Positions 1 to 47,232 of a stretch of 47,232 nucleotides of DNA are shown here, one piece after another. The notes beneath the pieces were generated by a model that did no database searches, was not told where the DNA came from, and was given only the letters and a program-made list of their open reading frames with translations. Origin of the DNA: Nitrospirota bacterium (GTDB lineage: Bacteria > Nitrospirota > Leptospirillia > Leptospirillales > Leptospirillaceae). Within the stretch, counting starts at the first letter, position 1. Each line of letters opens with the position of its first letter. The stretch lies in contig JAMCWM010000005.1 in the NCBI GenBank assembly GCA_023481175.1, positions 1-47,232 of the forward strand. The letters run 5' to 3'. The position numbers and the translations under genes are program-made.

Positions 1-182
1 TTTTTGAGAAGCGTCATCTGGCGACTGATCTCGAAGACGGAAATCCCCTTCCGTTCCGTCTGCCACGCTTTCGTTTTGAGATCCAAGGCCCAGTTGTAGA
101 CGAAGCGGCAGCATCCGAACTGTTTGGCAAGAAACTCGACCTGTTTTTCATCCGGCTCGATCCGGTATCGATAGGCTTTCAT
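1..182 (-). CDS. tnpB: TnpB (OrfB) of an IS200/IS605-type element, N-terminal part
   Basis: The frame opens with ATG at 182 and runs off the left edge after 60 codons. The N-terminus begins MKAYRYRIEP, followed by a CRFVYNWAL segment; this is the helix-turn-helix opening typical of TnpB proteins of IS605/IS1341-type elements. TnpB is known in other elements to be an RNA-guided DNA nuclease; the RuvC catalytic region and the omega-RNA end would lie outside the window. No tnpA is seen upstream (to the right), so this looks like a tnpB-only copy, but the left side is unseen. Whether the gene is intact cannot be judged. Confidence 0.85.
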   Translation of the reverse strand, partial: MKAYRYRIEPDEKQVEFLAKQFGCCRFVYNWALDLKTKAWQTERKGISVFEISRQMTLLK

Positions 183-576
183 CTTGGTTATGGAATATCA
201 CACATATCCTTAAAAAACAAGATGCAAGCATTCATCCCCCTCTTGGCAAGAAACGCCTAAGAGGGGGTATTCGGCCTTAAAGAAGGATAACAACCGGAGA
301 GAAATCCAGCGAATCGGACGGCCTTGCCTCCCTTCTCCCGTAATCCGTAAGCCCCCCCGGAGGAAATGCCGGAATGCCAAATCCCTGGAGCCCCTGCTTT
401 TTCCTGGAGGTCCTGGACCTCCATTATCCCCCTTTTCCCTTGTAACCGTGTCGCGGCCGCGGCCGGGACTCGGTCGGAAGAGCCGGATCTTCCGGGGGAC
501 GGGAATGAAAGTTGCATGTTATCCCCGTCAGGATCCGCCACACGGCCTGCCCAAACAGCCAAGAAGGGATATCGCC
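183..576. other. Non-coding stretch between tnpB and the Cache-domain gene
   Basis: Besides the hairpin at 236-267 it holds a 17-base palindrome at 406-422 (8-bp arms GGAGGTCC/GGACCTCC around one T) and a pyrimidine-rich tract after it. No convincing reading frame was seen; the open frames here have no ribosome binding site and no protein-like composition. The palindrome could be an operator or RNA hairpin in front of the gene at 577. Confidence 0.4.
236..267 (-). mobile_element. Hairpin, candidate left end of the tnpB element
   Basis: A perfect 9-bp inverted repeat (CCCCCTCTT at 236-244 and AAGAGGGGG at 259-267) encloses a 14-base loop, 54 bases upstream of the tnpB start. IS200/IS605 elements end in subterminal hairpins rather than terminal inverted repeats, so this is a good candidate for the left-end hairpin. 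The exact cleavage site and target tetranucleotide cannot be fixed without an uninserted relative. Confidence 0.5.
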
Positions 577-1584
577 ATGAACCGTCTCGAAAGTTTTCAC
601 GAAAACCGCACCGACCTCCAGTGTTTTCTGGGGAGCATCCTCGAGGGCGTCCTCTCCTGCGACACCCTCAAGGGGGGACCGGAGGCAATCCGGGGGGCCC
701 TGAAACCCCTGGTCGACTCCTTTCCCTTTCTCGACCTCTGCTACGTCCTCGACGCCGACGGGCGCCAGATCGGCCCGAACATCACGGGGCCGCGCGGGAA
801 CCCCGCCCTGGCCCGGGAGGGAGACGGGGAGGACCGGAGCCGGCGCCCCTACTACCTCCAGGCCAGGAACGCCCCGGGAAGCGTGATGACCCCGCCGTAC
901 TTCTCGACCGCAACCTCCTCCCTCTGCGTCACCGTGGCGACACCCGTCCGGGACCGGGACGGCCTCCTCCGGGGCGTGGTCGTGGCCGACATCGACTTCG
1001 AGCAGATCGTGGCCCTTCTCGAAGACGACAGCCGGCGACGGGCCATGGAACCCTTCTTCAAGGCGATCTACGCCTCCTTTTCCCTAGGCCTCCTCGTCGT
1101 GAGCCTGGGTCTTGCGATCCAGGCCTTCCATTCCCTGGCGCAGGTCTTCCGCCACCTGACCCGGATCGCCGACACGACCCCCTCCTTCCAGGCCACCATT
1201 CTTCTGACTCTCGCCCTGGCGATTTTCGACCTGTCCAAGACCATCTTCGAGGAGGAGGTGCTTCTCCGCAAGGACGTGAAACGCCACAGCGCCACGCGCC
1301 GGACGCTCACGCGATTCATCGCCTCGATCCTGATCGCCATATCGATCGAGGCCCTGATGCTCGTCTTCAAGTTTGCCATCCAGGATCCGTCCCACCTCAA
1401 CGAAGCCGGATGGCTCGTCTTCTCCGTCGTGGGTCTCCTGGTCGGGCTGGGGGTCTACGTCTATCTGGGGGCCCGGGCGGAAATGCTCCTGATCGCCGGG
1501 AAGTCACGGGAAAAGCGGCATCTCGCCTCGGAAGCCGGCGCTCAGGCAATGGGGATGGGGGCGCGGGAAAGGCTTCGCCCATGA
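577..1584 (+). CDS. PDC/Cache sensor-domain membrane protein
   Basis: 335 residues from ATG 577, chosen because AAGAAGG lies at 561-567 at good spacing; an upstream in-frame extension has no ribosome site. Residues about 20-155 look like a PDC (Cache-type) ligand-binding domain: an RRPYYLQA segment near residue 90 and a late ATPVRDRDGLLRGVVVADID strand-turn-strand are characteristic. Four hydrophobic segments follow (about 165-190, 210-230, 250-275, 285-305) with an IFDLSKTIFEEEV loop, and a short basic tail. There is no N-terminal membrane helix before the Cache domain, which is unusual since such domains normally sit outside the membrane between two helices. No kinase, GGDEF or methyl-accepting output domain is visible. 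Related small Cache-plus-membrane proteins are known but their role is not established. Confidence 0.7.
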   Translation: MNRLESFHENRTDLQCFLGSILEGVLSCDTLKGGPEAIRGALKPLVDSFPFLDLCYVLDADGRQIGPNITGPRGNPALAREGDGEDRSRRPYYLQARNAPGSVMTPPYFSTATSSLCVTVATPVRDRDGLLRGVVVADIDFEQIVALLEDDSRRRAMEPFFKAIYASFSLGLLVVSLGLAIQAFHSLAQVFRHLTRIADTTPSFQATILLTLALAIFDLSKTIFEEEVLLRKDVKRHSATRRTLTRFIASILIAISIEALMLVFKFAIQDPSHLNEAGWLVFSVVGLLVGLGVYVYLGARAEMLLIAGKSREKRHLASEAGAQAMGMGARERLRP

Positions 1585-1604
1585 TCTCCCGGGGGCCCGG
1601 GAGA
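1585..1604. terminator. GC-rich hairpin directly after a stop codon
   Basis: Arms TCTCCCGGG (1585-1593) and CCCGGGAGA (1596-1604) are perfect and start on the base after the TGA of the preceding gene. There is no T-run, so it is at best a weak or factor-assisted terminator or a 3' end stabiliser for the convergent genes. Confidence 0.4.
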
Positions 1605-1702
1605 AGAAAAGCGACAATAAAGGAAATATCAGGACATCGTTGTCATTTCAAGACATTTCCCGTCCATTTCCAGGAACACGCAGGTCGGAGGGCCGTCCGG
1701 GT

Positions 1703-1729
1703 GCCCGCTCCTCAGAAAAGAGAGCGGGC
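1703..1729 (-). terminator. Hairpin spanning the stop codon of the flavoprotein gene
   Basis: GCCCGCTC (1703-1710) pairs with GAGCGGGC (1722-1729) around an 11-base loop that contains the TGA stop of the minus-strand gene. No T-run follows on the minus strand, so it may protect the 3' end rather than terminate by itself. Confidence 0.3.
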
Positions 1730-3112
1730 CGCCTTCCCGATGCCCTCCGAGGCCATGGGGTGCTGGTCGGCGAAAGAGGCGAGATCCCGGGCCGTCAGGC
1801 CTCCGGCCAGGGCCAGGCCGATCTCCCCGATGAGATTTCCGGCGTCGACGCCGACGATGGTTCCCCCCAGGAGCCGCAAGCTACCGGGCTCGAAGAGGAG
1901 CGTGATCCCGCCTCCGGTCTCCCCCAGGATCTGCGCCCGGGAATCCTCGACAAAATCGTAGCGTCCCGCGAGGACAGGAATTCCCTTTTTCTTTGCTGTT
2001 TCCGGCACAAGCCCCACGTACGCGGCCTCCGGAAGGGTGAAGACGGTGGTCGGAACCGGGCCCGGGTCGAAATAGTCGAGGGCAGCCTCTCCGCCCAGGA
2101 TGTTGTGGGCAGCCACCAGAGATTGGCGGACGGCGGCGTGGAAGAGCGGGACGATTCCGTTGACGTCCCCTGCGGCAAAGAGATGGGGCAGGGTGGTTCG
2201 CAGGGAGGGATCGACCACGAGGCCCTTCCTGGACACCTCGACGCCCAGGGCCGCGAGCCCCTCGGGAATGACCGGCCGTCGTCCCGTCGCCATCATCACC
2301 TGGCCGAAGAAAAGGGTCCGGGTCTCACCCTCACTTCCGTGACGGAACAGGACCTCGTACCCCCTTTCCGCCTTCCGGATTTCCCGGACATGGACCTCCG
2401 TCAGGATTTCGATGGAGGGATCCAGAAGGGAGACGAGCTCTCCCACCATCTCCCCGTCCATCCCCGACAGCACCCGGGGGCCCTGCTCGAAGAGCGTCGT
2501 CCGGCATCCCAGGGCCCCGAGCATAGTCGCCGTCTCGAGACCGATGTAGCCCCCCCCGATGATCCCGAGCGACGTCGGAAGGGTCGTGAGGGTGGGCGAG
2601 AGGGCGAAAAGATCCCGGCTCGTGAGGCAGTGTTCCGCCCCGGGGACCGGTGGGACAACGATGTCGCTCCCCGTGGCCACGAGAATGAAGCGGGCCCGGT
2701 AGCGGTCTTCTCCCTTCTCTCCCTCGACGATCACGGTGTGGGCGTCAAAAAAGCGGACCCGTCCCTTCACCAGACGGATGTTCGGCTCGCGAGAGAGCTC
2801 CACGACATGCTGGTCGTAGCGCATCCGCTGGACCCGGTCCTTGTGGGCGACGACTTTCCCGTAGTCCACGCCGAAGGAGCCTGGAAGTCCGTACTTCCCG
2901 AAGCGCAACTGCCGGGCCCGCTCATGGGCCACCTCACGCACCGCCTTGGAAGGGACGCACCCCTCGGCGAGGCAGTTTCCGCTCATGACGCCCTTGGGAT
3001 CGACCATCACTACCGTCATTCCGGCCCGTGCCAGCCGGAAGGCGGCGGGATAGGCGCCACCTCCGGCCCCGGCCATGAGGACATCCACCTCCTGGGTTCC
3101 CTTTATCTCCAA
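1712..3112 (-). CDS. Class I pyridine nucleotide-disulfide oxidoreductase (dihydrolipoamide dehydrogenase-like)
   Basis: About 466 residues. The start chosen is TTG at 3112, because AAGGAGA lies at 3119-3125 with six bases of spacing; an upstream GTG at 3172 is in frame but lacks a ribosome site. An FAD-binding glycine motif (AGAGGGAYPAA) is followed by the redox pair GNCLAEGCVPSK, a second dinucleotide fold (LGIIGGGYIGLE) and a C-terminal HPMASEG carrying the His-Glu acid-base pair. These are the hallmarks of the Lpd/mercuric reductase/glutathione reductase class. No mercury-binding N-terminal domain is present. It lies 81 bases after the DUF1641 gene in the same orientation, probably in one transcript with the sulfide:quinone oxidoreductase, so a role in persulfide or lipoyl-linked sulfur chemistry is an attractive inference; the true substrate is unknown. 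Confidence 0.85.
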   Translation of the reverse strand: MEIKGTQEVDVLMAGAGGGAYPAAFRLARAGMTVVMVDPKGVMSGNCLAEGCVPSKAVREVAHERARQLRFGKYGLPGSFGVDYGKVVAHKDRVQRMRYDQHVVELSREPNIRLVKGRVRFFDAHTVIVEGEKGEDRYRARFILVATGSDIVVPPVPGAEHCLTSRDLFALSPTLTTLPTSLGIIGGGYIGLETATMLGALGCRTTLFEQGPRVLSGMDGEMVGELVSLLDPSIEILTEVHVREIRKAERGYEVLFRHGSEGETRTLFFGQVMMATGRRPVIPEGLAALGVEVSRKGLVVDPSLRTTLPHLFAAGDVNGIVPLFHAAVRQSLVAAHNILGGEAALDYFDPGPVPTTVFTLPEAAYVGLVPETAKKKGIPVLAGRYDFVEDSRAQILGETGGGITLLFEPGSLRLLGGTIVGVDAGNLIGEIGLALAGGLTARDLASFADQHPMASEGIGKAARSLF

Positions 3113-3193
3113 CTCCAATCTCCTTCCAAATAAAAAGGCGGAGAAGGCCTCGGCCTCCCCCGCCCTGATCACCCGGCGCGAGTGCCTCCCGAA

Positions 3194-3946
3194 CTATTGA
3201 CGGGACGCGCGTATGGCCTTGACGAGCTCGAGTCCGGTGTAGATCGCCTTCTGGTTTTCCGCATCCCCCACGAGGGAGAGAAGGCTGAAGATCCCGGAGC
3301 CGGTCTTGCCCTCGTCCGGGATCCGGTTCAAGGCGGAATGGAGAATCTCCATTTCCGAGATCCAGCGCTCGAGGGTCACCATGATCCGTTCGACGAACGG
3401 GTCGTTCGCGATCCGCGTCAGGGCCACGACTCCCGCCGCCACGTCGGGGAGGGTGTCCAGCGCTCCCACCTCTTCCATCTTCAGGGCGGCCTGGCTCAGA
3501 CGTTCGACCGGAAGGCTCATCAGCTGCTCCATCAGAGCGCTCGCCCGTTCGACCTGGCTGACAAGGCGCTCGAGCAGGCCGTCGGTCATCATCCGGTTCA
3601 CCGCGGCCGCGGCCGTTCCGATCTCGACCAGCATGTCGAGCCCCCCCGATGAGACAAGGGGCCCCAGCTTTTCCAGGGCGGGGATCACCGCCTCCACGTC
3701 CCGGAGTTTCTCGAGGACGGCGACGACCTGGGGATCGGCGGCCCGGTCGAGAAGCGTCACCGCCCGGTCGGCCGTATCGGCGACCCGTTCCACCAGCTGG
3801 TTCGACCCGATGTCCATCAGGGCCTTCTGGGCCGTCACCGCCTCCGCCAGCGTGTCGAGACGGTCGAGGATCCGCACCAGCAGTTCCTGTGTTGCCTTCT
3901 CTCCCAGCTTTTCGCCAAGGAGGTCTGTCCGGCTTTCTTCTCCCAT
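3194..3946 (-). CDS. DUF1641 protein, partner of the sulfide:quinone oxidoreductase
   Basis: 250 residues, strongly helical, with no membrane segment or cofactor motif. The composition and the repeated pattern of short amphipathic helices (for example a LVERVADTADRAVTLLD segment) match the DUF1641/COG2427 family, which is commonly found beside FAD-dependent quinone oxidoreductases. AGGAG sits six bases before the ATG and overlaps the stop of the preceding gene, which ends nine bases upstream: the two genes are almost certainly co-translated. I infer a membrane-docking or regulatory subunit for the oxidoreductase; the family has no settled biochemical function. Confidence 0.75.
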   Translation of the reverse strand: MGEESRTDLLGEKLGEKATQELLVRILDRLDTLAEAVTAQKALMDIGSNQLVERVADTADRAVTLLDRAADPQVVAVLEKLRDVEAVIPALEKLGPLVSSGGLDMLVEIGTAAAAVNRMMTDGLLERLVSQVERASALMEQLMSLPVERLSQAALKMEEVGALDTLPDVAAGVVALTRIANDPFVERIMVTLERWISEMEILHSALNRIPDEGKTGSGIFSLLSLVGDAENQKAIYTGLELVKAIRASRQ

Positions 3947-3955
3947 CTCGCTCTC

Positions 3956-5095
3956 CTATAGAATGCCTCTGGATGTCAGCCAATACATCTTGTTGTAGGA
4001 AATCTTCAGCCAGTGCACCATGGTCGTCGGCGTGGGAGGAGACGGCGGGGTGGTGTAGTTGAACGAGATGTAGCTGGCCTGGTTCCGTCCTGTCTCTATG
4101 AAGCAGAAGACCTTGCCGTCGTATTTGTGGGACGGTTTCTGACCGGAAAGGAGATCGACGACATTCTCGACGAGGACGTCCGCAGAGAAGTGGGCGGTGG
4201 AACCCGCCTTCGAAATAGGAAGATTGGTCGTGTCACCCACCACGAAGACATTCTCTGTCCCTTCCATCTGGAGGGTCTCCTTGTTGGTGGGGATCCAACC
4301 GCCTTCGCCCAGCTTGGAGTCGAGGATCACCTGGGCGCCCCGATGCTGGGGAATGGTGATCAGGAGGTCGAAGGGAAGCTGGCTTCCTTCCATACTGTGG
4401 ACAATCTTGTTCTTGACGTCGACTTCCTTCATGTTGAAGAAAACCTCGTACTTGATCCCCCGCTCATCGAAGGTCTGGGCGCCCCACTTGGCCACCGCGG
4501 GGATGGTGTGGACCGCCCCCACCGGATAGGTGTAGGTGATCTCGGTCTTGTCGCGGAGTCCGCGTTTTTTCAGGTAGTCGTCGAGCATGAGGGTCACCTC
4601 GACCGGGGCGACCGGACACTTGTGGGGAACACCCATCGAGATGACGATCTTGCCCCCGGCGAAACTCCGGAGGGCGTCGCGGAGCTTGATCGATCCCTCC
4701 TCGGTGTGAAACCAGTGGCCCGCCTCGATGAGGCCCGGAGTCAGGTCGGGGCGCGGGACGGATCCGGTCGCGATCACAAGGATATCGTACCCGTATTCCC
4801 GGCCTCCCTTCGAGGTCAGCTTCTGGCCCTTGATGTCGATGTTGGCGATCTCGTCCTGGACAAAGTCGATGGCGGAATCAAGGAGAGACTTCTGGGGACG
4901 CTTCAGGTCTTCCGGCCGGGAAAGATCGAAGGGAATGTAGAGCCATCCGGGCTGGTAGGTATGGGTGTCGGTGTTTCCGATCTGGGTGATCGAGACCGAT
5001 TTGGATCGAAGCTCGCCGGCGATCTTGCGGGCGAGCTGGTTTGCGACGATTGTGCCGGCGACGCCGCCGCCCAGAATCACGATTTTCTTGGCCAT
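3956..5095 (-). CDS. sqr: Sulfide:quinone oxidoreductase family flavoprotein
   Basis: 379 residues from ATG 5095, preceded by GGAGGAAAGA; an in-frame extension to 5173 would read through a large palindrome and is rejected. The N-terminus KIVILGGGVAGTIVANQLA is the FAD fold. Cys160 (in PHKCPVAP) and Cys331 (in KVFCFIETG) match the two conserved redox cysteines of SQR enzymes, and VFVVGDTTNLPISKAGSTAH is the FAD/quinone-binding motif near residue 285-303. A third N-terminal-half cysteine seen in some SQR types is absent, which suggests one of the types with two catalytic cysteines. The C-terminus ends in amphipathic segments suitable for membrane attachment. Reaction: sulfide oxidised to polysulfide or sulfur, electrons to the quinone pool. 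First gene of an apparent SQR-DUF1641-Lpd-like transcript. Confidence 0.88.
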   Translation of the reverse strand: MAKKIVILGGGVAGTIVANQLARKIAGELRSKSVSITQIGNTDTHTYQPGWLYIPFDLSRPEDLKRPQKSLLDSAIDFVQDEIANIDIKGQKLTSKGGREYGYDILVIATGSVPRPDLTPGLIEAGHWFHTEEGSIKLRDALRSFAGGKIVISMGVPHKCPVAPVEVTLMLDDYLKKRGLRDKTEITYTYPVGAVHTIPAVAKWGAQTFDERGIKYEVFFNMKEVDVKNKIVHSMEGSQLPFDLLITIPQHRGAQVILDSKLGEGGWIPTNKETLQMEGTENVFVVGDTTNLPISKAGSTAHFSADVLVENVVDLLSGQKPSHKYDGKVFCFIETGRNQASYISFNYTTPPSPPTPTTMVHWLKISYNKMYWLTSRGIL

Positions 5096-5110
5096 TCTTT
5101 CCTCCGACCT

Positions 5111-5152
5111 GGTCTGCGGGGCAGGGAAGAATTCTTCCCTGCCCCGCAGACC
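5111..5152. repeat. 42-bp perfect palindrome before the sqr ribosome site
   Basis: The sequence from 5111 to 5152 equals its own reverse complement over all 42 bases, with 21-base arms beginning GGTCTGCGGGGC and an EcoRI-like GAATTC at the centre. It ends 15 bases from the sqr start codon, immediately upstream of its ribosome site, and is not followed by a T-run. As RNA it would fold into a stem of about 19 pairs. It could be a leader hairpin stabilising the mRNA, an operator for a dimeric regulator, or a transposon/assembly relic. No second copy was noticed in the window. Confidence 0.9.
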
Positions 5153-5374
5153 GGATTGATCCTCGAGGCGCACGACCGGCGCCCCACGACAGATGGCCGC
5201 AAGACAGGGACGATACGACGATGCCTGATTCGGCTCTGTCTTCCGACCCCCCGATTCTAGTCCAACGGAGCTTGAACCGCAAGAAAAAATCTCGACGGAT
5301 CCACAGGTATTTGGAGAGTGAAAAAATCACCTTTACCCGGGACCGGAATACCTCCGCTAAACGAGGCGGTCCCG

Positions 5375-6994
5375 TCAGATCCGGAAGCGGTCTACCGCCG
5401 TGCGGAGGCTCTCCGAGCCTTCCCGGACCGCCCGGACATGGCCCGTCGTCTCCCCCGACAGGGCGGCGATGTCGTCGAATCCCTCGAGGGAGCGGGAGAG
5501 GAGTCCCCGGACATCCCGGATCGTCTGAAACTGCTTTTCGACGCTCCCCTTGAGCTCAAGCAGAACGCGTCGGGAGATGGTGTCGATCTCGGAGCGGATC
5601 TGCCGCAGGGACTCCTGAGCCCCCTTCGATTTCTGCTGGCTCTCGGAGACCCCGGAAGCCGAGCGCTCCAGGGAGCGGGAGAGTTCTCCGATCTCTTCCT
5701 GGACAGTTTTGACGATGGCGGCGATGGTATTGATCGACTGATCCGTCGTCGCGGCGAGCTTTCTCACCTCGTCCGCCACGACCGCGAATCCCCGTCCCTG
5801 CTCCCCCGCCCGGGCCGCCTCGACAGCCGCGTTCAGGGCCAGGAGATTGGTCTGGCCTGAGATCATCCGGATCTCTGTCACGATCGTCCCGATCTCCTCG
5901 GAACGCCGAACCAGGCTCTCCATGGTCTTCCGGCCCTGGAGAACCGAATCGGACAGGAGCTCGACAGACGCGAAGGCCTCCTGGACCGATCCCATGCCCT
6001 GCTCGGTGATCGCCTGGGCTCGTTTGGTCGTCTCTTCCGTTTCGCAAAAGGTCCGCGAAAGATCCTGCGATTCCTGGATCATCCGGTCTGCGATGGTTCT
6101 GAAGGAGGAGAACTCCCCCCGCAGGGCTTCGAGGCGTTCCAGAAGCCGGGTGGCATTTTCTTCCAGTCTCTCCGTCAGGGTATCCGTGGAGCTCACCTCC
6201 CGATGGACGATCCGTATGAGGGCCGAGATCTCTGTCACCATCTTCCCCATCTCCCGGACGAGATGGCCGAACTCGTCCTTCGCCCGGGCGAGGCGACTCT
6301 CCTGCTTCGAGACGAATTCCCCCCGGGCGAGTTCGCCCATGCGTCCGGTGACGCAGGTCATTCCCCGAGAGACCGTTCCCAGGATCCCGAGCCCCAGAGC
6401 GAGAATCGTCAGGGCGACGACCACCGAGGAAACCCCGGTGACCAGGACCGAGCGGGAAATCATCCGGCCGGTCTTCAAGGCGAGGAGCGTCCCCAGCTGG
6501 CTGTTGTAGGCGGCGATGGTGACGGCCGTCGCCCGGTAGGAACGGAAAAACTGCCCGAAGGAGCCTTCGTAGATGGCCCGGGCCGAGGAAAGCTGTCCGG
6601 CCCCGAGAAGGGCCCGGATCTGGATCTCGGCAAAGGAGATGCTTTTCCGGGTCTTTTTCAGGCGGTCGAGGAAGAGTCGGGCCGCGGAGGTCATTTCCAT
6701 GGAACCGAGCGCGGAGAGAAGAGCCATGTCCTTCCGGTCGAGGGAGAGAGAGAGATTGACCATCCGACGCCTGAGCCCCGTATCGGGAGCGTAGACCGCC
6801 ACCTGGAGGGCCCGCTCGAGGTCCGTGACGTGAACGGTGAGGCGGGAGGCAAGCGCGGTTTCTTTCTGGAGGGAGACCGTCTGGTCCATCACCCGCCGGG
6901 TCTGCCGGAAGGAGCGCACGGTCAGAACGGCGGAAACGGCCAGGAGAATGACGACGACAAAGAGCATGAGGGCAAGCTTGTTCCGGATCGACAT
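5375..6994 (-). CDS. Methyl-accepting chemotaxis protein
   Basis: 539 residues from ATG 6994, which follows a CTCAAAGGAGGC-type ribosome site; an in-frame extension to 7162 is unsupported. Topology is classical: membrane helix 1 at about 7-26, a helical periplasmic sensor region to about 182 (four-helix-bundle-like, no Cache signature), membrane helix 2 at about 183-206, a HAMP-like stretch, and a coiled-coil signalling domain. The highly conserved tip is at about 380-415 ([20 protein letters not shown] and then [15 protein letters not shown]). No CheB/CheR-binding pentapeptide is seen at the C-terminus. It lies upstream of the sulfide:quinone oxidoreductase on the same strand with a 279-base gap, so a shared response to sulfur or redox conditions is possible but only inferred. 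Confidence 0.93.
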
Positions 6995-7800
6995 CGGTGC
7001 CTCCTTTGAGGGTTCGGCATGGGACCCCCGAAAACAGCCGGGGAACGGACTCCTCTTTCCGGGTTCCTCTCCTCCAGGGGAAAGAATCGCCCGTCCTGGA
7101 ACACAGAGTTTCGGGGAGGAGAAACCTCCCGAACCCCTCTCCTCGAATTCTGCCTCCGGCATTTCCGGATCGCAGACCTCGTCTAAGCCGAATGAGGACT
7201 TGAGAAGGCTCTCTCCCGGAGGTCCGAATCCCGGGAGAAGAAGGGAGCCATGCCGCCTTCACGGTACAGAAAGATCCCTCGGCCGGCAAGGAGCCCTCTG
7301 AAACGCAATTTCAGAGAGGACAGAGGGGCTTCGGTCCTCGGGAGCCTCCAGGATCTTGTCGGCTTTTGAAGACAGATCTTGAGTCGGGACAAAAAGGAGA
7401 CAGGGGGAATTCCGGGCTCTTCGGGAGGCTTCTGGAATTCGGGCCAGCCCAGACCCTGGAAGCGGAAAAAGTGTCAGGTCCGTCTAAAGGAGGGCCAGCA
7501 CCCGGGGGCATCCGGCGGCGAGAGGGAGGACATCCTCCGTCCGGGGAGATAAATGAGAAAATGGCGGTGTCATCCCTTCATTTTTTCTTTTTTCTTCGTC
7601 TTTTCCCGCTCCATCTCCCCCCTCTTCCGGATTTTCCGCCATGGCATCCCTTGAGACGCAATCCGGGAGCCTCCAAGGCAGACGAGAAGAGACGGCCCAC
7701 CGGATCCGAGAGAGGCGTCCGGACCGGAGTCCCTCTTTCCTCCTTCCTCTCCCGCTGGCCTCCGGCGGGCCCGGAAGACCGTTTTTCGCTCCTTTTTCGA

Positions 7801-9393
<1,593 letters not shown>

Positions 9394-9403
9394 AGACGGG
9401 GCC

Positions 9404-9432
9404 GGCTCCGCTTCGGTCGCAGGACCGGAGCC
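9404..9432 (+). other. Hairpin between thiC and the metH genes
   Basis: GGCTCCG (9404-9410) pairs with CGGAGCC (9426-9432), loop of 15 bases. It precedes the intrinsic terminator at 9465 and could be part of the thiC 3' end or of a leader for the next genes. Confidence 0.45.
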
Positions 9433-9464
9433 CCATTGCATTGCCACGGACAAAAACTGACGAT

Positions 9465-9501
9465 GGGACCGTCCCCGATTTTCGGGAGGCGGTCCCTTTT
9501 T
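9465..9501 (+). terminator. Intrinsic terminator after thiC
   Basis: GGGACCG (9465-9471) pairs with CGGTCCC (9490-9496), inner pairs CCCCG/CGGG around an ATTTT loop, followed by a run of five T. Only 25 bases separate it from the next start codon, so any transcript reading the metH genes from upstream must pass through it. Confidence 0.85.
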
Positions 9502-9526
9502 GGTGAATCCCCCGGGAAAGGATATC

Positions 9527-10213
9527 ATGCCGGCCATACGACTGGGCCATCCGGTCTTTTTCCACAATATTCCCTTCGAGATCGAGGAGCGCCAGATTCT
9601 CCGGGAGATGCGCATTCCCAGAAAGGCTTCCCTGGCCGACCTGGGCGAACCGGCCATGGAGAAGGCGATCGGGACGGCCATCGAGGAAGGGTACCGGATG
9701 ATCGAGGGAAAGGGCGTCTACCGGACCCTCGAAATCACCGGAATCGAAGACCGGCGGGTTTTGACCCGGGAGACCGAGACCCTCTTCGTCGGGGAGAAGA
9801 TGGTCAAGCTTTTGAGACACTGCGACTACGCGACCCTGATCGTGGCCACCATCGGCCCCCGGATCGAGACCGAGGTGGACCGGCTGTCCGGCCCCGAGCC
9901 GGCCCATGCCTACTTTCTGGAGCGGGTCGGAGCCTGGATGGCCGACTACATGGGGATCTGGCTCGACCGCATGCTCGAGCGCGAAATCGTCCGGGCCGGG
10001 TACATGCGCACCTACCGCTTCGGGGTGGGCTACGGCGACTGGCCCCTGTCCTCCCAGACCGAGGTCATGGCCCTGACCTCCGCCCACCAGATCGGCATCA
10101 CTTTAAACGACGCCTTCATCATGATCCCCCGCCTCTCCGTCTCGGCCGTCATCGGCTGGCAGCGGCCGGGAACGGGACCCAAATCGACAACAGACGAGGA
10201 CACCGACACGTGA
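9527..10213 (+). CDS. Stand-alone methionine synthase reactivation (B12 activation) domain protein
   Basis: 228 residues from ATG 9527, preceded by GGGAAAGGA. The fold region (HCDYATLIVATIGPRIETEV, then a YGDWPLSSQTEV segment near residue 175 and an IGITLNDAF stretch) matches the C-terminal activation domain of cobalamin-dependent methionine synthase (Met_synt_B12), which binds SAM and re-methylates inactive cob(II)alamin. In E. coli this is the last domain of MetH; here it is a separate gene directly before a MetH that lacks it. The stop overlaps the GTG start of metH (GTGA), implying translational coupling and equal dosage. A similar split is known in Thermotoga maritima. Confidence 0.82.
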   Translation: MPAIRLGHPVFFHNIPFEIEERQILREMRIPRKASLADLGEPAMEKAIGTAIEEGYRMIEGKGVYRTLEITGIEDRRVLTRETETLFVGEKMVKLLRHCDYATLIVATIGPRIETEVDRLSGPEPAHAYFLERVGAWMADYMGIWLDRMLEREIVRAGYMRTYRFGVGYGDWPLSSQTEVMALTSAHQIGITLNDAFIMIPRLSVSAVIGWQRPGTGPKSTTDEDTDT

Positions 10214-12669
10214 TTCCACTTCTCGAACGGCTGAAAAAGGACATTCTTCTTCTCGACGGATCTATGGGCGCCCTCCTCCAGAGCCGGGGGCTCCCGCCGG
10301 GCTATGCCCCCGACCTCTGGAACCTTGAAAAGCCGGAGGAGATCGCCGCCGTCCACGCCGAATACGCCAACGCCGGCTCGAACATCCTTCTCACCAACAC
10401 CTTCGGGGCCTCCCGGCTCCGCCTCGCCGAATACAATGCCGAATCCCGCATCCGGGAGATCAACCTGGCCGGCGTGGAGCTGGCCCGGCGGGCCTCGAAG
10501 GGCAAGGCCTACATCGCGGGAGACATCGGTCCGTCCGGAACGACCGTCGCCCCCGTGGGCGATCTCGCCTTCGAGGAGGCCGTCTCCCTTTTCCGGGAGC
10601 AGGCCGCCCTCCTCGCGGAGGCAGGCGCCGACCTCATCGCCATCGAGACGATGTTCGACATCCAGGAGATGCGGGCGGCCCTGATCGGAGTGCGGGAAGG
10701 GGCGCCGGGCCTTCCTGTCATGGCCCTCATGACCTTCAACTCCGACGGCATCACCGATTCGGGCTCCGACCCCGAAACGGTGGCCGCGGTCCTCGAAGGC
10801 TTCGGAACCGAGATTATGGGACTCAACTGCTCGGTGGGTCCGGAAGCGATGGTCCCCGTCCTCGAACGGCTCGGCCGGGCCACCCATACCTTCCTCGCCA
10901 TCGAACCCAACGCCGGCCTCCCCGTCCACCGGGACGGCAAGACGGTCTACCCTTCGGGCGCCGAGGAGATGGTCGAGTTCGCGCCGGCCTTCGTCAAAGC
11001 CGGCGCCAACATCATCGGCGGATGCTGCGGGACTACCCCGGCCTACATTCGGCTTTTGGCAAAAAGACTTAAAGGGGTCTCTCCCGTTCCCCGCTCCCGG
11101 AGCCGACTCACCCGGATCGCCTCCCGGAACCGGGTCCTTCCCATCGGCGAAGGGGTTCCCTTCGTCCTGATCGGGGAAAAGATCAACCCGACCGGAAAGA
11201 AGCTCTTCTCCGAGGCGATCGCGGAGGGCCGGACCGACCTGATCGTGGCCGAGGCCCGAAAGGAGGCGGCCGCCGGGGCCCACGCCCTGGACGTGAATGT
11301 CGGGGTCCCCCTGGTCGACGAGGCCCGGATGATGGAGAAGGCCGTCACCGCTATCGGAAACGTCGTCTCCCTTCCTCTCGTGATCGACTCCTCCTTTGCC
11401 TCGGCGCTCGAGGCGGGGCTCCGTCTTTACCCCGGCCGCGCCCTGGTCAACTCGGTCAACGCCGAGGAGGAGCGGATCGAAGAAGTGCTTCCCCTGATCC
11501 GCCGCTACGGTGCTGCGGTCATCGGCCTTCTCTCGGGAGAGGACATCCCCGAAAAGGCCGCCGACCGGATCCGGAACGCAGAGAAGATCCTCCGGGCGGC
11601 CGAACGTTTCGGGCTTCGGCCGGAGGACATTGTCTTCGACACTCTGGCCCTCACTGTCTCCGCCGTCCAGGAGGCCTCCCGCCAGACCCTCGAGACGATC
11701 CGGATCCTGAAGACGGAATGGAATGCCCGGACGATCGTCGGTCTCTCCAACGTCTCCTTCGGCCTTCCTGTGAGAAAGACCGTCCACGACACCTTTCTCG
11801 CCATGGCGATCGGATCCGGCCTCGACGGGGCGATCTGCGACCCCTACGACCCCCTTCTCCACCAGACGGTGGCGGCGGCGAGCCTTTTCTCGGGCCGGGA
11901 CCCCGAATGCCGGGTCTTCATGGAAAAGGCCGCCACATGGACCCCGCTCGTTCCCTCGAATACCGCCGGAACCCAGACGGGAATGCCCGCCGGAGGCATC
12001 ACTCCCGACCATCCCCTCTCGACCCCCGAAAAGATCGAACGGGCCATCGTCGAGGGGGAGCGCGAGGCGATCGGCCCCCTCGTGAACCAGGCCCTGGCCG
12101 AGGGAACACCCCCCTTCTCCATCTTCGTCGATCTCATGACGCCAGCCATCCGGAAGCTCGGGGACCTCTTCGGACAACGACTGAAGTTCATCCCCCACCT
12201 GATCGCCGGGGCCGACACCATGAAAAAGGGGGTGGAGGTCCTTCAGCCTTATCTTGAGGCCAAGGGGCCGACGGAGCCGAAGGGGACGGTCGTCTTCGCC
12301 ACCGTCAAGGGAGACATCCACGACATCGGGAAGAACATCTGCATCCTCATGCTGAGGAATTTCGGCTACCGGGTGATCGACCTCGGCCGGAATGTTCCCC
12401 TCGAGACGATCCTCGAGGCGGCCGAGAAGGAGAAGGCCCAGATCATCGCCCTCTCGGCGCTTATGACCACGACCATGATCCAGATGAAGATCGCCCTCGA
12501 CACGGTCCGGGAGCGGAACCTTCCCTACAAGGTGATGGTGGGAGGGGCGGTGGTAACGCCGAAATTCGCGACGGAGATCGGTGCCGACGGTTACGGGAAG
12601 GATGTGGGCGAGGTCGTTCCGCTGACGGAGAAAATCCTGGCCGATCTAGGTAAAATAATCCGACCATGA
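10210..12669 (+). CDS. metH: Cobalamin-dependent methionine synthase without reactivation domain
   Basis: 819 residues from GTG 10210 (overlapping the previous stop). It transfers methyl from methyltetrahydrofolate to homocysteine. Domains in order: homocysteine-binding barrel (1-300) with zinc ligands Cys207 and Cys272-Cys273 in GGCCGT; pterin-binding barrel (about 318-570) starting at FVLIGEKINPTGKK; B12 helical cap (about 600-680); B12-binding Rossmann domain with DIHDIGKN, where His704 is the lower cobalt ligand. It ends at the B12 domain, about 400 residues shorter than the E. coli enzyme; the missing reactivation domain is provided by the preceding gene. No cobalamin riboswitch was recognised upstream. 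Confidence 0.95.
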   Translation: MIPLLERLKKDILLLDGSMGALLQSRGLPPGYAPDLWNLEKPEEIAAVHAEYANAGSNILLTNTFGASRLRLAEYNAESRIREINLAGVELARRASKGKAYIAGDIGPSGTTVAPVGDLAFEEAVSLFREQAALLAEAGADLIAIETMFDIQEMRAALIGVREGAPGLPVMALMTFNSDGITDSGSDPETVAAVLEGFGTEIMGLNCSVGPEAMVPVLERLGRATHTFLAIEPNAGLPVHRDGKTVYPSGAEEMVEFAPAFVKAGANIIGGCCGTTPAYIRLLAKRLKGVSPVPRSRSRLTRIASRNRVLPIGEGVPFVLIGEKINPTGKKLFSEAIAEGRTDLIVAEARKEAAAGAHALDVNVGVPLVDEARMMEKAVTAIGNVVSLPLVIDSSFASALEAGLRLYPGRALVNSVNAEEERIEEVLPLIRRYGAAVIGLLSGEDIPEKAADRIRNAEKILRAAERFGLRPEDIVFDTLALTVSAVQEASRQTLETIRILKTEWNARTIVGLSNVSFGLPVRKTVHDTFLAMAIGSGLDGAICDPYDPLLHQTVAAASLFSGRDPECRVFMEKAATWTPLVPSNTAGTQTGMPAGGITPDHPLSTPEKIERAIVEGEREAIGPLVNQALAEGTPPFSIFVDLMTPAIRKLGDLFGQRLKFIPHLIAGADTMKKGVEVLQPYLEAKGPTEPKGTVVFATVKGDIHDIGKNICILMLRNFGYRVIDLGRNVPLETILEAAEKEKAQIIALSALMTTTMIQMKIALDTVRERNLPYKVMVGGAVVTPKFATEIGADGYGKDVGEVVPLTEKILADLGKIIRP

Positions 12670-13287
12670 CCCCCGTCTGTCTTCTTGTGGACAGGGGTGG
12701 TCCTCTCTGCAAGAGAGGTTCGGAAAAATCGAACAGGACGGCGAAAAGCCATCTTTCCGTCATGGGAGGCGGGAGATCCCATCGCCTCCTCGATTCCCGA
12801 CTCCTTGTTTAACTTTGCCACGCTCTTGCCTCTGGCCGGAGTCCCCGCTTTGAGATAACCCTCACCAAGTCCACCCGTCAAATCGGGAACGGACGTCTGA
12901 TCCGGGACATTTTTTCCAACTATCGGGGAGTGATGGCCTCACCCTCGCGAAAACGACAGTCGTCACTCCCCTTTCTCCGAATCGGCAGGGATCTCCGTCC
13001 CATCGATCAATGACTTCCCGTGTCCTTGTCGATGCTCCAAAGGGTCGGATGCCCGGGGCCGCTTTCCACCCGATAGGAAAATCTCACCTCACGCTGTCGG
13101 GGTCACGCGAAATTCGAGGATCTCCCCCCCCACGACTTTTTCTGTCGCCTCAATCCTTGTCGAACCACCCATTTTCTGAATGACATTTTCTCTTTGGCCA
13201 GAGAAATGGCATGACGCGATATTCCTGCCCAAAACCGGAGCCGCTCAGGATGGGGGTCAACCTCCACACCTCGGAGATTTTCGACGA
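12670..13287. other. Non-coding convergent region with two hairpins
   Basis: A perfect hairpin CCTCTC-TGCAA-GAGAGG lies at 12702-12718 shortly after the metH stop, without a T-run. A second inverted repeat pairs GGGGAGTGA (12925-12933) with TCACTCCCC (12963-12971) around a 29-base loop and is followed by TTT. Open frames here lack ribosome sites. The repeats could be transcript ends of metH and the convergent exporter gene or remnants of a small mobile element. Confidence 0.4.
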
Positions 13288-14799
13288 TTATCTCTTCTCC
13301 TCCTGAAAAACCTTTGGCGACAGCTCTCTCCAGATCGTTCCAAACAGCCATTCTGCGACCAAAAGGGCCACAGCCCCCAGGGAAAAGATTCCCATCCAGC
13401 CAAAGATCATATTGTAGCCGAAGGCATAGGCCAGGGATGCGACTTTCTGAAGGTTGACAGCGGGGACAGGAGGAGCGGAGGTCTGGGGAAGGGCAAGATA
13501 AAAAACGGGAGGAATGCTGTTCAGGAGATGGCGGCACAGAACCGTTCCGAACATGCCGCCAAGAAACTGGACTGTCTGCTGATAGACCCCTCCGATCCGG
13601 GTCAGATCCCGGGGGAGGGAAGAAACAATGAGACGTCCAAGGGAATACTGCGAAAGAGCCAGTCCGAAGCCAAAGAGAATCTGGGGGGAGGTGGTCATGG
13701 ATTCTGCATAGACGTTTTGGGGGAGACGGAGATAGGAGAGATTCGAGAGCGCAAGACATCCGCAAGCGGTTGCAAGGACCAGCCGCACCGGAAATCGCTC
13801 CAGGATTCTTCCCAAAACGAGAAAGGCTGTCAATATTTCGGAAAATGCCCCGATGGCAATAATTTCTCCCGCCTGATAAGGCTGAAAGTGATAATTTCTT
13901 TCCAGAAAGGGAGCCAGAAGGTACATGCGCCCAAACACCGAGGCCGACACCAGAAAAACCAGAAGAAGAGCCATCAAAAATTTGGGCTGGAGGAGAGGCC
14001 CCGGAGGGAGTATGGGGTCCGGAAAAATGACACTCCACAGGGCGTAAAGGGAGAGAGATAAAGTGGCGATTCCAAAGGCCAGAATGATGGGTCCGGAATG
14101 CCACCCCCACCATTCAGCCGCCATGAAAGCCCAGAAAAAGCTCCCGGTCCCAAGGCACAGGAGAAGGTAGCCCAATGGATCGAAGCGTTTCGGATCCTGT
14201 CGGGGATGGTTGACAAGGAGAAAATGGCTCAGGAGGATCGTCAGGAATCCGGCGGGAAGATTGACAAAGAAGACCGAGCGCCATCCGAAGGAGTAAAGCA
14301 GGTAGCCGCCAACGGTCGGCCCCAGAGAGACCGCCAGGGCATTGGCCAAAAAAAAGAGGGAGAGCGCAGTGGAAACCTTTTCCTCCGGAAAGGACTCCCG
14401 GATCAGTGTGGTCGAAAGAGGCAGAAGAACGCCTCCGGCAATTCCTTCGACGGCGCGTCCGATCATCACTTCGGACAATGTGTGGGAATTCGTGACGATC
14501 AGGGTCCCTATGATAAAGGTCCAGGTCGCGAGAGCGTAGAGGTCCCGTTCCTCGAAGATCCCCCTCAGCCGATGGGAAAGGGGAATTCCCATGGCGAGAG
14601 CCAAACTGTACCCGGCGGTCAACCATCCGGTTTCGTAGGTCGAGACATCAAAGGCCCGGACAAACCAATACCGCCCAACGTTCATGATGGTCGTATCGAC
14701 CAGGGGCATGGTCGTCCCCAGAATCATAAGAAAAAGAATCAGCCAGGGAGAGCGAGTTGAATCCCCCTTTTCGCGAATAGGCAGTCTCCCGACACTCAT
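13288..14799 (-). CDS. MFS exporter of the DHA2 (EmrB/QacA-like, 14-helix) type
   Basis: 503 residues from ATG 14799, whose A is the last base of the TGA of the preceding mini-gene (TGATG overlap). The protein is a chain of about 14 hydrophobic helices. The helix 1 motif LILFLMILGTTMPLVDTTIMNV (the D in helix 1 is typical of DHA2 exporters), a GWLTAGYSLALA helix 2, the loop 2-3 region, and a helix 5 with a LGPTVGGYL motif C support the DHA2 drug:proton antiporter family. The substrate is unknown; no EmrA-type membrane fusion protein or outer-membrane factor is adjacent. The stretch from about 13100 to 15110 looks less GC-rich than its neighbours, which could indicate acquisition. Confidence 0.85.
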   Translation of the reverse strand: MSVGRLPIREKGDSTRSPWLILFLMILGTTMPLVDTTIMNVGRYWFVRAFDVSTYETGWLTAGYSLALAMGIPLSHRLRGIFEERDLYALATWTFIIGTLIVTNSHTLSEVMIGRAVEGIAGGVLLPLSTTLIRESFPEEKVSTALSLFFLANALAVSLGPTVGGYLLYSFGWRSVFFVNLPAGFLTILLSHFLLVNHPRQDPKRFDPLGYLLLCLGTGSFFWAFMAAEWWGWHSGPIILAFGIATLSLSLYALWSVIFPDPILPPGPLLQPKFLMALLLVFLVSASVFGRMYLLAPFLERNYHFQPYQAGEIIAIGAFSEILTAFLVLGRILERFPVRLVLATACGCLALSNLSYLRLPQNVYAESMTTSPQILFGFGLALSQYSLGRLIVSSLPRDLTRIGGVYQQTVQFLGGMFGTVLCRHLLNSIPPVFYLALPQTSAPPVPAVNLQKVASLAYAFGYNMIFGWMGIFSLGAVALLVAEWLFGTIWRELSPKVFQEEKR

Positions 14800-15014
14800 C
14801 ACGACGGCCAGAGGAGAAAGTATCCGGGACCTCGCAGGCTGGCATGAGGCCACTGATTCACCAGTTCAAAGCCTACGGCGTAGAGAAGAACGGAAAGAAC
14901 AAGAAGGCCCAGGCCGAGACTGCTGAGTTTTGAGATCAGGCTGTGGCCGGAGTGCTGGAGAAAAACAAGAAAAAAGGCAAGAAAAAGCAAAAAGACTGGA
15001 CCAGGTGAAACCAT
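14799..15014 (-). CDS. Small two-helix membrane protein coupled to the MFS exporter
   Basis: 71 residues from ATG 15014 with GGGAGGAG directly before it. Two hydrophobic segments are visible (PVFLLFLAFFLVFLQ and LGLGLLVLSVLLYAVGFELV), then a short GPGYFLLWP tail. Its stop overlaps the exporter start by one base, so the two are translated in tandem. Small partner proteins of transporters are known, but I do not recognise a family; accessory subunit of the exporter is an inference from coupling alone. Confidence 0.65.
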   Translation of the reverse strand: MVSPGPVFLLFLAFFLVFLQHSGHSLISKLSSLGLGLLVLSVLLYAVGFELVNQWPHASLRGPGYFLLWPS

Positions 15015-15116
15015 GGACTCCTCCCGTCGTTCGGGTAGGAGTCATCATCCTGGCCGGAAAGACCGGCGGGAAGTTCAAGCAGACTCCATTGCTTGAATTG
15101 ATTTCTTATGGTGTTG

Positions 15117-15147
15117 AGTATAATCGATTGTCAGGCACGATTGTCAA
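15117..15147 (-). promoter_or_regulatory. Promoter for the mini-protein/exporter operon
   Basis: On the minus strand a perfect TTGACA (15147-15142) is followed after 19 bases by TATACT (15122-15117). The start would fall near 15110, about 95 bases before the mini-gene. Confidence 0.55.
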
Positions 15148-15172
15148 GAGAGCGCCCGTTTTCCTCGTCCGT

Positions 15173-15958
15173 TCAGACGGCAACCCTGAGCCCGTCATAG
15201 GCGGGCCGGATTCCGGCAGGAAGTTCGGCTTCGAGGGTGGCGTGGTCCATGCGGTGCGAAAGGTGCGTGATATAGCCCTGGCGGGGGGCCACTTCCGCGA
15301 TCTCGGCCACGGCCTGCGCAAGCCCGAAGTGGGATTCGTGGGGTTCATAGCGCACGGCTCCCACGATCATTGTGGAGGCGCCTTTCATCACCCGCTTTCC
15401 TTCCGGAGGAACGGCATTGCAATCGGTCAGATAGATCAGATCCCCGATCCGGAGCGCCGTGTTCATCACCGGACCATGCTCCACCAGAAAGGGAGTCACG
15501 GGGATCCCCAGAATTTCCATTGGCCCCGGAAGCTCCCGGGGCACAAGCCTGGGCCGGGTGACTCCCTCCTTGTTCTCGTCGGAGAAGGCGTAGGAAAACA
15601 TCGCCCGGATCCGGTCGAGGACCCGGGGGGGGGCGTAGATCGGAATCTCTTCCTTCATGATGAAATTGAAGGTGCGAAGCTCGTCGAGCCCCAGGACATG
15701 GTCGGCATGGGCATGGGTGTAAACGACGGCATCGATCCGGGTCAATCCTTCCCGAAGGGCCTGGGAGCGGAGATCGGGCGCGGTGTCGACCAGGATATTC
15801 TTCCCTCCCGACGAAACAAGGATCGAGGATCGGGTCCGCCGGTTCCGGCGGTCGGGAGAGAGGCAGACGGGGCAGGAACAGCCGATCATGGGAACGCCAA
15901 CCGAAGCGCCAGTTCCCATGAATAGGGCCGTCATGCAAGGGGAGGAGGCAGGGGTCAT
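15173..15958 (-). CDS. MBL-fold metal-dependent hydrolase (PhnP-like phosphodiesterase family)
   Basis: 261 residues from ATG 15958, chosen because GGGAGGAGGG lies just upstream; a second ATG at 15934 has no ribosome site. The N-terminus FMGTGASVGVPMIGCSCPVC includes the cysteine cluster seen in PhnP-type proteins, followed by the metal motif THAHADH and distal metal ligands in LTDCNA and THLSH. PhnP cleaves cyclic ribose phosphates, but many genomes without phosphonate genes carry this paralogue, and none are nearby here, so the physiological substrate is open. Last gene of the typA-cyclophilin cluster (39-base gap). Confidence 0.82.
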   Translation of the reverse strand: MTPASSPCMTALFMGTGASVGVPMIGCSCPVCLSPDRRNRRTRSSILVSSGGKNILVDTAPDLRSQALREGLTRIDAVVYTHAHADHVLGLDELRTFNFIMKEEIPIYAPPRVLDRIRAMFSYAFSDENKEGVTRPRLVPRELPGPMEILGIPVTPFLVEHGPVMNTALRIGDLIYLTDCNAVPPEGKRVMKGASTMIVGAVRYEPHESHFGLAQAVAEIAEVAPRQGYITHLSHRMDHATLEAELPAGIRPAYDGLRVAV

Positions 15959-15997
15959 ACCCTCCTCCCGAAGACGCGGATCACACCCTCGAAGACC

Positions 15998-16651
15998 TCA
16001 GGGGGCGACGCGAAGGATCTTGACATGGAGAATGGTCACCGGGTTGACCGGTCTGTCCCGGCGGTCGGTCGGAACTTCGGAGATCTTGTCCGCCACATCC
16101 TGGCCTGCCACGACCTGTCCGAAGATCGAATAGTTCCCGTCGAGCCAGGTGGTCGGGGCGACGGTGATGAAAAACTGGCTCCCGTTGGTGTCCGGTCCGG
16201 CGTTGGCCATGGCCAGGACGCCCTTGCGGTCGAAGTGGAGGGTGGGGTCGACCTCGTTCTTGAACTGGTAGCCGGGCCCTCCGGTTCCGTTACCCAGGGG
16301 ATCTCCGCCCTGGATCATGAAATTCTTGATCACCCGGTGAAAGATGAGTCCGTCGAAAAAGGGGCGCTTCACCTGGGTCCCGGTCCGGGGGTCGATGAAG
16401 GACTTGGTGCCCTCGGCGAGGCCTACGAAGTTCGCGACCGTCTCGGGGGCCGAACTCGGAAAGAGCTGGCAGACGATCGTCCCCATGGAGGTTTCGATTT
16501 CGGCATACTCTCCCGGAGGAAGCGGAGCCTTCGTGGCAGATTCGGCGTTTGCAGTCATGGGCAGTCCTTTATCCAAAATGGTGGTTGCAAGTCCTGTGAA
16601 TAGGGCGACCAGAACCCAGACGGTCATCCTGAAAAAGCCGCGCGGTTTCAT
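15998..16651 (-). CDS. Exported cyclophilin-type peptidyl-prolyl isomerase
   Basis: 217 residues. An N-terminal hydrophobic segment (WVLVALFTGLATTIL) and a TANAESA cleavage-like site predict export. The rest is a compact cyclophilin: FDGLIFHRVIKNFMIQGGDP carries the catalytic arginine and GSQFFITV the substrate-binding phenylalanine, with WLDGNYSIFGQV near the end. It accelerates proline isomerisation in periplasmic proteins. Its ATG overlaps the typA stop by four bases (ATGA), so it is translationally coupled to typA, an unusual pairing of a ribosome GTPase with a periplasmic folding factor. Confidence 0.92.
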   Translation of the reverse strand: MKPRGFFRMTVWVLVALFTGLATTILDKGLPMTANAESATKAPLPPGEYAEIETSMGTIVCQLFPSSAPETVANFVGLAEGTKSFIDPRTGTQVKRPFFDGLIFHRVIKNFMIQGGDPLGNGTGGPGYQFKNEVDPTLHFDRKGVLAMANAGPDTNGSQFFITVAPTTWLDGNYSIFGQVVAGQDVADKISEVPTDRRDRPVNPVTILHVKILRVAP

Positions 16652-18465
16652 TTTTTCGAGGCCCTCCTTCGTTCCTGTTCGTTGAGGATCCGTTTTCTGA
16701 TGCGGAGGCTCTCGGGCGTGACCTCCATGATCTCGTCGTCCTCCAGGAACTCCAGGGCCTGCTCGAGGCTCAGGATCTTGGGGGGGACGAGAGTGATGGC
16801 GTCCTCGGCGGTCGAGGAGCGAATATTGGTGAGATGCTTCTTCTTGCAGGGATTGACGGCGAGATCGGTCGGCCGGGAGTGGGCGCCGATCACCATGCCT
16901 TCATAAACCTTGGTCCCCGGGGCGACGAAGAGGACACCCCGGTCCTGGACGCTTTCAAGGGCATAGGCCACCGTCTCCCCCGTCTCCATCGAGACCAGGG
17001 CCCCGTTGATCCGGCCGGGAATGTCTCCCTTGTAAGGTCCGTAGCCGTGGAAGGTGTGGTTCAGAAGACCCGTCCCCTTGGTGTCGGAGAGAAACTCACT
17101 CCGGTACCCCAGAAGTCCCCGGGCCGGAATGAGGTACTCGAGACGGACATGACCGTCCTTCTGGGGGGCCATGTTGAGCATTTCGCCCTTCCGGGGTCCC
17201 AGCTTCTCGATCACCGCCCCGACGTAGTCTTCCTGAACATCGACGACGAGATATTCGTAGGGTTCCTGGCGGTTGGCTCCCTCCCCCTTGTAGAGCACAT
17301 GGGGCCGGGAGACCTGGAACTCGTAGCCCTCCCGCCGCATCGTTTCGATCAGGATGCCGATATGGAGCTCTCCCCGTCCCGAAACCTTGAAGGCGTCCGG
17401 ACTGTCCGTCTCCTCGACCCGCAGGGCCACGTTCGTCCGGATCTCTTTCATGAGTCGATCGCGGAGGTTGCGGCTGGTAACGAATTTCCCCTCCTGGCCG
17501 CAGAACGGAGAGTTGTTCACGATGAACTCGAGCGAAATGGTCGGCTCGCCGATCTCGATGGGGGGAAGGGACCCCAGTTCGGTCACGTCGGAGAGGATAT
17601 CCCCGATCCGGAGATCCTCGAAGACGGCGATCAGGATAATGTCGCCTGCCTTCGCCTTGGGAACCTCGACCCGCTTCAGTCCCTCGAAGGAGAGGATCTT
17701 CTTGACCTTGTTCTTCTCCACCAGGGCTCCGTCCACGACGCGGGCGATCGTCTCCCCGGAGGAGACGGAACCCCGGACGATCTTGCCCAGGGCGATTTGC
17801 CCCAGATAGGAATCATACTCGAAGCTGGTCACCTGCATGAGGAAGGGACCGGTCTCGTCGACGTCCGGAGGGGGAACATGGTTGATGATCGTGTCGAAGA
17901 GCGGAATGAGGTCGGTCCCTTCCTTCGTGGGGTCGAGGGAGGCGATCCCCTTCTTGGCTGAGGCGAAGACGACGGGATAGTCCATCTGGGCATCGGTGGC
18001 CCCGAGTTCGATGAAGAGGCTGAAGACCTCGTTCTGGACGTCGATGGGACGGGCGCCCGGCCGGTCGATCTTGTTGATCACGACGACGGGGCGAAGGCCC
18101 ATGCGAAGGGCCTTGTTCAGGACGAACCGGGTCTGGGGCATGGGTCCGTCGAAGGCATCGACCACAAGAAGCACGCCGTCAACCAGGGTGAGCGTCCGTT
18201 CCACCTCTCCGGAGAAATCGGCGTGACCGGGGGTGTCCACGATATTGATCCGGTAGTCCTGATAGAAAATGCAGGTATTCTTGGCCAGGATCGTGATTCC
18301 CCGCTCCTTTTCCAGGGCGTTGGAGTCCATGACCCGCTCCTCGACCACCTCGTTCTCACGGAAGACATGGCCCTGCTGGAGCATCTTGTCGACGAGCGTG
18401 GTCTTTCCATGGTCGACGTGGGCGATGATCGCAATGTTCCTGGTGTGCAAAAGTGACGCCGTCAT
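16648..18465 (-). CDS. typA: Translational GTPase TypA/BipA
   Basis: 605 residues, the usual length. The GTPase motifs are complete: AHVDHGKTT (P-loop), RGITI in switch I, DTPGH, and NKID. Domains II, III, V and the TypA-specific C-terminal domain follow, ending in a basic lysine-rich tail. TypA binds the ribosome and aids 50S assembly and growth under stress and cold. It is the first gene of an operon with the cyclophilin and the PhnP-like hydrolase and has a good promoter upstream. Confidence 0.96.
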
Positions 18466-18555
18466 TCGTTTATCCGCCTTGTGTTGGATCTATGGATGCC
18501 CGGACCGGTTCAAAAATCGCGAACAAATCTGGCATGAAAAATTTGCAGAACCCTC

Positions 18556-18585
18556 ATCATAGGCGATATTGACGGGGAAGGTCAA
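18556..18585 (-). promoter_or_regulatory. typA promoter
   Basis: Minus-strand TTGACC (18585-18580), 18-base spacer, TATGAT (18561-18556). Predicted start near 18549, leaving a leader of about 84 bases. Confidence 0.6.
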
Positions 18586-18621
18586 TCAAGATCCGGGGAC
18601 AAAATCCGATTACGAATGGAG

Positions 18622-19806
18622 TCATCCCCTCTCCTCGACCCAGAAAGCGGCGCACTTGAGATAGTCCAGCTCCGGCATGGCCAGAAGGCGGGGATGGTCC
18701 CAGGCCGCGCGCCCCTGATAGAGCATCCGGGCCCGACGCCCCTCCTTCTGGAAGACGGAACGGAGGATCCCCGAAAAATCTTCCCAGGAGAGGAGGGCTG
18801 AGCAGGAGCAGGCGACAAAGATTCCCCGTGGAGCCAGAAGCGAAAGTCCAAGGCGAAAGGCGGCATGATAGCCTTCGATCCCTTCCTTGATCAGGCGACG
18901 ACTCTTGATGAAGGCGGGGGGGTCCAAAATGACCGCATCGAAGCGCTCCCCGGCGTCCCGGGTCTTACGACCCCAGGAGAGAAAGTCCGAACAGATCCCA
19001 TGGCCTTTCGGCACATTGGCCCGGTAAAGGGAGATCGCCTGCTCCGACGCATCCACACCGGTCAGCCGAGAATCCTTCGCATGTGCCGCGATCGCCGCCG
19101 ACCATCCTCCAATATAGCAATATCCGTCCAATACCCGGGATCTCGCCAAAAAAGGGGCAAGGGCCCGGACGTTGTCCTTCTGGTCAAGGAAGAGTCCCGT
19201 CTTCTGTCCCTCCCGGAGGGAAAAGCGCAAGGATACCCCTCCGATCCGGATGGTGATCTCGGGGGGAATCTCCCCTTCGAAGCGGTCCTCTTCCACAGGA
19301 AGTCCTTCCGTCTCCCGTGCACGGAGGCTCCGGTCGATCCGGATCCCCCTTGGATGCAACCGGGATGAGAGGATATCCAGGATTTCCCGGGAGAATTCTT
19401 CAAAGGCCCGGGTCGTGATCTGCACCGAAAGATAATCGCCGAATCGGTCGACCACAAGACCCGGAAGACCGTCCGCCTCGGAATGGACGAGACGCACTCC
19501 CTCGTCTTCATTTCGCCCAAGCTCGTCCCGCATCGCCAAGGAGCGGGCGATGCCTTCGTCCAGATAGGACGAAAGGGATGAGACCCGTCCCTCGAGGAGA
19601 CGGACCGAAATCAAGGAATGGGGGTTGAATATACCTGTGCCCAGGAACCTCCCGGACGAGGAGCGGATATCGACCAGAAGAGGCGACCCTTCCTTTTCCG
19701 GAAAGGTCTGGATTTCATTCGAGAAGACCCACCGGTGCCCGGCCAGGAGACGCCGATCTTCGTTTTTCTTCAGGAGAACCTCGCCCCGCTTCCTGTTGTC
19801 CGACAT
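18622..19806 (-). CDS. rlmI: 23S rRNA (cytosine) methyltransferase, RlmI-like
   Basis: 394 residues from ATG 19806 with a GGGAGGGGG ribosome site. A PUA RNA-binding domain occupies the first 75 residues (AGHRWVFSNEI). The SAM-dependent methyltransferase half has LDGYCYIGGWS (motif I), VILDPPAF (motif IV) and FVACSCSALL with the motif VI cysteine. This order is that of RlmI, which makes m5C1962 in 23S rRNA. The closest paralogues (RlmK-like) differ in domain layout. Independent of typA, which has its own promoter. Confidence 0.9.
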   Translation of the reverse strand: MSDNRKRGEVLLKKNEDRRLLAGHRWVFSNEIQTFPEKEGSPLLVDIRSSSGRFLGTGIFNPHSLISVRLLEGRVSSLSSYLDEGIARSLAMRDELGRNEDEGVRLVHSEADGLPGLVVDRFGDYLSVQITTRAFEEFSREILDILSSRLHPRGIRIDRSLRARETEGLPVEEDRFEGEIPPEITIRIGGVSLRFSLREGQKTGLFLDQKDNVRALAPFLARSRVLDGYCYIGGWSAAIAAHAKDSRLTGVDASEQAISLYRANVPKGHGICSDFLSWGRKTRDAGERFDAVILDPPAFIKSRRLIKEGIEGYHAAFRLGLSLLAPRGIFVACSCSALLSWEDFSGILRSVFQKEGRRARMLYQGRAAWDHPRLLAMPELDYLKCAAFWVEERG

Positions 19807-20000
19807 CCTGCCCCCTCCCGGGACTTGCCTCCATAAAGGTTTCGATTTAAACTAAGAATCCGTCGGACCCCTTCCCCGGATCACCGGAGGATCTCGCGTC
19901 ATCTTGCGAAGAATGCATTAGACCAGAGGCAGACCATCCGGCGCAATGCCGCCCCTGTCCTCGCTCTAGCCAGACCTTTAAAGATAAGGCATTGAAACCG

Positions 20001-20987
20001 ATGGAAACTCGACACACCATGGACTCAGCCCTTGGGCATCCTCCCTCGCGGCTTTTTCCAGCTCTCCTTTTCCCCCTGCTTCTGATCCTTTTTCTTCCGG
20101 AAGCCCTTCAGGCCGCCCCGCCCCCTTCGGCCACCGTCACCCTCGACCAGGACAACCCCGCCCCCGGATCTAGCGGAGTCATCTCCCTCCAGAACGGAGA
20201 TTCGCGGCTGATCCTGTTTCCGGCCCAGGATGTCTTCACCCCGCTTCTGGCCGACCCCCGGGAGCCTCTGACGACCGTCGAGTTCTTCGCCGCCTCGAAC
20301 CATCCTTCTTATCTTCAGTTCAATGGGAACCTGGCCGCAAATGTCGGGATCGCCCGGTGGGAATCCACCTCCGAAGGAGTCGACAAGGCGCTTCAGATCG
20401 GGGTTATGGGCGGGGACTTCTCGCGCTTCGGCATCTTCGGGGCCAATACCTACCTGATCGACTCCGATTTTTTGGTGGGGGTTCCCGTCACCGCCCGGGT
20501 CGGCCGATTCTCCCAGCGCCTCTTCTTCTATCACGAGAGCTCCCACACCGGGTACAACTATACAGTGAAGGAGAACGTCAACAAGCTCTCGGACTTCGGT
20601 CAGGAGATCCTTCAGGAGGTCTCCTCCTGGGATCTGACACCCTATGTGCGCCTTTACGGGGGAGTCTCTTACCGGGTCTTTGGACTCGCCTACTATCCCA
20701 GCGCCCAGGACTCCCTGATCTTCCAGGGAGGGATCGAGGCCTACACCCCCACCTTCGGCTTCCTCGACCACATCGGGCGAGGCTACACCTCCCTCTACCT
20801 CGAATCCCGCGGCATCAATGGATATGCCCTCAATGAGGACTTCCAGCTTGGTCTCCTCTTCCACAGGCCCGGCTCCTACTTCGACATCCGCCCCATGATC
20901 GACATGTACAACGGGTACTCCTACCTCGGAGATCTCCTTTTCACCAAGGATCAGTATGCCGCGCTGGGCGTCTCCTTTGACTTTTAG
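20001..20987 (+). CDS. Outer-membrane protein, probably DUF1207 family
   Basis: 328 residues from ATG 20001; a TTG at 19992 and an ATG at 20028 are alternatives, and the ribosome site is weak (AAGG at 19986). A long signal peptide ends near PEALQAAPPP. The mature protein has alternating beta strands, an aromatic pattern and a terminal phenylalanine (ALGVSFDF), typical of outer-membrane barrels. The LILFPAQDVFTPLLADPREP segment resembles the N-terminal motif of DUF1207 proteins, whose role is unknown. First of three co-directional envelope genes. Confidence 0.7.
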   Translation: METRHTMDSALGHPPSRLFPALLFPLLLILFLPEALQAAPPPSATVTLDQDNPAPGSSGVISLQNGDSRLILFPAQDVFTPLLADPREPLTTVEFFAASNHPSYLQFNGNLAANVGIARWESTSEGVDKALQIGVMGGDFSRFGIFGANTYLIDSDFLVGVPVTARVGRFSQRLFFYHESSHTGYNYTVKENVNKLSDFGQEILQEVSSWDLTPYVRLYGGVSYRVFGLAYYPSAQDSLIFQGGIEAYTPTFGFLDHIGRGYTSLYLESRGINGYALNEDFQLGLLFHRPGSYFDIRPMIDMYNGYSYLGDLLFTKDQYAALGVSFDF

Positions 20988-21079
20988 GGCCCGTTCCCCC
21001 AGAATACGGGGGGAACTCAGGAGGAACGTCCCCGAGCTTGCGGGCCCTCTTTCCTGCCGATAAAAGCCGGAGCAACGAC

Positions 21080-22147
21080 GTGATAAAAAGCTTCTTCCGT
21101 TTTCTTCTTCCCTTGCTCACCGGGACCCTGATCATCGCCGCGGCCGGAGTCATGATCCATCTCTACCGGAGTACCTGGTCGACGGGCTCCCTGACCTCTC
21201 CCGTTCTTCCCCGGGCCCAGATCTCTTTTTCCGTCCATCTGCCGGACAACCGCTCCGGCCAGCCCCAGGCCCTGCTCCTGAGGGTCGTGAAGACCGGAAA
21301 TGCCTTTCTCTCCGTCAGCTACTGGCACGTCGGCCGAACAGTTTTCCAGATGCCGGTGCTCGACCCGCCCGCGCAAGCCGGGGAACATCCCCAGTCCCTA
21401 AGGCTTGCCCTCTGGGATCCCGGACGCTACACCCTCACATTCGCAGATGACCGGACCGGAAATCCCGTCCAGAGCTTCTCCCTTCGGGTCGCCACCCCCC
21501 TGGGACTCTACCGTAACGACCTCATCCTGTTCCTTCTCCTTGGAATTGCCGGTTATATGTCAGGACGGATGGCTATTGCCTCCCTCCCGACCTTTTCCAT
21601 CTCTTCCCGGATTTTCTCTCTGCGCAAGACTCTTTTCCTGGGACTTTTATCGGGAGGAGTGTTCCTGATCCTTTTGGCCACGCCCTTGGTTTCCCGGGGA
21701 CCGACGCCGGCCAAGGAAACGCCAAGAGCGGGACTTCTCGAATCCGAAGGGCGCGCCGACGCCCCCCGGATGGTGCTGCCTCTTCCGGCCGGTCCGGCCG
21801 GGAAGTCCGCCGATGAGGGGGGCTTCCTCGTACTCCGTCACCGGCTCGACAGCTGGCTCAGGTTCGGACAGGATCTGACCTTTTTTGAGGGACCGGTCGA
21901 CAGGAGTTCGTCGCACAGGGCCTTCATCCTTCCCCCCGACGACGGTCGCTATCGTCTCACCCTCTGGACAGGGGAGGCGGCGAAGCTTTCGTTCCACAGA
22001 TCGGCGATCTCGGCTATTCCGGTGTCGCCTGGTTTTCCCTTGGGTCTCTTTTCCGGGTTGACCCTCTTCGCCTCGTCCTTTTTCCTTCTGGGCTTCACGC
22101 GGGTGTTTCGTCCCACACCCAAGACCACGGCAGAAAGGCTCCATTGA
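21080..22147 (+). CDS. Membrane protein of unknown function
   Basis: 355 residues from GTG 21080, chosen because GGAG lies seven bases upstream; an earlier TTG at 21038 has a poorly spaced site. Four hydrophobic helices are seen: at the N-terminus (FFRFLLPLLTGTLIIAAAGV), two near the middle (LILFLLLGIAGYMSG and LFLGLLSGGVFLILLATPL), and one at the C-terminus. Between helices 1 and 2 and again between 3 and 4 are beta-rich segments ending in similar phrases (DPGRYTLTF and DDGRYRLTLW), suggesting an internal duplication of an exported domain. I recognise no family. It overlaps the next gene by four bases. Confidence 0.7.
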   Translation: MIKSFFRFLLPLLTGTLIIAAAGVMIHLYRSTWSTGSLTSPVLPRAQISFSVHLPDNRSGQPQALLLRVVKTGNAFLSVSYWHVGRTVFQMPVLDPPAQAGEHPQSLRLALWDPGRYTLTFADDRTGNPVQSFSLRVATPLGLYRNDLILFLLLGIAGYMSGRMAIASLPTFSISSRIFSLRKTLFLGLLSGGVFLILLATPLVSRGPTPAKETPRAGLLESEGRADAPRMVLPLPAGPAGKSADEGGFLVLRHRLDSWLRFGQDLTFFEGPVDRSSSHRAFILPPDDGRYRLTLWTGEAAKLSFHRSAISAIPVSPGFPLGLFSGLTLFASSFFLLGFTRVFRPTPKTTAERLH

Positions 22148-22773
22148 AGATTGCTGCCGCGCTCCGGACATCCATAGGGACTAAAACAGGCCGAATTCTC
22201 TCTCCGGCGACTTTTCTGCTCCTCGCCCTCTCCGTCATTTTCTTTCCTTCCCCCGCACGGGCCTTCGATGTCCAGCTGATGGGCAACTTCGACTACGTCC
22301 CGCTCTCCCCTCTCCAGAACTCCGCCCCCATCGCCTGGGGGGGCGGCGTCCGGATGACCTGGGAGTATCTTCCCGACTGGGACATCACCGCAACACTGAT
22401 GACCAACATCTTCCAGACTTCCCAGACGATCCCCGAGAACCCGGTTACCTACTCGCCGAACTCCTCCGGACTCTCATCAATCACCCCCCTCTCCTTCGGG
22501 ATCTATCACGTTCTTTACCGGACGAAGGACAAGAACTGGATCTACGCCATCGCCGACGTGGGAGCCGCCTTCGAGAACGCCTACGGAGGGGGACACATCA
22601 CGCCGGAGCCCTTTGGAGAGATCGGCGCCGGATGGAGCTTCAAGCAATGGTTCATTGAGGAAAGAGTGGCTGCCGTTCCCCTGGCCTTTCCCTCCTATCC
22701 GGGTCCCAGCTTCTCCGGGGGGCCCCTTCTCATGATCACCACCTCCGTGGGCGTCCACTTCTTCGTCTTCTGA
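22144..22773 (+). CDS. Secreted or outer-membrane small barrel protein
   Basis: 209 residues from TTG 22144, which overlaps the previous stop (TTGA). A signal peptide (FLLLALSVIFFPSPARA) is followed by a mature part of about 165 residues with regular amphipathic strands, many glycines and aromatic residues, and a terminal FFVF, as in eight-stranded outer-membrane barrels such as PagL- or OmpW-like proteins. No catalytic motif of PagL could be assigned. It is translationally coupled to the membrane protein upstream, and the three genes 20001-22773 probably build one envelope structure. Confidence 0.65.
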   Translation: MKIAAALRTSIGTKTGRILSPATFLLLALSVIFFPSPARAFDVQLMGNFDYVPLSPLQNSAPIAWGGGVRMTWEYLPDWDITATLMTNIFQTSQTIPENPVTYSPNSSGLSSITPLSFGIYHVLYRTKDKNWIYAIADVGAAFENAYGGGHITPEPFGEIGAGWSFKQWFIEERVAAVPLAFPSYPGPSFSGGPLLMITTSVGVHFFVF

Positions 22774-22777
22774 TCCC

Positions 22778-23515
22778 TCAGTCCCGGGCTTCGGGCAAAA
22801 ACGTCACGGACGAAGCCGGAATCCATTTCGGATCGTGTTCCCCGATCATGTGGTCGAGAAAGTTCAGAGTTTCTTCATGCCAGTGGCCCGGAAGACTCGA
22901 GATGTCTCCCGCTCCGGACAACCAGTCGAGGATCTGTCCCGGCACCTCGACCCCCCTCTTTCCTTCCTCCCGACGACAGAGCCGGCAAAGAACCGTCCCT
23001 TCGGACGGACGGATGAGGACTTTCTCCTCCCCCACCTTTCGATGGCACAAGGTGCATGCGGGAGGGGGCGGCCGATACCCCAGGATGGCGAGGCCTTCCC
23101 GGGCAAATCGGATCCATAGGCGCGAGGCCGATTCCTTCCGGGTTTCGAGAGCGGAAAGAGTCTCCCGGGTCAAGGAAAAAAGGAGGGGCTCGGGATGTTC
23201 CGGCGGAAGGCATCCCAGAAGGAATCGGGAGACCAGTCCGGCCCAGGACAGAAGATTGAAGTCGGCGTGGATCGTGCGGTAGGGTTCGACGATGTCGGCG
23301 TGGTGGATCCGGTAGAGTGCAAGGACCCCGCTTCTCCGGCCGGTGATCCGGCAGAGCGTGAGAGGTTCGAGGGAGGCCCCGAAGCGGTTGTCCCGGGCCG
23401 TGGCTCCCCGGGCGAATCCGGTTCGGAGTCCTCCTTCCCGGGAAAGGAACGTCACGACCTTGGCCGCGTCCTGATAGCGGACAGACCGGAGTATGAACGC
23501 CAGTTCCTCAGCCAT
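22778..23515 (-). CDS. recO: DNA repair protein RecO
   Basis: 245 residues, the usual length. The N-terminal OB fold begins with AFILRSVRYQDAAKVVTFLS and the helical C-terminal half carries a zinc site with CTLCHRK and CRLCRRE. RecO anneals single strands and loads RecA with RecR in gap repair. It lies 33 bases after era on the same strand, a common neighbourhood. Confidence 0.93.
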   Translation of the reverse strand: MAEELAFILRSVRYQDAAKVVTFLSREGGLRTGFARGATARDNRFGASLEPLTLCRITGRRSGVLALYRIHHADIVEPYRTIHADFNLLSWAGLVSRFLLGCLPPEHPEPLLFSLTRETLSALETRKESASRLWIRFAREGLAILGYRPPPPACTLCHRKVGEEKVLIRPSEGTVLCRLCRREEGKRGVEVPGQILDWLSGAGDISSLPGHWHEETLNFLDHMIGEHDPKWIPASSVTFLPEARD

Positions 23516-23548
23516 ACGTCCTTCCGACCCGATCGTTCCGGGAGGGGC

Positions 23549-24553
23549 TCACTCCGGAAGATACCCCAGATCCCTGAGGACCGAGGGTCGATCCCGCCAG
23601 TCGGGAACCACCCTTACGGTCATGCGGAGAAAGACGGGTGTCCCGGTCAGGGCCTCGATTTCCTTCCTGGCCCGTTCGCTGATCGTCCGGATTGTCTCGC
23701 CCCGGGCCCCGACGACGATCCCCTTCTGCGACTCCCGCTCCACCAGGATCGACCCTTCGATCCGGGTACTCTTCTCATGGCCCTCCGGTTCGTGAAACGC
23801 CTCGACAAGAACGGCGCACTGGTGGGGAACCTCCTGGTAGAGAAGGGAGAAGATCTTTTCCTGGACAATTTCCCGGACCATTTCCCGCATCGTCTGACTG
23901 GTGTACCATTCCGGATCGAAGATCGGCTCTCCTTCGGGAAGATGCCGGAACAGAAGCTCCTTCAGACGGTCGAGATTGGTCTCCCGGAGTCCCGAAAGGG
24001 GGACGATCTCCCCTTCGATCCCATGGCGGGACATCTCCCGTTCGAATTCGAGGAGGGGAGGGATCATGTTCGAGGGGCCCAGGCGGTCCATCTTCGTGAA
24101 GGCCACCACAAGGGGCTTCTTCCCCCGGTGGGAGGTCATGAACTCGAGGAACCGCTCCCAGTCCCGGTCCTTCTTCCGCGAGGACATGTCGGCGACCCAC
24201 AGAATGACATGGGCTTCCTCCAGGGCCTCACGGAGGCTCCCTCCCATCCGCTGGTTCAGAAGGGGACCGGCGGTATGAAAGCCCGGGGTGTCGAGAAAGA
24301 CCATCTGGCCCCGGGGTTCGGTCAGAATTCCCCGGATCAGGGTCCGGGTGGTCTGGGGGGTGGGGCTGACGGCCGAAACCTTTTCCCCGACCAGGGCATT
24401 GACCAGAGTGGACTTTCCCGCGTTGGGAAGGCCGACCACCGCGATGAAACCAGCCCTGTCCCCCGGGACATCTTTCGCCTCCGGCCGGACCTCCCGAAGC
24501 TCTTCCAGCATCTTGTCCGGACCCTGTCCGGCCCTTCTCGCACGTTTCGCCAT
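23549..24553 (-). CDS. era: Ribosome assembly GTPase Era
   Basis: 334 residues from ATG 24553 (AAGGA upstream); an in-frame extension to 24658 is unsupported. Motifs: GLPNAGKSTLVN (P-loop), TRTLIRG, DTPGFH, TKMD, and the C-terminal KH domain with GIVVGARGETIRTI. It has an N-terminal extension of about 30 basic and acidic residues relative to E. coli Era. It binds the 3' end of 16S rRNA during 30S maturation. Transcribed with recO. Confidence 0.96.
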   Translation of the reverse strand: MAKRARRAGQGPDKMLEELREVRPEAKDVPGDRAGFIAVVGLPNAGKSTLVNALVGEKVSAVSPTPQTTRTLIRGILTEPRGQMVFLDTPGFHTAGPLLNQRMGGSLREALEEAHVILWVADMSSRKKDRDWERFLEFMTSHRGKKPLVVAFTKMDRLGPSNMIPPLLEFEREMSRHGIEGEIVPLSGLRETNLDRLKELLFRHLPEGEPIFDPEWYTSQTMREMVREIVQEKIFSLLYQEVPHQCAVLVEAFHEPEGHEKSTRIEGSILVERESQKGIVVGARGETIRTISERARKEIEALTGTPVFLRMTVRVVPDWRDRPSVLRDLGYLPE

Positions 24554-24705
24554 CCCTGGATTCCTTTTTGAGGTGATCTCCCCTTCTCCGCGTCCCTGCG
24601 GGAGAGAGGCGGGGAATGCATGATAGTATGCTACCAGAGTACCCGAATGTCCCGCCATTTTCCATTGACGGGAACGACTCCCAACCTTGCCTCCCCGGAG
24701 GTCCG

Positions 24706-25452
24706 ATGTCGACCATTCTCATCACGGGAGCCTCCTCCGGTCTGGGGTGGGCCCTGTCACTCCTTTATGCCGAACCCGGAGTCACGCTCCATCTCGTCGC
24801 GCGCCGTTCAGAGCGTCTCCGGGACCTCGCCCCCCTCCTTGTCGAAGCCGGAGCCCGTCCCGTTCTCCATGAAATCGATGTCCGTGACCGGAAAAAAATG
24901 GAAGAGATGGCGGCCGGCCTTCTCGCAACCACCGGCCCTCCCTCTCTCATCATCGCCAATGCGGGCGTCCGGGGAGAGGAGGACGGAAACGACTTCCGGA
25001 CGATGGAACAGGTCTTCGACACCAATGTCATGGGGGTCCTCAACACCGTCATGCCGTTCCTTCCCGCCATGAAAGAAGAGGGACGAGGCCGGATTGCGGT
25101 GATGGGAAGCCTGGCCGGCTACCGGGGACTTCCGAAGGGGGGAGCCTACTGCGCCTCGAAGGCGGCGCTGTCCGCATGGACCGACGCGGTTCGCTACGAG
25201 GCCGAACCTTTTGGAGTCTCCGTCTCCCTCATCAATCCCGGCTACGTCGTCACAGAGATGACCCGGAAAAATTCCTATCCCATGCCCTTTCTCCTCACGG
25301 CCGCGGAGGCGGCCCGACGAATTCGGGCCGGAATCGCGAAGGGGCGGGCCAGGATCGAGTTTCCCCTGCCCCTGGTCCTCATCGTCCGGATCCTTGCCCT
25401 TCTCCCGCCGAGACTCGGAGACCGCATTCTTCGTATGGCCTCGAGAAAATAA
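24706..25452 (+). CDS. Short-chain dehydrogenase/reductase
   Basis: 248 residues from ATG 24706 (GGAGG at 24697-24701). NAD(P)-binding motif TGASSGLG at residues 7-14, NAG near 87, catalytic Ser in MGSLAGYRG and the YCASK catalytic pair. A C-terminal hydrophobic tail (PLVLIVRILALLPP) may anchor it to the membrane. Substrate unknown; divergent from era. Confidence 0.9.
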   Translation: MSTILITGASSGLGWALSLLYAEPGVTLHLVARRSERLRDLAPLLVEAGARPVLHEIDVRDRKKMEEMAAGLLATTGPPSLIIANAGVRGEEDGNDFRTMEQVFDTNVMGVLNTVMPFLPAMKEEGRGRIAVMGSLAGYRGLPKGGAYCASKAALSAWTDAVRYEAEPFGVSVSLINPGYVVTEMTRKNSYPMPFLLTAAEAARRIRAGIAKGRARIEFPLPLVLIVRILALLPPRLGDRILRMASRK

Positions 25453-25480
25453 AGTTTTTCCATGGAAAAACCATGATTTG

Positions 25481-25508
25481 TTGACTTACGATAAAATTGT
25501 GTTATTTT
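25481..25508 (+). promoter_or_regulatory. Strong promoter in an AT-rich gap
   Basis: TTGACT at 25481-25486, 16-base spacer, TATTTT at 25503-25508, in an AT-rich pocket. It drives the frame starting at 25632. Confidence 0.55.
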
Positions 25509-25631
25509 TTATTTCGAGAAATCGGTTTCTCTCTTGCCAGCGATTCGCCGGCTTTAGGATGCATGACAAGACCGAAGCCCGGACTTCGACCTGTCCTCCG
25601 AAGGGATGACAGCCCATATAAGGAGTTCGCC

Positions 25632-25847
25632 ATGAAAACCCTGTCAGGACTTGGGCAGCGGATTCCCCTCTGGGGGGACCATCTTTTCGGAAATCCGATC
25701 GAATCCCGGGGAAGAAACCGGGAGATCGACCTTGTCCCCCTCCTCCGAGAGAAATCCGGACGACTGTTCTGCCCCGACCTCTTCCCGTCCTTCAGGGGTC
25801 TGGTGCCGGCCCGGGCGCCGTTCCCGGCCCTTCGTCCCCGACGCTAG
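25632..25847 (+). CDS. Small reading frame, possibly the start of a decayed EAL-domain gene
   Basis: 71 residues from ATG 25632 with AAGGAG at 25619-25624. The middle reads EIDLVPLLREKSGRL followed by a PDLFP stretch, which resembles the EAL-domain opening (EALLR....GRLxxPxxF) with the catalytic-region EAL replaced by EID. The C-terminal part is rich in Arg and Pro and looks out of frame. It could be expressed as a short peptide, but I favour the first piece of a frameshifted gene. Confidence 0.4.
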   Translation: MKTLSGLGQRIPLWGDHLFGNPIESRGRNREIDLVPLLREKSGRLFCPDLFPSFRGLVPARAPFPALRPRR

Positions 25848-26365
25848 AAGGGTCCGGGAAGGCCGGATCCGGAGACGCCTCACCCATTGATGGAGATTCC
25901 GGACCCTCCGGAGAGCCGGGAATCAGCGATGGGGGAGGGACAGCCAGCCGGCCAGGCCCACCACGCCCCTCTCCCGGGACCTCCGACCCCGCATGGCCAC
26001 CCGGGAGGGAGCCCGCCTCTTCCGACTTGGACTTTCCCGGATCATCGCCTCCCTGTCGCGACTGGCACGGGAGGGAAGCCGCGTTGACTTCTCACTGAAC
26101 CTTCCCCCTTGACCTTCTTCTCCATCCGGACCTCTTGGGGTGGATCCCCGCAGAGCGACATCGGAGCGGAATGCAGGAAGGCCCCCTCTTCCTTCCTGTT
26201 CCCTCACACCCTTTCTCGCATCTTTTCCCGGAGGTGAGCCTCCGTCCCTGGTGGCATGAAGCCCTTCATGCCGATGCGGCCTCTCCGGTGGCCTTCCGCA
26301 ATCTCCTCCACTGGCTCGTCGAGAGGGTCCCGTCGGAGGCGGGGGAAGTGGCCCCCGGCCGCTAG
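25632..26365 (+). pseudogene. Frameshifted remnant resembling an EAL-type protein
   Basis: Three consecutive pieces read like protein in different frames. Piece 1 is the frame from 25632. Piece 2 (from about 25891, TGA at 26089) includes RLFRLGLSRIIASLSRLARE and then VDFSLNLPP, similar to the helix and SVNLS strand of EAL domains. Piece 3, in another frame from about 26092 to the TAG at 26363, continues with DLLLHPDLLGWI and ends in RNLLHWLVERVPSE. An EAL phosphodiesterase degrading cyclic di-GMP is the best guess, but the ELE-type catalytic motifs are not found and the match is from memory of the family only. Confidence 0.35.
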
Positions 26366-26425
26366 GTCCCTTTCCCCCCCAGCAACTATAAAATCATTTT
26401 TTTCATGAAGACTTATATATAAAAA

Positions 26426-26453
26426 TTGACTAATAATAAATCCGTGGTATAAA
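26426..26453 (+). promoter_or_regulatory. Near-consensus promoter of the 58-residue gene
   Basis: TTGACT at 26426-26431, 16-base spacer, TATAAA at 26448-26453, with an A/T-rich upstream stretch from 26386 that resembles an UP element. Predicted start near 26460; leader about 155 bases. Confidence 0.7.
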
Positions 26454-26615
26454 TTAGGCTAAAATATAATTAAACATCAAAATCCTTGTCCAAAGGATAT
26501 CCCCGGGATCCGGCACCCGGAAAGGGCTTCAGACGTGCCGGCGGAAAGTGGACGGTCCAGGGGAGAAGGTCGTCTTTCCGGTACTCCTTCTCCCGCAACA
26601 GATTGGAGGTGCGAC

Positions 26616-26792
26616 ATGGGCAGGATCCTGAAAAACAATCCCGTGGTATTTCTTCAGAAGGACGGACTGGTCCAGAATCTCTTTCCTATGGACAGGAACC
26701 TTCTTGCCGCCATCGAGAAGAGTTCCCGGGCCAAAAAGCCCACTCTCATTTCCCGATGGATCACGGGGCTTCAGAAAGCCCTGGGTTTCTGA
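26616..26792 (+). CDS. Small basic protein of unknown function
   Basis: 58 residues from ATG 26616 with GGAGG six bases upstream. Composition is basic and amphipathic (KNNPVVFLQKDG, then RAKKPTLISRWITGLQKAL), no cysteine, no signal peptide, no membrane helix. The near-consensus promoter and clean ribosome site argue that it is expressed. I recognise no family. Confidence 0.6.
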   Translation: MGRILKNNPVVFLQKDGLVQNLFPMDRNLLAAIEKSSRAKKPTLISRWITGLQKALGF

Positions 26793-27213
26793 AACCGGAA
26801 GAGGTTCTATCCTGGCGTTTTTCATAGATCGGAATCAGCTTGCAGTCGAGAGCGGATAACCGGGGCCAAAGGGAATTTCGATCACCGATGGTCCCCAGCC
26901 GGGGAACTTTCCTGCGCGACTTCCTTGCCTTCCCTCCCTCCATACAGCGTTTCTTGAAAGGTCTTCCTCCGTCTCTCAGAGGAGGGCGAAGGAGTCGCCT
27001 TACCGTCTTCCGTATTCGGGCTGTTTTTCCCTTTCTCTCTCCTTGCCGGTTGCCTGTTCCGGACCTCCGGAACCGTCCCCCCTTCTGCTTTGGCCTCATT
27101 TATCCTACCCTCGCCCCTCTCTTGCCCTTGTCTTTGACCGTCTCTCCGGACCATAATAACGTGTCGAAAGATAGACCGATTATCCTAATTCCTTGTCCCT
27201 GGACGGAGGGTCC
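26793..27213. other. Non-coding gap before manC
   Basis: No supported gene. A possible manC promoter (TTGACC near 27133 with TAATAA near 27153) has a short spacer and is weak. The rest is GC-rich without clear structure. Confidence 0.3.
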
Positions 27214-28701
27214 ATGCTTTATAGCCTCATCATGGCCGGAGGATCCGGCACGCGATTCTGGCCCATGAGCCGGGAGCTCTTTCCCAAGCAGTTTCTTGCC
27301 TTCGAGGGCTCAGACTCTCTTTTGGCCAAGACGATCGACCGGATTCTTCCGCTCGTTCCGGAGGAACGGATCGCCCTTGTGGTCGGATCCACCCATGCCG
27401 CCGAAACCCGGCGCATCCTGCAGTCCATGAACGCCGGGGAAGGGCGTCGGTGCCGTCTGGTGGTGGAGCCCCGCTCCCTCAACACCCTCCCGGCCATCTC
27501 CCTCGCCTCCCTCCTGATCGCAAGGGAAGACCCGGAGGCGGTGGTGGCCGTCATGGCCTCCGACCACCTGATCGGGCCCCAGGACCATTTTCTGGCGCTT
27601 GTCCAGCACGCCGCTGGAATCGCGCGCGACGAAAAGGTCCTGGTCACCTTCGGAATCCCTCCCCACCGTCCCGAGACGGGGTTCGGTTACCTCGAACTGG
27701 GCGATGAGCTTCCCGCCTTCTCGACGGGCCTCTTTACCGCGAGAAAGGTCGCCCGATTCGTGGAGAAGCCGGACAGGGAAAAGGCTCGGGCCTTCCTGGC
27801 CGGCGGCCGCCATCTCTGGAATTCGGGGATGTTCGTCTTCGGGGTCCGGACCTTTTTCGAAGAGCTCGCACAGATCCAGCCGGAATTCAAAGCCTCCCTC
27901 GACACGGTCAACTCCTCCCTGGGAACTCCCGGAGAACGGCGTGCGATCGATCTCTTCTACCGCCATGCCCCCTCCCTTTCCATCGATTACGGGCTGATGG
28001 AGCGCTCCTCCCGGGTCTGGTCGCTCTCCGGACCCATCGACTGGAAGGATGTCGGGTCCTGGTCGGCTTTGGACGACATCTCCCCCCGGGATGGCCGGGG
28101 GAACGTGATCCGGGGGAACGCGGTTGTCATCGACACCGAAAACTCCATCATCCAGGCCGACAAGCGGGTCGTCGCCGTCCTGGGACTCCGGGACATGATC
28201 GTGGTGGACACCGACGACGCGACGCTTGTCTGCCCCAAGGACCGGGCCCAGGAGGTCCGGGAGGTGGTCTCCCACCTCCGGGAAAGAAATGCCGTGGAGG
28301 CCCAGGAGCACCGGACGACCCACCGCCCCTGGGGTCATTACACCATTCTCGACCAGGGGCCCATGTACAAGCTGAAAAGCGTCCTGGTCAATCCCGGCGC
28401 CCGGCTCTCCCTGCAGATGCATCTTCACCGCTCGGAACACTGGGTGGTGATCGCCGGAACGGCGCGCGTGACCCTGGGAGAGGAGGAGATCTTTCTCCAT
28501 ACCAACCAGAGTATCGACATCCCCAAGGCGACCCGCCACCGGATCGAAAATCCCGGGAAGGTTCCCCTCATCGTCATCGAGGTCCAGAACGGAGAGTATC
28601 TGGAAGAGGACGACATTATCCGATTCCACGACGACTACCGCCGGACGGAGGAAACTCCGGAGACCTTTGCCCCGCCGGCTCCGCGTGGGGAGCCGGCATG
28701 A
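27214..28701 (+). CDS. manC: Bifunctional mannose-1-phosphate guanylyltransferase / mannose-6-phosphate isomerase
   Basis: 495 residues from ATG 27214 (GGAGGG upstream). N-terminal nucleotidyltransferase with GGSGTRFWPMSRE and PKQFL; FVEKPD near residue 175 binds the sugar. The C-terminal 110 residues form a type II isomerase cupin (PWGHYTILD, then QMHLHRSEHW with metal ligands). It makes GDP-mannose from mannose-1-phosphate and supplies mannose-6-phosphate from fructose-6-phosphate. Overlaps the next gene by four bases (ATGA). Confidence 0.95.
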   Translation: MLYSLIMAGGSGTRFWPMSRELFPKQFLAFEGSDSLLAKTIDRILPLVPEERIALVVGSTHAAETRRILQSMNAGEGRRCRLVVEPRSLNTLPAISLASLLIAREDPEAVVAVMASDHLIGPQDHFLALVQHAAGIARDEKVLVTFGIPPHRPETGFGYLELGDELPAFSTGLFTARKVARFVEKPDREKARAFLAGGRHLWNSGMFVFGVRTFFEELAQIQPEFKASLDTVNSSLGTPGERRAIDLFYRHAPSLSIDYGLMERSSRVWSLSGPIDWKDVGSWSALDDISPRDGRGNVIRGNAVVIDTENSIIQADKRVVAVLGLRDMIVVDTDDATLVCPKDRAQEVREVVSHLRERNAVEAQEHRTTHRPWGHYTILDQGPMYKLKSVLVNPGARLSLQMHLHRSEHWVVIAGTARVTLGEEEIFLHTNQSIDIPKATRHRIENPGKVPLIVIEVQNGEYLEEDDIIRFHDDYRRTEETPETFAPPAPRGEPA

Positions 28702-30131
28702 TCAGCGAAGGGATCTTCCGGGAATACGACATCCGCGGCAATGCCGAGCGGGACCTGTCGGACTCCACCATTCGCGCCATCGGCCTCGCCCTGGCCTCCG
28801 TGCTCCATGAAAAGAACGCCAAAACGCTCGCCCTGGGTCAGGACGTCCGCCTCACCTCTCCCCGGATAGCCGGAACCCTTGCGGAGACACTGCTCGCCAA
28901 CGGGATCTCCGTGATCCGGATCGGAACCGTCCCGACCCCCCTTCTCTACTGGTCCCTTTTCGCTCTTCCCGTGGATGGGGGAGCCATGGTGACGGCGAGC
29001 CACAACCCCGCCCCCGACAACGGCATCAAGCTGGCCATCGGACGGGAGACGATCTACGGCGAGGCCATTTCCGAGATCCGCCGGCGGGCGAAGACCTTTT
29101 CGCTCACGCCTCCGCCCCTCTTTGCGGCCCCCCCCGGGATCCTGACCGACCATCCCGTGGCCGGAGACTATGTCAAGGAAATCGTCGCCAACTTCGGACA
29201 ATTGCCACTTTTCGGGGACCGTCCTCTCCGGGTTGTGGTGGATTGCGGAAATGCGACGGCCGGCCTGGTCGTCCGGGAGCTCTACACTCCCCTTGGCGTC
29301 GACCTGACGATTCTTTTCGAAGAACCCGACGGCCGCTTCCCGAACCATCATCCCGACCCCACCGTTCCGGAAAACCTCACGACCCTTTGCAAGGCCGTGA
29401 AAGACCACCGGGCCGACCTCGGGATCGCCTTCGACGGAGATTCCGATCGTATCGGCGTGGTGGACGAACGGGGAGAGCTTCTCTTCGGCGACCAGCTCAT
29501 GGTCCTTTTTGCGGAGGAGGTCCTCTCCCGGCGCCCCGGCTCCCGGATCATCTCCGAAGTGAAGGCCTCGAAGTTCCTCTATGACCGGATCGCAGCCCTC
29601 GGAGGAATCCCGGACATGTGGAAGGCAGGCCACTCCCTGATCAAGGCCCGCATGCGGGAGACGGGATCCCCCCTGGCCGGGGAGATGAGCGGCCACATCT
29701 TTTTTGCGGACGACTATTACGGGTACGACGACGCCCTCTATGCCGGCATTCGACTCATGGCTCTTTTGGCCAGGAGAGGCCGCCCCCTTTCCACGCTTCT
29801 CGAATCGCTTCCCCGGACCTTCTCCACTCCCGAACTCCGGAGAGAGTGTCCCGATGAAAAAAAATTTGCGGTCGTCGACCGTCTGAAGCATCTTCTGAAG
29901 GACCAGGGACTCTCTTTCAACGACATCGATGGCATCCGGGTCGAGTTTTCCGACGGGTGGGGGCTGGTCCGGGCCTCGAACACCCAGCCGGCTCTCGTCC
30001 TGCGCTTCGAGGCCGAAACCCCCGGGAGGAAAAGGGAGATCCAGGACCGATTGACCCTGGCCCTGGCCCAGGCCATGACACAGGAGGGACTCGATCCCTC
30101 CATGGCTGGCCATGAAACACCCCCCCATTAG
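28698..30131 (+). CDS. manB: Phosphomannomutase/phosphoglucomutase (AlgC/ManB type)
   Basis: 477 residues. FREYDIRG opens domain 1; the phosphoserine loop is TASHNP, the metal loop DGDSDR, the sugar loop EMSGH and the phosphate loop RASNTQP. It interconverts mannose-6- and mannose-1-phosphate (and often the glucose forms), feeding ManC, whose stop it overlaps. The pair provides GDP-mannose for exopolysaccharide or LPS. algC would be an equally valid name. Confidence 0.94.
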   Translation: MISEGIFREYDIRGNAERDLSDSTIRAIGLALASVLHEKNAKTLALGQDVRLTSPRIAGTLAETLLANGISVIRIGTVPTPLLYWSLFALPVDGGAMVTASHNPAPDNGIKLAIGRETIYGEAISEIRRRAKTFSLTPPPLFAAPPGILTDHPVAGDYVKEIVANFGQLPLFGDRPLRVVVDCGNATAGLVVRELYTPLGVDLTILFEEPDGRFPNHHPDPTVPENLTTLCKAVKDHRADLGIAFDGDSDRIGVVDERGELLFGDQLMVLFAEEVLSRRPGSRIISEVKASKFLYDRIAALGGIPDMWKAGHSLIKARMRETGSPLAGEMSGHIFFADDYYGYDDALYAGIRLMALLARRGRPLSTLLESLPRTFSTPELRRECPDEKKFAVVDRLKHLLKDQGLSFNDIDGIRVEFSDGWGLVRASNTQPALVLRFEAETPGRKREIQDRLTLALAQAMTQEGLDPSMAGHETPPH

Positions 30132-30340
30132 ACCCGGTCCTTCTCTCTCCTCTTCTCCCCATCCCGCCCCGATCCCCAGACACTCCCGGGCAGAGGTATC
30201 CCGTCCCGGGAGATCGGGGCTTCCAGCTCCCGCTTTTCTCCTGCGTCACTCCCATTTCAAAAACTGTAATTTATTTTTTACACAAGACAAATTCTTCAGA
30301 TTTTTTTCGATTTAGATAATAAAATAATTTTTATATCGTA

Positions 30341-30349
30341 TGGTATATT
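30341..30349 (+). promoter_or_regulatory. Extended -10 promoter before the one-helix mini-protein
   Basis: TGGTATATT at 30341-30349 is an extended -10 element in a very AT-rich stretch (30262-30352). No good -35 at 17 bases. Predicted start near 30356, leader about 65 bases. Confidence 0.5.
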
Positions 30350-30422
30350 GAACATGTGCCAGGAAAAATTTCGGGAACCATCGCCTGGACAGTCGACGAT
30401 TTGTCCAACAAGGAGGATTACT

Positions 30423-30554
30423 ATGCTCGGACCTGACTTCAGCCCGATCGTGGTCGTACTTGTGAACGTCGTGTTCTTTGTGGGAATCGGTGCGCTGGCC
30501 TATCTTTTCGGGAGCAAGGATTCCCGCTCCTCCCAACGCGGAACAGGGTTGTAG
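30423..30554 (+). CDS. One-helix membrane mini-protein
   Basis: 43 residues from ATG 30423 with AAGGAGGA just upstream. One membrane helix (VVVLVNVVFFVGIGALAYLF) and a polar tail (GSKDSRSSQ). The shape resembles small accessory subunits of respiratory oxidases (CcoQ/CydX-like), but no oxidase gene is near and no sequence motif supports it. A strong hairpin follows at 30572-30608, so it is likely a single-gene transcript. Confidence 0.6.
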   Translation: MLGPDFSPIVVVLVNVVFFVGIGALAYLFGSKDSRSSQRGTGL

Positions 30555-30571
30555 GAACTTCCGTTCTGAAA

Positions 30572-30608
30572 ACCGGGCGCGGAGACCTTCTGTGCCACCG
30601 CACCCGGT
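30572..30608 (+). terminator. Hairpin after the mini-protein
   Basis: ACCGGG-C-GCGG (30572-30582) pairs with CCGC-A-CCCGGT (30598-30608), one mismatch, 15-base loop. No T-run, so a stability hairpin or weak terminator. Confidence 0.4.
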
Positions 30609-30818
30609 CCTCCATTCTCCACATCGCCTCTCCTCCTGTCGGATCAGTGTCTCTTCCTCCTCTCAAACAGCCCAGAAAATGACGTCTTCGGGGGATTCCG
30701 GGAAGCAGGAAGGGAAGGTGATCGGCGGAAACCGGATCCGGAAGCTGACGGACAGGGCGACCTTCGCCGGGAGAATGGATCAGTCGGGATCAGAATCCCG
30801 CGACGGGAGGGGTCCGAG

Positions 30819-33446
30819 TCAGGAAGGCCCGGGAAGATTGCGGATCTGCTCCTCGAGGTATCGGGCGATGCCGGCTTCGTCCAGAGAGGTCAGGAGTCCC
30901 GGATCGATCGGCCGGCCAAAAGAAAGGCCGACCTTCGAAGGACGCGGAAAGAGGCTTGCGGGAGACCACGCGGCCCGGGTCCCGGCGATCCGGACCGGAT
31001 AAACCCGAACTCCCGAGCGCCGAAGAAGGGCGCCCACACCTGGCCGGAAGGGGCGGATCCCGCCGTCGGGAGATGGTTCCCCCTCCGGAAAAGCCAGGAG
31101 ACCGTGGCCGCTCCGAAGGAGATAGAGGGCGACACGAAGGCCGGAGAGGGCCTTCTGGTCGCCCTCGGGAAGGATCGCCAGAAGCCTGCCGAAGGGCCGA
31201 AGTCTTTCCTGGAGAGACGGGGGAAGGCCCCAGACGAAGGTGCGGGAGAGGAGCTTCGGGGGAAGCGACAGAGCGAGCAGAAGGGCATCGAGCGGGGAGG
31301 AGAGGTTTGCCACCACCATGAAGGCTCCTTCCGGAAGGCGAAGGGCTCCCCCGTCTTCCGCCTCCGCTTTGGACCAGCGCGGCCATTCCATCCCCCAAAA
31401 GAGGTGTCCCAGGCCGCGAAAGAGATGATAGAAAATTCTTCCCCCCAGGGAAAGCCCTCTTCCGGCGAACTCCCCTCGCCCCGGAATCAAGGCGAACTCG
31501 GAACCCTCCAGGGGACGTTCCAGAAGATCCGCTGGCCGCTCCTCTCCCAGAGTCTTTTCGGAAAGTCGCCCCAGGAGATCCCCGACCGTCACGATCCCGG
31601 ACAGGAGCTCGTCGGAGATTTCCGCCCCGAGGATTTCCTCGATCTCCTGCAAAAGTTCGATGCGTCCCAGGGAGTCGATGCCGAGATCGGCTTCGAGCCG
31701 GGCCCCGTCGGGGATCTCCCCTTGAATGCCGGCCACCGCCCGGATCCGTTCCCGGACCCGGACGGCGAGCGGACTGTCCGGAACGAGGGAAACGGGCTGG
31801 GCAGCCAGGCGGCGCGACCGGATCTCCCGGTAGATGTCGGGAAGGAGAAAACGCCGGAGCTTCCCCAGGCGGGTCCTCGGAAGAGGGGTTTCGAGGATCT
31901 CGAAGGCGGCGATCCGGCTGTGGGGAGGGATCTCCCGATTGACGGCCTCGACGGCCTCCCCCAGGACGACCAGAGTTCCGGGTCCCGAGATCTCAGGGCG
32001 GAGGAGGGCGACCAGAGCCTTCCCCTCGAGAAGAACGGCCGCCTCGACCAGCCCGGCCCGCTTGACCAGGGTGTTTTCGAGGGGCTCCGAGAAGATATTC
32101 TTGCCGTTGGGCAGGACGATCACCTCCTTTTCCCGGCCCACGAGGGTCAGAAAGCCGTCCTCGAGGATCCCCAGATCCCCCGTGTCGAACCATCCGTCCT
32201 TGTCCCTGAGCGCCTTCCGCTCCCCTCCCGGGAACCACCAGCTCTCCGCCACAATCGGCCCCCGGACCAGGACCCGTCCCCCCGGCCGTCCCTCCTCGGG
32301 GGGGAGGACCCGGACCTCGACCCCCGGAAGAGGAGGTCCCACCGTTCCCACGCGCCAACGGGCCGGAGTGTTGACCGAAACGACGGGAGAGGTTTCGGTG
32401 AGACCGTACCCTTCGAGGAGGGTCATCCCCATGGCGAAGAAATCCCGGGCAATTTTGGGGTCGAGGGCCGCCCCTCCGGAAAAGAGCGCCTTCATCCGGG
32501 GTCCCAGGCGGCGCCGGACGGCTCCGAAGGGCAGGGCTCCCGCCGTGATGCCAAAACGCTTCCGGAGGGCAAAGGAGGCGGGAAGAAGGACCCTGTGAAT
32601 CATCGACCGGAGAAAGGGCGGTTTCTTATCGATCTCTTCCATGATCCGCCGGTGGAAGCGCTCCCAGAGAAGGGGCACAGCAGGGAAAATCGTCACTCCT
32701 CCCCGCTCCAGGACCCCCGAGAGGGCTCCCGGAGACAGATCGGGAGGAAAGAGAATCGTCTCGCCGGCGGAGAGGGGAAGGAGGATCCCGGTCATGTAGG
32801 GATAGGAGTGGTGAAGGGGGAGAACAGACAGCACCCGGTCCCGGTCGGTAAAGACGCCGTAGGACAGGGCGGCATCGGCGTCCGAGAGAAGGTTCCGGTG
32901 GGTGAGAGGAACGCCTTTCGGCTCCCCGGTGGTGCCTGAGGTGAGGAGAAGATGGGCCACCGTATTCTCACCCTCGGGGAGCATTCCGGCGAGAAGGATT
33001 TCGGGGTCTAAAGCCTCGCCGTCCGGCTCCGGCAACGCCGGAGAAAGAAGATGAAAGGGTCCTGTTCCGGAAAGCGACGCGGTCAGAGCCGGATCGGAGG
33101 TCACAAGGGCGGTGATCCCGAAGCCTTCGAGCAGATCCCGCAAGGTGTCGGGAGGGAGGAGATGATCGATGAGAACAGGAGTCCGTCCGGTCGCCATGAG
33201 GGCAAAGTCGCTCACCACGAACTCCGGACCCGGGGGGAGGCAGAGTCCCACCAGGATCTCTCCGGGTGCCAGCTCCCTGGAAAACTCCCGGGATTTGCGG
33301 ACCACCCTGTCCAGGATCTCCCCGTAGGTCAGGAGCTGCCCCCGGACAGCCTTTCCGTCCCGTTCTTCCCAGACCTCCATCATGGGATGGGCAGGGCGGG
33401 ACCGGGCAACCCGGATCAGGCGGTGGAGAAGGGAGAGGTCACCCAT
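30819..33446 (-). CDS. Fusion of acyl-CoA/ACP synthetase, acyl carrier domain and degenerate PlsC-like acyltransferase
   Basis: 875 residues in three domains. 1-560: AMP-forming ligase with the P-loop TSGTTGEPKG near residue 170, GYGLTETSP near 345, and the hinge FDTGDLG near 420. 575-650: acyl carrier domain with Ser592 in IDSLGR, the phosphopantetheine site. 680-875: PlsC-like domain with FPEGEPS (Glu788) and a RPFRPGVGALLRRSGV stretch. The block I motif, normally NHxSxxD, reads NLSSPLD: the catalytic His is Leu715 while Asp720 is kept. The layout recalls Aas-type lipid recycling enzymes but in ligase-first order. Whether the last domain is active is doubtful. It follows the beta-CASP nuclease gene by 45 bases. 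Confidence 0.85.
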   Translation of the reverse strand: MGDLSLLHRLIRVARSRPAHPMMEVWEERDGKAVRGQLLTYGEILDRVVRKSREFSRELAPGEILVGLCLPPGPEFVVSDFALMATGRTPVLIDHLLPPDTLRDLLEGFGITALVTSDPALTASLSGTGPFHLLSPALPEPDGEALDPEILLAGMLPEGENTVAHLLLTSGTTGEPKGVPLTHRNLLSDADAALSYGVFTDRDRVLSVLPLHHSYPYMTGILLPLSAGETILFPPDLSPGALSGVLERGGVTIFPAVPLLWERFHRRIMEEIDKKPPFLRSMIHRVLLPASFALRKRFGITAGALPFGAVRRRLGPRMKALFSGGAALDPKIARDFFAMGMTLLEGYGLTETSPVVSVNTPARWRVGTVGPPLPGVEVRVLPPEEGRPGGRVLVRGPIVAESWWFPGGERKALRDKDGWFDTGDLGILEDGFLTLVGREKEVIVLPNGKNIFSEPLENTLVKRAGLVEAAVLLEGKALVALLRPEISGPGTLVVLGEAVEAVNREIPPHSRIAAFEILETPLPRTRLGKLRRFLLPDIYREIRSRRLAAQPVSLVPDSPLAVRVRERIRAVAGIQGEIPDGARLEADLGIDSLGRIELLQEIEEILGAEISDELLSGIVTVGDLLGRLSEKTLGEERPADLLERPLEGSEFALIPGRGEFAGRGLSLGGRIFYHLFRGLGHLFWGMEWPRWSKAEAEDGGALRLPEGAFMVVANLSSPLDALLLALSLPPKLLSRTFVWGLPPSLQERLRPFGRLLAILPEGDQKALSGLRVALYLLRSGHGLLAFPEGEPSPDGGIRPFRPGVGALLRRSGVRVYPVRIAGTRAAWSPASLFPRPSKVGLSFGRPIDPGLLTSLDEAGIARYLEEQIRNLPGPS

Positions 33447-33491
33447 GGGCTCACGAGGACCAGCAGAAGGATCTCGACATGCGGGACCTCC

Positions 33492-34889
33492 CTAGAGGGT
33501 CCGGGGAGGGAGGAAGAGGGACTCCCCCATCTCCGGCATGGTGACATGGCTCCAGCCGACCTGGGGGAGGACCTTCCGGAAGCCCTCCATCGACCGTTCC
33601 TCCCCGTGCACCAGAAGGGCCAGTTCCGGGACGGCCATCTTCCTGCACCAGTCGAGCAGGTCCTTCTGGTCGGCATGGGCCGAAAATCCGTTGATCATGG
33701 CCCGGTTGACGTGAACCTCCCGCTCCTGTCCGAAAATCTTCACAGTCTGAGCTCCGTCGACGAGTTCCCGTCCCAGGGTTCCTTCGCCCTGGTAGCCGAC
33801 AAAGACCAGGGAGGAGCGGGCGTTGCCGATCTCCCGCTCGATATGGTACATCATCCGGCCTCCCGAGAGCATGCCGGAGCCGGCAAGGATGATGGCGGGC
33901 CCCCGGAATTCGTTGATGCGCCGGGAGTCGTCGCTGCTTCGGGCCAGGGTCAGCCGGTCGAAGTGGAAGGGGTCGACATGGCGGGAAAGGAGATCCTGGA
34001 TCTCCCCGTCGAAAGCCTCGGCATAGCGTTCGAAGACGTCGGTCGAACGAATGGCCATGGGGGAATCGAGAAAGATCCGGCTCCCCTCCGGAAAGAATCC
34101 TTCGAGGTCCCATTTCCGGAAGAGGAAAAGGAGTTCCTGGGTCCGCTCCAGGGCAAAGGTGGGGATGAGGACGTTTCCTCCTCTTCCGAAGGTTTCGGCG
34201 ACGAGGCTCCGGAGTTCGGCGGTGGAGTCGGCGTAGGAGCGATGGTTCCTGTCTCCGTAGGTTGTCTCCATGACCACCACATCGGAGTCGGCGGGCGGAT
34301 CGGAGGGGCGGAGAAAGGAGCGGCCGGAGGAGCCGAGATCCCCTGAGAAAAGGATGCGGGTCCGGGCATTCCCTGCCGTTTCAGTGATCTGGACCGACGC
34401 CGAGCCCAGAATGTGGCCGGCGTCGCGGAAGACCGCCTCCACCCCCGGCGCCAGGGAGATCTTTTCCCCGTACCTGACCGCCTTCTGGAAGCAGCGCATC
34501 GTATCGAAAACATCCACCAGGGAATAGAGAGGCGGGGGGACATGTTCCTGATGCCGCTCTTGGTGTTCGGAGTGCTCCTGGAGGATGTGGGCGGCATCCA
34601 TCAGAACGATGGAGGTCAGGTCGCGAGTCGCGGGGGTGGCGATGACAGGCCCGTTGAAGCCCTCCTTGACCAGAAGGGGGAGGCGGCCGCAGTGGTCGAG
34701 ATGGGCATGGGTCAGTAGCACCGCCGAGATCTCCCGGGGATCGAACCCCAGGGGATGTCTGTTTTCCTGGGCCATGTCGTCCCTCCCCTGGAACATGCCG
34801 CAGTCGACGAGAAACTTCCTTCCTCCGGCCTCCACAAGGTGGCAGGATCCCGTCACGCAACGGGCCGCTCCGTGAAATGAGACGCGCAT
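33492..34889 (-). CDS. Beta-CASP family metallo-beta-lactamase RNase
   Basis: 465 residues from ATG 34889 (GGAGG upstream). Metallo-beta-lactamase core with THAHLDHCG, the GHILGSA loop and FSGDLG; a beta-CASP insertion (IPTFALERTQELL) and the C-terminal AGSGMLSGGR and NGFSAHADQ motifs, which hold the remaining metal ligands. This is the YSH1/CPSF73-like family (COG1236), whose bacterial members process RNA. No KH or S1 domain. First gene of a pair with the acyl synthetase fusion; the functional link is unclear. Confidence 0.9.
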   Translation of the reverse strand: MRVSFHGAARCVTGSCHLVEAGGRKFLVDCGMFQGRDDMAQENRHPLGFDPREISAVLLTHAHLDHCGRLPLLVKEGFNGPVIATPATRDLTSIVLMDAAHILQEHSEHQERHQEHVPPPLYSLVDVFDTMRCFQKAVRYGEKISLAPGVEAVFRDAGHILGSASVQITETAGNARTRILFSGDLGSSGRSFLRPSDPPADSDVVVMETTYGDRNHRSYADSTAELRSLVAETFGRGGNVLIPTFALERTQELLFLFRKWDLEGFFPEGSRIFLDSPMAIRSTDVFERYAEAFDGEIQDLLSRHVDPFHFDRLTLARSSDDSRRINEFRGPAIILAGSGMLSGGRMMYHIEREIGNARSSLVFVGYQGEGTLGRELVDGAQTVKIFGQEREVHVNRAMINGFSAHADQKDLLDWCRKMAVPELALLVHGEERSMEGFRKVLPQVGWSHVTMPEMGESLFLPPRTL

Positions 34890-34978
34890 TTCTCCTCCTC
34901 AATGTCCCTGATCCTCTCATTCGTCGAAAACCGCTAAAGTCTAGCACACTCTGCTTCGGCCGAAAACGGTCCGGAAGC

Positions 34979-35008
34979 TTGACTCTTCCCCTCCCGAATC
35001 TTTACAAT
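34979..35008 (+). promoter_or_regulatory. Promoter of the FTR1 gene
   Basis: TTGACT at 34979-34984, 18-base spacer, TACAAT at 35003-35008. Start predicted near 35015, inside the Fur-like box. Confidence 0.65.
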
Positions 35009-35014
35009 AAGATT

Positions 35015-35033
35015 GATAGTGATTCTCATGTTC
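35015..35033 (+). promoter_or_regulatory. Fur-like box
   Basis: GATAGTGATTCTCATGTTC matches the classical 19-bp E. coli Fur consensus at 14 positions and covers the predicted transcription start. Binding here would block transcription when iron is plentiful. Confidence 0.65.
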
Positions 35034-35046
35034 ACGGAGGCCAGCC

Positions 35047-35889
35047 ATGGAAACCTTTCTCATCGTCATGCGGGAGTCTCTCGAGGCCGCCCTTCTGGTC
35101 GGAATTCTCCTCACCACCATCCGAAAGACGGGCCGGCCGGCTGACCGCAAGTATGTGATCGGTGGGGTCGCCACCGCACTTCTCCTCTGCGGTGCGGTCC
35201 TCGTGGGCTCCCGGGATCTCGTGGCCACCCTGTCCGGCCCCCTCAAAAACGAGCTGGACATTCTCGTCTTCTTTCTCGCGGCCTTTTTCCTGACCACGAT
35301 GGTGGTCTGGATGCATTACCATGGAAAAGACCTCTCCCGACAACTCTCCGGACGGGTGGGCCGCATCCTCGATTCGGGGGAGCACGGGGCCCTCTTTCTG
35401 CTCTCCTTTTTCGGCGTCTTCCGGGAAGGGCTCGAGACCATCCTCTTTCTCTGGGGGATCGCGACCCAGATGGGGGGAGCCAGCCTCTCCGAATTGCTCT
35501 GGGGACTAGGCGGCCTTGCCGCAGGCATCGGGATCGTCGTTCTCCTCTTCCGGGGTCTCGTCCGGATTCCCCTTCATCACTTCTTCTCCGTGACGTCCAT
35601 CCTCCTGATCCTTTTCGCCGCCGGCATGATCTCGGCGGGGGTCGGCCGCCTCGTCATGATCGGGGCCATTCCCCCCCTTGTCAGTCAGGTCTGGGACTCA
35701 AGCCGTCTTCTGAACGAACACGACCTGCTCGGAGGGTTCATGGCGGACTTCTTCGGTTACCGCGCCCGTCCTTCGCTGACCGTCGTCCTCACGACCTTCA
35801 CCTACACGATCGTCATGATGGCCTGGTGGCTCCGGTCCCATCGGAACTCCCTGCGCACCGGTTCCCAGCCGCTCCGGAAGAGCCGGTGA
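35047..35889 (+). CDS. FTR1-family high-affinity iron permease
   Basis: 280 residues from ATG 35047 with GGAGG upstream. Seven hydrophobic helices. Two REXXE motifs mark the iron path: RESLE at residues 9-13 and REGLE at 126-130. Related to the bacterial EfeU/FtrC proteins, which import iron across the inner membrane with a periplasmic cupredoxin partner; that partner follows directly. Putative Fur box in front. Confidence 0.93.
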   Translation: METFLIVMRESLEAALLVGILLTTIRKTGRPADRKYVIGGVATALLLCGAVLVGSRDLVATLSGPLKNELDILVFFLAAFFLTTMVVWMHYHGKDLSRQLSGRVGRILDSGEHGALFLLSFFGVFREGLETILFLWGIATQMGGASLSELLWGLGGLAAGIGIVVLLFRGLVRIPLHHFFSVTSILLILFAAGMISAGVGRLVMIGAIPPLVSQVWDSSRLLNEHDLLGGFMADFFGYRARPSLTVVLTTFTYTIVMMAWWLRSHRNSLRTGSQPLRKSR

Positions 35890-35903
35890 AGAAACATCGG
35901 AAT

Positions 35904-35932
35904 TTGATAACTATCCAAAAAATGATTAATAT
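35904..35932 (+). promoter_or_regulatory. Promoter of the cupredoxin gene, predicting a leaderless mRNA
   Basis: TTGATA at 35904-35909, 17-base spacer, TAATAT at 35927-35932. The expected start point, about seven bases on, coincides with the A of the ATG at 35939. No ribosome binding site is present upstream of that ATG. Confidence 0.6.
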
Positions 35933-35938
35933 ATAAAA

Positions 35939-36301
35939 ATGAATTTTTCGCAGATAAAAAAACCATTGTCCGTCCTTCTCCTTGGCGGATCGCTTCTCTT
36001 TATTGGCTTGCCGCCGGCCCGGGCGGCCTCGGGATCCCCTCTCCGGATCGACGTCGCCATACGGCACCATCGCTTCGAGTCGACGGTCAGGGAGGTTCCC
36101 AAAGGACAGCCCCTGCTCTTCCATGTCACAAACTTCGGAAAGTCGATGGAAGAGTTCGAAAGTTACGACATGGCCTTCGAGGTCCTGGTCCGTCCGGGGC
36201 AGACGGTGGAGATCCCGGTGTCGGGCCTGGGATCGGGAACGTACGAATATTTCGGAGACTTTCATCCGAGGACGGCGCGTGGCACGATCACTGTCAAATA
36301 A
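35939..36301 (+). CDS. Periplasmic cupredoxin-like protein of the iron uptake locus
   Basis: 120 residues: a signal peptide (LSVLLLGGSLLFIGL, PARAAS cleavage) and a single cupredoxin-like beta sandwich of about 90 residues with EEFESYDMAFEV, then a GTYEYFGDFHP stretch. The Cys ligand of blue copper sites is absent, as in cupredoxin-like partners of FTR1 permeases (EfeO N-terminal domain, FtrB), which handle iron with acidic and Met/His residues. The start codon has no ribosome site, see the promoter entry. Its end overlaps the MarR gene. Confidence 0.82.
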   Translation: MNFSQIKKPLSVLLLGGSLLFIGLPPARAASGSPLRIDVAIRHHRFESTVREVPKGQPLLFHVTNFGKSMEEFESYDMAFEVLVRPGQTVEIPVSGLGSGTYEYFGDFHPRTARGTITVK

Positions 36302-36812
36302 ATCGGCTCCGGACGAGAATTCTGGGGGAGAGGGCTCTCCTTCCGCCCTTCCCTCTCCCCACTACCTGACCGTTCTCAGGCCCCTGGTGGAGGCCTACCA
36401 GGCCTTCCTGCAGGTCTCCGACCGGAATATCGCCTCCATGGGACTCACACGGGGCCAGTTCGACGTCATCGTCACTCTGGGGCGAACCCAGGGGCTTTGC
36501 TGCACCGACCTCGCCCGGGAGACCCTGGTCACCAAGGGAACCCTGACAGGAGTTCTCACCCGGCTCGAGAAGAAAAAGCTCATATCCCGCACCCAGAATC
36601 CCCACGACCGTCGGGGGCAGATCATCTGTCTCACGCCTGAGGGAGAACGTGTCTTCGAGGAGGTCTTTCCCCGCCACATCAACCACCTCGAAGCCTTCTT
36701 CAACCGCTCCCTCTCCTGCGAGGAGATGGACCGTCTCCGGCCCCTTCTCCTCAAGATCCGGGACGGGTTCCGGCCCCCCCCTTCCTCCCGGAGCCGATCC
36801 CGGACAAGCTGA
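36279..36812 (+). CDS. MarR-family transcription regulator
   Basis: 177 residues from GTG 36279, eight bases after a GAGG, overlapping the cupredoxin gene by 23 bases. Winged helix-turn-helix: LCCTDLARETLVTKGTLTGV is the recognition region, and the wing reads NPHDRRGQIICLT. A Cys-Cys pair in the recognition region (GLCCTD) could sense redox state. Probably regulates this iron locus or its neighbours; the effector is unknown. Ends four bases before the convergent lipoprotein gene. Confidence 0.88.
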   Translation: MARSLSNKSAPDENSGGEGSPSALPSPHYLTVLRPLVEAYQAFLQVSDRNIASMGLTRGQFDVIVTLGRTQGLCCTDLARETLVTKGTLTGVLTRLEKKKLISRTQNPHDRRGQIICLTPEGERVFEEVFPRHINHLEAFFNRSLSCEEMDRLRPLLLKIRDGFRPPPSSRSRSRTS

Positions 36813-36816
36813 CATC

Positions 36817-37641
36817 CTACCGTACCTTCATCTCCGCCTCCTGGAGACGCACCCGGCACACCTCGGACGGACGGAGGGCGCAGGCCATCCGGACGGCCTC
36901 CACCGCCTCGCGCCTCCGGCCGAGCTTTTCGAGGATGCTCGACCGGTTCCAGTAGCCGTAGAAGGAGCGGGGATTGATCAAAAGCCCCTTGTCGGTCGCG
37001 GACAGGGCCTTGTCGTAGGCTCCAAGGCGATACTGGGCCGCCCCGATCCCGATCCACCAGACATCGTTGCCGGGCTCCCGGCCGGCCTTCGTCCGGTAAA
37101 AGGCCAGGGCCTTCCGGAAGTGGCCGGTCTCGAGCAGGACGGCTCCCCGGGTCTCCGCCAGACGAAGGTCCCGCCGGGCCTTTTTCTCTTTAAGGAAACT
37201 GGCATACGCCTGCAGGATATCCTTCTTCGCCACCTCCACCATCACGTAGGCCACATACCCCTCTCCCGCTCTCCGGACGGCGTTGTGGACAACCCGCTGG
37301 CCGAAAAGATTCCCGGAGGATGCCGCATCGTAGAAGTCGTGGACGGAGGCGGAGGTCGACAATCCCTCCCGCGCCCCTTCCTTCCGGTATCGGTAGCGGA
37401 CCGACTCCCCGAAGGAGCTTTCGACGATCTGGAGAAGGGCATTCTTCCGGGCCGTTTGGACCGCCTCCGGGATCTCCTCTCCCTGGCCGAACCCGACCGC
37501 CCGGTAGACCCCTTTCGGGGCGTGAAGGGAGGCGACCCAGGAGGGAAGCCCCCCCGTCTCTCCCGATTTCGGTCCATCCGCCGTACAGGCCGCCAGGACC
37601 AGTCCGGCGAACCACAGACCCGCGACGAGGAATCGTCTCAT
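36817..37641 (-). CDS. LPP20-type lipoprotein with TPR repeats
   Basis: 274 residues from ATG 37641 (GGAGAG upstream). The signal peptide ends in the lipobox LAAC, so the protein is lipid-anchored. Residues about 35-160 show the LPP20 pattern (PSWVASL, YRAVGFG, repeated Ala-rich helix and VAYVMVEVAKKD). Two to three TPR motifs follow (GAAQYRLGAYDKAL, RSSILEKLGRRREAV). Likely an outer-membrane assembly or scaffold lipoprotein; specific role unknown. Confidence 0.78.
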   Translation of the reverse strand: MRRFLVAGLWFAGLVLAACTADGPKSGETGGLPSWVASLHAPKGVYRAVGFGQGEEIPEAVQTARKNALLQIVESSFGESVRYRYRKEGAREGLSTSASVHDFYDAASSGNLFGQRVVHNAVRRAGEGYVAYVMVEVAKKDILQAYASFLKEKKARRDLRLAETRGAVLLETGHFRKALAFYRTKAGREPGNDVWWIGIGAAQYRLGAYDKALSATDKGLLINPRSFYGYWNRSSILEKLGRRREAVEAVRMACALRPSEVCRVRLQEAEMKVR

Positions 37642-37776
37642 TGCGCTCTCTCCTAGAATGCGTTCAATCCGGGGATCTCCCCCTGTCTCCGATTTGTCCA
37701 GACTAACACAGAGACGGGGCAAAAATGGTATCCTTCCTCCAACCGTTTAGCCGGCTTTCTCTCATCCGGGAGTTCC

Positions 37777-39693
37777 ATGCCGATCATCGTCGTCGTGTCA
37801 CTGACATTCTTTGTCATCGTCCTTCTCTCGATGCGCCTCCTGCCGCTCGAGATCGTGGTGCTGGGGGTGCCGGTCGTCCTCTCCCTGACGGGCGTCCTCT
37901 CCCTCGAAAAGGCCTTCTCGGGCTTTTCGGAACCGGCGGTGATCGCCATCGTCTCCCTCTTCATTCTTTCGGAAGGACTCTCCCGGACCAAGGTCGTCCG
38001 GAAGGTCGCCCTTCTGCTTGAGTCCCTCCGGAAAAGGCATCCGGCTCTCCTCGTCCCGGCAATCCTGGGAACGGTCGGACTTTTTTCGATGTTCTTGAAC
38101 GACACGGGGACCACCGCCCTCTTTCTTCCGGTGGTCCTCTCCCTTCTCAAGGAGTCCCGCCTCTCGGAAAAACCTCTTCTCCTTCCCATGGGCTACGCGG
38201 CCATCCTGGGGGGATCGGCCACCCTGATCGGAACCTCCTCCAACATCGTGGTCTCGGGATATCTTGAAGGGCAGGGGTACCATCCCTTCCGGATGTTCGA
38301 CTTTTTTCCCGTCGGGGCCGGGGCCTTTCTTCTGGGGCTCACCTATCTCGGACTCTCCGGGGGACGTCTCTTCCGGTGGGCGGAGTTCAAGGCGTCGCCC
38401 CCCGTCCCGGAAGAGGAACGGGTCTTCGATCTCGAACTTGTCCTGGGGGCGGACTTCCCTTATCTGGGAAAGCGTTTCTCCGAGTCTCCCCTCCATACGG
38501 AGACGGGACTGGCGCTCCGCATCGCCCATGCCTCGCGGATCCTGTCCGCCCGGGCCCGGGCCCAGTCGTTCCTCAGGGCCTCCTGGGACTGGTCGCGGAT
38601 GACCGGTCCGCCGGCCGCCCCCCCGACCTCTCCCTCTCCCCCGACCATGCCCCCCGAGGGAGAGGTGATGGTCCAGGGACTCCACCTCCATGTGGTGGCC
38701 ACCCTCTCCCAGCTGCACAAGCTGGGGGATCTCCGGGGGCTGTCCCTCCTCCCGGTCCAGCACTCCCTCCCGGCCCTGGGAGAGGAGGCCAAACGGCCGC
38801 CCCTGGACCGGCTCCTGGAGTCGGAGGACTGGATCCTGGCCCAGGCCATGCTCTCTCCCCGCTCCGGCATGATTGGACGCAAAATCTCCTCCCTCCACTT
38901 CCTGCTTCCCCCCGAGGTGGACATCGTGGGGGTCCACCGGGAGGAGGGACGACGGATCCCGGGGGAGCTCTCCGACCTGACCCTCGAGGCGGGAGACCTC
39001 CTTCTGATCCAGGGACCGCGGCGAGCTGTGGAGGAGCTCTCCGCCCGGAATCTCTTTTTCTATCTGGACCTCTTCGAGCGTGAAACCTTCCGGTCGGACA
39101 AGGCCGTCATCGCCCTGGGGATCCTCCTGGGGGTGGTCCTCACCAATGTTTTCGCCTGGCTCCCCCTGACCCTCTCGGCGGTTTTGGGGGCCATTCTCAT
39201 GGTGCTCACGGGATGCCTCACCCTCGAGGAGGCGAAAAACGCCATCGAGTGGCGGGTGGTCATGCTCCTGGGAGGGCTCTTTCCCCTGGGCTGGGCCATC
39301 TCCCAGACCGGGCTGGGCCAGATGATCGCCGGCCTTCTCGGCTCTCAGGGGCATGTCCTCTCTCCGACCCTTCTTCTGGCTCTTCTCATGGGGACGACCG
39401 CCCTCATGGTTCAGTTTCTCTCGCACAACCTGGTGGCGCTCATCATGGCCCCGATCGCGATCGACCTCTCCCGGGTCCTCCACCTCTCCCCCTATCCGCT
39501 CATGATGGGGGTGGCCTTTTCGGCCACGATGGCCTTTCTCACCCCATTCTCCCACCCGGTGAACACCCTGACCTGGGGTCCGGGGGAGTACCGGTTCTCG
39601 GACTACGTCCGCACCGGAGCGCCCCTGCTTCTTCTTGCCTTTCTCTGGGGGCTCTACGAGATTCCCAGACGCTTCCCTTTTGGGTTACACTAG
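37777..39693 (+). CDS. SLC13-type anion permease with RCK_C domains
   Basis: 638 residues from ATG 37777 (GGGAG upstream). Two hydrophobic halves of about five to six helices flank a cytoplasmic region (about 205-420) with two TrkA-C/RCK_C-like modules; one reads GRKISSLHFLLPPEVDIVGV. The signature loops NDTGTTALFLP and LIGTSSNIVVSGYL mark the citrate/sulfate transporter superfamily. The first RCK_C is split by a Pro-rich insertion (TSPSPPTMPP). Substrate probably sulfate or a carboxylate, uncertain. Confidence 0.88.
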   Translation: MPIIVVVSLTFFVIVLLSMRLLPLEIVVLGVPVVLSLTGVLSLEKAFSGFSEPAVIAIVSLFILSEGLSRTKVVRKVALLLESLRKRHPALLVPAILGTVGLFSMFLNDTGTTALFLPVVLSLLKESRLSEKPLLLPMGYAAILGGSATLIGTSSNIVVSGYLEGQGYHPFRMFDFFPVGAGAFLLGLTYLGLSGGRLFRWAEFKASPPVPEEERVFDLELVLGADFPYLGKRFSESPLHTETGLALRIAHASRILSARARAQSFLRASWDWSRMTGPPAAPPTSPSPPTMPPEGEVMVQGLHLHVVATLSQLHKLGDLRGLSLLPVQHSLPALGEEAKRPPLDRLLESEDWILAQAMLSPRSGMIGRKISSLHFLLPPEVDIVGVHREEGRRIPGELSDLTLEAGDLLLIQGPRRAVEELSARNLFFYLDLFERETFRSDKAVIALGILLGVVLTNVFAWLPLTLSAVLGAILMVLTGCLTLEEAKNAIEWRVVMLLGGLFPLGWAISQTGLGQMIAGLLGSQGHVLSPTLLLALLMGTTALMVQFLSHNLVALIMAPIAIDLSRVLHLSPYPLMMGVAFSATMAFLTPFSHPVNTLTWGPGEYRFSDYVRTGAPLLLLAFLWGLYEIPRRFPFGLH

Positions 39694-39725
39694 GGCAGAT
39701 CAGATCCGCGACCGGAGGTTAAGCC

Positions 39726-39905
39726 ATGGGATCCCGTTCTTCCCTCATCGCTCCGATCGCAACGCTAACCGCGGGAACGGGGATTCTCCTCTCCTCCCCG
39801 GCTTGCGCTGCGATCGGGCAATCCGAAAACCCGGCGTCATTGTTTCAAGACACCCCCTTTCCGCCTTTCCATTCCCTCTGCCGAACCCTGCTCCGGAACG
39901 AATAA
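39726..39905 (+). CDS. 59-residue secreted mini-protein
   Basis: ATG 39726 follows a textbook GGAGG site (39715-39719). The product starts MGSRSSLIAPIATLTAG, has a hydrophobic core and an AxA-like cleavage site (PACAAIG), leaving about 28 mature residues (SENPASLFQDT and onward) with two cysteines in total. The TAA stop overlaps the ATG of the DUF2844 gene by one base. I recognise no family. Overlap with the next gene and the strong ribosome site argue for a real gene, perhaps a coupling leader peptide. Confidence 0.55.
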   Translation: MGSRSSLIAPIATLTAGTGILLSSPACAAIGQSENPASLFQDTPFPPFHSLCRTLLRNE

Positions 39906-40438
39906 TGCCGAAACGAACGAAAAGAAGGTCCATAAAGATCTTTTCCTTATCTTGTCTGTTGGGTCTGGCGGGAGGAGTCTGTCTCCTGGCCGTGAGTTTT
40001 CCTTCCCCCGCCCGGGCGGTCCTCGGAGGACTTCGCCCCGAAGTGATGGCCCAGGCCCGGACCCTCAAAATGTCCCTGATCCGGACCGACCAGCGTCCCG
40101 GGTACACCGCCCTGACCTTCCAGCGCTCGGAGCAGCCGACCGTCCCGGGCAGGCCTCCTCGGACGCTGACGGTCCGGGAATTTCTCGACTCCGGGGGGCG
40201 CTCCTTCGCTGTCGCATGGAAAGGGTCTCTCCATCCCGATCTCTCCCTTCTCCTCGGAAGCCTTTACCGCCATCTTCCCCCGGTGATCCGCTCCCCCGAT
40301 CGCCATCGGCTCTTTTTCCAGGACGGACGCCTCGCGATCTCGGTGGTCGGCAACGCCCACTTCCAGATCGGGTCGGCCTGGGACCGGACGCGGCTCCCGC
40401 AGGGAGTGACTCCCGACCGGATCCGGATCGCCCCATGA
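39905..40438 (+). CDS. DUF2844 exported protein
   Basis: 177 residues from ATG 39905, which overlaps the preceding stop (TAATG) and lacks its own good ribosome site. Signal peptide with LLGLAGGVCLLAVSF and PARAVLG. The mature half contains VREFLDSGGRSFAVAWKG, the pattern of DUF2844 proteins, which sit beside DUF3443 genes in other bacteria. Function unknown. Overlaps the DUF3443 gene by four bases (ATGA). Confidence 0.75.
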   Translation: MPKRTKRRSIKIFSLSCLLGLAGGVCLLAVSFPSPARAVLGGLRPEVMAQARTLKMSLIRTDQRPGYTALTFQRSEQPTVPGRPPRTLTVREFLDSGGRSFAVAWKGSLHPDLSLLLGSLYRHLPPVIRSPDRHRLFFQDGRLAISVVGNAHFQIGSAWDRTRLPQGVTPDRIRIAP

Positions 40439-41610
40439 CGCTTTTCAGGATCGGTCTCAAGGGGCTTTTGTTCTTCTCCCTGCTTCTTCTTCCCGGATGC
40501 GGGGGGGGCTCCTCTTCCTCCTCCTCTCCGACCGCCGTCTGCACCGGAACGACCCCGACGACGGGGCTTCCTTCACCGACTTCAAACTCCATGCCGGTCT
40601 ACCAGTCGACCTGCGCGGGGACGGTCAACATCCCAGCCGTGACCCTTCACATCTGTGTTCCCGACACTACAATTACAACCTGCGAGGATGTCCCCAACAT
40701 CCTCCTCGACTACGGATCGACCGGACTTCGCCTGTCGCATACCGTGGCCATCTCCGGAGAGCTTCATCAGGAAACAACGGGCGGGGGCCAGGGTCTCTTC
40801 GAGTGCTACCAGTTTGTCTCGGGGTACAATTTCGGGCCGGTCGTCACGGCTCAGATCACCCTGGGGACAAATAAGGTCACAGTCCCCGTACAGATTTCAA
40901 ATTCGACTCTTTCCGCCCCCTCCTCCTGCACAAACGGAACCTCCTCCGCCCCCTTCCAGCCCTACTACAACGGGATCCTGGGGGTGCTCTTTCCCCAGTG
41001 CGACGGGGGACTCTACTATGCGGGAAGCGGAGGCACTCCCGCGAGCTTGAGTTGTCCCACAAGCGGATCCCAGGAGGTCCAGAACCCGGTCTATCTCCTC
41101 TCCACTGGCAACAATGGGGTTCTTCTCACCGGTCTCCCCACGGTTTCACCTTCAACGGGAGCATCGAATGTCACAGGAACGCTCACCTTCGGGATCTCAT
41201 CTTCTTCGAACTTCACCCAGCTTGATACAGACCAGAATGGGACTATTACTGCAAGCTACAATGGAAAATCATTGACGGCTTATTTCGATACAGGATCGAA
41301 CGGGTACTTTATCGACAACTCCTCCATTTCCCAGTGTTCCAGTTCCGGAAATTACGCGGGATTTTTCTGCGGAAATGACCCAAGCCAGTCGGCAAAACTG
41401 ACAGGATCTTCTGGCTCCTACACGCTCCCCTTCTCCATCGTCAGCGCCCAGACCCTGTTTGCCACCGGGAACAACGATTTTTCCTCGTTGGGAGGCTACG
41501 CCCCGGGAACCACCTTCGATGCGGGATTCCCGGCCTTTCTTCAGGGACTTTCGATCGGAATCGGATGGGGAACCGTTTGCAGTCCGGGATGCTTCCTGAT
41601 CGGGCAGTAA
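40435..41610 (+). CDS. DUF3443 lipoprotein with two aspartyl-protease-like motifs
   Basis: 391 residues. Signal peptide ends at a lipobox-like LLPGC (Cys22), followed by a serine/glycine linker. The fold part is rich in Ser, Gly, Asn and Thr. Two motifs resemble pepsin active-site loops: LLDYGSTGLRL (Asp92) and YFDTGSNGYFI (Asp285), about 193 residues apart as in bilobed aspartic proteases. Eight or more cysteines suggest disulfides. DUF3443 partners DUF2844 in other genomes. Protease activity is not established and the first motif has Tyr in place of Thr. Codon use toward the end looks more AT-rich. Confidence 0.75.
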   Translation: MTLFRIGLKGLLFFSLLLLPGCGGGSSSSSSPTAVCTGTTPTTGLPSPTSNSMPVYQSTCAGTVNIPAVTLHICVPDTTITTCEDVPNILLDYGSTGLRLSHTVAISGELHQETTGGGQGLFECYQFVSGYNFGPVVTAQITLGTNKVTVPVQISNSTLSAPSSCTNGTSSAPFQPYYNGILGVLFPQCDGGLYYAGSGGTPASLSCPTSGSQEVQNPVYLLSTGNNGVLLTGLPTVSPSTGASNVTGTLTFGISSSSNFTQLDTDQNGTITASYNGKSLTAYFDTGSNGYFIDNSSISQCSSSGNYAGFFCGNDPSQSAKLTGSSGSYTLPFSIVSAQTLFATGNNDFSSLGGYAPGTTFDAGFPAFLQGLSIGIGWGTVCSPGCFLIGQ

Positions 41611-41675
41611 TCGGACGCTCCTCCGGGAAGCGCTTCGGCCAAATGGTCTTTTCCTTGTCCCTCTCGAACGCTCCC

Positions 41676-41705
41676 TTGAACCGGCCTTCCCTCCCCTCCT
41701 ACAAT
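41676..41705 (+). promoter_or_regulatory. Promoter of the SQR/NDH-2-like flavoprotein gene
   Basis: TTGAAC at 41676-41681, 18-base spacer, TACAAT at 41700-41705, the same spacing and -10 as the FTR1 promoter. Start predicted near 41712. Confidence 0.6.
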
Positions 41706-41749
41706 GGACTTATCCTGATTGCGAAGGATGTCCACCAAAGGAGACTTCC

Positions 41750-42877
41750 ATGAAACGGATCGTCATCGCCGGTTCCGGCTTCGGGGGCCTCGCCGCAGCC
41801 CGGGAACTCCGGAACAGGGCTCCGAAGGAGACGGAGATCCTCCTGGTCTCCCCATTCCCCGAACTCCTCTACTATCCGGGGCTGATCTGGATTCCGACGG
41901 GGCTTCGCTCACCCTCCGACCTCCGGATCCCTCTGGGGGATTTTTTCCGGAAGCACCGGATCCGCCACCTGCCCGGAACCGTGACCGGAGTCGAGGAGAA
42001 GGGCCGGATCCTGGTGACCGACAGGGGCCGCCACGCGAACGACGCCCTCCTGATCGCCACCGGCTCCGCCTCCCTCCGGAAGCTTCCGGGGATCGAGCAC
42101 AGCCGGTCGATCTGCCAGGGGACCGAGGACGCCCTGGCCATCCGGGAGAGGATCGAGAGCCTGGAAACCGGCACCATCGCCCTGGGCTTTGCCGGCAATC
42201 CCGACGAGCCCTCGGCCGTCCGGGGAGGCCCCGTCTTCGAGCTCCTCTTCGGCCTCGACACCTGGCTTAGAAAGACCGGACGCCGGGGAAAGATCGCGCT
42301 CACATTCTTCAGCCCGGCCGCGGAGCCCGGGAACCGCCTGGGACCGAAAGCCGTCAGGAATCTCCTGGCGGAGATGGCCCGGCGGAACATCCCCACACAC
42401 CTGGGCTCCAGGCTCAAGAGCTTTTCCCCGGAAGGCGTGACGACCGAAACGGAGAGCTTTCCCGCCGACCTGATCGTCTTCACCCCCGGACTCCGGGGAC
42501 CGGACTGGGTGGCCCGAACCCCCCTCCCCCAGTCTCCGGGAGGCTTCATCAAGGCGGAGAAAACCTGTCAGGTGGAGGGGTGGCCCGGGACCTTCGTCGC
42601 CGGAGACTGCGGCGCCTATCCGGGACCGGACTGGATGCCGAAGCAGGGCCATTCGGCCGATCTCCAGGCCGAGACGGCTGCCCACAACCTCTGCGAGTTT
42701 CTGGAGGGACGGACCGGCACCCGGGAGTTCCGGGTCGAACTGGTCTGCATAGTCGACAGCCTCGACTCGGGCACCCTGGTCTACCGCACCCCGACCCGGA
42801 ACATCCTTTTGAAAAGCTCCCTCTTCCACAACGCCAAGTCCTTCTTCGAACGGAGGTACCTCGCCCGCTACCGCTAA
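41750..42877 (+). CDS. FAD-dependent oxidoreductase of the SQR/NDH-2 superfamily
   Basis: 375 residues from ATG 41750 (AAAGGAG upstream). FAD motif KRIVIAGSGFGGLAAARELR, then ALLIATGS and TFVAGDCGAYPGPDW near residue 285, and an KQGHSADLQAE segment at the position of the quinone pocket. Cysteines lie at the GDC loop and in a LVCIVD strand near residue 330, the latter like the C-terminal SQR cysteine, but the middle SQR cysteine (CPVAP context) is not present. NADH or sulfide as donor cannot be decided. It is the second such enzyme in the window. C-terminal basic amphipathic helix fits monotopic membrane binding. Confidence 0.8.
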   Translation: MKRIVIAGSGFGGLAAARELRNRAPKETEILLVSPFPELLYYPGLIWIPTGLRSPSDLRIPLGDFFRKHRIRHLPGTVTGVEEKGRILVTDRGRHANDALLIATGSASLRKLPGIEHSRSICQGTEDALAIRERIESLETGTIALGFAGNPDEPSAVRGGPVFELLFGLDTWLRKTGRRGKIALTFFSPAAEPGNRLGPKAVRNLLAEMARRNIPTHLGSRLKSFSPEGVTTETESFPADLIVFTPGLRGPDWVARTPLPQSPGGFIKAEKTCQVEGWPGTFVAGDCGAYPGPDWMPKQGHSADLQAETAAHNLCEFLEGRTGTREFRVELVCIVDSLDSGTLVYRTPTRNILLKSSLFHNAKSFFERRYLARYR

Positions 42878-42885
42878 AAAAAGGC

Positions 42886-42914
42886 TTGATGCCGACGCCG
42901 AACCTGTCTATCCT
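42886..42914 (+). promoter_or_regulatory. Promoter of the tandem mini-protein/pirin operon
   Basis: TTGATG at 42886-42891, 17-base spacer, TATCCT at 42909-42914. Start predicted near 42921. Confidence 0.5.
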
Positions 42915-42952
42915 GAATGAACCATTGACCCGGCAACCCGAGGAGGCAGTCC

Positions 42953-43165
42953 ATGAGCACGAAGCAGCCCAAAGGCCATCCCGTCCCCAAGCCAACCGCA
43001 GACGATCTCGAGGAGGAACCGGTCTCGAGCGCGCGCTGGGAAGCGCTCATGGAACGGCTCGACCGGGCCTGGACGGAAAACAGGATCGACGGAAAGACCT
43101 ACCAGATCCTGCTCGAAGCCCTGGATGAAGCGGAAAGCAAGAACACCAACGTGGAGGGAGCATGA
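42953..43165 (+). CDS. Small acidic helical protein, first of a tandem pair
   Basis: 70 residues from ATG 42953 (GAGGAGG upstream). A basic N-terminal part is followed by a conserved helical core that includes ALMERLDRAWTENRIDGKTY and a LLEALDEAE helix. The next gene encodes a clear paralogue: the core is about 70 percent identical by eye. No cysteines, no signal peptide. I recognise no family. The stop overlaps the next ATG (ATGA). Confidence 0.72.
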   Translation: MSTKQPKGHPVPKPTADDLEEEPVSSARWEALMERLDRAWTENRIDGKTYQILLEALDEAESKNTNVEGA

Positions 43166-43368
43166 GCGGACCGGACAGGAAGGCCCCGAAGAACATAGCG
43201 GCAGACTTGAACGAAACCTCCGTCTCCAGCCCCATGTGGGAAACCCTCATGGAGAAGCTCGACCGGGCCTGGACGGAAAACAAGATCGATCTCAGGACCT
43301 ACCAGATCTTTCTCGAGGCCCTGGGCGAGGCGGAGGCCCAGAACATGGACGTCGAAGGCGGGGCATGA
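43162..43368 (+). CDS. Small acidic helical protein, second of a tandem pair
   Basis: 68 residues. The core (LMEKLDRAWTENKIDLRTYQ then FLEALGEAEAQN) repeats that of the gene before, with a diverged N-terminal 20 residues, so this is a gene duplication kept as two products rather than a fusion. Starts and stops overlap both neighbours by four bases (ATGA at 43162 and 43365). The coupling to pirin implies a common job, perhaps a heterodimeric adaptor; unproven. Confidence 0.72.
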   Translation: MSGPDRKAPKNIAADLNETSVSSPMWETLMEKLDRAWTENKIDLRTYQIFLEALGEAEAQNMDVEGGA

Positions 43369-44210
43369 GCGCCTCCCTGCGGCTCGTGCCTTCCCAGCGC
43401 CTTTCCGAGGGAGCCGGGGTCACGGTCCACCGGACCATCGGAACCCCGGCCCTCCGGAACCTCGATCCCTTCCTGATGCTGGACCACTTCAACAGCACCA
43501 ATCCGGGAGACTACATCGCGGGATTTCCCGACCATCCCCACCGGGGCTTCGTGACCTTCACCTATCTTCTCGAGGGGCACATGCTCCACCGGGACAGCAT
43601 GGGCCACGAAGGGGATCTGGCCACCGGCGGGGCCCAGTGGATGAAGGCGGCCCGGGGCGTCATCCATTCCGAGATGCCGCAGCAGACCCAGGGGCGCATG
43701 AGCGGCTTCCAGCTCTGGATCAACCTTCCGGCCCGCGAAAAGATGTCCGACCCGGAGTACCGGGAAATCCTCCCCGCCCAGATCCCCGTCCTCCGGCAGG
43801 AGGGAGCGGAGATCCGTCTTCTGGCCGGGAGCTGGGCCGGTCAGGAAGGCGCCATCACCGATCCCCTGACCCATCTTCTTTATGCCGACATCACCCTGTC
43901 CCCCCTGGGATCCCTCTCCCTTCCCTCCCCTCTCTTCGCGGGCCGGAGCGCCTTCCTCTACGGAATCGAAGGACCCTTCACGGCCTCCGGGACCGAGATC
44001 CCCCCCGATACACTCTCGGTTCTGTCCTCCCCCCTCTCCCCCGCCAATGACGACCTCCCTCTTTCCGCCGGGTCCGTTCCCGCCCGCTTCCTCTTCGTCA
44101 CGGGCCGTCCGATCGGGGAACCGATCGTGGCCTATGGTCCCTTCGTCATGAATACCCGGGATGAGATCGAACGGGCCATCGACGACTTCCGGAACAACCG
44201 CTTCGTCTGA
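43365..44210 (+). CDS. Pirin-family protein
   Basis: 281 residues from ATG 43365. Bicupin: DHPHRGFVTFTYLLEG contains the HxH iron ligands and GVIHSEMP the third His and Glu; the second cupin starts near residue 170. Bacterial pirins act as quercetinase-like dioxygenases or bind redox enzymes (for example pyruvate dehydrogenase). Last gene of the three-gene operon; convergent with the EamA gene 19 bases away. Confidence 0.93.
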   Translation: MSASLRLVPSQRLSEGAGVTVHRTIGTPALRNLDPFLMLDHFNSTNPGDYIAGFPDHPHRGFVTFTYLLEGHMLHRDSMGHEGDLATGGAQWMKAARGVIHSEMPQQTQGRMSGFQLWINLPAREKMSDPEYREILPAQIPVLRQEGAEIRLLAGSWAGQEGAITDPLTHLLYADITLSPLGSLSLPSPLFAGRSAFLYGIEGPFTASGTEIPPDTLSVLSSPLSPANDDLPLSAGSVPARFLFVTGRPIGEPIVAYGPFVMNTRDEIERAIDDFRNNRFV

Positions 44211-44229
44211 TCCTTCTCCCCGAATCCCG

Positions 44230-45123
44230 TTAGCGCGACGTATTCTTTCCCGATGGGGGGGCCGGCGCGTTTTCCTGAAGCAGGACCGCCGCCACCATCA
44301 GGATCCCGAAGGAGACCGGGAAAATCCCCGGGACCGGTTCGCGCAAAACCAGGAGGGAGAGAAGGGCGCCCAGAAAGGGAGAGAAGGAAAACCAGGCCCC
44401 GGTGCGCGACACCCCGATCAGGCCGATCGACCGGATGAAGAAGACCAGACTCATCCCGTATCCGACCGCTCCGGTCAGAAGAACAGCGAGGATCTCCGGC
44501 GAGAACCGGGGAAGAGTTTCAAGGGAGACGGACAGGAGGAGAAGGAGAAGGGAGGATCCCATCCCCTTCCAGACGGTCAGGACCAGGGGATTGATGGAGG
44601 AAAGATATCGGAGGATGTTCGAGTCCAGGGCCCACAGGAGAGCGGCTCCCAGGAAGGGCAGGGCCCAGAGCCCTGCCGTGCCGGTGCCTTTCCAGGAAAG
44701 GAGCGCGCACCCCGCCCCGCCAAGGATCGTTCCGGCAATCAGCCGGCCGGTGAGCCGCTCCCGGAAGAGAAGGCCCGCGATCAGAACGGTGAAGATCCCT
44801 TCGGCATTCATGAGAAGGCTCCCCTGAGAGGCCCGGGCCCCCGAAAGTCCCACCATCAGGAGCACCGGCGCGACCACGCCCCCGATCAGGATAGATCCCG
44901 CCAGAGCCCATCGTGCCGTCCGGGAGATCCCGCCCCCTCCCAGAAATTCCCGGGGGGTCCTGGGGGCGAGTCCCAGAAAGGGAATGATTCCGACAGAGGC
45001 TCCAAAGACCGAGCCCCCATAAAGGAGGGCCGATAGAAAAAGGGGAGGATACTCGTCGGCAAAGATCTTGGTGAAGGGTGTCGACAGGGAAAAAAGAAGG
45101 GTTGCCAGGATTGCCCAAACCAT
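44230..45123 (-). CDS. EamA/DMT-family transporter
   Basis: 297 residues from ATG 45123; a longer frame to 45423 has no support and would cross a plus-strand promoter. About ten helices in two EamA repeats (the first starts VWAILATLLFSLSTPFTKI; the second around LWALPFLGAALLWAL). Substrates of this family are metabolites or amino acids, unassigned here. Confidence 0.88.
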   Translation of the reverse strand: MVWAILATLLFSLSTPFTKIFADEYPPLFLSALLYGGSVFGASVGIIPFLGLAPRTPREFLGGGGISRTARWALAGSILIGGVVAPVLLMVGLSGARASQGSLLMNAEGIFTVLIAGLLFRERLTGRLIAGTILGGAGCALLSWKGTGTAGLWALPFLGAALLWALDSNILRYLSSINPLVLTVWKGMGSSLLLLLLSVSLETLPRFSPEILAVLLTGAVGYGMSLVFFIRSIGLIGVSRTGAWFSFSPFLGALLSLLVLREPVPGIFPVSFGILMVAAVLLQENAPAPPSGKNTSR

Positions 45124-45436
45124 CTGTGTCACGGGTCTCCGATCGGGGACGAGGGGCCCCGCCGGGACGGGGATGTCTTTTGGAGGAGGATTATACAGGG
45201 AAGGGCGCCTTCCGGAAACCGGAGGTTTTCTTCCCGAGCAAGCCTCCCACGGATCGCCTGGCGATGAACTTGCGACCGTCTTCCACTCGACGAAAATTTG
45301 ACATAGGGAAATTCTATGGTAATTTTTGGCAACATTAAAAATTGTCCTTATAGAATTCATGAGATTCTGAAACGAAGGTTGGTTTTTCAGGGATCGCTGA
45401 CCGGGCCAGATTGCCATTGACACAAGGAGAGGTCTG
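45124..45436. other. Divergent gap between the EamA gene and the 83-residue gene
   Basis: It holds the plus-strand promoter at 45298-45325 and an AT-rich leader of about 105 bases. No other gene or clear minus-strand promoter was seen. Confidence 0.4.
45298..45325 (+). promoter_or_regulatory. Near-consensus promoter of the 83-residue gene
   Basis: Perfect TTGACA at 45298-45303, 16-base spacer, TAATTT at 45320-45325. Start near 45332. Confidence 0.65.
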
Positions 45437-45688
45437 ATGAGCCAGGAGATGAAAAGGATCCATCAATCCGGGGAATATGAGATCGTGGGACTGAGCGAGA
45501 AGGAAAATGATGAAAAAAAGGAATCCCTTTTCTTTGTCCGGCATGAAGGAGCCCCTCAGGCCATTCCCTGCAACACCGTCCCCGAAGCCCTCGAGACGGC
45601 GACCCTCATGAACCGGGTCCTTCAGGTCTACCATTCGGGATCCGGGCTCGCTCCTCCTCCCTCTCGCCTGGCCTCTCGCCTGGATTGA
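45437..45688 (+). CDS. Small cytoplasmic protein of unknown function
   Basis: 83 residues from ATG 45437 with AAGGAGAGG upstream. Predicted two-strand, one-helix arrangement (EYEIVGLSEK, ESLFFVRHEG, then a helix EALETATLMNRVLQVYH) and a disordered Pro-rich tail. One cysteine (IPCNTV). Strong promoter before and intrinsic terminator after make it a single-gene transcript. Family not recognised. Confidence 0.65.
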   Translation: MSQEMKRIHQSGEYEIVGLSEKENDEKKESLFFVRHEGAPQAIPCNTVPEALETATLMNRVLQVYHSGSGLAPPPSRLASRLD

Positions 45689-45707
45689 CGCACTCGTCCT
45701 CCTTCGA

Positions 45708-45729
45708 AAAAAGGCTCGGGAGCCTTTTT
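45708..45729. terminator. Bidirectional intrinsic terminator
   Basis: AAAAAGGCT (45708-45716) pairs with AGCCTTTTT (45721-45729) around CGGG. The T-run serves the plus strand and the A-run gives a T-run on the minus strand. Confidence 0.8.
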
Positions 45730-46019
45730 CCGGGGTGGGATTTCACATGCCCGGGGAATTCGTCCTTGATTGAAGTTTTTCCGGAAAAGGCAAAGGATCA
45801 GAAAGAAACGCCGGAGAAAGGGATTACCGGAGGGTTCGAAGGGACGGGACAAGAAACCCGTTCAGGGGATTTCCCTCTTTTACCGGGATCTCCCGATGCC
45901 AGCTTTTACGAACAACGGGGCGCCTCTCTCTGAAGGGGACGACAGGAAAACTTTGAGAAAACCCGGGAAAGACAGGAACACCGATCGCCTTTCCCGGATT
46001 TCGGTAGGGATTCCCTTTT
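45730..46019. other. Non-coding gap between the terminator and the 115-residue gene
   Basis: Open frames here (for example one running from 45685 to 45933) lack start signals and read through the terminator. Nothing else was recognised. Confidence 0.35.
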
Positions 46020-46367
46020 CTAGTGGGTACAATGGTGCGGAATCGTTTTCAGTTCATTGAAGACCTCGTCGATGATCCGGATTTCCGTTTCGCGAGGAGT
46101 GGGTTCCATAGGCTGGAGTGGAGCCTCAACATAGGGCTGGGACATCACCAGCTGCATCACGCCCACCTTCATCGACTCTCGCATCTCGTCAGAAAGCGTT
46201 TCCAGATGATTTTCCGACAGGAAGTTGTCCGTCGCACAACCGAAGTAGGCGAGCAAATCCTTCTTCCAATGCAGGAATCCTTCAGGCGTCGGATCCGGGA
46301 CAGCATCGATCCAGGCCCTTTCCCCGATGGTTCTGGCTTTATCCAGAAGTCTTTCCATGGTTTCCAT
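46020..46367 (-). CDS. 115-residue protein of unknown function
   Basis: ATG 46367 follows AAGAAGGAGATC. Mostly helical, acidic, three cysteines/histidines near the end (IPHHCTH). Segments such as LHWKKDLLAYFGCATDNFLS and TEIRIIDEVFNELK look well ordered. The promoter at 46498-46525 (TTGACA-16-TAGAAT) is the best in the window by match to consensus. Family not recognised. Confidence 0.65.
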   Translation of the reverse strand: METMERLLDKARTIGERAWIDAVPDPTPEGFLHWKKDLLAYFGCATDNFLSENHLETLSDEMRESMKVGVMQLVMSQPYVEAPLQPMEPTPRETEIRIIDEVFNELKTIPHHCTH

Positions 46368-46723
46368 GACGATCTCCTTCTTCTCCGGTCTTTCTCGGAT
46401 TCTAAACGGGGAGGCTCGAACATTCTCTCATTCGAATCCTTCCCCCGATTTGGGTCTGAGGAGTGAGCACCTCCTCATTTTTTGTTCTCTTGTTTTCATT
46501 CTAAACCCTGGTAATAGATTGTCAATGATTAATTATTCAAATTTAAATTGATTCATTATTATCATCTTTGAAGTTTTGTTTTTTTACAGCCTCCGTCGGC
46601 CTTTTCGGACGACGTCGATTCCTTCCGTCTGCCAGTCTGAACCCCACTTTCGTCCCTTCTCAGTAACGCCGAACCCCCATTTTCGGACTCCGGAATTTTC
46701 AAAATTCTTGACTTCGAACACTC
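46368..46723. other. AT-rich gap with a minus-strand promoter
   Basis: Positions 46480-46580 are very AT-rich and contain the promoter of the 115-residue gene. From about 46600 to 46723 the sequence is probably the non-coding end of the IS1634-type element; its terminal repeat could not be fixed. Confidence 0.4.
46498..46525 (-). promoter_or_regulatory. Near-consensus promoter of the 115-residue gene
   Basis: Minus-strand TTGACA (46525-46520), 16-base spacer, TAGAAT (46503-46498). Start near 46490; leader about 120 bases. Confidence 0.7.
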
Positions 46724-47058
46724 TTACAGAACCCCGGAGATCGCCTTGTCCTCCGGTGAGAAGAAGGAGACGATCTTCTTCTGGATGTCCTTCATCCACA
46801 CGGTTCCCTTGGGATTTCCCCGAGCCGGAACCCAGTGGACCCTGTCCATGAGTTGGAAGATCCACCGCATCGTGGACCGGTTGGTCGGCTTGTTCTTCTG
46901 GTTCGGAATGGCGTCCTTGAGCGCCTTGAGTGTCCTCCTGAGTTCCTCCTCCGCCAGGGAATAAAGCAGAGCCAGCGCCATGACCATCGTCAAGGCCATG
47001 ATCCGTCGCTCGCTCTTCAGGAAGAAGGCATCCGTGAAAAACAGGGGATCCTTGTATG
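46724..47058 (-). pseudogene. C-terminal remnant of an IS1634-family transposase
   Basis: The minus-strand frame from 47058 to the TAA at 46724 reads YKDPLFFTDAFFLKSERR, later LYSLAEEELRRTLK and NKPTNRSTMRWIFQLMD, the conserved C-terminal end of IS1634-type (IS4-superfamily) transposases. The upstream four fifths of the gene are missing here: homology stops where an ISL3-family end begins at 47059. It is therefore a split or decayed copy; the other part may lie beyond the right edge. Confidence 0.8.
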
Positions 47059-47232
47059 GCTCTTCAGCTGAATCCGTGGGTACCCGGTGGATCAGGTAAA
47101 TTTGCAAGTGTATGGTAAAGAGCAATTTTCAGCGAATCTGTGGACCGAAACCCGAACGATTTTCTCATAGTCAGTTTCGCCTTGAGATTCAGGCCCTCCA
47201 CGGCTCCGCTGGAAAGGGTGCCTTTGGCCTCG
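47059..47232 (-). mobile_element. Right end of an ISL3-family insertion sequence
   Basis: GGCTCTTC at 47059-47066 has the GGCTCTT start of ISL3-family terminal repeats, and the transposase stop codon lies inside it. The eight bases outside (47051-47058, CCTTGTAT) would be one copy of the 8-bp target duplication known for this family. The element continues past the window. Confidence 0.7.
47064..47231 (-). CDS. ISL3-family transposase, C-terminal end
   Basis: 55 residues enter from the right edge and stop at TGA 47066-47064. The segment AVEGLNLKAKLTMRKSFGF followed by LKIALYHTLANLP is the highly conserved DDE-proximal C-terminus of ISL3 transposases (usually GVVEGxNNKAKxxxRxxYGF). One common Asn of NNK is Leu here. 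The element's integrity cannot be judged. Confidence 0.85.
   Translation of the reverse strand, partial: EAKGTLSSGAVEGLNLKAKLTMRKSFGFRSTDSLKIALYHTLANLPDPPGTHGFS

What the first reader, a model, noticed from the sequence alone, without database searches (positions are those of the whole stretch)
5111..5152. A 42-bp perfect palindrome in the sqr leader
Every base from 5111 to 5152 pairs with its mirror, with no spacer and a GAATTC centre, and the element ends 15 bases before the sulfide:quinone oxidoreductase start. Perfect spacerless palindromes this long are normally unstable in bacteria and it has no T-run, so it is neither an ordinary terminator nor a typical operator. It could be a leader hairpin that controls translation or mRNA life in response to acid, heat or sulfide, or a dimeric regulator site.
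Basis: partly seen in the sequence, partly recalled or inferred. Interest (0 to 1): 0.72.

Follow-up and report, generated by a model that had tools for sequence, protein, structure and literature searches.

The report
Folded RNA leader before sqr
The 42-base palindrome is the extreme, perfectly matched version of a hairpin that related acid-mine bacteria appear to keep in the RNA just before a sulfide-oxidation gene, so it looks like part of an undescribed folded RNA leader rather than a protein-binding site or an error.

Summary
The palindrome is real: 5111-5152, 21 + 21 bases, no spacer, one copy. It is the third hairpin (P3) of a leader of about 150 nt before sqr: promoter-like motif, P1, P2, AGGAUnAAUCCGG, P3, CCWGG, Shine-Dalgarno GGAGGA, AUG. 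All 10 sqr genes found in 14 genus genomes keep the 3' half, and P3 bases change in step: 86.7% of cells paired against 72.9 +/- 4.2 in tree-aware neutral simulation (0/1000). P1 and P2 behave alike in the 7 leaders tested. Perfect symmetry occurs in 1 of 10 and is probably a repaired quasi-palindrome. Rfam has no credible match; the element was found only at sqr and only in this genus. Arm sequences vary, against an operator; stem energy ranges from -45 to -19 kcal/mol, against a thermometer. Best reading: a structured 5' UTR that sets mRNA life and ribosome access, perhaps with a bound factor. Function is unproven; the whole-leader fold does not favour P3 in 3 of 10, and the Shine-Dalgarno is predicted only 42-79% unpaired.

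The parts
5111..5152 (-). P3 hairpin = the 42-bp perfect palindrome; as RNA a 19-bp stem with an AAUU loop; outer GG...CC invariant in the 10 leaders
   Evidence: exact palindrome; fold; compensatory changes in relatives
5153..5163 (-). conserved linker AGGAUCAAUCC (AGGAUnAAUCC in 8 of 10; AAUCCGG in 10 of 10); could form a small GGA[UnAA]UCC hairpin or extend P3 through CC:GG
5164..5188 (-). P2 hairpin (form in close relatives GGGGCGCC...GGCGCCCC)
   Evidence: tree-aware test 82.4% paired against 65.1 +/- 6.6, 2/1000 (7 of 10 leaders)
5195..5248 (-). P1 hairpin (GGUCGGAAGACAGAG / CCCUGUCUUGCGGCC, with a G.G and an A.C mismatch here)
   Evidence: tree-aware test 91.4% paired against 82.1 +/- 3.8, 3/1000; 6 pairs with double change, 0/1000 (7 of 10 leaders)
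5254..5282 (-). putative promoter TTGCGG - 17 - TAGAAT, similar in 8 of 10 leaders; not reported by the promoter scan
   Evidence: alignment; no hit, so inferred
5106..5110 (-). A and GGUC after P3 (CCWGG in 9 of 10, CCAGU in L012); GG can pair with CC of the linker
5100..5105 (-). Shine-Dalgarno GGAGGA, invariant in 10 of 10, outside P3; predicted unpaired 0.42-0.79 among species
3956..5095 (-). sqr, sulfide:quinone oxidoreductase (379 aa, related to type III)
   Evidence: NF049943, E 5e-111, 371 bits, below that model's cut-off of 525; solved SQRs
3194..3946 (-). conserved downstream gene, 250 aa, no Pfam or NCBIfam match at E 0.001; follows sqr in 15 of 15 loci compared
3135..3166 (-). intrinsic-terminator-like hairpin with T-run after the sqr pair of genes

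Best explanation
The palindrome is the DNA of an RNA hairpin, P3, the last of three hairpins in a structured 5' leader of the sqr mRNA kept in this genus of uncultured bacteria related to Leptospirillum. Shown here: its position, the paired changes, the invariant core around the foot of P3 and the Shine-Dalgarno, and that it was found only at sqr. Inferred: that it is transcribed; that the leader shields the mRNA 5' region from decay and fixes the surroundings of the Shine-Dalgarno at the foot of P3, so that it sets how much sqr and its partner protein are made; that a factor may bind the conserved core and adjust this. The perfect symmetry in this one species probably arose by template-switch repair of an imperfect hairpin and is not itself needed.
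For: Ten aligned leaders: invariant AAUCCGG and GGAGGA, nearly invariant CCWGG, variable stems. P3: 85.8% of cells paired (9 distinct rows), shuffles 78.0 (0/500), 67.7 and 59.9% when slid by one; tree-aware simulation 0/1000 for pairing and 2/1000 for double changes. RNAalifold on 7 leaders: 42 pairs, 17 with kept double changes. P1 and P2 covary too. The 60 bases 5' of the Shine-Dalgarno of sqr are the most stable among 104 gene starts in a 306-kb sample of the genome (-46.4 against mean -16.0, sd 6.5, sqr included). Covariance models find the element at sqr in the 10 of 14 genus genomes that have a full-length sqr (the models were built from these leaders, so this is by construction; the news is the lack of other strong matches). 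Template-switch repair of quasi-palindromes into perfect ones is described in E. coli (PMC7202029, two passages, one in the abstract).
Against: No expression, probing or transcript data. In L010, L011 and L012 the computed ensemble of the whole leader plus 60 nt of coding sequence does not favour P3 (outer P3 probability 0.00, 0.23, 0.00), and the Shine-Dalgarno is predicted only 0.42-0.79 unpaired and the AUG 0.34-0.68 among the 10, so an open ribosome site is not shown. 103-nt folds of L011 and L012 are no more stable than shuffles (z -0.48 and 0.66) although P3 is in them, and that of L010 lacks P3. Only 10 sequences from one genus. P1 and P2 were tested on 7 of 10 leaders; in L011 and L012 the upstream half and the promoter-like motif are not recognisable. 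The 5 sqr leaders examined from other genera of the family have no such element, so it is not needed for sqr as such. Template switching can itself make paired changes without selection on RNA. The promoter scan reported no promoter.
Confidence: 0.55

Rival explanations
1. Binding site (operator) for a dimeric transcription factor.
For: A perfect dyad is the usual shape of a dimer's site (recalled); it lies between the putative promoter and the start codon.
Against: Arm sequence differs among species while pairing is kept; 1 of 10 is perfect; single copy in the genome; it lies about 100 bp downstream of the putative -10 motif.
Confidence: 0.06
2. Translational control by CsrA (or a similar GGA-binding protein): AGGAU in the linker and GGAGGA at the ribosome site are the two contacts and P3 brings them together.
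For: AGGAU in 8 of 10 leaders and GGAGGA in 10 of 10; csrA found in 13 of 14 genus genomes. That GGA is the core of CsrA sites is recalled.
Against: L011 and L012 lack the linker GGA; GGA in the linker would sit in a stem if the linker hairpin forms; GGA in a Shine-Dalgarno is not specific; csrA was not found in the window's own genome, which is 89% complete.
Confidence: 0.15
3. Riboswitch or other direct sensor RNA (sulfide, persulfide, acid, metal) that exchanges the linker hairpin GGA[UnAA]UCC against the CC:GG extension of P3 and so changes access to the ribosome site.
For: Invariant core next to variable stems; the two pairings exclude each other and their G-C and A-U pairs are each possible in 8 to 10 of 10 leaders.
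Against: The core is short for a metabolite pocket; the pairs concerned hardly vary, so they give no covariation evidence; the predicted balance differs widely between species and both are near zero in L010-L012; no Rfam match.
Confidence: 0.1
4. Mutational artefact: a quasi-palindrome that template switching keeps symmetric, with no RNA function.
For: The perfect copy in one species fits such repair (mechanism in PMC7202029); a 30-bp perfect palindrome also stands between genes that read as dnaK and dnaJ.
Against: Same place in 10 of 10 leaders, conserved flanks, exchanges spread over species, stems that stay imperfect in 9 of 10, and two further covarying hairpins.
Confidence: 0.1
5. Assembly fold-back in the draft assembly.
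For: The window comes from a 55-contig draft genome, and the relatives found are metagenome assemblies; no reads seen.
Against: Unique flanks on both sides match the orthologous leaders and the stem lies where relatives have one.
Confidence: 0.02

Closest known systems
Structured cis-regulatory mRNA leaders (Rfam Cis-reg class)
   Same: Several hairpins in a 5' UTR with compensatory changes and a conserved core directly before the ribosome site of one gene
   Different: No Rfam family matches credibly; found at one gene in one genus; no known ligand or binding protein; transcription not shown
5' stabiliser hairpins such as that of E. coli ompA (recalled)
   Same: Stem kept while its sequence is free, ribosome site outside the stem
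   Different: Here P3 abuts the ribosome site and has a conserved sequence core at its foot; effect on mRNA life untested
CsrA-repressed leaders such as glgC (recalled)
   Same: GGA in the leader and GGA in the Shine-Dalgarno
   Different: Linker GGA missing in 2 of 10 and possibly paired; binding untested
Hairpin between the genes that read as dnaK and dnaJ in the same genome
   Same: Perfect spacerless palindrome of 30 bp ahead of a coding start
   Different: Between two genes in one direction, no shared core seen; not followed in relatives

Membership tests
Structured cis-regulatory leader RNA (general class) | Compensatory base changes that keep helices | tested here: met
   (P3 on 10 leaders, P1 and P2 on 7)
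Structured cis-regulatory leader RNA (general class) | Transcribed as part of the mRNA leader | not testable with these tools
   promoter-like TTGCGG-17-TAGAAT upstream, inferred only (none)
Structured cis-regulatory leader RNA (general class) | Changes expression of the downstream gene | not testable with these tools
   no expression data
Known Rfam family | Score above a curated threshold | tested here: not met
   (window 4900-5500): 16 of 16 matches below their gathering scores, 10 of 16 of them microRNA models; best E 0.0009
Intrinsic terminator | Stem followed by a T-run | tested here: not met
RNA thermometer | Ribosome site inside a stem that melts near growth temperature | tested here: not met
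   Shine-Dalgarno outside P3; P3 -45.2 to -18.6 kcal/mol among species; predicted Shine-Dalgarno access rises by at most 0.10 from 37 to 45 C
Dimeric operator | Half-site sequence conserved in orthologous sites | tested here: not met
REP/MITE or other repeated palindrome | Many copies in the genome | tested here: not met
   these two arms and one lone arm-like place with 3 mismatches
CsrA target leader | Second GGA outside the ribosome site, in a loop | tested here: inconclusive
   AGGAU in 8 of 10; in a stem if the linker hairpin forms
CsrA target leader | csrA present | tested here: inconclusive
   13 of 14 genus genomes, but not in the window's own draft
Riboswitch | Direct ligand binding with a structural change | not testable with these tools
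   no probing possible

The most novel reading that the evidence does not exclude
A genus-specific riboregulator dedicated to sulfide oxidation: the invariant AGGAUnAAUCCGG...CCWGGGYGGAGGA core between P2 and P3 senses a sulfur species or binds a dedicated protein and toggles the linker UCC between its own small hairpin and the foot of P3, moving a rigid stem against or away from the ribosome site of sqr. No sulfide- or persulfide-responsive RNA turned up in the paper searches made here (listings only).
Probability: 0.1. Interest if true: 0.8.

Novelty: new member of a known kind. Interest (0 to 1): 0.45.

Why it matters
It turns a curious palindrome into a candidate regulatory RNA for a sulfide-oxidising enzyme in bacteria related to Leptospirillum, where no RNA control of sqr turned up in the searches made (listings). 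It gives a defined element (three stems and a core) for reporter tests, and a clear example of how a hairpin kept by selection can drift into a perfect DNA palindrome.

Tried and rejected
Rejected: terminator (no T-run); thermometer; operator; repeated element; N-terminal extension of sqr through the palindrome from the upstream GTG at 5173 (the open frame runs only 7 codons beyond the 379 in G004, and P3 is 41 to 45 nt long in different species); assembly fold-back.

Led nowhere: Rfam on 601 bases. Covariance search for further copies in 14 genus genomes and in 148 genomes of the phylum: apart from sqr leaders and the reverse strand of P3 only weak matches (best E 0.0009); 11 of these were read, and all 11 lie under open frames of at least 100 aa on one or the other strand, which is weak evidence in G+C-rich DNA; the rest were not read. 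These searches score only a part of the candidates of a first look (150 per genome), so a weak copy could be missed. The 5 sqr leaders from other genera of the family (L014-L018): no similar element by eye and no clear excess stability (z 1.42, -0.41, -1.55, -0.40, 0.14). A first count of gene starts missed sqr through a poor start rule and was replaced. Paper searches, seen as listings with abstract starts only: 0 papers held sulfide quinone, untranslated region and hairpin together; one held riboswitch, sulfide and persulfide, none about such an RNA by title and abstract start; one held Leptospirillum and riboswitch; 10 held Leptospirillum, sulfide quinone and sqr; 4 held the hairpin / Shine-Dalgarno / mRNA stability terms; 5 the quasipalindrome terms; 10 of 466 shown. 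Two papers were looked at in passages (PMC7999016; PMC7202029).

Selection of rows: alignment A1 (P1, P2) holds 7 of 10 leaders; L006 (nearly the same as L005) and L011, L012 (upstream half not alignable with confidence) were left out. A2 (P3) holds all 10, 9 distinct. The eight P3 stretches folded are one each of L004, L005, L008-L013.

Full report
What is there. The window lies in a 55-contig draft genome of 2.32 Mb, estimated 89% complete. The palindrome at 5111-5152 is exact and single. It lies 15 bases before the ATG of sqr, whose 379-aa product is related to type III sulfide:quinone reductases (E 5e-111 but 371 bits against a cut-off of 525) and to solved SQRs. sqr is followed in 15 of 15 compared loci by an uncharacterised 250-aa gene (L015 and L042 appear to be the same contig), and in the window then by a terminator-like hairpin at 3166-3135.

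Relatives. Of 14 genomes of the genus, 10 have a full-length sqr at 91-100% identity; the other 4 (66-81% complete) have only distant matches or none. In all 10, the bases before the start codon follow one plan: AAUCCGG, a stem-loop, CCWGG (CCAGU in one), GGAGGA, ATG. The stem-loop is perfect only in the window; in the other 9 it has mismatches or bulges, and no perfect stem of 8 or more with a loop of up to 12 is found at that place. Eight leaders also share a promoter-like motif and an alignable upstream half with two further hairpins; in L011 and L012 that half is not recognisable.

Test of the RNA reading. On 10 leaders (9 distinct) P3 has 85.8% paired cells, against 78.0 in shuffles (0/500) and 67.7 or 59.9% when slid by one base; 8 pairs have a change on both sides against 4.6 in shuffles (12/500). 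Since shuffles ignore kinship, I simulated neutral change on a tree of the sqr genes with the same minimum number of changes per column: P3 86.7% against 72.9 +/- 4.2 (0/1000), double changes 8 against 3.3 (2/1000); P1 91.4% against 82.1 +/- 3.8 (3/1000), double changes 6 against 0.9 (0/1000); P2 82.4% against 65.1 +/- 6.6 (2/1000), double changes 5 against 2.0 (18/1000). P3 slid by 1 or 2 either way was not beyond its null (42 to 137 of 200 for pairing, 18 to 95 of 200 for double changes). The pairs of P2 were taken from the RNAalifold consensus of the same 7 sequences and those of P3 and P1 from inspection of them, which favours them. The pattern is what RNA hairpins under selection look like, and not what a conserved operator looks like.

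Results against. Folded as a whole with 60 nt of coding sequence, L010, L011 and L012 do not favour P3 (0.00, 0.23, 0.00), while the other 7 do (0.95-1.00); the Shine-Dalgarno is predicted 0.42-0.79 unpaired and the AUG 0.34-0.68. L010 forms P3 in one context and not in another. Isolated P3 stretches fold as hairpins in all 8 tried, z from -9.44 to -2.24. The 103-nt leaders of L011 and L012 contain P3 but are not more stable than shuffles; L005 is only mildly so (z -1.64). So thermodynamic support is strong in 7 of 10 and comparative support carries the rest.

Background. In 306,232 bases of the genome (47,232 of the window and 259,000 fetched) the palindrome is the longest; second is a 30-bp one between two genes that read as dnaK and dnaJ by eye. 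Among 104 gene starts picked by a simple rule, the 60 bases 5' of the Shine-Dalgarno of sqr are the most stable, -46.4 against a mean of -16.0.

Distribution. Models R1 and R2, built from the leaders themselves, find the 10 leaders; other matches in the genus, leaving out the reverse strand of P3, start at E 0.026 (R1) and 0.0015 (R2). In 148 genomes of the phylum, with stricter filters, R2 finds nothing at E 0.01 in the 7 family members of other genera and two weak matches in the remaining 127, both under open frames. As far as searched, the element is tied to one gene in one genus.

Mechanism. Shown: covarying hairpins and a conserved core. Inferred: transcription from the TAGAAT motif; a role in mRNA life and ribosome access. 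The wide range of P3 stability (-45.2 to -18.6 kcal/mol) suggests that the exact strength of P3 is not under tight control, which argues against a switch that must melt it and for a structural role with recognition at its foot. The linker UCC can pair with its own GGA or with the GG after P3; the predicted balance differs between species, so a switch is neither supported nor excluded. CsrA is a candidate binder: present in 13 of 14 genomes, not found in the own draft, which may be incomplete there.

Why perfect. PMC7202029 (two passages, one in the abstract) states that template switching turns quasi-palindromes into perfect or more perfect inverted repeats. The sister of the window's species on the sqr tree (printed without support values), L008, has an interrupted stem, so the perfect state was gained here or lost there; repair by template switch is the simplest account but is inferred. 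The same process could by itself make paired changes, which is why it stands as a rival. PMC7999016 was seen in passages only and gave no length limit for bacteria there.

Verdict. Observation confirmed; hairpin interpretation supported, operator and thermometer not; a candidate structured leader RNA without a match in Rfam, function open.

Noticed in passing
L121 6988-7017 (G000 contig C6 86988-87017): A 30-bp perfect spacerless palindrome between two genes that read as dnaK and dnaJ (by eye, no family search), ahead of the second gene's start; same style of hairpin as at sqr, no shared core seen.
   Followed up: partly
L120 1615-1641 (G000 contig C6 61615-61641): 13-bp perfect stem with a one-base loop, ending in a run of five T, between two genes on the - strand; perhaps a terminator.
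   Followed up: no
window 41753-42760 (+): A second, distant relative of sqr (28% identity, E 1e-19) in the same window.
   Followed up: no
window 3194-3946 (-): 250-aa protein with no Pfam or NCBIfam match that follows sqr in 15 of 15 compared loci, including other genera at 30-36% identity; a likely partner of SQR.
   Followed up: partly
L011 (G010) and L012 (G002), about 150 bases before sqr: In these two genomes the sqr leader keeps the 3' half but has a different upstream half and no recognisable promoter-like motif.
   Followed up: no
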